Shown one piece after another: positions 1 through 32,024 of a DNA stretch of 32,024 nt. Position numbers and translations under genes: made by a program. The notes under the pieces were generated by a model. It was not told the origin of the DNA, did not search any database, and was given only the letters and a program-made list of their open reading frames with translations. The stretch's first letter is position 1. Every line of letters begins with the position of its first letter. Source of the DNA: Planctomycetaceae bacterium (lineage in GTDB: Bacteria > Planctomycetota > Planctomycetia > Pirellulales > Pirellulaceae); NCBI GenBank assembly GCA_007121535.1, contig SKKK01000592.1, forward strand, positions 1 through 32,024, read 5' to 3'.

Positions 1-401
1 AGGTTGTGCGACATGGGCTTTTCGCAATACACGTCCTTGCCGGCCTGCACGGCCCAGATCGTGGCCAGCGCATGCCAATGCACCGCCGAGGCGATCACCA
101 CGGCGTCGATACTGTCGTCATCCAGCATCTCGCGCAGATCGGCCCAACGCTTGGCGTGCCCGAAACGCTCGCCGGCGCTGTGCAGTCGGCGTTGATCGGG
201 ATCGCACAAGCCGCCGATGCGCACCCCCTCGATCTTGGCGAAGTGGCTGAGCAACACGTTGCCTCGGCCGCCACAGCCGATCAACCCCAAGCGAATCGCC
301 TCGTTGGCGCCGGCGGCCCGGCCCGATGCCGCAGGTACGGCAACGGCGGCGCCGGCAGCCAGTCCGGTCCGCAAGAAATCCCGTCGCGTGATGAAGCTCA
401 T
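1..401 (-). CDS. Gfo/Idh/MocA family oxidoreductase, Tat-exported (partial, 3' end outside window)
   Basis: Only the first 133 codons are present; the gene runs off the left edge. The protein begins with a twin-arginine signal (TRRDFLRTGLAAGAAVAVPA), so export by Tat is likely. A Rossmann NAD(P)-binding fold follows, with the loop GLIGCGGRGN, and then the family's HWHALATIWAVQAGKDVYCEKP segment, which carries the EKP motif near the nicotinamide site. Family members oxidise or reduce sugars and related polyols; the substrate cannot be told from sequence. The ATG at 401 is preferred over the in-frame ATG at 416 because GGAGAAG sits at a good distance before it. The gene lies 52 bases downstream of a paralogue on the same strand, so the two are probably co-transcribed. 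Confidence 0.9.
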   Translation of the reverse strand, partial: MSFITRRDFLRTGLAAGAAVAVPAASGRAAGANEAIRLGLIGCGGRGNVLLSHFAKIEGVRIGGLCDPDQRRLHSAGERFGHAKRWADLREMLDDDSIDAVVIASAVHWHALATIWAVQAGKDVYCEKPMSHN

Positions 402-453
402 CGCCGACTTCTCCATTGGTTTCACGGAAAACGATCTTGTGGAAAAGGCAAGT

Positions 454-1821
454 CTACGCGACCTCCTCGACCACCCACGGCTCGCGGTACTCGCGCTGGA
501 ACAGTCGCATGGCCTCGGGATCGTCGATCACGTGCTCGGTTTCCGGATCGATCCGCAGCTTGCGCCCGCCCAGCCGGAAGCTGATATTGGCATAGTGAAC
601 CAGCAGCATGCTGCGGTGCCCTTCTTCGATGTCGGCGCTGGGCCGCTGGCGGCTCTTGACCGAGCGGACGAAGTCCTCCCGATGCTCCGAAGCAGAGTAG
701 CGGCCGTGCATCTGGTCCTTGACCACGGGCTGTCGGTCCTGCGTCCGGACGAAGACCTGCCAGCCACCGCCCATCCGGCCCACGTACATCACGCCCTGGT
801 CGCCGTACAGTTCGATCCGCGTGGCGTTCTGCGGCCAATAGGGAAAGATATCGCCGTTGCGGACCCCGGGGTCGCTCCTGAGCATGTAGGGCGTGTACAG
901 GGTCTGTTCGTACGTCATCAGCATTTCCGGGAACTCGAAGACGGCGACCTGCGTGTCCGGCGTTTCCGCGCCTCCTTGCGTATTGAAACGCCCCCCGGTG
1001 CAATAGGCGCTGCGCGGATAGTCCACGCCGCACAGCCACCGGGCCAGATCGATCTGGTGAATCCCCTGGTACGCCATGTTGCCGCCGGAGTAGTCCCAGA
1101 GATGGCGCCATTGAGCCGGGATCGCCCGATTGTATGGCCGTGCCGGGGCCGGGCCGAGCCACAGGTCCCAGTCCAACGTGTCCGGCGGGTCCGAATCGGG
1201 CCCCCACGTAAAGTTGGCCTCGTGACACTGCTCGAACACGCGGCACAAATGCACGCGGCCCAGCTTGCCATCCTGCAAGTAACGCTTGGCAGCCAGGTTG
1301 TATGGCGCGCTGCGGTTTTGTGTGCCGATTTGAACGATGCGGTCGTGCTTTCGCGCGGCTTTGACAGCCTGCCGGCCTTCCCAGCCATTGTGGCTCTGCG
1401 GTTTCTCGCAATAGACGTCCTTGCCGGCGCGGCAACACAGCATGGTTGCCAGGGCATGCCAATGCTGCGGCGTGGCCACCACCGCGGCGTCGACCGAGTC
1501 GTCATCGAGCATCTGGCGAAAGTCCTGCACGCACTTGGGGCGTTTGCCCCCCTGCCGCGCCGCGTACGCCGCTGCCCGCGGTTCGTGCGACTGGCGGTTC
1601 ACGTCGCAGACGTAGCCGATCTGGCAGTCGTCGCGATCCAGAAACCCCAAGGCCAGCGCGTTGCCCCACGAGCCGACGCCGATCATCGCCAGCACCAGCC
1701 GCTCGTTGGCCGGAGCCGCCCGGGCCGAGCGGGCATTGCGGAGGATCGTCGTTCCGGCGGCGAAGCCAATCGCGCTTCTCCGGGACTGCTCCAGGAACCG
1801 GCGCCGGTCGATTTTGGACAT
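454..1821 (-). CDS. Gfo/Idh/MocA family oxidoreductase, Tat-exported
   Basis: 455 aa, a normal length for exported planctomycetal members. The N-terminus has a twin-arginine signal (DRRRFLEQSRRSAIGFAAG). The Rossmann loop MIGVGSWGNALA follows near residue 50, then HWHALATMLCCRAGKDVYCEKPQSHNGWEG with the EKP motif. The C-terminal half has the alpha/beta domain typical of the family (DLWLGPAPARPYN, GIHQIDLARWLCG). Predicted role: NAD(P)-dependent oxidoreduction of a sugar or sugar derivative; substrate unknown. ATG 1821 is chosen over ATG 1827 because AGGAG lies 8 bases before 1821 but only 2 before 1827. It is the upstream member of a tandem pair, and the two proteins share near-identical wording around the EKP motif, suggesting duplication. 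Confidence 0.93.
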   Translation of the reverse strand: MSKIDRRRFLEQSRRSAIGFAAGTTILRNARSARAAPANERLVLAMIGVGSWGNALALGFLDRDDCQIGYVCDVNRQSHEPRAAAYAARQGGKRPKCVQDFRQMLDDDSVDAAVVATPQHWHALATMLCCRAGKDVYCEKPQSHNGWEGRQAVKAARKHDRIVQIGTQNRSAPYNLAAKRYLQDGKLGRVHLCRVFEQCHEANFTWGPDSDPPDTLDWDLWLGPAPARPYNRAIPAQWRHLWDYSGGNMAYQGIHQIDLARWLCGVDYPRSAYCTGGRFNTQGGAETPDTQVAVFEFPEMLMTYEQTLYTPYMLRSDPGVRNGDIFPYWPQNATRIELYGDQGVMYVGRMGGGWQVFVRTQDRQPVVKDQMHGRYSASEHREDFVRSVKSRQRPSADIEEGHRSMLLVHYANISFRLGGRKLRIDPETEHVIDDPEAMRLFQREYREPWVVEEVA

Positions 1822-2321
1822 GGACATGGCTCCTGTTGATGAAGTAGCATGGATGGTCACCGCGGTCATTAAAGCGCGCGACGGAACAAAATGCAAGCGC
1901 CGTTGGCTTGGCCCATGCTGGTTTCGCCGTGCGCTTCGGTGGAGCACACGGATGGCACGGTAGCACGGATGGCAATGCCGGGGCACGGATAAGGATCTTG
2001 CGGGCCGCGATGGTGATCGCATTTGGACGAGGGAGCCCTTGACGGAGCCTTGCGACCAGCCACAACTTGGCTGCCGAGCGTTCGGCCAATACGGCGGCTT
2101 GAGCGTGCCGCTCCGATGAGAACCCGGTGGAAATTTCGCGCTGTGGCCGGTCTCTGACCGAGGCACCTCGCCGACCGAAGGTTTTCAGATTTGTGGGAGA
2201 CCTTCGGTCGGCGGTTTCGGCGGGGTCGGAGACCCTCGCCAAACCAGGAACCGCAAGCCTCTCGGCGGGGTCGGAGACGTTCGCCGATTGGTAAACCGGG
2301 CGGTGATTTCTCTGCCGGTCG
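1822..2321. other. Non-coding spacer of about 500 bases
   Basis: No convincing gene is seen on either strand. The left part (1822-2160) should hold the promoter of the oxidoreductase pair, but I could not pick clear -35/-10 elements. The right part holds repeat DNA, listed separately. Confidence 0.6.
2171..2286. repeat. Dispersed intergenic repeat, copy 1 (hairpin plus GGCGGGGTCGGAGAC units)
   Basis: CCGACCGAAGG (2171-2181) and CCTTCGGTCGG (2201-2211) form an 11-bp inverted repeat. It continues into a stretch ending GGCGGGGTCGGAGACCC at 2235. A shorter copy of CTCGGCGGGGTCGGAGAC follows at about 2260-2278. The 34 bases at 2202-2235 recur exactly at 8581-8614. Read on the minus strand the unit encodes a VSDPAETADRR-like string. 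Confidence 0.8.
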
Positions 2322-3905
2322 TTACTCCACGCTGGCCGGGTCCGCCGGGCGATGTACGAAGATGCGGGTGGCGCCGCCGGCAGAACCTTGGGCACTTTCG
2401 ATCCAAACTCGCACGTAACAGGGACCGCGGGTCCGGGACGGTATGTCGATGCTGAACGCAAAGTCGTCGCCTTCGACGGGATAAGTCTCGCGCGCCCAGA
2501 CGCGGTCGTTCGCCTGATGATAGGTCGTCTGCATCGAACCGAAAAAATCATCGCACCAATGGAATTGCCGTCGAGCGGGCAAATCGTGTTTCAGCCGATC
2601 GCGGCGACTGACGATCTCGACCATCGCCGACCCTGAGATCTCGCTTCGCCCGTGGACGGTCAATGTCTGGCCGGCAGCGATCTGTTCGGGAACGTCCAAC
2701 AGTAGCTTCGACGGGCGGCGGATGGTCAGCAACGGATCGCCCAATAGATTGAACAGCGCCAGATGCTCGTGTCGTTCTTCGGCCAACCGATCCGCCATCG
2801 GGCTGACCGCAGCGGCCAGTGCATCCAGTAATTGGCGGTTGGCGTCGTCTCGCGACTGGTCTTGCGCCATGGACTGTTTGGCGCGGCAGAACGCCTCGCC
2901 CAACGTCGGGGCTTCGTAGCGAAAGACCTGATCCATCAACCCCAGACTCAACACAGCCATCGCGTAGGGCAACGTGACACGCGAACCGCCGATCACCGCC
3001 ACCGGACCGCTGGGGTGCCGCAACATCACCTCGGCCAAACTGTCCTGCGGCTGATCGAAAGCGCCCGTATAGCAGGCCAACATCAGTGCGATCGGATGGC
3101 CTCGTTCGACTTGCATTCGGTCCACGTCGGATACGGACAGGATCGGGAAAGCCGCGTCCGGAACGCGCAGGGCATCGAGTCGCTGCTTGTGTCCGTGTCC
3201 GATGTACACCCAAAACAAGCAGCCCTCGTTCATCCTGCCCAGCACCACGTCGCGAAACCGGCGCGGATCCGGACAATAGGGGCTCTGCCAATTGGCGTGG
3301 GTCATGGTGGTTTCGTAGTCGTCCGGGATTTCATTGGTCAGCAGACGGCGAGTCACCATTTCCAACACCGAATCGATCAATCGGCCGAATCCGCCGACCC
3401 CGGCAACCAGATGGATTTGACGATGCCAGGTGCCGTGGTCGGTGGACGTTTCATAATCCAGGATCTTTTGGACCAGCGTCCGCAACTGGTCGGCGTCCCG
3501 CACCGATAATCGGCCCACCGGCACTTCCGGCACCCCATCTCCGCTCAAGTCGCCGTACGGGTTGTCGGTGGCGATCTCGGGTTCCGATCCCCAATGGATG
3601 GTGATGGAAGCGGGGACATGGTGAGTCGGCGTGCCGTTTCGTCGCGAATGGGGGTGCGGCCCCGAAGCCAAGGGGACATCCCCGACCAACACGACGCCTC
3701 GTAGAGGCGACTGCAGGGCTAGCTGCTGGATTTCCCGACGGATCTGATCCGCCGACCTATCGCTACAAAGAAAAACCGGTCGATAGCCCTGAGCTTGCCG
3801 ATACGCCATCCACGGGGCGAACGCATCACGCAGGTCCTCCGGGCAAACAACGGCGACATCGGGTGGAATCGCGCAAACGATCAGCGTCAAAAGAAGAGAA
3901 TGCAT
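2322..3905 (-). CDS. C25 (gingipain-like) cysteine peptidase domain protein
   Basis: 527 aa with a short hydrophobic N-terminus (HSLLLTLIVCAIPPDVAVV), probably a signal peptide. Residues 15 to about 400 resemble peptidase family C25, the family of gingipains. The likely catalytic histidine is H237 in VYIGHGH and the likely nucleophile is C278 in LMLACYTGAFD, followed by the GPVAVIGGSRVT strand seen in this clan. An acidic NPYGDLSGDGVPEVPVGRL segment near 116-133 is also typical. The last 120 residues look like an Ig-type beta domain (CYVRVWIESA). Specificity cannot be read off. ATG 3905 is supported by AAGGAGG 6 bases upstream. It is the last gene of a run of minus-strand genes and follows a small membrane protein by 27 bases. 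No sorting domain or obvious partner transporter is visible. Confidence 0.82.
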   Translation of the reverse strand: MHSLLLTLIVCAIPPDVAVVCPEDLRDAFAPWMAYRQAQGYRPVFLCSDRSADQIRREIQQLALQSPLRGVVLVGDVPLASGPHPHSRRNGTPTHHVPASITIHWGSEPEIATDNPYGDLSGDGVPEVPVGRLSVRDADQLRTLVQKILDYETSTDHGTWHRQIHLVAGVGGFGRLIDSVLEMVTRRLLTNEIPDDYETTMTHANWQSPYCPDPRRFRDVVLGRMNEGCLFWVYIGHGHKQRLDALRVPDAAFPILSVSDVDRMQVERGHPIALMLACYTGAFDQPQDSLAEVMLRHPSGPVAVIGGSRVTLPYAMAVLSLGLMDQVFRYEAPTLGEAFCRAKQSMAQDQSRDDANRQLLDALAAAVSPMADRLAEERHEHLALFNLLGDPLLTIRRPSKLLLDVPEQIAAGQTLTVHGRSEISGSAMVEIVSRRDRLKHDLPARRQFHWCDDFFGSMQTTYHQANDRVWARETYPVEGDDFAFSIDIPSRTRGPCYVRVWIESAQGSAGGATRIFVHRPADPASVE

Positions 3906-3932
3906 CGACGGCCTCCTTGGCGGCAAGTTGTA

Positions 3933-4130
3933 CTAAGCAAGTGCCGCCAAGAGCAAGAGAAGAATCAGCCAGACGCCATACAGCGTCACCGCCAACGCTA
4001 GCAGCCGCGGACGAGGCGGTCGAGGGCGGGCGGGCAGCCACAAAGGAGGTGGCGAGCTGGAGACGCGACCGGTGGCCGTTTCCTTCGGGGACGCGAGACG
4101 CCGACGTTGTTTTCTGGAAGGATTGGCCAC
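3933..4130 (-). CDS. Small proline/arginine-rich protein with one C-terminal membrane helix
   Basis: 65 aa, starting at GTG 4130. The first 40 residues are basic and proline-rich (LPARPRPPRPR). The last 23 form one strong hydrophobic segment (LLALAVTLYGVWLILLLLLA), giving a tail-anchored or single-pass topology. It sits 47 bases after the Minf_1886 gene and 27 bases before the C25 peptidase gene on the same strand, which argues for a real gene in that operon. No clear Shine-Dalgarno precedes the GTG, so the start is uncertain. Function unknown. Confidence 0.5.
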   Translation of the reverse strand: MANPSRKQRRRLASPKETATGRVSSSPPPLWLPARPRPPRPRLLALAVTLYGVWLILLLLLAALA

Positions 4131-4177
4131 AGGGAAACCATGTTGAGGGAGGTAACTCAGAAAGAGCTGGCCGGCTT

Positions 4178-4594
4178 TCAGCGTTTGCCAACCGAGATCT
4201 GAAACTCCTGCACAAAGGCCGTGTCGAAATCGTACACATCGTCGAAATCCTCGCGACGATCGGAATTCGACTTCTTCATTTCCTTGATCTCAATCAGATT
4301 GTAGACAATCTCACCGAAGTCTCCCGTCGATCTGATTCCCCAATCGTTCAGCACCAATTTGGCCATCATGCCGAACTGTTCCGTCGCGAACAAGCGAATC
4401 GCCTCGCACAACTCCTGACCGGTCACATGAGCGTCGGGCGCGCTGGTATCGTCGGGATTCGCCGAGGCACGCTGCCCCATCTCCAATTCGCTATGAGCGT
4501 AACTCAATGCTTCTCGGACGAACTGGTACGCCTCCAGCTTGTAGCGCCGGTCGCGTTTCAACAGCTTGATAATCGGGGGAACGATCATAGCCAT
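4178..4594 (-). CDS. Minf_1886 family protein (planctomycete/verrucomicrobial conserved hypothetical)
   Basis: 138 aa. Recognised by family-like segments: AYQFVREALSYAHSELEMG near the N-terminus and HVTGQELCEAIRLFATEQFG followed by LVLNDWGIRSTGDFGEIVYNLIE in the middle. Small proteins of this kind are conserved in Planctomycetes and Verrucomicrobia; no biochemical role is established that I know of. There is no signal peptide or membrane helix, so it is probably cytoplasmic. It starts 18 bases after the stop of the PSP1 gene, so the two are almost certainly co-transcribed. The ribosome-binding site is weak; a second in-frame ATG lies at 4588. Confidence 0.8.
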   Translation of the reverse strand: MAMIVPPIIKLLKRDRRYKLEAYQFVREALSYAHSELEMGQRASANPDDTSAPDAHVTGQELCEAIRLFATEQFGMMAKLVLNDWGIRSTGDFGEIVYNLIEIKEMKKSNSDRREDFDDVYDFDTAFVQEFQISVGKR

Positions 4595-4612
4595 GATTTC
4601 TATGGAACCAAG

Positions 4613-5500
4613 TCAACCTTTCGATTTTCCTTTACCGCTTTTTCGAACCACCGACAAGACTTCGCTGACATCCAGCATCAGTCGGCGATTGTCCTCCATC
4701 TGGACCAGCACTTGCTGAGCCAGGATCTCGTGGCTCAAAACGCGCGCTCGACCCTCAGCCGTCACGATCTCGGCGTTGATCGGCGGTAACTTGCGTTGCA
4801 GCTCCAGATACGTGTCGTACTCGTATCGCAGGCAGCACTTCAGACGACCACATCGGCCTGATATCTTCGTGGGATCCAAAGTGGCCTTTTGCATTTTGGC
4901 CATCTTCATCGACACGGGAGGCATCTCGACCAGATGCGAACTGCAGCATACCTCCTTGCCACAATCGCCAAAATCGGCCAGCAATTTGGCTTCATCGCGG
5001 ACTCCGATTTGACGCATTTCGATCCGAGTCTGGAACTCGGTGGCCAAACGTCGCACCAATTCCCGAAAATCAACTCGCCCTTCGGCCAAATAGTAGACAA
5101 TGATTCGCTCGCCACCAAAGAGGTGTTCGACATCCACCAACTGCATTTGGAGGCCCAAATCGCGGATATGCCGCGAGCACAGACGGAATTCCTCGCGAGC
5201 ATTGGCTTCGATGTGAGCCAATTCATTGGAGTCTTGGCCGGACATTTCCCGCAGAATTTGGCCTGCCGACAAAACCGCATACCCGCCGTTTTGCTGGACT
5301 TCGTTTTGTTGGCCATCCTGGCAATCGACGGTTGCGTCTGGCGAGTCGTCGGTGGATGTCTTGCATAGGATCTCACCGACTTCCAGCCCGCGGTTGGTGC
5401 GAACGATCACCCTGGTGCCGCGCAGCCACGCCGATCCATTGCGAGCCGACATCGCTCCCAACAGTCGCATGGCACCGTATCGGACAATATATTCAGCCAT
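4613..5500 (-). CDS. PSP1 domain protein, RicT/YaaT-like
   Basis: 295 aa. The PSP1 signature is the cysteine-rich C-terminal half: DCGKEVCCSSH (C180, C185, C186) and SGRCGRLKCCLRYEYD (C217, C222, C223). In Bacillus the homologue RicT (YaaT) acts with RicA and RicF in an iron-sulfur-containing complex that affects RNase Y-dependent mRNA maturation; that is family knowledge, not shown here. The N-terminal beta domain (IVRYGAMRLLGAM) is interrupted by a polar insert at about residues 48-72. The start MAEYIVRYG (ATG 5500) matches family N-termini; a longer reading from 5560 adds 20 residues that do not look conserved. It is the first gene of the minus-strand run that includes the Minf_1886 gene. 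Confidence 0.88.
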   Translation of the reverse strand: MAEYIVRYGAMRLLGAMSARNGSAWLRGTRVIVRTNRGLEVGEILCKTSTDDSPDATVDCQDGQQNEVQQNGGYAVLSAGQILREMSGQDSNELAHIEANAREEFRLCSRHIRDLGLQMQLVDVEHLFGGERIIVYYLAEGRVDFRELVRRLATEFQTRIEMRQIGVRDEAKLLADFGDCGKEVCCSSHLVEMPPVSMKMAKMQKATLDPTKISGRCGRLKCCLRYEYDTYLELQRKLPPINAEIVTAEGRARVLSHEILAQQVLVQMEDNRRLMLDVSEVLSVVRKSGKGKSKG

Positions 5501-5695
5501 AAGGCGGAAACCGCAAACGAGGACGCGAGGCACGCAAGGCTGATGACCGAACCAGCACAAGGCATCGTGTCAGAAACATCGAGCTGACGGTTTGGGTGGA
5601 CAGTCACCGAAGGCCACCCACAACGGTCGGGAAAACGGCGATTTTGGCCAGCTTGTGGCTTGAAGTTCGAGCTGCGACACCGTCAACTGCTTGGC

Positions 5696-5725
5696 ATTAT
5701 ATCTCGGCCTGTCGCATTCACGCAA
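5696..5725 (-). promoter_or_regulatory. Predicted sigma70-type promoter for the PSP1 operon
   Basis: On the minus strand a perfect TATAAT (5701-5696) lies 18 bases after TTGCGT (5725-5720). Transcription would start near 5689, leaving a 5' leader of about 190 bases before the PSP1 start. Confidence 0.5.
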
Positions 5726-5762
5726 TGGCCGGGCACGCTTCCTGCGCAAAACAGCCGAAAAA

Positions 5763-7187
5763 TCAGTTTCCGCTGGTCGGTCGCCGTTTTTGAAATCCAC
5801 CTGCCGGAACCCCCTCGTCTGGCGAAAGTGCCCCGCCACCTCGCTGCATGGTGACGATGCGAGCGTCGTCATGGTAGCCCATGCGATCCAACAGGGTTCG
5901 GAGTTCGATCGTCTCGATTCCCAACCGAGTCGCCTCGCCGACAAGCTCGGAATAGTGCCTCATGATCTGATCGTTCGAACGGTCGGACGGCGGCTTGCCT
6001 CGGACCAGATATCGGGTCGTCGAACTCAAGCTGCCTACGATGGTGCCCTCTTCCGTCAATTCGGCATCGATCACCCCATTGTTCAACGTGATGATACTCT
6101 TGACCTTTTCCTGGTCGCTTCGGCCATCGCCGGTGATATCCATCAAGCCGGCCAGGGCGAAGTGGGTTCGTTGGCCTCGACGGAACGATGGCGAGTAGAT
6201 GATGTCGTCAACCAGGATGGGATTGGCCAAATCATCCTGCAGGATACGTGCTTCCGCCGAGCGATCATCGATGATTCGCGTGACTTCGATGCGTCCTTTG
6301 ATCGGGGCCGTGGTCACTCCGGTCTGATCCCGGTCATAAACGCTGAACGTCATCTGACGTTCCAAGCCATGAGCGGCCCCCAGATCGATCCATACGGTCC
6401 CGGTCCTTTGGTTCACCCAGGTGATCCTGCCATCCGCCGTCTCGAAGGTGGTTTCCCTTTGCCCTTCCAAACGTTCCCTTTGGAAGGCGATCACTTGTTG
6501 AGCCCGGTCGAGTTCGCCCTCCATCTTTCGGCGGGATTGTTCCGCCTCGGTGCTGACCTTGGCCAATTCAGTTCGAACCCTTGGTAACGCTTCGGCCAGT
6601 TTTGCGCCCTGGGTCTCAAAACGGTTTCTTTCTTCCTGGAACTTGCGCCGTTCGTCCTGCAGATCCTGCCGTGCCTTGGCTAGTTCCTCCTCGGCCCGCC
6701 GCGCCCGTGCCGCTTCCGCCTCACGTACCTGTTCGCGTTCCCGTTCCAGTTCACGTTGACGCTGGTCGGCATCGGCTAACTGCTTGTTGCGTGTGTTGAC
6801 AATCCCCACCAAATGGGCAGGAAGTGTTCGGTAATTTAGCGTCTCGCCGGTAAAGCCGACTCCGTACAGCTTCATTTCTTCTTCGAAATTCGATAGCGTC
6901 GTCTCCATTGCGGCTCGATCGTCACCGCTCAGCGACTGAAGCATGCTGTTCAACTGGTCTTGTGCCTTGGTGTCGTAGCCCAACACATGACGGTGAATCT
7001 GGTTTTGAAAATCGGCCGTGTTGAACATTTGCGTAGCCTGGGCGGCTTCGGCGCGTGCTGATTCGGCCAACTTGATCTGCTCTTCTGCCCTGCGGAAAGA
7101 GAGATAAGTCGTCACGGTCAAGCCGACCGTGAGCACAACAAAAATAATCAACGCCCATTGCTCAGCTCTGAATCCACGAGATGCCAT
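5763..7187 (-). CDS. Membrane-anchored coiled-coil protein of unknown function
   Basis: 474 aa. One membrane helix near the N-terminus (WALIIFVVLTVGLTVTTYLS, residues about 11-31) is followed by a helical region. A long charged coiled coil spans about 145-250 (RELEREREQVREAEAARARRAEEE and onward). The C-terminal part (about 255-400) looks like a small beta-rich domain (GRITWVNQRTGTVWIDLGAAHGL, YLVRGKPP). This layout is common in planctomycetal proteins thought to act at the cell envelope; no enzymatic motif is visible. ATG 7187 is chosen because AGGAG lies 8 bases upstream; an in-frame extension to 7301 lacks coding character. It may be an envelope scaffold or sensor, but this is a guess. Confidence 0.8.
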   Translation of the reverse strand: MASRGFRAEQWALIIFVVLTVGLTVTTYLSFRRAEEQIKLAESARAEAAQATQMFNTADFQNQIHRHVLGYDTKAQDQLNSMLQSLSGDDRAAMETTLSNFEEEMKLYGVGFTGETLNYRTLPAHLVGIVNTRNKQLADADQRQRELEREREQVREAEAARARRAEEELAKARQDLQDERRKFQEERNRFETQGAKLAEALPRVRTELAKVSTEAEQSRRKMEGELDRAQQVIAFQRERLEGQRETTFETADGRITWVNQRTGTVWIDLGAAHGLERQMTFSVYDRDQTGVTTAPIKGRIEVTRIIDDRSAEARILQDDLANPILVDDIIYSPSFRRGQRTHFALAGLMDITGDGRSDQEKVKSIITLNNGVIDAELTEEGTIVGSLSSTTRYLVRGKPPSDRSNDQIMRHYSELVGEATRLGIETIELRTLLDRMGYHDDARIVTMQRGGGALSPDEGVPAGGFQKRRPTSGN

Positions 7188-7669
7188 GATCAGTGCTCCT
7201 CCGAATAGCCCTACAGTAGGGTGGAACGTAATATCGACAACAAAACCCCGATTGCGGCACCATTGCGGATGACCAACTCCAAACAGTCTCCGTGGCGACA
7301 CCCGCCGCCTAAAGGTCGCACCGGGCGCTCGCCCATTCTATTCGCCGCCCGTAAGGCGGGTTATTCCTGAAAGATGGCTCGAGACCTCAGTCGAGTTTAG
7401 ACCGCCCATACACGTATGTCAAATCTGTTCCCTGCATCTTGCTGGAAAACTCGGCATTCCAGGACGCCTCGTTACGATGGCAAGGTATGGCTTTCCTCCA
7501 GCAACCCGGCACGAAGCCTCAGCCTCGACACCGGACTCAACGTTCGTCGTCAGCAATACAATGGGGTTTCGCTTGGCGGGGTTGCTGTGGAGCACGTCCC
7601 AAGCGACAATAGCGGTTGCGTGTTTTGGGAAAGTCGCCAGGAAGTTCGATCTGTTTGGGAGGTATTCGG
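7188..7669. other. Divergent intergenic region of about 480 bases
   Basis: It lies between the divergent coiled-coil gene (-) and the DUF1080 gene (+) and must carry both promoters. Short inverted repeats are present (CTCGA/TCGAG near 7380-7396; CCGCCC/GGGCGG-like near 7345-7360), but no convincing gene or clear promoter is seen. Confidence 0.5.
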
Positions 7670-8491
7670 ATGATAGGCAGTGCCTTGGTACGTTTCTCGA
7701 TTGGGTTGGTGTTTTTGGCTGGTTTCGGCGCGCCGTTGCAAGCTCAGCATCAGTTAGTGGAAGCTCAGGACGGGTCGGGGATCGTGGGGTACAAAGACAC
7801 TCCGATCCAGCCATGGTCGGGCTATCACGTGCACGATCCGGATCGTCCCGCGCCACCGATCATCACGCCGCCCCAGCCCGGCAGCCGGGACGAAGCGGGC
7901 ACGGCGCCATCGGACGCCATCGTCTTGTTTGACGGAACCAATCTGGACGCTTGGCGGCCCAACGAATGGATCATCGAGGACGGCGATTTGATCGCGACGC
8001 ACGGTCCGATGGAGACGGTCGAGGAATTTGGGGATATTCAATTGCATTTAAAGTGGATGGCCCCGGAAGAGCTGAGCGAGAGCATCTGGAACCGCGGTAA
8101 CAATGGTGTGTTTTTCATGCGGAGGATCGAGGTCCAGATTTTCGATTCTTACACGACGCATATCTATCCGGACGGCCAGAACGCAGCGATTTACGCGCAG
8201 ACTCCGCCGCTGGTCAACGCCAGCCGACCTCCAGGCCAATGGCAGACGTTCGACATTGTATTCATCGCACCACGATTCTCGGAATCGGGCGAACTGGAGT
8301 CGCCGGCGCGGATCACGATGTTCCACAACGGCGTCTTGGTGCATTTGAATCAGGAAGTGTACGGCAATACGCCTCACTTGAGGCTTGCATCGTACGAAGG
8401 CGTGCCTACCCAAGGTCCGCTGGCGCTGGGCGCTCACGGTTCCCCGGTCCGCTTTCGCAACATTTGGGTGCGACGGCTTCAGTCGGATTGA
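7670..8491 (+). CDS. Secreted DUF1080 (3-keto-disaccharide hydrolase-type) protein
   Basis: 273 aa. A signal peptide covers residues 1-26 (LVFLAGFGAPLQAQ). The mature part has a proline-rich linker and then a single DUF1080 beta-sandwich of the concanavalin type. Its signature runs are AIVLFDGTNLDAWRPNEWIIEDGDL, IQLHLKWMAPEE, NNGVFFMRRIEVQIFDSY and GALALGAHGSPVRFRNIWVRRL-like strands at the end. DUF1080 proteins include hydrolases of 3-keto-glycosides and are very numerous in Planctomycetes, often working with Gfo/Idh/MocA oxidoreductases; the substrate here is unknown. ATG 7670 has GGGAGG 7 bases upstream. The gene stands alone, with an intergenic repeat after it. Confidence 0.88.
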   Translation: MIGSALVRFSIGLVFLAGFGAPLQAQHQLVEAQDGSGIVGYKDTPIQPWSGYHVHDPDRPAPPIITPPQPGSRDEAGTAPSDAIVLFDGTNLDAWRPNEWIIEDGDLIATHGPMETVEEFGDIQLHLKWMAPEELSESIWNRGNNGVFFMRRIEVQIFDSYTTHIYPDGQNAAIYAQTPPLVNASRPPGQWQTFDIVFIAPRFSESGELESPARITMFHNGVLVHLNQEVYGNTPHLRLASYEGVPTQGPLALGAHGSPVRFRNIWVRRLQSD

Positions 8492-8552
8492 GGTCATTTT
8501 TGATGGTTTGGGCCGTTTCCACTCGGCCCAGTCCCATCTTTTCTATCCGCGG

Positions 8553-8614
8553 ACCGAAGGCTTGCTGTGGGGCGTGAGAGCTTCGGTCGGCGGTTTCGGC
8601 GGGGTCGGAGACCC
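8553..8614. repeat. Dispersed intergenic repeat, copy 2
   Basis: The 34 bases at 8581-8614 are identical to 2202-2235. As in copy 1, a partner arm (ACCGAAG, 8553-8559) upstream can pair with CTTCGGT (8581-8587). It lies between the convergent DUF1080 and PEGA genes, so the hairpin could also help stop transcription. Confidence 0.8.
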
Positions 8615-8650
8615 GCGCCGAACACGGTGGGTTCGTTCCTGCGAGGTGCC

Positions 8651-9205
8651 TTATGGAGTTGCTGGCATGTACCCTGGCAGGGGCAGTACTGCGGGCGGAG
8701 TAGAGGTGATCGAGCCCGGAGCGGCAGGGGGTTGCCGCTGGGTCGTTTGGGGCAAAGCGGGCGAAAATCCGTAGCTGGCGTTGGTTCGCAACTCTTGGGC
8801 TCTTTCCAAAAGCCGATCGGCTGGTAGAATCTGCATGGGTTCCATTTGAAAATCCAGCACGTGTTCGTCCCGATGTTCCCATGGTGACAGGGTTTCGCTG
8901 ACAAATTCCAGCACGGGGAACTGGTACCATGGCGGGAAGAATGCCTGTTTGACTGTCAGCGTTTCATACCCGTCCTTGATCAACTGGACCTTTCTCGTTC
9001 CATAATAGGTGAATTCGACCGAGACTGGCGTCATCCCAATCTCCTGGTCATCGACATAGACGGTCGCTCCCGCTGGCTGGCTGCGGATCAACATCCGTCG
9101 CCTGACACAACCCGGCGCGACCATTGCCATCATCAGCATCAGGCAAATCAGCGGACGGAGTCGTCGCGGAGAACGGGTTTGGGTTATCGAACGAATGGAA
9201 ACCAC
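8651..9205 (-). CDS. PEGA domain lipoprotein
   Basis: 184 aa from the GTG at 9205. A lipoprotein signal (RRLRPLICLMLMMAMVAPGC) ends in a lipobox with C33. A PEGA domain follows directly: LIRSQPAGATVYVDDQEIGMTPVSVEFTYYGTRKVQLIKDGYE, where GATVYVD.. ..G.TP is the diagnostic part. The C-terminus is proline- and glutamine-rich and probably disordered. PEGA domains are small beta domains found in surface proteins and generally assigned a binding role. The start is uncertain: GTG 9205 fits the signal peptide best, while GTG 9226 and ATG 9280 are also in frame and no site has a good Shine-Dalgarno. It is transcribed away from the phosphatase gene. Confidence 0.8.
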   Translation of the reverse strand: MVSIRSITQTRSPRRLRPLICLMLMMAMVAPGCVRRRMLIRSQPAGATVYVDDQEIGMTPVSVEFTYYGTRKVQLIKDGYETLTVKQAFFPPWYQFPVLEFVSETLSPWEHRDEHVLDFQMEPMQILPADRLLERAQELRTNASYGFSPALPQTTQRQPPAAPGSITSTPPAVLPLPGYMPATP

Positions 9206-9448
9206 CGCGTCAATATACCGGTACACTAGAGAAGAGGGGTAAGATTCATCGCCTTGGCACTCGGCGTTTTTCTTTCGCATCCCACCTGGGACGTGCGGGG
9301 GAGTATAATGGTGAATTGGTTCGCAGGCCAGATCATTTTTGGCGGACATTTGCCCGGTTTTTGTGGCGACTTGGGACGAGATCGTGCTGGCCGTGAATTC
9401 GGGGTCGAAGCCACGAGATGTGACCCGAAACTATGAAGTGACCAGCCC

Positions 9449-10735
9449 ATGAGCAAGGCTCAGCCGAAGTTTGTGACCAGTTTCCATTGGACTTCCCGCA
9501 GCGACGTGGGTATGCGGCGAGCGAACAATCAGGATTCGTGTAAGATCGTCCTGGCCGAAGACGAATCGTCCTGGCAGCAGCGCGGACACCTGCTGATCGT
9601 CGCCGATGGGATGGGGGCACATGCCGCGGGTGAACTGGCAAGCAAATTGGCAGTCAAAACGATACCGCATTTATACTATCATGATCGGGAACTAGCTCCC
9701 CGGGATGCGCTTCGTTCTGCGCTTACCCAAGCCAACGTCGAGATTCATCGCCGGGGGACAGCGAACCCAGACTTTCAGGGTATGGGAACTACTGCTAGTG
9801 TGCTTGCCTTGCTTCCACAAGGCGCCTTCGTGGGGCACGTGGGGGATAGCCGCGTTTATCGGCTGAGGAAAGGGCGTTTGGAGCAGTTGACGTTCGATCA
9901 CAGTCTACTTTGGGAAGTGCGGCGAAGTCATCGAATCAATGAGGATTCAGACTTTGCCAAGATGATCCCCAAGAACGTGATCACTCGGTCGCTGGGCCCC
10001 AACAGCCAGGTAGAGGTGGATATCGAGGGGCCATTCCCCCTTCAAAAGGGTGATCAGTTTCTGATTTGCAGCGATGGATTGACGGGCCAAATTCCGGATG
10101 AAGAATTGGCCGAGTTGATGCATGAGCTTGACCCGGAAGAGGGTGCTCAGTTGTTGGTCGATCTGGCCAATCTTCGCGGCGGGCCTGACAACATCACGTT
10201 GATCCTGGTGCAGCTACTGGACGACCGGATTCTGTCCGAAGACCACGGGACATCGTCGATCCAACGATCCCCTAGATCGGATGGTCTATCTTGGATGGCG
10301 ACCGTAGCAGCCCCGATCGCTGGCGTTTGCTTGTTGTTCGGGGTTCTGCTGCTGTTTGCGGGGCAAACGGTTGTCGCCGGGATTTTGACGGCGGCAGGAG
10401 TCTCTGTGCTAATCGGTGCCGTAATCGGTTGGTTTCGTCGGCGGATGATCGCCCAAGGACATGAAGCGGACGGGGAAGGGAATGCTGGGCAGGCGCCCTA
10501 CGCGGTCTGTCGGTGCGATCACGACGGCATGATGGCAGAGACCTTGTCCCGTACCTTGGACGAGTTGCGTCAGGCGGCGCGGGACGAAAACTGGAACGTG
10601 TCGTGGCAGGACATCGACACGTTGCGCGATACAGCCGCCAAGATGACCGAGGCACGCCAGTACCCGGATGCGATACGGCAATACGCCAAGGCGATCCGCC
10701 AGATGATGCAGCAGCTTCGTAAGCAGTCGCATTGA
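9449..10735 (+). CDS. PP2C-family serine/threonine phosphatase with two C-terminal membrane helices
   Basis: 428 aa. Residues 10-257 form a complete bacterial PPM/PP2C domain: RRANNQD (23-29), VADGMGAHAAGE (51-62), GHVGDSRVYRL (129-139), ICSDGLTG (206-213) and GGPDNIT (244-250). These aspartates bind the two metals of the active site, so it should dephosphorylate Ser/Thr phosphoproteins, as Stp-type enzymes do opposite Hanks kinases. Two hydrophobic helices (about 282-304 and 306-328) anchor it in the membrane. The cytosolic tail of about 100 residues is helical and TPR-like (TEARQYPDAIRQYAKAIRQMMQQL). No kinase gene is in the window. The start ATG has a weak ribosome-binding site; a TATAAT at 9304-9309 may be the -10 element. 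Confidence 0.9.
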   Translation: MSKAQPKFVTSFHWTSRSDVGMRRANNQDSCKIVLAEDESSWQQRGHLLIVADGMGAHAAGELASKLAVKTIPHLYYHDRELAPRDALRSALTQANVEIHRRGTANPDFQGMGTTASVLALLPQGAFVGHVGDSRVYRLRKGRLEQLTFDHSLLWEVRRSHRINEDSDFAKMIPKNVITRSLGPNSQVEVDIEGPFPLQKGDQFLICSDGLTGQIPDEELAELMHELDPEEGAQLLVDLANLRGGPDNITLILVQLLDDRILSEDHGTSSIQRSPRSDGLSWMATVAAPIAGVCLLFGVLLLFAGQTVVAGILTAAGVSVLIGAVIGWFRRRMIAQGHEADGEGNAGQAPYAVCRCDHDGMMAETLSRTLDELRQAARDENWNVSWQDIDTLRDTAAKMTEARQYPDAIRQYAKAIRQMMQQLRKQSH

Positions 10736-10823
10736 CGGGCAACGCGGCACAAGGTCCATTGCCCAAGCTGCGTCCGATGCGCGTCATGGAATCACCCGAC
10801 AGACCGTTTTTTTGCGTCGGGCG

Positions 10824-10852
10824 TTGACACTGGATGGCTGACTGTTTATCTT
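10824..10852 (+). promoter_or_regulatory. Predicted sigma70-type promoter of the cimA-valS operon
   Basis: A perfect TTGACA (10824-10829) and TATCTT (10847-10852) are separated by exactly 17 bases. A start near 10859 would put the leader peptide about 26 bases into the transcript. Confidence 0.7.
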
Positions 10853-10884
10853 CTAGCGGTTGTTTTTCCCCAGAAGGGTTTCCC

Positions 10885-10965
10885 ATGCGAAGTGCCGCTA
10901 CGACATCCCGACGATGCCTTTGCGTCTTAGTCGACGCAGTGGTCATTCGTATTGTGATTCGTTGA
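10885..10965 (+). CDS. Branched-chain amino-acid leader peptide (26 aa)
   Basis: ATG 10885 is preceded by AGAAGGG with a 6-base gap, a good ribosome-binding site. The 26-residue product ends in the run VLVDAVVIRIVIR: 9 of residues 14-25 are Val, Leu or Ile, with another Leu at 12. The TGA at 10963-10965 lies about 50 bases before the terminator stem. This composition and position match the leader peptides of enterobacterial ilv operons, where ribosome stalling at scarce aminoacyl-tRNAs prevents termination. The downstream genes make an isoleucine precursor and charge tRNA(Val), which fits exactly. It is too short to be a functional protein itself. Confidence 0.8.
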   Translation: MRSAATTSRRCLCVLVDAVVIRIVIR

Positions 10966-11013
10966 AGGCATTGGCCCCGGGGGAAACCTTGATCGCAAGC
11001 GACCGAGAACAAG

Positions 11014-11049
11014 CCCTGAGGCCCGGCAGGAAGGTCTCAGGGTTTTTTT
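11014..11049 (+). terminator. Intrinsic terminator inside the cimA leader
   Basis: A 10-bp stem (CCCTGAGGCC 11014-11023 with GGTCTCAGGG 11033-11042, one G-U pair) closes a 9-base loop and is followed by seven T (11043-11049). It lies 23 bases before the cimA start, so it can only act as a regulated stop. Confidence 0.9.
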
Positions 11050-11072
11050 GTGGTTTCTTGCAGGTAGCTACG

Positions 11073-12704
11073 ATGCGAACAGTCCAGATTTACGATACGA
11101 CGCTCCGTGATGGCACCCAAGGCGAGGGGGTCAGTCTTTCCTTGTATGACAAGCTGCAGATCACGCAGCGTTTGGATGAGATCGGAGTCGATTTTATCGA
11201 AGGCGGTTACCCGTTGTCCAACGAGAAGGACGTCGAGTATTTCGAACGGGTGCGGCAAATGGATCTGCGCCACGCCAAGATCTGTGCTTTTGGGATGACG
11301 CGTCGTCGAGGCATCTCGGCGCGTGAAGACGGGGGGCTTCAAGCGTTGTTAGCAGCCGAAACGCCCGTCTGCACCATCGTGGGCAAGACCTGGGATTTCC
11401 AAGTCAAAGACGTGCTGCGCGTGTCGTTGGACGAGAATCTGGATATGATCGCCGATTCGATTCGGCTGTTGACCGGCGCCGGCCGCCAGGTTTTTTACGA
11501 TGCCGAGCACTTCTTCGATGGCTGGAAAGCCAATCCTGACTATTCGGCCAGGACGATTCGGGCGGCTGCCGAAGCCGGTGCGACGTTAGTGGTGCTGTGT
11601 GACACCAATGGCGGAAGTTTACCCGAAGAAATCGATCGGATGACTCGCCAAGCGATCGAGACACTCGCTGCCCTGAACGTACCAGTAGGCATCCACTGTC
11701 ACAATGACGGGGAATTGGCCGTTGCCAATTCGCTGGCGGCGGTCGACGCGGGCGCGGTGCAAGTCCAAGGGACGATCAATGGGTTGGGCGAACGTTGTGG
11801 TAATGCCGATCTGATCTCGGTCATCTCCAATCTGGCGCTGAAGAAGAAGGGTTATCAAGTCTTGGATGACGCCGGCTTGCAGCACCTGACGCAGGTATCG
11901 CGTTACATCTATGAAACAGCGAACCTGAATTTGCGGAACAATCAGCCGTTCGTCGGGCTCAGCGCTTTTGCTCACAAAGGTGGCATGCACGTTCATGCCG
12001 TGCATCGTGCTTCGTCTTCCTACGAACACATCGATCCGGCGGTGGTAGGCAACGAGCGGCGTTTTCTCGTCAGCGAACTGTCCGGCCGTTCCAACATCGT
12101 GGCCATGACCGTCAAGCACAACGTGCGGCAAGACCGCGAACTGATGGACCGCATTCTGGCGGAAGTCGTACGCTTGGAGAACCGCGGGTATCAATTCGAA
12201 GCGGCCGAGGCCTCGTTCGATCTGTTGGTCAAGAGGTGCACCGGCACCTTTGTGCCTCATTTTGAATTATTGAAATACCATGTCGAGGTGATAGCCGACT
12301 CGGGCCGCGAGGTATTGACCGAGGCGACGGTCAAATTGCGAGTGGGCGAGGAAACTCGGCACGACGTGGCCGAGGGGGACGGCCCGGTCAACGCACTGGA
12401 CGCCGCCCTGCGAAAAGCACTCAACGGACGTTACCCGAACCTGAACCAGATGCATCTGATGGATTACAAGGTGCGCGTGGTCAATTCGGAAGCGGGCACG
12501 GCAGCCCGCATCCGCGTGTTCATCGAGAGCCGCGACGACCACGACCTCTGGGGAACGGTCGGCGTCAGTGAGAATATCATCGAGGCCAGTTGGTTGGCGC
12601 TGGTCGATGCGATCGAGTACAAACTGTACAAAGATCACGTTCCGCCGCCCAGCCCGAGCGTTCAAGAGTCGCCATCCTCCGCCGGTATCGCCAACGAAAC
12701 TTGA
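11073..12704 (+). CDS. cimA: (R)-citramalate synthase
   Basis: 543 aa. It condenses pyruvate with acetyl-CoA to (R)-citramalate, the threonine-independent entry to isoleucine synthesis. The TIM-barrel domain opens with YDTTLRDGTQGEG (residues 7-19, metal and substrate binding) and contains GIHCHNDGELAVANS with the H208/H210 metal ligands, then GTINGLGERCGNADL. After a linker, residues from about 395 form a LeuA-type regulatory domain (LLKYHVEVIADSG, EATVKLRVG), which in relatives binds the feedback inhibitor. Size and NGLGERCGNADL fit the CimA branch rather than LeuA, though 2-isopropylmalate or homocitrate synthase are the alternatives. Start: ATG 11073 begins the conserved MRTVQIYDTTLRDG; the in-frame extension to 10860 crosses the terminator. 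It precedes valS by 18 bases. Confidence 0.9.
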   Translation: MRTVQIYDTTLRDGTQGEGVSLSLYDKLQITQRLDEIGVDFIEGGYPLSNEKDVEYFERVRQMDLRHAKICAFGMTRRRGISAREDGGLQALLAAETPVCTIVGKTWDFQVKDVLRVSLDENLDMIADSIRLLTGAGRQVFYDAEHFFDGWKANPDYSARTIRAAAEAGATLVVLCDTNGGSLPEEIDRMTRQAIETLAALNVPVGIHCHNDGELAVANSLAAVDAGAVQVQGTINGLGERCGNADLISVISNLALKKKGYQVLDDAGLQHLTQVSRYIYETANLNLRNNQPFVGLSAFAHKGGMHVHAVHRASSSYEHIDPAVVGNERRFLVSELSGRSNIVAMTVKHNVRQDRELMDRILAEVVRLENRGYQFEAAEASFDLLVKRCTGTFVPHFELLKYHVEVIADSGREVLTEATVKLRVGEETRHDVAEGDGPVNALDAALRKALNGRYPNLNQMHLMDYKVRVVNSEAGTAARIRVFIESRDDHDLWGTVGVSENIIEASWLALVDAIEYKLYKDHVPPPSPSVQESPSSAGIANET

Positions 12705-12722
12705 AAACGGATCATCCCAACC

Positions 12723-15700
12723 ATGCCGAACACGTTCACTTCCGAATCCCTGCCGAATCGTTTCGACTACCACGAAGCTCGCCAACGTCTGTACGCCTGG
12801 TGGGAGGAACAAGGGTACTTTCATGCCCGCCCGAACAGCGGACGTGAACCGTTCGTGATCGTGATCCCGCCGCCCAATGTCACCGGGGCTCTGCATCTGG
12901 GACATGCGCTGAACAACTCGCTGCAGGACATCCTGATCCGCATGAAGCGGATGCAGGGATACGAGACGCTGTGGATGCCGGGCACCGACCATGCGGGCAT
13001 CGCAACGCAAGCGGTGGTCGAGCGTCGATTGAAAGAAGAAGAGAATAAGACCCGGCACGACCTGGGCCGCGAACAATTGGTCGAAAGAATCTGGCAGTGG
13101 AAGTCGCAGTACGAGTCGCGAATCCTGAGCCAGTTGAAGCAGATGGGCTGCAGTTGCGATTGGCAGCGCACGCGATTCACGCTGGACGATGTCTGCGCTC
13201 GCGCGGTCCGCAGCACGTTCTTCGACCTGTTCTGCAAGGGTTTGATCTATCGCGGCAAGCGGCTAGTGAACTGGGATACGTTCCTGCAGACGGCGGTCAG
13301 TGACGACGAGGTGTTTCACGAGGAAGTAAAAGGCAACTTTTGGCACTTCCGGTACCCGATCATCGATCCGCAGCCCGGCGAACCGACGCACGTCACGATT
13401 GCGACCACGCGTCCCGAAACGATGCTGGGCGATACGGCCGTGGCCGTTCACCCCGATCCGGCCGCTGCGCTGGAGCAGAGCGAACGGCTGCTGATCGACA
13501 AAAGGGAGAAAGCCCCCGCGCGCGAACGTGACGAGATCCAGCAGCAGATCGACCAGATCCGCCAACGCCGCCAACAGATCCTTCCGGAACTCGAGAAGCT
13601 GCGCGATATGGCTCGCGACGGACGCCGCCTGCTGCTGCCCTTGTTGAATCGCGAGATCCCGCTGGTCATGGACCCTTGGGCCAAGCCTGAATTGGGCAGC
13701 GGTTGCGTGAAGATCACTCCGGCCCACGACGCGAACGACTACGAGGTGGGACGTCGTCAGGATCTGCCGATGATCAACATCCTGAATCCCGACGGGACGT
13801 TGAACGCGAATGCGGGTCCGTATGAAGGGCAGAGTATCCCGGCGGCACGCAAGCAAGTCGTAGCGGATCTCCAGGCAGCCGGGCTGGTGGCGGAAATCGA
13901 AGATCGCTTGATCGATCTGGCTCATTCCGATCGCAGCAAGACGCCGATCGAGCCGTACCTGGCCGACCAGTGGTTCGTCAAGATGGACCAGCTTGCCCAA
14001 TCGGCCATGGACGCCGTCCGGGACGGTCGCGTGCGAATTCTGCCTTCGCGGTACACCAAGGGCTACTTGGATTGGCTCGGCGAAAAACGCGATTGGCCGG
14101 TCAGCCGTCAGTTGTGGTGGGGACACCAGATCCCGGTGTGGTCGACCACCGTGCCCTCGGATCAATGGAATGATTTGCGCGATCGCATCGGCATTCCGGA
14201 AGCGGTGAACGCAGACGGTCTGTTTCAACTCGTGGATCAACCCTTTGTGGCGGGCCAGATCAGCGAAGGGCCGAATCCGGACGAGATCACGGTTTACCTG
14301 TGCGTCGCTCCGGGGCACGAATCCTTGGAGCGGCAATTGGAACAGGCCGGGTTGCAGCAGGAGCAAGACGTGCTGGACACCTGGTTCAGCTCGGCTTTGT
14401 GGCCCCATTCGACGATGGGTTGGCCCGAACGGACGGATGAATTGGAACGCTTCTATCCGACCAGTGTGCTGATCACCAGCCGCGACATCATTACCCTGTG
14501 GGTGGCTCGCATGGTGCTGATGGGCTTGAACAACATGGGCCAGGTGCCGTTCCGGGACGTATTCATCCATCCGAAGATCCTGGATGGTTACGGTGAAACG
14601 ATGTCCAAAAGCAAGGGCAACGGCATCGATCCGCTGGACGTGATCGATAAATTCGGCGCCGACGCTCTGCGTTTCGGCATGGCCCAACTGGCGACGCCGA
14701 CCCAGGACGTGCGGTTGCCGGTCCAGTTCGAATGTCCTCATTGCGACGCGTTGATCGACCAGACCAAGAAGAATCGCGAATTGGCTCGCATCCGCTGCCC
14801 GAAATGCGGCAATGAGTTCGGGACGCAGTGGGCGCGCAGCGAGGCCGATCGTGCTTTGCCTCGCGGCGCGGCGGTCAGCGAGCGCTTCGAAGTGGCTCGG
14901 AATTTCTGCAATAAGTTGTGGAACGCGTCCCGCTTTGCCCTGCTGCACCTGAACGGGTATCAGAGCGGGCCGGTTGTCGAAACGGACCTGGCAATCGAAG
15001 ATCGTTGGATTCTGAGTCGTTTGGCGACGGTGACGCAGCAGGTGACCGAAGCGTTGGAGGGCTATCGTTATGCGGATGCCGCTCGCTACCTGTACGATTT
15101 CGCGTGGGACGAATTTTGCAGCTTCTACGTGGAAATGCTGAAGAGCCGTTTCCAAGACGAGCGCCAGCGGCCTGCGGCCCAACGCATCCTGGCTCATACT
15201 CTGGACGTGCTGCTGCGTTTGCTGCACCCGATGATCCCGTTCATCACAGAGGAAGTCTGGCAGTTGCTGGGACGGGTTGCGGCGGAGCGGGGGCTGACCG
15301 AGCCCACAGCGGCCAGCCCCAGCATCATGATCGCCGATTGGCCGGTCGCCGACGCGTCGCAGCAGGATGCAGAGATCGAAGAGCGTTTCGCCAGTTTTCA
15401 AGCGGTGTTGGGCGCTCTGCGCGAGATCCGCAGCCGTCAAAACATCCCCCCGAAGACGCCGGTCGATTTCAGCGTCCGATGCGATTTGCAGACCAGCCAA
15501 TCGTTACAGCCCATGGCGGGCTACTTCGCCTCGATGGCCAACGCAACCGCCATCGCCTGGGGTGTCGACGTGCAGCCGCCGCCGACGCACGCGGCCATCA
15601 GCTTGCCGAAAGCGGAAGTCTTCGTCGATCTGCAAAACTTCATCGATGTTGATGCCGAGATCGCTCGCAACGAAAAGCTGCTCGAAAAATTGGCCGGGCA

Positions 15701-15872
15701 GATCCAAGGCAAACAGACGAAACTGGCCAACGCCAATTTCGTCGACCGTGCCCCACCCGACGTCGTCAGTCGGGAACGCGAAAGCCTGCAACAACTGCAG
15801 CAACAACTCGGCGCCGTCGAGACCACACTGGCCAAACTGCAGTCGGGGTCGGGGTCAGGTCTTGACATTTAA
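12723..15872 (+). CDS. valS: Valyl-tRNA synthetase
   Basis: 1049 aa, somewhat long for the family. Class I signatures are present: HIGH as HLGH (58-61, in PPPNVTGALHLGHALN) and KMSKS as TMSKS (626-630, in GETMSKSKGNG). The editing domain has the threonine-rich TTRPETMLGDTAVAVHP and GSGCVKITPAHDANDYEVG. The anticodon-binding region begins NFCNKLWNASRFAL, and the C-terminus ends in the coiled-coil arm usual for ValRS. Two insertions stand out. One is a charged helical segment of about 50 residues in the editing domain (about 245-297). The other is a zinc-ribbon-like block with C671-x2-C674 and C692-x2-C695 after KMSKS. The final residues and the stop codon come from an intergenic repeat. Co-transcribed with cimA. 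Confidence 0.96.
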   Translation: MPNTFTSESLPNRFDYHEARQRLYAWWEEQGYFHARPNSGREPFVIVIPPPNVTGALHLGHALNNSLQDILIRMKRMQGYETLWMPGTDHAGIATQAVVERRLKEEENKTRHDLGREQLVERIWQWKSQYESRILSQLKQMGCSCDWQRTRFTLDDVCARAVRSTFFDLFCKGLIYRGKRLVNWDTFLQTAVSDDEVFHEEVKGNFWHFRYPIIDPQPGEPTHVTIATTRPETMLGDTAVAVHPDPAAALEQSERLLIDKREKAPARERDEIQQQIDQIRQRRQQILPELEKLRDMARDGRRLLLPLLNREIPLVMDPWAKPELGSGCVKITPAHDANDYEVGRRQDLPMINILNPDGTLNANAGPYEGQSIPAARKQVVADLQAAGLVAEIEDRLIDLAHSDRSKTPIEPYLADQWFVKMDQLAQSAMDAVRDGRVRILPSRYTKGYLDWLGEKRDWPVSRQLWWGHQIPVWSTTVPSDQWNDLRDRIGIPEAVNADGLFQLVDQPFVAGQISEGPNPDEITVYLCVAPGHESLERQLEQAGLQQEQDVLDTWFSSALWPHSTMGWPERTDELERFYPTSVLITSRDIITLWVARMVLMGLNNMGQVPFRDVFIHPKILDGYGETMSKSKGNGIDPLDVIDKFGADALRFGMAQLATPTQDVRLPVQFECPHCDALIDQTKKNRELARIRCPKCGNEFGTQWARSEADRALPRGAAVSERFEVARNFCNKLWNASRFALLHLNGYQSGPVVETDLAIEDRWILSRLATVTQQVTEALEGYRYADAARYLYDFAWDEFCSFYVEMLKSRFQDERQRPAAQRILAHTLDVLLRLLHPMIPFITEEVWQLLGRVAAERGLTEPTAASPSIMIADWPVADASQQDAEIEERFASFQAVLGALREIRSRQNIPPKTPVDFSVRCDLQTSQSLQPMAGYFASMANATAIAWGVDVQPPPTHAAISLPKAEVFVDLQNFIDVDAEIARNEKLLEKLAGQIQGKQTKLANANFVDRAPPDVVSRERESLQQLQQQLGAVETTLAKLQSGSGSGLDI

Positions 15873-15962
15873 CTTTTTCGGCAGAGAAACTCGCCACAAA
15901 GCTGAATGTCAAGACCCGACTGTAGATGCACGACAAAAAGTTAAATGTCAAGACCTGACCCC
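15851..15962. repeat. Perfect 28-bp inverted repeat (dispersed-repeat/MITE-like), overlapping the valS stop
   Basis: The arm at 15851-15878 (beginning GGGGTCAGGTCTTGACATTT) is the exact reverse complement of 15935-15962. The spacer of 56 bases holds a third, degenerate copy (AATGTCAAGACCCGACT, 15905-15921). The TAA of valS lies inside the left arm. The RNA hairpin would be very stable and may end transcription of the valS operon, although there is no T-tract in the usual place. Confidence 0.9.
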
Positions 15963-16056
15963 TATTGCTATTGCTCGTAGGGTCTGGGAACCCGAAGTGG
16001 AACCTGGTATTGTAGAAGGTCAGATGAGATGCCTGATTTTCCAAGGAGTACCTGAT

Positions 16057-17355
16057 ATGTTGAAGCGATCGATAGCGAGTAGTCTCTGGCTGGGGTTGTG
16101 GTTGTTGTCCTCGGTGGTCATGGGTCAGATCTCCACAGTTTCCGGCGAATGGCCTCAGTTTCGAGGCCCCTTGCGGGATGGAGTGTCGTCGGACACCGGA
16201 TTGTTGACACAGTGGCCGGACGATGGCCCGCCCCTGGTTTGGCAGACTCGCGGCGCTGGGCGCGGTTATGGCACCGTGTCGATCGTCGGTGATCGGCTGT
16301 ACACGCTGGGTGACGGTTTGTCGATCGTCGAGGATGCAGACGAATACGTCGTGTGTTTTTCGATGACCGATGGCTCCGTGATCTGGAAGACTCGGCTGGG
16401 ACCGCCTTGGACCAGTGGCCGGGATGACTGGCAGAGTTCCCGATCGACGCCCACGGTAGACGGAGATCTGCTCTACGTGTTGACGCCTCATGGGGATCTT
16501 GTCTGTTTGGAGACGGCGACCGGAGCCGAGCGTTGGCGCAGAAATATGGCCAAGAACTTCGGTGGTCAGAAGGGCGATATTTGGGGATACAGTGAATCCG
16601 TGTTGATCGACGGACAGCGTCTGGTCTGTACGCCGGGCGGGCGAACGGCGACGATGGTGGCCCTGGACAAGACGACGGGCGACGAAATCTGGCGAAGCGT
16701 TTGGGACAACGATCGGGGCGCCGGGCACGCATCGATCGTCATTAGCGAAGTCGGTGGCACGCGGGTGTATGTCAATACAACGGCGGGCGGCGCCTTGGGA
16801 GTCCGAGCAGCGGACGGTCAACTGTTGTGGACGTACGATATCGACCGCACCACCTCGGTGATCCCCAACCCGATCGTCCGCGACGATCTGGTCTTTTTCA
16901 CGGCCGGTTATCGACGGGGCGGTGCGCTGTTGCGCCAGGTTCCGGGCGACAATGGTTCGGTGAGTATCGAGACGGTCTATCCGTTGAACAGCGAACTGAC
17001 GAACAAGCATGGCGGCGTCGTGTTGGTCGGAGATCATCTGTACGGGGATACGGACGATCAAGGCATCCCCTTCTGTGCGGAACTCATGACCGGCCAGATC
17101 GCATGGAAGGAACGCGGCCCCGGTCGTGGTTCGATTGCGGTCACGGCTGCCGACGGCCATGTGTACATGCGGTGGGCCAACGGGATCATCGCGCTGGTCC
17201 AGGCAACGCCGGAGGGGTTCCAAGTCCGTGGCTCGTTCCGGATCCCCGGCAGCGGCGATCGCCCCAGTTGGTCGCATCCGGTGATCGTCGACGGACGTTT
17301 ATACTTGAGGGAGGGTGATGCGATCCTCTGCTACGACGTGACAAAGTCGGAATGA
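16057..17355 (+). CDS. Exported PQQ-like beta-propeller repeat protein
   Basis: 432 aa. A signal peptide covers about residues 1-23 (LWLGLWLLSSVVMGQ). The mature protein opens with EWPQFRGPLRDGVSSDTGL, a phrase typical of planctomycetal PQQ/BamB-like propellers. Repeats with the blade pattern DG.LYVLT..G.LVCLE..TG...W run through the rest. Such proteins fold as an eight-bladed propeller in the periplasm or on the surface; most are of unknown ligand, and PQQ binding is not shown here. ATG 16057 has AAGGAG about 8 bases upstream; the in-frame reading farther upstream continues through repeat DNA. The downstream lipoprotein gene on the same strand begins about 80 bases later. Confidence 0.87.
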   Translation: MLKRSIASSLWLGLWLLSSVVMGQISTVSGEWPQFRGPLRDGVSSDTGLLTQWPDDGPPLVWQTRGAGRGYGTVSIVGDRLYTLGDGLSIVEDADEYVVCFSMTDGSVIWKTRLGPPWTSGRDDWQSSRSTPTVDGDLLYVLTPHGDLVCLETATGAERWRRNMAKNFGGQKGDIWGYSESVLIDGQRLVCTPGGRTATMVALDKTTGDEIWRSVWDNDRGAGHASIVISEVGGTRVYVNTTAGGALGVRAADGQLLWTYDIDRTTSVIPNPIVRDDLVFFTAGYRRGGALLRQVPGDNGSVSIETVYPLNSELTNKHGGVVLVGDHLYGDTDDQGIPFCAELMTGQIAWKERGPGRGSIAVTAADGHVYMRWANGIIALVQATPEGFQVRGSFRIPGSGDRPSWSHPVIVDGRLYLREGDAILCYDVTKSE

Positions 17356-17434
17356 TCGACGACGAACGACGTTTGTTTCGCCAGTGTCTGTCGGAAGCCA
17401 GTCCGATTTTTTTCACAGTCTCGGAGTATCAACA

Positions 17435-18109
17435 TTGGGGAGGGAATCGACGATTTGGCTGGCCCATGGCCTTCGGCTGGCGCCCGTCTGCTGGGCGCTG
17501 GTCCTGCTGACCGGGTGCCGCGCGCAGGTCGCTCACGAATCAGGCGACGGGAACCGTCTCGAACGCGCGGCCCACGTCGACCTCGCGGACAACGCATCAA
17601 GTACGGATCTTGCGGAGATCGAGCCAGGATCTCCCGCTGCGGATGATCGGGACGCCTTGGCCGGCGCTGAACAAGAATCGTCCGCACCCGCCGGCGAAGC
17701 CGGCCGTACCCCCGATCGGCGTTCGCGAGACAAGGACCAATTGAAAACGATCACCTTCGATGATCTGAAGGTCAACATCCAGGCCGACCAGTTGTTCGAG
17801 CCATGGATGGCGACCGATCGAGTCCGTGAATTGGACGGCCAGCGGGTTCGAATTCGAGGGTTCATATTCCCCGCCATTTTCCAGCAGACGGGGATCAAGA
17901 ACTTTCCGCTCGTGATGAACATCGAATGCAAGTTTGGCCCGGGCGAGGAAGCGCATCATGTGATCCTGGTCGAAATGATCGATGGCGCATCGACCTCGTA
18001 CACCGTTCGGCCGATCTCCGTCACCGGACGCCTGACACTCGCTCCCTGGACAGGTCCCGACGGAAACACCTGGGCCCTGTACCACATCGCCGCAGAACGC
18101 GTCGACTAA
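17435..18109 (+). CDS. Lipoprotein with a C-terminal beta domain (DUF3299-like)
   Basis: 224 aa if started at TTG 17435. The lipoprotein signal is APVCWALVLLTGCRA with the lipidated cysteine at 28. A disordered acidic linker follows to about residue 105. The conserved part is the last 110 residues (FDDLKVNIQADQLFEPWM, VRIRGFIFPAIFQQTGIKNFPLVMN, ALYHIAAERV), an OB-like beta domain that resembles DUF3299-type proteins. No ATG is available in frame. TTG 17435 has GGAG 9 bases upstream and gives a normal signal peptide; GTG 17384 is in frame but leaves an over-long N-terminus, and an ATT at 17453 follows GGGAGGG. Function unknown; probably envelope-bound. Confidence 0.72.
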   Translation: MGRESTIWLAHGLRLAPVCWALVLLTGCRAQVAHESGDGNRLERAAHVDLADNASSTDLAEIEPGSPAADDRDALAGAEQESSAPAGEAGRTPDRRSRDKDQLKTITFDDLKVNIQADQLFEPWMATDRVRELDGQRVRIRGFIFPAIFQQTGIKNFPLVMNIECKFGPGEEAHHVILVEMIDGASTSYTVRPISVTGRLTLAPWTGPDGNTWALYHIAAERVD

Positions 18110-18112
18110 ACG

Positions 18113-18185
18113 GGGGTCGGGAGTTGTTTTCGGGTGCCCCGCTTCCCATATGGTCAATCGTTGGCCGAAAACGACTCCCGACCCC
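18113..18185. repeat. 21-bp inverted repeat between convergent genes
   Basis: The arm 18113-18133 (GGGGTCGGGAGTTGTTTTCG...) pairs with 18165-18185 over 21 bp with a single T/C difference, which stays a G-U pair in one RNA strand. It lies between the stop of the lipoprotein gene and the stop of the kinase-like gene, so it may serve as a two-way terminator. It is distinct in sequence from the other two repeat families in the window. Confidence 0.85.
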
Positions 18186-18261
18186 GTTGCGTCCACGTGC
18201 AGGGCCGCCCTCAATTGGCAAGAAACTTCTGGCCGGGTGCTTATCCGTACAAATGATCCAC

Positions 18262-20097
18262 TTAGTATTCCTCGTAGGGAAGTCTGGTAACGGGCCCTGC
18301 CGAGTTCCGTTGCTCCTTGTAAGCGACCCAATCGGCTTCCGACGGGTCGGGCGAATCGAGCTGCGGAAACCAGAGTTCGACCCAAGTGCCCTGCTGTTCT
18401 GCGGTGGCGTACCGGATATACCCTTGGTGCTGGTCGATCACCCAACGGACAATTTGGCTTCCCAGTCCGTGGCCAGACCGGCTGTCCGCAACACGACCTC
18501 GGAAAACCTGATTGGCAATACGCGGCCACATGCCAGACCCATTATCGGCGACGGTCAGCACCACGTACGGAAGCGACTGGGTGCGGATCGCAGCCATCAC
18601 ACGCACCTGGTACCGGCTTCTCGGTGCGTCTAACGCCTTGAATGATTTCATCGCATTGATTTGCAGGTTCCTCAGCGCGGACAACACAAGGTCACAATCC
18701 GCATAGAACGGCTGCTGGTTCAGGTCCATTTCCAGGTCGATGCACAATTCGTCGTCGTTGTTCAGTTCCTTGATCTGTGCGGCCCAGTCTTCCACTGCCT
18801 CGCGACAGTCCGTTAGATAGATCCAATTCTGCTGATGCGTCGCGGCGTGCAGCTTGCTTGCGCGACGCTCTAACTGCCGCGAGAAGCGAAGCACAGCCCG
18901 GGCGGTGCCTCGAACTTGCCGAGCGATCATCCGAGCGTTCTTGACCGAACGGAGCAACGCCGGCCGCTGGCCCTCGCACTGGGCGCAAGCGGTCGAGAGA
19001 ATTTGGTACAGATCGTCCAACTCCTCTTCGGCCTGCACGATCACATGCGACTCGTCGTGTGTCATCCGCTCGGTGGCGCTACCAAGATCGTAAAGTCTTT
19101 CGAATGCCATCGCACGCCGCCGCTCGTCCAAGAAACTCAAGGCTAAACTCAACTGCGACAGCAACTGAGCGAACAAGTACCGCTCGCGGTTGCCCACATC
19201 GATTCGGGCTCCTTTGTTCCCACCAAGAAGAACCATCAACGAACCCGCCGAGTCATTTCCCTGTAAGACGCGGCCGGCCAGCATGATGACGGTACCGGAT
19301 GGTTGCGAGGGGCTCCAGCGGAACCATTGCGGTTCCGTCACAGGCAACACCAGCGAATCCACGGTTTCGGGCAAATCTGCGGGCAACGCGGAGATTTTCG
19401 CAAATCCCTCGGAATCCCCGGGTTGACATTCACAGCTTGGAATTCCGAACACCGGAACAGGCGACTGCAACTGAACACTTCCCGCCTTCAGGACCGCCAC
19501 ACTGGCTAAGACGCTCGGTCGCTCTGTTTTCAGAAGCTGTTCGAATCCAAGCGTCATGGTATCCAGCGTCCTTAGCCACATTTCTTCTGCTTGCGTGTAC
19601 CTTCCCAGTTCGTGGGTCAGTCGGAGCACTGATCGCCAAATGACCGGGTGGTCCGGCACATATCCGGACGGCAAATCCAAGGCTGCCATCACATTCCTTA
19701 ACTCGGCTGCCATCACAGGATTGGCCGAGAAGAAGGAGTTCGGCGTATGTTCCACAGGAGGCTTTAGTTCCTCGACGCGAAACATCACCGAGCCGATCTG
19801 GAAGCTCTCGCCCTGTTCGATTTCGATGTAGGATGCCAACGCGGTCAGCGCGATCGCCCGCCCACTCGACTTCAGTACCGTACAAGGCAGCCCGGACAGA
19901 TTGTCCAACCAAAAGCGACCTTGGTTCCAGAAAAGTTTCGCGTGGTGCTCCGCAACGTCTGGATCGTCGATCACCACCGAGTTTTCCTTCTCAGGTGGCG
20001 GAACGCTGCCAAAATGAACCACATTCCCGGAGTGAAAAGACCATTGGCCTTCATTCGGCGGAGAGGTTTTCGTAAAGCGGATGAGTTTAATCGACAT
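18262..20097 (-). CDS. FHA / GAF-like / HATPase sensor protein (atypical histidine kinase)
   Basis: 611 aa without membrane helices. Residues about 20-110 resemble an FHA phosphopeptide-binding domain (GNVVHFGSVPP, DPDVAEHHAKLFW, WLDNLSG), although the usual GR..N core is degenerate. Residues about 145-335 look GAF-like. A helical region (about 340-430) precedes a clear HATPase_c domain with an N box (LSALRNLQINAMKSF), G1 (VADNGSGMW) and G2 (SGHGLGSQIVRWVIDQHQGYI). I see no standard H box: the helical part has THDESHVI but no HELRTP-like motif. It may bind ATP without being a classical kinase, or use an unusual phosphosite. No response regulator is adjacent. The start at ATG 20097 has only a weak ribosome-binding site. 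Confidence 0.82.
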   Translation of the reverse strand: MSIKLIRFTKTSPPNEGQWSFHSGNVVHFGSVPPPEKENSVVIDDPDVAEHHAKLFWNQGRFWLDNLSGLPCTVLKSSGRAIALTALASYIEIEQGESFQIGSVMFRVEELKPPVEHTPNSFFSANPVMAAELRNVMAALDLPSGYVPDHPVIWRSVLRLTHELGRYTQAEEMWLRTLDTMTLGFEQLLKTERPSVLASVAVLKAGSVQLQSPVPVFGIPSCECQPGDSEGFAKISALPADLPETVDSLVLPVTEPQWFRWSPSQPSGTVIMLAGRVLQGNDSAGSLMVLLGGNKGARIDVGNRERYLFAQLLSQLSLALSFLDERRRAMAFERLYDLGSATERMTHDESHVIVQAEEELDDLYQILSTACAQCEGQRPALLRSVKNARMIARQVRGTARAVLRFSRQLERRASKLHAATHQQNWIYLTDCREAVEDWAAQIKELNNDDELCIDLEMDLNQQPFYADCDLVLSALRNLQINAMKSFKALDAPRSRYQVRVMAAIRTQSLPYVVLTVADNGSGMWPRIANQVFRGRVADSRSGHGLGSQIVRWVIDQHQGYIRYATAEQQGTWVELWFPQLDSPDPSEADWVAYKEQRNSAGPVTRLPYEEY

Positions 20098-20484
20098 GTT
20101 CCGAGTCTCTCAATTACCGAGACGCCGATATCTGCCAACATGTGTTGTAACCGACTTCGGCCGGCGAGAAAAGAGGGCATCGATGCGAAAGGTGCGGCAG
20201 AGGCGGATGATCCGCTCAGGCTAACCGGATGTTGAACGAAGCCGGGAAAGTAGATGACTATACAGAAGGGCTGGCTTTGTCGGTCTGACGTGCGTTTCTG
20301 ATTCCCATTCATGCGGACGGAGGTGGTGAAGCTCAACTGCTGGATAACCTCCGCGTGCTGACGCTGACGGGCGAAGCCAAAGTCGGTCGCCCGGAAGTCG
20401 AACGGGTCTTCCATGTTATGGATGCTCTCGTAATGCCTTGGGGCGTTTCATCGTTCCTCAACCCCTCGCTCTTCCCTGATACCT
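20098..20484. other. Spacer with a possible gene remnant
   Basis: It lies upstream of the kinase-like gene and next to the recombinase module. On the plus strand, about 20296-20487 reads as an open stretch with plausible codon use (LIPIHADGGGEAQLLDNLRV, then VLTLTGEAKVGRPEVERVF) ending at a TAA, but it has no start codon with a ribosome-binding site and I do not recognise it. It may be debris of an older insertion. Confidence 0.3.
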
Positions 20485-20536
20485 AAAAAAAAGCCCCGCC
20501 CGCACCAACCGCCAAACAGCGACCGGTGCGGACGGG
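20485..20536 (-). terminator. Intrinsic terminator of the minus-strand element module
   Basis: A 12-bp GC-rich stem (20495-20506 with 20525-20536) is followed on the minus strand by eight T (complement of 20485-20492). The C99/A32 mismatch on plus is a G-U pair on minus, which fixes the direction. It follows the small membrane protein gene by 15 bases. Confidence 0.88.
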
Positions 20537-20551
20537 ACAAACGAATCGCCA

Positions 20552-20722
20552 TCACCGCCTTCGCGGCTTGGTGCGAATATCCCCGTTACCTACGGCGGCC
20601 ATTGTCAACAGCCCGACGACCACGAAGAACATCAGCCACGATTGAAAGCCCAAGCCGATCAGGCTGGCGATCAGGAAGATGCCGCCTGCGGTCATCGAAT
20701 TCAGCTTTTGTCTGGCACCCAA
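20552..20722 (-). CDS. Small membrane protein, TTG start (56 aa)
   Basis: Starts at TTG 20722 with AAAGGAG 7 bases upstream and ends at TGA 20554-20552. The product begins MGARQKLNSMTAGG and has a hydrophobic core of two short helices or one long helix (FLIASLIGLGF, SWLMFFVVVGLLTMAAV), then a basic tail (RTKPRRR). A shorter reading from the internal ATG gives 47 aa. GARQKLN-type small membrane proteins occur in planctomycetal phage-like regions, from memory. A strong terminator follows directly. The role is unknown; holin-like or accessory function in the mobile element is only a guess. Confidence 0.7.
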   Translation of the reverse strand: MGARQKLNSMTAGGIFLIASLIGLGFQSWLMFFVVVGLLTMAAVGNGDIRTKPRRR

Positions 20723-20764
20723 AATGTCGCTCCTTTCAATTTCGATCTGAAATCCGGTTCGCTA

Positions 20765-20807
20765 CGGCAGCGGGATGCAGGTCGCTCAACCCAAAATCCC
20801 GCTGCCG
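20765..20807. other. 12-bp inverted repeat (hairpin)
   Basis: CGGCAGCGGGAT (20765-20776) is the exact reverse complement of ATCCCGCTGCCG (20796-20807), with a 19-base loop. It lies between the nuclease remnant and the small membrane protein gene. No T-tract follows on either strand; it may be a weak terminator or a processing site. Confidence 0.55.
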
Positions 20808-20839
20808 CAGTTTCCGCGCTGAACATTCCATGCCACGCT

Positions 20840-21130
20840 TCAGCCCAACCAATGCTGGCAGTGGTCATCGCGGAACTCGCACATGTTGCAGCCCATGCCG
20901 GGCCGGAACACGTACTGGCCGCGATCCAGGTCATCCAAATACGCCCGGATGGCCGCAAACAGTCGCCGCAAGTGCCGCCGGCTGCGGGGCTCGTAGCGGT
21001 GGAAGTCCAGCTTGGGCGTCTTGGTCTTGATCAACGAACGGATCTCCAGGCCGCCCTCGTCCCGTCCGCTGGCCAGGCGGTACAGGTAGCTTCTTCCCCT
21101 ATTCAAAGCGTGCGGAGATCGGAGTATCAC
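20840..21130 (-). pseudogene. 3' remnant of a PD-(D/E)XK (RecB/Cas4-like) nuclease gene
   Basis: Only about 90 codons are left. The readable part (YLYRLASGRDEGGLEIRSLI, PKLDFHRYEPRSRRHLRRLF) ends with a cysteine cluster GCNMCEFRDDHC, the pattern seen at the C-terminus of RecB-like nucleases of phage and Cas4 type. The catalytic D..ExK core is absent, and no start codon with a ribosome-binding site is found upstream (GTG 21130 is in frame but bare). The 5' part appears to have been lost by a deletion. The 33 bases before the HTH gene stop are non-coding. It may instead be a short separate protein, but that is less likely. Confidence 0.6.
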
Positions 21131-21162
21131 GACTATGGTGATGCTTGACGGGTGGCGATTGG

Positions 21163-21780
21163 TTACACCAAAAGAGCGCCGCCGTGGAAATCGTCCCAGC
21201 CCCGCCGTAGTTCGCGGCGCAGTTGGGAGATCCGGCCCGAGGACAGTTTGAACCGCTTGGCCACCACACCCGTTGTTTCGCCGATCGCCAGAAGCTCGGC
21301 AATCCGACGCAGGCGTCTGGGCAACTGCTGTAACCAATCCGCAAAGTCGATGCGGACGGCCGCCGTGTCTGCGGGGCCAGCGTGCTGGTCTTCGACCAGC
21401 ATTTGCTTCCACCGACCATCACGATCATCGCGCTGATCCAACCGATCGACATGAAATCCATGTTGGTGTTGGGCGTAGGTGGAACTGATGTCGTTGACAT
21501 TGCGCACGCAGCCGACGCAGCGGTGGGCTCGCACTCGCTTGATGGCGTAACGGGCCAGCGGCGTGGCGTAGATGACGTGTTCCAAGCCGCGATCCATCAA
21601 ACGCAGAAACGCGATCCAGGCGTGGGCGACGACCTCGGCGACCGCTTCCTCGCGCTCGTCGCACGGGCAGCGTCGGAAGGCGCGTTTGGCATGATGCTGG
21701 ATGCGCGGCAGCAGCGTCTCGAACTTGGCAGCGTACGTGCGGGCACGTCGATCGGGGATAGATTTGGTAGCAACGATCAT
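21163..21780 (-). CDS. Sigma-factor-like helix-turn-helix protein of the mobile element
   Basis: 205 aa. The N-terminal half is helical and basic, with a region-2-like part (KFETLLPRIQHHAKRAFRRCP, EREEAVAEVVAHAWIAFLRL). The C-terminal half has a sigma-4/HTH-like segment at about 155-190 (LPRRLRRIAELLAIGETTGV, VAKRFKLSSGRISQLRREL). This resembles the phage-type sigma-like regulators found beside recombinases in planctomycetal genomes. It probably controls transcription of the element. ATG 21780 has AAGGAG 7 bases upstream; the in-frame extension to 21954 is not needed. It lies between the nuclease remnant and a small basic protein gene, all on the minus strand. Confidence 0.78.
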   Translation of the reverse strand: MIVATKSIPDRRARTYAAKFETLLPRIQHHAKRAFRRCPCDEREEAVAEVVAHAWIAFLRLMDRGLEHVIYATPLARYAIKRVRAHRCVGCVRNVNDISSTYAQHQHGFHVDRLDQRDDRDGRWKQMLVEDQHAGPADTAAVRIDFADWLQQLPRRLRRIAELLAIGETTGVVAKRFKLSSGRISQLRRELRRGWDDFHGGALLV

Positions 21781-21923
21781 GGGCTGACTCCTTGGGTACT
21801 GAAGACGGGCCGCCCCTACACGGAGCGGCCGTAGGTGAAAAAACGGCAGCTCCGGCAACTCACCGTAGCTCACTTCAACAAGCTCGTAGCGAATGCGAGC
21901 CCGCACACAGAAACTGGCAGCAG

Positions 21924-22112
21924 TCAAGGCGCAGATGTCTTCTGCCGCGAACATTCGGCATCGGCAGACGAGGTTTGTACGTCGGATTTCGCGACGACGA
22001 TGCGGCGCACGACATCTTTGGCAATCAGACGAAGAAAGCGGCGTAGCTGATTCCGGGAGGTCTCGTCAGATGTGGCGGGAAGCTTTTCCGGGGACGATGA
22101 ATGGTTTGGCAT
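21924..22112 (-). CDS. Small basic protein of the mobile element (62 aa)
   Basis: Starts at ATG 22112 with GAGGAG 5 bases upstream. The core LRRFLRLIAKDVVRRI is an amphipathic basic helix that could bind DNA; both ends are serine-rich and polar. The gene lies between the recombinase gene, which ends with its own terminator, and the sigma-like gene. A role as an excision or recombination helper is possible but not shown. Confidence 0.6.
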   Translation of the reverse strand: MPNHSSSPEKLPATSDETSRNQLRRFLRLIAKDVVRRIVVAKSDVQTSSADAECSRQKTSAP

Positions 22113-22140
22113 GGATGCTCCTCGTAAACAATCAAAAGGC

Positions 22141-22181
22141 AAGAAACAAAGAAAGCCCCGTGCCGGAATTCGACACGGGGC
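22141..22181 (-). terminator. Intrinsic terminator of the serine recombinase gene
   Basis: On the minus strand GCCCCGTG and CACGGGGC (22181-22174 and 22162-22155) form an 8-bp stem, followed by a T-rich run TTTCTTTGTTTCTT. It begins 34 bases after the recombinase stop codon. Confidence 0.8.
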
Positions 22182-22215
22182 GAACACGCAAGGAAGATGT
22201 CTCGTCAATCGACAG

Positions 22216-24150
22216 CTAGGTGCTGCCGAAGCCAGGCAGGGGCTCGAATCGATACCGTGGGTGCAAATGACGACGCAACTTGGGATAATCCATCGGTGGT
22301 TCCAGCAATCGCGCGTATGGATCGACTTGACCCAGACGCTGCATCAAACGATCCAGGCGCGCCGCGTGTTGGGCCATTGTCTTCGAGATTCCTAGTCGAT
22401 CAGCAGCCTGCTGTTCGGTCAACTCGCGACGGAGAGCCATCACTTGCTCGCGATATTTGATCCGTTGCGGGGGCTCGAACAGGTCGAAATGCAGAACGCG
22501 TGCGAGCGGGGTGCGCAGTGCGTCTTTCACTCGATGGTCCGGCAGCAAATTGGCCAGTTGCAGTCGAGCTGTGCCGCGGAGCACAAGGTCCTTGCCGTCG
22601 CAAGATCGATACGGAAAAACAAAGAAGTCCGTGACCAGGACACGCATCAGTCTGCCGAACTCCTGACTTTCCCACGCCAGATTTCTGATCGAATCCTGAG
22701 CCAGTTGCCTGATCTCTGCAGCAGACGGAATGATCAGAGCCTGAGACGGGGTGCTTACGATTTCGGCCATCTCACCCCGCAATTGCTCTAGGTTGGATTC
22801 CAGTTGTTGAAGTTCCTCACGAACGCTAGGACCATCACCGCCACTGCGAATGAAATTGAGCAGATTACGAATTTCCCGCTCATGCTTATCGATATCCGAA
22901 TTCACATCGCGAACACGACGCTCCCGTTGCGAGTCCAACTTTCGGGCTTCTTCGTTCACCAGTTCCAGGAACGCCGTATCGAAATCATCCAGCGTCTGGA
23001 CCTCCGCCAGAACCGATTCGGCGACACACCGGGCCGTCGCAGGGCCGCTGATCGACACGGCATTCCAACAGAGGTACTCGCGTGCGCCTGTACACATCAA
23101 GCGGTCGAACAAGCCGTGTGCTCCAAACACGAGCAGTCGACCACAGACGCCGCAGCGAATGGTCTGCCCGGGATAACGTGTACGTTTCTTTGGAATGTTC
23201 GAGCGGGGCTCGGTCCCGCTCTTGCCGTTACGTCGGTACTTCGCGTTGCGTGTTTTCAACTTGGCCACGACACGGTCGTAGTAAGCTGCATCGAAGAAGG
23301 CCAAATGCGGGCAGTCACGTTCCAGCAGATCCTCGGGGCGAGCATCTACCGATGTGTGTTTTCCGGTCCGGTTGAGCCTCTTCGATTCCTTTCGGTTGCG
23401 CTGTCGGATACCCTTCAAGATGGGATTTCGTGTGACTCGGCCTACCATCCGACAATTCCAACGGTCGCTGCGACAGAAGGGACCGGTGGGGATATCAAGT
23501 TCGTTCAGCCAGTCGGCGATCTCCGAGAACGTATCACCGCGGTCAAGTCGCCGGAACCACTCTTCGTAGATCGGTACAGCGCTCGGATCCTTTTGCAGAT
23601 CCTGATCGGTCTTCGCATCGGATGGCTTGACGTATCCATAGACCGTCGTCTGTACGACTCCGCCTTGCATGAAGCGATTGCGAAGGGATCGTTTGATCCG
23701 CCGGGACGTGTCCTTGTTGGACTGCTCATGCTTCATTGCCGCGAAGAATGCGTGCAGCCGCCAATCGTTGAACGTGTCGATCGCGTCGTTGATCGCGATC
23801 AGCCGCGTGTTCGCGTCTTCGCACGCTTCGCAGAACAGGACAGCGTGAACCCGACGCATGTGCCGTGAGAGATCCTCCATGATCACCAGATCGAACTGGC
23901 CGCTTGCGACCAGACGGTCGGCCTCGGCAACCTGCTCGCGCTCAAGGCATTCGCCACTACCCTGCCCTTCGATAAACGTCCATTCGACGGAACCCTTATA
24001 TCGATCCTCGACCCACGTTCGGAGCAGAGCTTGCTGATCCGCCAGACTCCTGATATCCTGATTCAGGGTGCTGATCCGAGTGATCCCAATCGCTCTCAAT
24101 ACCCTACCGTTGTGCGGGGCTAACCGCGGCTCTAAATGAAAACGTGTCAT
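22216..24150 (-). CDS. Large serine recombinase
   Basis: 644 aa, the normal size for large serine integrases/resolvases. The catalytic domain begins with ITRIST (nucleophile S27) and the SLADQQ helix, and has MEDLSRHMRR (91-100) with the D/R residues of the active site. A Recombinase domain follows (GYVKPSDAK to RNPILKGIRQRNRKE, about 170-255). Then comes a zinc ribbon with C333, C336, C353 and C361, and a coiled coil at about 395-470, the part that usually steers integration versus excision. The C-terminus has an added HTH-like segment (TEQQAADRLGISKTMAQHAA). ATG 24150 has AGGGAG upstream, but that site lies inside a hairpin. It marks the active end of a mobile-element module. Confidence 0.94.
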   Translation of the reverse strand: MTRFHLEPRLAPHNGRVLRAIGITRISTLNQDIRSLADQQALLRTWVEDRYKGSVEWTFIEGQGSGECLEREQVAEADRLVASGQFDLVIMEDLSRHMRRVHAVLFCEACEDANTRLIAINDAIDTFNDWRLHAFFAAMKHEQSNKDTSRRIKRSLRNRFMQGGVVQTTVYGYVKPSDAKTDQDLQKDPSAVPIYEEWFRRLDRGDTFSEIADWLNELDIPTGPFCRSDRWNCRMVGRVTRNPILKGIRQRNRKESKRLNRTGKHTSVDARPEDLLERDCPHLAFFDAAYYDRVVAKLKTRNAKYRRNGKSGTEPRSNIPKKRTRYPGQTIRCGVCGRLLVFGAHGLFDRLMCTGAREYLCWNAVSISGPATARCVAESVLAEVQTLDDFDTAFLELVNEEARKLDSQRERRVRDVNSDIDKHEREIRNLLNFIRSGGDGPSVREELQQLESNLEQLRGEMAEIVSTPSQALIIPSAAEIRQLAQDSIRNLAWESQEFGRLMRVLVTDFFVFPYRSCDGKDLVLRGTARLQLANLLPDHRVKDALRTPLARVLHFDLFEPPQRIKYREQVMALRRELTEQQAADRLGISKTMAQHAARLDRLMQRLGQVDPYARLLEPPMDYPKLRRHLHPRYRFEPLPGFGST

Positions 24151-24155
24151 ACTGA

Positions 24156-24176
24156 CATCTCCCTATTGGGGAGATG
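24156..24176 (-). promoter_or_regulatory. Hairpin covering the recombinase ribosome-binding site
   Basis: On the minus strand CATCTCCC and GGGAGATG form a perfect 8-bp stem around a 5-base loop, 5 bases before ATG 24150. The second arm carries the only Shine-Dalgarno (GGGAG), so the fold would block translation. Alternatively it is a protein-binding dyad. Confidence 0.6.
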
Positions 24177-24186
24177 CCGAGCCAAG

Positions 24187-24213
24187 ACGGATTGACACAG
24201 TGTGCCAATCCGT
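24187..24213. promoter_or_regulatory. 27-bp palindrome upstream of the serine recombinase (operator or att half-site)
   Basis: ACGGATTG (24187-24194) and CAATCCGT (24206-24213) flank an inner CACA-G-TGTG centred on 24200; 12 of 13 base pairs are symmetrical. Its place just before the recombinase gene fits an autoregulatory operator or the recombinase's own crossover site. No second copy was found in the window. Confidence 0.6.
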
Positions 24214-24496
24214 GTGATACTTCCTGAGAGTACGTGAGTACAGGTGGCATCAGGTGGATCTTCCCTAAATCATTGCTTACAAATGACTTAGCGACGAAAA
24301 CCACTGGTGTGCAAGGACTTCGGGAACACCCTTCCGAGAGTCCCGTGCCCTCCGCTTCGATCGACACCATCGCCGCAAGTGCTTTTGTGACAAGAACTTA
24401 GGCGTGGACCGGCCAGCACTTGCTTTCGGCGAAACGCGAAGAACCGCAGAACTGAACGACCCGCTGAATCCGAACAAGAACAGGGAGCCTACGGTC
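24214..24496. other. Spacer between the recombinase module and the third oxidoreductase gene
   Basis: No gene is seen. It should hold the recombinase promoter (-), the oxidoreductase promoter (+) and, if the module is inserted here, its right junction. None of these could be placed with confidence. Confidence 0.45.
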
Positions 24497-25951
24497 ATGC
24501 ATAAGACCAGCAAGTGCAGCTCGGGTTGCCGGATTACCCGACGCCAGTGGATCGGTGGGGCAATTGCCGCTGGTGCGGTCACGGGGATGCCCGCCGTCTT
24601 GCGCGGTCGGAATCTGAACGACAGATTGAACATCGCAATGATCGCTTGCGGGGGCCGGGCGATCGCGAACATGAACGGCGATGGCCGCGCGGCTCGGGCA
24701 GACGCTCCGTCCAGTGCCCCGACGGGCATTCCGGCCGAGAACATCACGGTCCTGTGCGACGTCAATCAACGTGCTGTGGACGCCGCGGCTCAAAGGTTCC
24801 CCAAGGCCAAGACGTACAAAGATTTCCGCCGCGTCTTCGACAGCCCAAAAGACTTTGATGCCGTCATGGTCAGCACGACCGAACACACGCATGCACTGGC
24901 GACCTATTTGGCGCTGACGCATGGTAAACACGTCTACTGCGAGAAGCCGCTGACCCACGACGTCTGGGAGGCACGGTTGATCCGCGAAACCGCCGCGAAG
25001 TATCCGCAACTGGCTACGCAGACGGGCAACCAGGGGCACGCTTCACCCGTGCGCCGCCAGATCAAGGAGTTGCTGATGGCCGGCGCGATCGGGCCGGTGC
25101 GCGAGGTGCATGTCTGGGCGGGCCGTGCGTGGGGACTGCAAAGCGCCGCGTCCGCCGAAAAGTACGACAAACCGCATGGATTCTATCGGGGCATGCAAAT
25201 CACCGGGCGGTTCGAGGACGAAATGCCCGTCCCGCCTGAGATCGATTGGGATCTGTGGATCGGGCCCGCTCCGATGCGGCCGTTCCATGCGACTTATCTG
25301 CCGGGTCCGCGCTGGTACCGGTGGTGGGACTTTGGTAACGGGACGATGAGCGACTTGGGCGGACACGACAACGACGTCGTGTTCCAAGTGTTGGACATCC
25401 GTCAGCCGTTGACGGTCGAAGCCGTATCCCCGATGGGCCCGGCGCATCCCGAACTTGCGCCGGCATCGATGACCGTGACGTATCAGTTTCCGGCCCGCGG
25501 GTCCGATCCGCCGCTGACGCTGGTCTGGTACCAAGGCGAGGGCAGGCCGCCGCAGTTCGATGCCAGCACGATGGGCGGCCGCGGCCAGTTGTTCATCGGT
25601 GACGAGGGCATGATTTACAACGGCGGACGCGGTGGTCCCCGGCTGTTGCCCGAAGAAAAGTTCCGGGACTATCCCGCGCCGCCGGAGACGCTCCCGCGCT
25701 CACCCGGCCATTACATTGAATGGATTCAGGCGTGCAAAGGCCAAGGACCGCCGCCCGGCTCGAACTTCTTGCATTCCGGCTGGGTCACCGAATCGAATCA
25801 TCTGGGCAATGTGGCCTACCGGATCGGGAAGAAACTCGAATGGGATTGGACCAATCTGCGCGCCCGCAACGCCCCGGAAGCCGATCCGTTCATCCGGCAA
25901 CCCTACCGGCAAGGCTGGGACGGGTATTTTGCGCCGTCGCTCCGCTCGTAG
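24497..25951 (+). CDS. Gfo/Idh/MocA family oxidoreductase, Tat-exported
   Basis: 484 aa. The N-terminus carries ITRRQWIGGAIAAGAVTGMP, a twin-arginine signal. The Rossmann segment reads LNIAMIACGGRAIANM and is followed by LCDVNQRAVDAAAQRFPKA and HALATYLALTHGKHVYCEKP with the EKP motif. The C-terminal domain has DLWIGPAPMRPFHATYL, WWDFGNGTMSDLGGHDND and SNHLGNVAYRIGKKLEWD, all usual in exported planctomycetal members. It is more distant from the two paralogues at 1-1821 than they are from each other. The sugar substrate is unknown. ATG 24497 has AGGGAG upstream; the in-frame reading back to 24404 is not signal-like. It stands alone. Confidence 0.92.
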   Translation: MHKTSKCSSGCRITRRQWIGGAIAAGAVTGMPAVLRGRNLNDRLNIAMIACGGRAIANMNGDGRAARADAPSSAPTGIPAENITVLCDVNQRAVDAAAQRFPKAKTYKDFRRVFDSPKDFDAVMVSTTEHTHALATYLALTHGKHVYCEKPLTHDVWEARLIRETAAKYPQLATQTGNQGHASPVRRQIKELLMAGAIGPVREVHVWAGRAWGLQSAASAEKYDKPHGFYRGMQITGRFEDEMPVPPEIDWDLWIGPAPMRPFHATYLPGPRWYRWWDFGNGTMSDLGGHDNDVVFQVLDIRQPLTVEAVSPMGPAHPELAPASMTVTYQFPARGSDPPLTLVWYQGEGRPPQFDASTMGGRGQLFIGDEGMIYNGGRGGPRLLPEEKFRDYPAPPETLPRSPGHYIEWIQACKGQGPPPGSNFLHSGWVTESNHLGNVAYRIGKKLEWDWTNLRARNAPEADPFIRQPYRQGWDGYFAPSLRS

Positions 25952-26089
25952 TTTTCCGTTTTCTGGTAGTCCACGGCCCGGTTGTACGTCCCGATGAACG
26001 AACGAAGGTGAATGAAAGCGGTCCCTTCCGGCGACCACTAGCTCGGGATTGTTTTTCCGGTTCGATGGGTTCAAGGGAAGTCAGCAACG

Positions 26090-27271
26090 ATGGCGAAAAA
26101 GACAGCGACCAAGAGATCTACCGCCGGCGATTCCCCCGCGGCCGGCCCGGCCGCTCGTCAGCAATTGCCGCCCGCCGAGATTCGTTACGCGGATGATTTG
26201 AACTTGCTGCGGGACGCGGATCTCGGCGAACGACCGGAGAACTGGTTGCTATCCCCGCAGAGCGTGGTGGACTTCATCTGCGGAACGGATGGCGAAAAAA
26301 TCGGCAAATCCAAACAGGCAGCGCGGGCGATCGAGACCAAGTTCGTGGGGCCCCGCGACTTGATCCAGCGTTGTGTGGTCACGTTGGCGGGTGAACGCGG
26401 CCTGATGTTGGTCGGCGAACCGGGTACGGCCAAGTCGATGTTGGGGGAGTTGTTGGCCGTTGCCATCAGCGGCACCAGCGGGTTGACGGTGCAAGGGACG
26501 GCGGGAACGACCGAAGATCAAATCCGCTACGGTTGGAACTACGCGCTGCTGCTGGACCGGGGGCCTACGCCGGAAGCCTTGGTCCCTTCGCCGGTGATGC
26601 TGGGAATGATTCGCGGACAAATCGTCCGATTCGAAGAGGTCACTCGCTGTTTGCCCGAAGTTCAGGATGGATTGATTTCCCTGCTTAGCGAACGTCGACT
26701 CGCCGTTCCGGAACTGAGCGATTTGCAGGAAAGTGTCTTCGCGGCGCCGGGGTTCAATCTGATCGCCACGGCGAACCTCCGCGATCGCGGGGTGTCCGAG
26801 ATGTCCGCGGCGTTGAAGCGCCGGTTCAACTTTGAAACGGTCGCTCCGATTCGCGATCCGGAAAGCGAGGTGCGATTGGTGATGTCTCGAGCCACCGCGA
26901 TGTTGGCGATGGAGCAGCGAGCGGCGGCGGTGGACGTTGCTCTGGTCGAGCTGTTAGTGACCGTTTTCCGGGACTTGCGCAGCGGGCGGACCGAGGAGGG
27001 ATGGCAGGTGGAACGTCCGGGGACCGTGATGAGTACGGCGGAAGCGGTGGCGGTCACGGCGGCGGTGATGCGCGAGGCGGCTTTCTTTCCGTCCGGGTTC
27101 GATCCCGTATCGCGCTTGCCGGGTCATCTGCTGGGAGTCGTGAGGAAAGACGACGCCAAAGATCAAGAACGACTGCTTCATTATTGGGACGGTCCCGTGC
27201 GCCGTCGCGCCGAACAGGGCGGCTCGTTATGGAAACGCTTGCATGAGCTGCGAGATGCCATCCATCGATAG
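26090..27271 (+). CDS. MoxR-type AAA+ ATPase
   Basis: 393 aa. A disordered lysine/alanine-rich N-terminus is followed by an AAA+ core. Walker A is GEPGTAKS (109-116), Walker B is IVRFEEVTR (178-186, acidic pair E182/E183), sensor 1 is LIATANLRDRG (224-234, N229) and the arginine-finger region is ALKRRFNFE. These residues indicate ATP hydrolysis. MoxR-type ATPases usually act with VWA-domain partners as chaperones or remodelers of other proteins. The DUF5682-VWA fusion gene begins 9 bases after the stop codon and a SWIM protein follows, so the ATPase is most likely the motor of this cassette. Confidence 0.9.
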   Translation: MAKKTATKRSTAGDSPAAGPAARQQLPPAEIRYADDLNLLRDADLGERPENWLLSPQSVVDFICGTDGEKIGKSKQAARAIETKFVGPRDLIQRCVVTLAGERGLMLVGEPGTAKSMLGELLAVAISGTSGLTVQGTAGTTEDQIRYGWNYALLLDRGPTPEALVPSPVMLGMIRGQIVRFEEVTRCLPEVQDGLISLLSERRLAVPELSDLQESVFAAPGFNLIATANLRDRGVSEMSAALKRRFNFETVAPIRDPESEVRLVMSRATAMLAMEQRAAAVDVALVELLVTVFRDLRSGRTEEGWQVERPGTVMSTAEAVAVTAAVMREAAFFPSGFDPVSRLPGHLLGVVRKDDAKDQERLLHYWDGPVRRRAEQGGSLWKRLHELRDAIHR

Positions 27272-27280
27272 GGGGCATGG

Positions 27281-30200
27281 ATGATCGAAAAGGACGGTTC
27301 GGTGACGCGGGAACTTGACGAATCGATTTCGGACCTGATCGCCTGCCGGGCGCCATGGCTGATCGGAGTGCGGCACCACTCGGCGGCGCTTGCTGGTGCG
27401 ATGGAGACGTTGCTGGACCGTTTCGTCCCCGCAGCCGTGTTGGTCGAGCTTCCCAGCGATTTTGCGCCGTGGTTGGAATATCTGGCCGACCCGCAAACGG
27501 TCGCTCCGGTGGCCTTGTCGGCAGTCGGTCCCGGCGGAACTCTGGCTTTCTATCCGCTCGCTGACTTTTCGCCGGAGTATGTGGCCGTGCGCTGGGCGTT
27601 CCGGGTGGGCGTTCCGGTGGTTCCGTGCGATTTGTCGGTGAGTGCCCAGCAGGTCGATCGCGAGGCAGACGACTCGAACGACGCACCGGCGGCATCGCAG
27701 CGGCCCGCGTCCACCGCCGGCATGTTGGCATCTTTGTTGCGGCGGACTCAAGCCAAGGATACCGGACAACTGTGGGAACGGCTGGTGGAATCGCCTGTGA
27801 TCGGTGACGCTGCCGAAGCGATTCGCCGGGCGGGACTCGCCTTTGGCTGGGCGGTGCGTCATGGCGGCGAACCGGTGGCAACGCGCGATCTGATTCGCGA
27901 AGCGGCGATGCGACAGGCGATCCGCCAGGCGCCGCCGCATGCGGTCGCCGTCGTCGGTGCGTTTCATGCGCCCGTCCTGACGCAGCAGGCGATCGCCGAG
28001 CACGCCGTTGCGGATGCCGCGATGCTTGGTGGTTTGCAAAGCAGCTCGGATCCGGTCGGCGTCAGCCTGGTTCCCTACGGGTTCGAGGAGTTGGACGAAC
28101 GGAGCGGATACCCGGCGGGAATTCGCGACCCCGTTTGGCATCAGCGGATGCTGGACGCGGCGTCGCCGGCGGCGAAGGATGCCGCCGCAACGGAACTGGT
28201 CGTCGAGATCGTCCGGACGATGCGTCGGCGGGGCCATGCGGCCAGCACCCCCGATGCCATGGAAGTCATCCGGATGATGCGCGATCTGGCTCGGCTCCGC
28301 CAGCTTCCCGCGCCGGGCCGGAGCGAATTGGTCGAAGCGTTGTCCTCCTGTCTGACGCATGGCGAAATCAACGGTCGAGCGCGGGAGGTCGCCAAGGCTG
28401 CCGAGCAGGTGCTGGTGGGCAAGCGGCGCGGTCAGGTCGCGTCGCGCACGCCCCGTTGCGGTCTGGCCGTGGCGATCGACCAGTTGTTGCAGACGTTCTC
28501 CCTGCCGGGTTTGGAGCAGGCGAAAGAACCGCCGCGCGAGATTCGCTTGGACATTCTTCGTTCGCCGCGAGATCGGGCCAAAGCACTCTTGCTGCGACGA
28601 CTGTGCTTGCTGGGGATACCATATGCCCAGCGCACGGATACGATCGCCACCGACCAGCGGGAGAACCTGATCGAATGCTGGGAAGTCGGCTGGCGACAAG
28701 GGACGGCGGCAACGATCGAAGCGGTCTCGCGGTGGGGTGTCACGTTGCAACAAGCGGCGTCCGCGTCGTTGCGATCGCGGTTCACCGGCGAGCGATACGG
28801 TTTCGGCAAGCCGGATGCCGGCACGCCCCCGGGCAGCGATGGGGACGAGGCGATCATGCTGCCTTCGCAGTTTTTGGAACGTCTGCAACTGGCCGCCGAA
28901 TGCGGGCTGACGGAGTTGTTGACCCACGATCTGCGGCACGTCGAGGGACGCTTTTTGCCGACCGCCGGCCTGACCGATATCGCCGCTGCTTTGACGCTCT
29001 GGGGGCGGATCGCTGCCGGGCATATCGCCGCGCTGCCGATCGATCCCGCCGAGGCGTATCCGCCGCACGTGATGGCGTTCGATCCCGCGCCCTATCGCCG
29101 GACCGCTTCGCTGCTGCTGCAGGCGGCTCTGCAACGGCTGGACGGCATCTCGGGATCGCAGGAACGTCAGGATGTGATCGGCTTTTGCGATTTGGCTCAA
29201 TGGTTCTATGATTCGCCGCAGCAAAACCCCGCTCGCTTGATCGGCTGGTGCCAGCGCACGCTGCAATCCGGCAGTGCCGCGATGCGCGGAGCGACGGCCG
29301 GTACCTTGCGGCTGTACGGACAAATGGATGACGATGCGTTGCAGGCGCTGCTCTCAGGTTGGTTCGATCAAGCCACCAGCAAGGAAGGACGCCAACTTCT
29401 GCGGTGGGCCGTCTACGGATGTGCTCAAGTGCTGTTTCCCCAAATGTTGTGTGACCCCGATTCGCTGGCCGGTTTGGAACTTCGGCTGCGCGACAGCAGC
29501 GACGCGGAATTCTTGTCGCGACTGCCGGCGTTGCGCGGTGCGTTTCACGAGTTTTCGCCGCAGGACCGCCAGCGGCTGCTCCGCGTCCGCTTGGAACAGT
29601 ACGCCGATCGCGGTTCGGGCTGGCAATGGGGACGCTCCGCAGCGGATTATCCCGAGACGCTTGCTCAGCAATCCAGCGGGTTCGACGCCGGCTGGTGGAC
29701 GGCTGTGCTGCGCGATGCTGATCTGCGGGGCTGCGCGGCGATTCAACAGGAATTGCCCGAGTTCGTCTTCGATCCGGATTCGCGGACAGCAGAGCCAACG
29801 GCATTTGCCGGCGACCTTGCGGACAAGCAAGAAGCGTCCCTGGAAGTTCCAAACGCGGCGGATGAACCCTCCATCGATCCCGAAGCCGGCGGTACCGATT
29901 CGATGGAGCGAATCCCGTTGGGCGATCGCTGGCGGATGATTTTGGGAGTCGCTCCCGAGACCCGATTGCCCGCTTGTCGAGCCGCGATGTGCTTGGACGA
30001 GTTGTACGGTCACGGGAAAGGCGAGGGGGCCCGCGGGGACATCGGCAATCGCGGCGCCCCGCCGCGCGGTGGTGGCGACGAAGCGCCACAGCCGAGCACG
30101 GTCGAGTGGTCCGACGATTTGGAGCAACTGTTCGGTTCCGACGTCTGCCAGGAAGTTCTGGGCGAAGCGGTCGAAGGGGGGCGATTATCGGCGGTGCAGC

Positions 30201-31066
30201 GACTGGACCCGGCTGTCGTAACGCCCAGCGTCGATCTGCTGCGGCAAGTCTTGTCGTTGGCGGGGGGGTTGCCGGAGCAGCGTGCGGAAAGGCTGCGGAC
30301 GCTGGCCAAACGCATCACGGCCGCACTGGCCGAGCAGTTGGCGGTCCGCTTGCAACCGGCTCTTCATGGCTTGGCTTCACCGCGACCGACGCGGCGACGG
30401 GGACATAAGCTGCACCTGCCGCGCACGATTCGCGACAACCTGGCCCACGTGTACCGCCGTCCTGATGGAAAGCCGCGCGTCATCGCACAGCGTCTGGTCT
30501 TTCAGTCGACCGCCAAACGGGAAATGGATTGGCACTTGACGTTCGTGGTGGACGTTTCCGGATCCATGACGGCATCGATCATCTACAGTGCGATCTGCGC
30601 GGCCGTGTTCGCCGAATTGCCCGCCCTGTCGGTGCGTTTCTTGGCGTTCAGCACCGAGGTGATCGACCTGAGCGACAAGGTGGCGGACCCCCTGTCGCTG
30701 CTGTTGGAGGTTCAAGTGGGCGGCGGTACGCGAATCGGTCTGGGCCTGGCTGCGGCTCGAGCCCAGATCAAAGTGCCGCAGCGGACTCTGTTGGTACTGG
30801 TTTCGGACTTTGAGGAAGGCGTTAGCCTGGGGGAAATGCTGGCGGAGATTCAGGAATTGGTCGGTGCTGGCGTCCGATGCCTGGGACTGGCGGCGCTGGA
30901 CGATTCGGGGGCGGCTCGTTTTCACCACGGATACGCGAAGATGGCAGCAGCGGCGGGGATGTCGGTCGCCGCGGTGGCTCCCGAACAACTGGCACGTTGG
31001 GTGGGCGACCAAATCCGCAGCAGCACCCACGGTGCGGCAAACACAGACCCGGAGTCTCTTGGATGA
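27281..31066 (+). CDS. DUF5682-like protein fused to a VWA domain
   Basis: 1261 aa. The N-terminal part (about 1-820) resembles DUF5682: WLIGVRHHSAALAGAMETLL near residue 26, VLVELPSDFAPWLEYL, then a long helical body. A low-complexity Gly/Pro-rich joint lies at about 915-940. The rest begins RWRMILG-like, carries helical segments, and ends in a VWA domain with a complete MIDAS: D1091-x-S1093-x-S1095 in VVDVSGSMTAS, T1150 in GGGTRIGLGLAAA and D1176 in LVSDFEEG. In other bacteria, as I recall, the two halves are separate neighbouring genes. It starts 9 bases after the ATPase gene, with GGGGG at a short distance, and its stop codon overlaps the next start (ATGA), so translation is coupled. Confidence 0.85.
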   Translation: MIEKDGSVTRELDESISDLIACRAPWLIGVRHHSAALAGAMETLLDRFVPAAVLVELPSDFAPWLEYLADPQTVAPVALSAVGPGGTLAFYPLADFSPEYVAVRWAFRVGVPVVPCDLSVSAQQVDREADDSNDAPAASQRPASTAGMLASLLRRTQAKDTGQLWERLVESPVIGDAAEAIRRAGLAFGWAVRHGGEPVATRDLIREAAMRQAIRQAPPHAVAVVGAFHAPVLTQQAIAEHAVADAAMLGGLQSSSDPVGVSLVPYGFEELDERSGYPAGIRDPVWHQRMLDAASPAAKDAAATELVVEIVRTMRRRGHAASTPDAMEVIRMMRDLARLRQLPAPGRSELVEALSSCLTHGEINGRAREVAKAAEQVLVGKRRGQVASRTPRCGLAVAIDQLLQTFSLPGLEQAKEPPREIRLDILRSPRDRAKALLLRRLCLLGIPYAQRTDTIATDQRENLIECWEVGWRQGTAATIEAVSRWGVTLQQAASASLRSRFTGERYGFGKPDAGTPPGSDGDEAIMLPSQFLERLQLAAECGLTELLTHDLRHVEGRFLPTAGLTDIAAALTLWGRIAAGHIAALPIDPAEAYPPHVMAFDPAPYRRTASLLLQAALQRLDGISGSQERQDVIGFCDLAQWFYDSPQQNPARLIGWCQRTLQSGSAAMRGATAGTLRLYGQMDDDALQALLSGWFDQATSKEGRQLLRWAVYGCAQVLFPQMLCDPDSLAGLELRLRDSSDAEFLSRLPALRGAFHEFSPQDRQRLLRVRLEQYADRGSGWQWGRSAADYPETLAQQSSGFDAGWWTAVLRDADLRGCAAIQQELPEFVFDPDSRTAEPTAFAGDLADKQEASLEVPNAADEPSIDPEAGGTDSMERIPLGDRWRMILGVAPETRLPACRAAMCLDELYGHGKGEGARGDIGNRGAPPRGGGDEAPQPSTVEWSDDLEQLFGSDVCQEVLGEAVEGGRLSAVQRLDPAVVTPSVDLLRQVLSLAGGLPEQRAERLRTLAKRITAALAEQLAVRLQPALHGLASPRPTRRRGHKLHLPRTIRDNLAHVYRRPDGKPRVIAQRLVFQSTAKREMDWHLTFVVDVSGSMTASIIYSAICAAVFAELPALSVRFLAFSTEVIDLSDKVADPLSLLLEVQVGGGTRIGLGLAAARAQIKVPQRTLLVLVSDFEEGVSLGEMLAEIQELVGAGVRCLGLAALDDSGAARFHHGYAKMAAAAGMSVAAVAPEQLARWVGDQIRSSTHGAANTDPESLG

Positions 31067-32024
31067 ATGCCTGTGACAAGTCGTCCGATCCGCCGGCGCC
31101 GGACGCGATTCAAGACGCGGCCGCGGGGAACGATCTAGCGGAGGAAAGTAGCGTGGCGGACCGTAAGGCGGCAGTCGATCGTCCCCGCGTCGATCCGCTG
31201 GTCTTGGCCAATCTGATCGAGGCCGCACCCGGGCGCGTGCGAAAGCGATTGGACAAGAATCCGGAAGCGGCCCGGGATTGGCGGTGGGAACAAACGGGCG
31301 AAGGATGGCGAGTGATCTGCGATCAGGAAACCGTCACGCTGACGGGCGCCGCGGGGATCGTTCGATCGGTGGAGTCCGTCGCCTGCACCTGTTTGTTGTC
31401 CCCCCGCTGCTTTCACGTGCTGGCTTGCTTGACGGTTTTGGAACTCGCGGAAACCGCCGACCGGCAGTCGCCGAGCACCCCCCCGGAGCCTGCGACGACC
31501 AGATCGGAACCGGAACCGGAACCGGACTCGGTCGTCGTCGATTCCGCGATGCAAGCGGCCGCGACCCGGGTTCGCGACGAACTCAGAGAATTACTGCTGG
31601 TCGGCGGCCAGCGAGCTGATTTGCTGCGGCAGTCGGGATTGCTGCGCGCGGCGCACGGGTGCCGCGCGGTCAGCTTGATCCGCTTGGCCAACACCGTGCT
31701 GCAAGTGCTGGAGAGCGTTCGGCGGCTTCGCTCGGGACACGAGGCGGCCAGCGCCGACACGTTAGCCACAGGAATCGCATCCGCCTTGCGGCAAACCCGG
31801 CAACTGCTCCGCAACGATTCGCTCAGCCGAACGTTGATCGGGCAAGCTCGTCGCGAATTCGCACCGTGCGATCTCCGCAAGTTGTTGGGAGTCGCCGTCG
31901 AGCCCGTGCTGACCTTGAGCGGTTATGCGGGCGTAGTCGTCTACCTGCAGTCGCCCGATCCCGGGCACACGCAGATCGGGCGGGAGCTGTTTACCGTCAG
32001 TTTCGTTCGGCCCGGGCAGCAGGC
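31063..32024 (+). CDS. SWIM zinc-finger protein (partial, 3' end outside window)
   Basis: The first 320 codons are visible and no stop occurs before the window ends. A polar N-terminus precedes DPLVLANLIEAAPGRVRKRL (about 45-65). The SWIM motif follows as ACTCLLSPRCFHVLACLTVLE, with the C-x-C-x5-C-x-H zinc ligands. An acidic/proline linker (EPEPEPDS) and a helical region follow. SWIM fingers bind nucleic acid or protein, and SWIM proteins are regular partners of MoxR, DUF5682 and VWA genes. ATG 31063 overlaps the preceding stop (ATGA), so the three genes form one coupled operon. There are no membrane segments, so it is probably cytoplasmic. Confidence 0.85.
   Translation, partial: MNACDKSSDPPAPDAIQDAAAGNDLAEESSVADRKAAVDRPRVDPLVLANLIEAAPGRVRKRLDKNPEAARDWRWEQTGEGWRVICDQETVTLTGAAGIVRSVESVACTCLLSPRCFHVLACLTVLELAETADRQSPSTPPEPATTRSEPEPEPDSVVVDSAMQAAATRVRDELRELLLVGGQRADLLRQSGLLRAAHGCRAVSLIRLANTVLQVLESVRRLRSGHEAASADTLATGIASALRQTRQLLRNDSLSRTLIGQARREFAPCDLRKLLGVAVEPVLTLSGYAGVVVYLQSPDPGHTQIGRELFTVSFVRPGQQ

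Follow-up and report, generated by a model that had tools for sequence, protein, structure and literature searches.

The DNA upstream of the citramalate synthase gene cimA in a Planctomycetaceae bacterium very probably encodes a ribosome-mediated transcription attenuator responsive to charged tRNA-Ile and, where the valine--tRNA ligase gene valS belongs to the operon, also to charged tRNA-Val. The anatomy, conservation, codon specificity, coevolving arms and geometry of the attenuator were determined by computation in the window (the whole analyzed stretch of 32,024 nucleotides) and at other planctomycete loci. An initial annotation of the window had proposed a TTGACA-N17-TATCTT promoter, a 26-codon leader with its own Shine-Dalgarno sequence, and a 10-bp terminator with seven T before cimA, and all of these elements are present where it had placed them:

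10824–10852, + strand: sigma-70-type promoter-like site TTGACA-N17-TATCTT (consensus scan)
10872–10878, + strand: Shine-Dalgarno-like AGAAGGG of the leader, preceding the leader ATG at 10885
10885–10965, + strand: leader peptide ORF, 26 codons plus TGA (ATG 10885, TGA 10963–10965)
10973–10982, + strand: antiterminator arm GGCCCCGGGG, complementary to the terminator 5' arm
10988–11007, + strand: hairpin CTTGATCGCAAGCGACCGAG, predicted antiterminator tip, in the window clade only (fold, alignment)
11014–11049, + strand: intrinsic terminator with a 10-bp stem (11014–11042), a 9-nt loop and T7 (sequence, folds); 5' arm CCCTGAGGCC at 11014–11023, 3' arm GGTCTCAGGG at 11033–11042, T7 at 11043–11049
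11073–12704, + strand: cimA, citramalate synthase, ATG at 11073 (NCBIfam TIGR00977, 670 bits, cut-off 450)
12723–15872, + strand: valS, valine--tRNA ligase, beginning 18 nt after cimA (NCBIfam NF004349 and TIGR00422)

As in known attenuators, an intrinsic terminator lies between the promoter-like site and the structural gene and is preceded by a short ORF with a start signal that is rich in codons for amino acids of the pathway. The leader peptide, MRSAATTSRRCLCVLVDAVVIRIVIR, ends in VVIRIVIR, with its last Ile at codon −2. Over a region of 1.1 kb, the consensus scan found two promoter-like sites, compared to 0.2 expected from shuffles, and it missed the window terminator because the 9-nt loop exceeds its loop limit of 8. 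The segment 10858–11056 folds with −78.9 kcal/mol (z = −3.3), and none of 200 shuffles was equally stable. In an alignment, the leader start, the Val/Ile-rich end of the ORF, the terminator and the promoter hexamers were all found again in four relatives (L003, L004, L005, and L033); across the five aligned sequences the AAGG of the leader Shine-Dalgarno is invariant and the hairpin at 10988–11007 nearly so. The cimA reading frame is open from 10860, and 10860–11072 might accordingly be read as an N-terminal extension of CimA and not as a leader region. This is scarcely credible, as a strong terminator would then fall within the coding region, the open frame has 615 codons in the window versus 557–563 in L003–L005, where it ends nearer to the cimA start, and the Ile/Val pattern lies in another frame and is absent from the extension.

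We infer the transcription start, leader translation, termination and starvation response of the attenuator as follows. Transcription would begin near 10859 and run into the leader ORF. With plentiful Ile and Val, the ribosome would reach the stop codon and cover the antiterminator arm at or just after this codon, and with the arm covered the terminator at 11014–11049 would form ahead of cimA. If charged tRNA-Ile (or tRNA-Val) is scarce, the ribosome would wait on the Ile/Val codons and leave the arm free to pair first with the terminator 5' arm, and the polymerase would continue into cimA-valS. The predicted antiterminator fold (10972–11024; −22.3 kcal/mol) is available before the terminator 3' arm exists, and the terminator hairpin alone has −19.9 kcal/mol. 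At equilibrium, the fold of 10972–11048 favours the terminator even with a free arm (−29.2 versus −22.3 kcal/mol for the antiterminator), and therefore antitermination would need to be kinetic. The leader Shine-Dalgarno region (10872–10884) of the window clade is also able to pair with 10980–10990 beside the antiterminator arm. The leader Shine-Dalgarno sits in this helix in the predicted full-length fold, and the pairing of the leader start region with 10980–10990 is a candidate protector helix (1:2) in the window. According to the fold model, it could close off the antiterminator arm if the leader is untranslated.

Conservation was assessed at 170 cimA loci from 60 relatives (30 loci), named genomes (80 loci) and another 60 stretches from the class, which were reduced to 160 distinct loci. 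A terminator was detected at 118 of the 160 and none at the remaining 42. Leaders with at least four Ile/Val among the last 20 codons or fewer occurred at 105/160 loci, and with at least five at 96/160. Under a stricter test (last 16 codons, ATG and GTG starts only), 80 of the 118 loci had a leader compared to 1.9% of dinucleotide shuffles. In the first set of loci, from which L001, L002 and L032 were excluded for this test, 82/108 had a terminator and 26/108 had none; an ORF with at least five Ile/Val in its last 14 codons was present at 44 of these 82 loci versus 1.0% of shuffles. Inspection of 20 extra cimA upstream regions (L152–L171), which lie outside the 160 distinct loci except for genomes fetched a second time, revealed a terminator in 16 and a leader with at least four Ile/Val in nine. 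In other classes of the phylum, terminators were found at 5/20 loci and a terminator together with an Ile-rich leader at only 3/20. Among 93 loci with a leader, a promoter-like site matching at least 10 of 12 positions occurred at 40 (0.5% of shuffles) and one matching at least 9 of 12 at 76 (5.2% of shuffles), and the −35 element generally lies some 188 nt ahead of the terminator. Judged from the sequences, the recurrence of the leader elements in relatives and across the phylum is more than chance. The relatives thus carry an Ile/Val leader and a terminator upstream of cimA, as the initial annotation had anticipated, and the loss of the leader frame or of its branched-chain amino acid (BCAA) codons, named there as evidence against an attenuator, was not encountered, as Ile/Val leaders recur.

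Two further features of the leaders were observed. In four Rhodopirellula/Stieleria-like loci (L051, L052, L053, and L075), an Ile/Val ORF ends 73–86 nt upstream of the terminator; this distance is greater than at other loci and exceeds the counting limits, and hence these ORFs are not in the leader counts. In the leaders of L093, L111, L205, L215, L219, and L220, some of them Gemmatales-like, the Ile/Val codons adjoin a shared AQGVR stretch, possibly a fixed element of the RNA or of the peptide.

The leader codons are specific for the amino acid. In their last 16 codons, cimA leaders contain on average 3.46 Ile (shuffles 0.91), 2.11 Val (1.05), and 0.86 Leu (1.36), whereas leuA leaders contain 6.37 Leu (shuffles 1.70), 0.47 Ile and 0.58 Val in 16 codons, and 18 of 19 leuA leaders have at least five Leu. 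The leuA upstream regions were 20 chosen from the matches in relatives, and the eight genes checked were all 2-isopropylmalate synthases. Among the sensor codons that had initially been proposed for the window, Ile, together with Val, is conserved, but Leu is not, and a role of tRNA-Leu is therefore unsupported in cimA leaders. Upstream of leuA in the window's own genome (L112; G000:C161), a leader MMLLLDLRLLLAPVEAGC is followed by a GC-rich hairpin and T7, an element that is, going by its sequence, a predicted Leu attenuator. ATT accounts for 68% of 420 Ile codons in the leaders versus 27% of 2574 in the cimA genes, which prefer ATC (94 loci, p = 1e-16), and this preference of the leaders could partly stem from non-coding base composition. 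Likewise, CTA makes up 34% of the Leu codons in leuA leaders versus 3% in cimA genes. The codon data fit a slow decoding of Ile and argue against Leu having any function in cimA leaders.

Control genes were scanned over the 800 nt before the profile match, whatever the position of the gene in its operon, with spot checks of strand orientation at four loci. No hairpin-T site was found upstream of ilvB in 20 loci (23 fetched, three partial ones omitted) or upstream of hisG in 27 of 28 fetched loci. At trpE, 23 loci (28 fetched, five weaker paralogues omitted) gave three weak sites, all of them lacking a Trp leader, and ileS had no such element in 10/10 loci, with 14 of 24 genomes lacking an ileS match at 1e-200.

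A terminator ahead of genes for amino-acid synthesis and tRNA aminoacylation would also suit a T-box or metabolite riboswitch that senses tRNA or a ligand directly, with an incidental ORF. This is highly improbable, because the codons enriched in the ORF vary with the amino acid of the downstream gene, and no Rfam family, including the T-box covariance model, matched the window or 20 related loci at gathering score. In addition, one planctomycete genome covered by a 2008 T-box survey had none (PMC2494555). A different possibility is that the same leader acts by translational control, reinitiation or nascent-peptide arrest, as its codons could influence the cimA start 107 nt past the leader stop. 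We consider this unlikely, given that a T-run terminator is located between leader and cimA and that the leader peptides differ among clades, with a common composition but no motif.

For a transcription attenuator, the antiterminator helix has to be exclusive with the terminator, and the arm swaps as well as the window fold indicate that it is. Terminator arms were swapped between loci, with a segment further upstream as control (83 loci; L001, L032, L037, and L041 excluded). The terminator 5' arm pairs with the segment at the leader end with −17.2 kcal/mol, compared to −12.2 kcal/mol with shuffled segments. Native arm pairs were better than swapped ones by 2.98 kcal/mol (difference −2.98, p = 1.2e-10), while the control region showed no effect in the same 83 loci (−0.13 kcal/mol, p = 0.75). 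In 66 representatives chosen below ~78% CimA identity, the native pair was favoured in 56 (p = 2e-9; control region p = 0.37). The terminator 5' arm thus coevolves with the antiterminator arm. With the Ile/Val leaders and terminators in relatives, the coevolving arms lend the attenuator reading of the initial annotation good comparative support. They also bear on the view that the terminator simply belongs to the upstream gene, with a separate promoter and an accidental leader ORF. A phosphatase-like gene upstream of the promoter-like site does end at 10735, and short ORFs are common. However, Ile/Val-rich leaders are far more frequent than in shuffles, a promoter-like site precedes the terminator at most loci with a leader, the two arms coevolve, and Leu replaces Ile/Val before leuA, making this view very improbable.

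The geometry was modelled at 96 loci with the assumption that the ribosome covers 12 nt past the A-site codon, a distance that PMC4833913 also gives for the stop codon. The antiterminator arm spans −5 to +11 around the leader stop codon (medians), and Ile codons are commonest at leader codons −10 to −6. A ribosome whose A site holds codon −8 leaves −17.5 kcal/mol of arm pairing energy free, compared to −3.8 kcal/mol when it holds the stop codon. At least 80% of the arm energy is kept at 95% of the loci with the ribosome at codon −8, at 46% with it at codon −5, and at none with it at the stop. In this model, a ribosome at the stop would mask the arm, and one on the earlier Ile codons would leave most or all of it free. 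The last Ile codon and the arm are separated by a median of 14 nt (quartiles 11–16; 12 nt in representatives), and at this gap a ribosome that has reached the final Ile codon would often overlap the arm edge by 1–3 nt. The position of the arm correlates with that of the last Ile codon (rho = 0.54 at the 96 loci), and it does so in 50 representatives as well (rho = 0.32, p = 0.02), with rho = 0.47 among the 44 whose arms are strong. In the window clade, both the arm (+9 to +21) and the codon run (to −2) are displaced 3', and in the window itself −10.4 of the −17.9 kcal/mol of arm pairing would remain with the ribosome at the stop. On geometry only, with the assumed 12-nt lead, the position of the ribosome would decide which helix forms.

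The Val codons in the leaders follow the presence of valS, which was counted as downstream when within 1.5 kb after cimA; 11 loci with too little DNA after cimA were set aside. Leaders contained 2.91 Val codons with valS downstream (78 leaders) versus 0.94 without (18 leaders; p = 1e-7), at equal numbers of Ile codons (4.14 versus 4.39). If the ORF was picked by Ile alone, Val was 2.83 with valS (70) and 0.85 without (20). A phylogenetic regression (PGLS) of Val on valS gave +1.39 ± 0.53 (p = 0.01), and +1.34 ± 0.54 (p = 0.015) for ORFs picked by Ile alone. The link depends on about seven valS changes on the tree, and an independent-pairs test was not significant (2.6 the same way and 0.5 the opposite of six pairs). 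Unexpectedly, the Leu count also differed slightly between leaders with and without valS, in the direction opposite to Val (p = 0.01–0.02). We consider it somewhat probable that planctomycetes possess an attenuation regulon of their own for the entry steps cimA (isoleucine) and leuA (leucine), in which leader codons follow the operon content, with Ile if cimA is alone and Ile plus Val if valS is in the operon. If so, a single leader would read two tRNAs for a two-amino-acid operon, and the joining or leaving of valS would amount to a natural experiment on the gain and loss of Val codons in the leader. Our results would extend leader-peptide attenuation to planctomycetes, with cimA and leuA as the likely regulated steps, and suggest that a very short attenuator design with only one arm over the stop codon is possible. 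In the open literature, to which our search was confined, we found no report of a planctomycete leader-peptide attenuator of this kind.

The enterobacterial ilv and leu operons are controlled by leader-peptide attenuators, and E. coli leu uses rare CUA codons. They have in common with planctomycete cimA a leader ORF with pathway codons, slow codons, and alternative antiterminator and terminator structures. The planctomycete system differs in its phylum, in its target cimA (with valS), and in an antiterminator arm that usually spans the leader stop codon; a counterpart of the conserved protector helix (1:2) is a candidate in the window fold only. Among actinobacteria, PMC1262725 describes terminators and leader ORFs with runs of BCAA codons before ilvB, and a leuA leader with Leu codons. 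The same paper reports a pseudoknot (LEU element) at leuA and results of mutational tests in Streptomyces that did not fit classical attenuation. The BCAA-codon leaders with terminators (at ilvB there) and the Leu-codon leuA leader resemble those of planctomycetes, whereas planctomycete ilvB has no leader element (0/20). For Firmicute hisS, PMC2965389 describes leader-peptide attenuation before an aminoacyl-tRNA synthetase gene; a term search of its main text found no mention of planctomycetes or cimA. The hisS leaders differ in their His codons, genes and phylum, but, as predicted for cimA-valS, they place an attenuator before an aminoacyl-tRNA synthetase gene outside the Proteobacteria and Actinobacteria.
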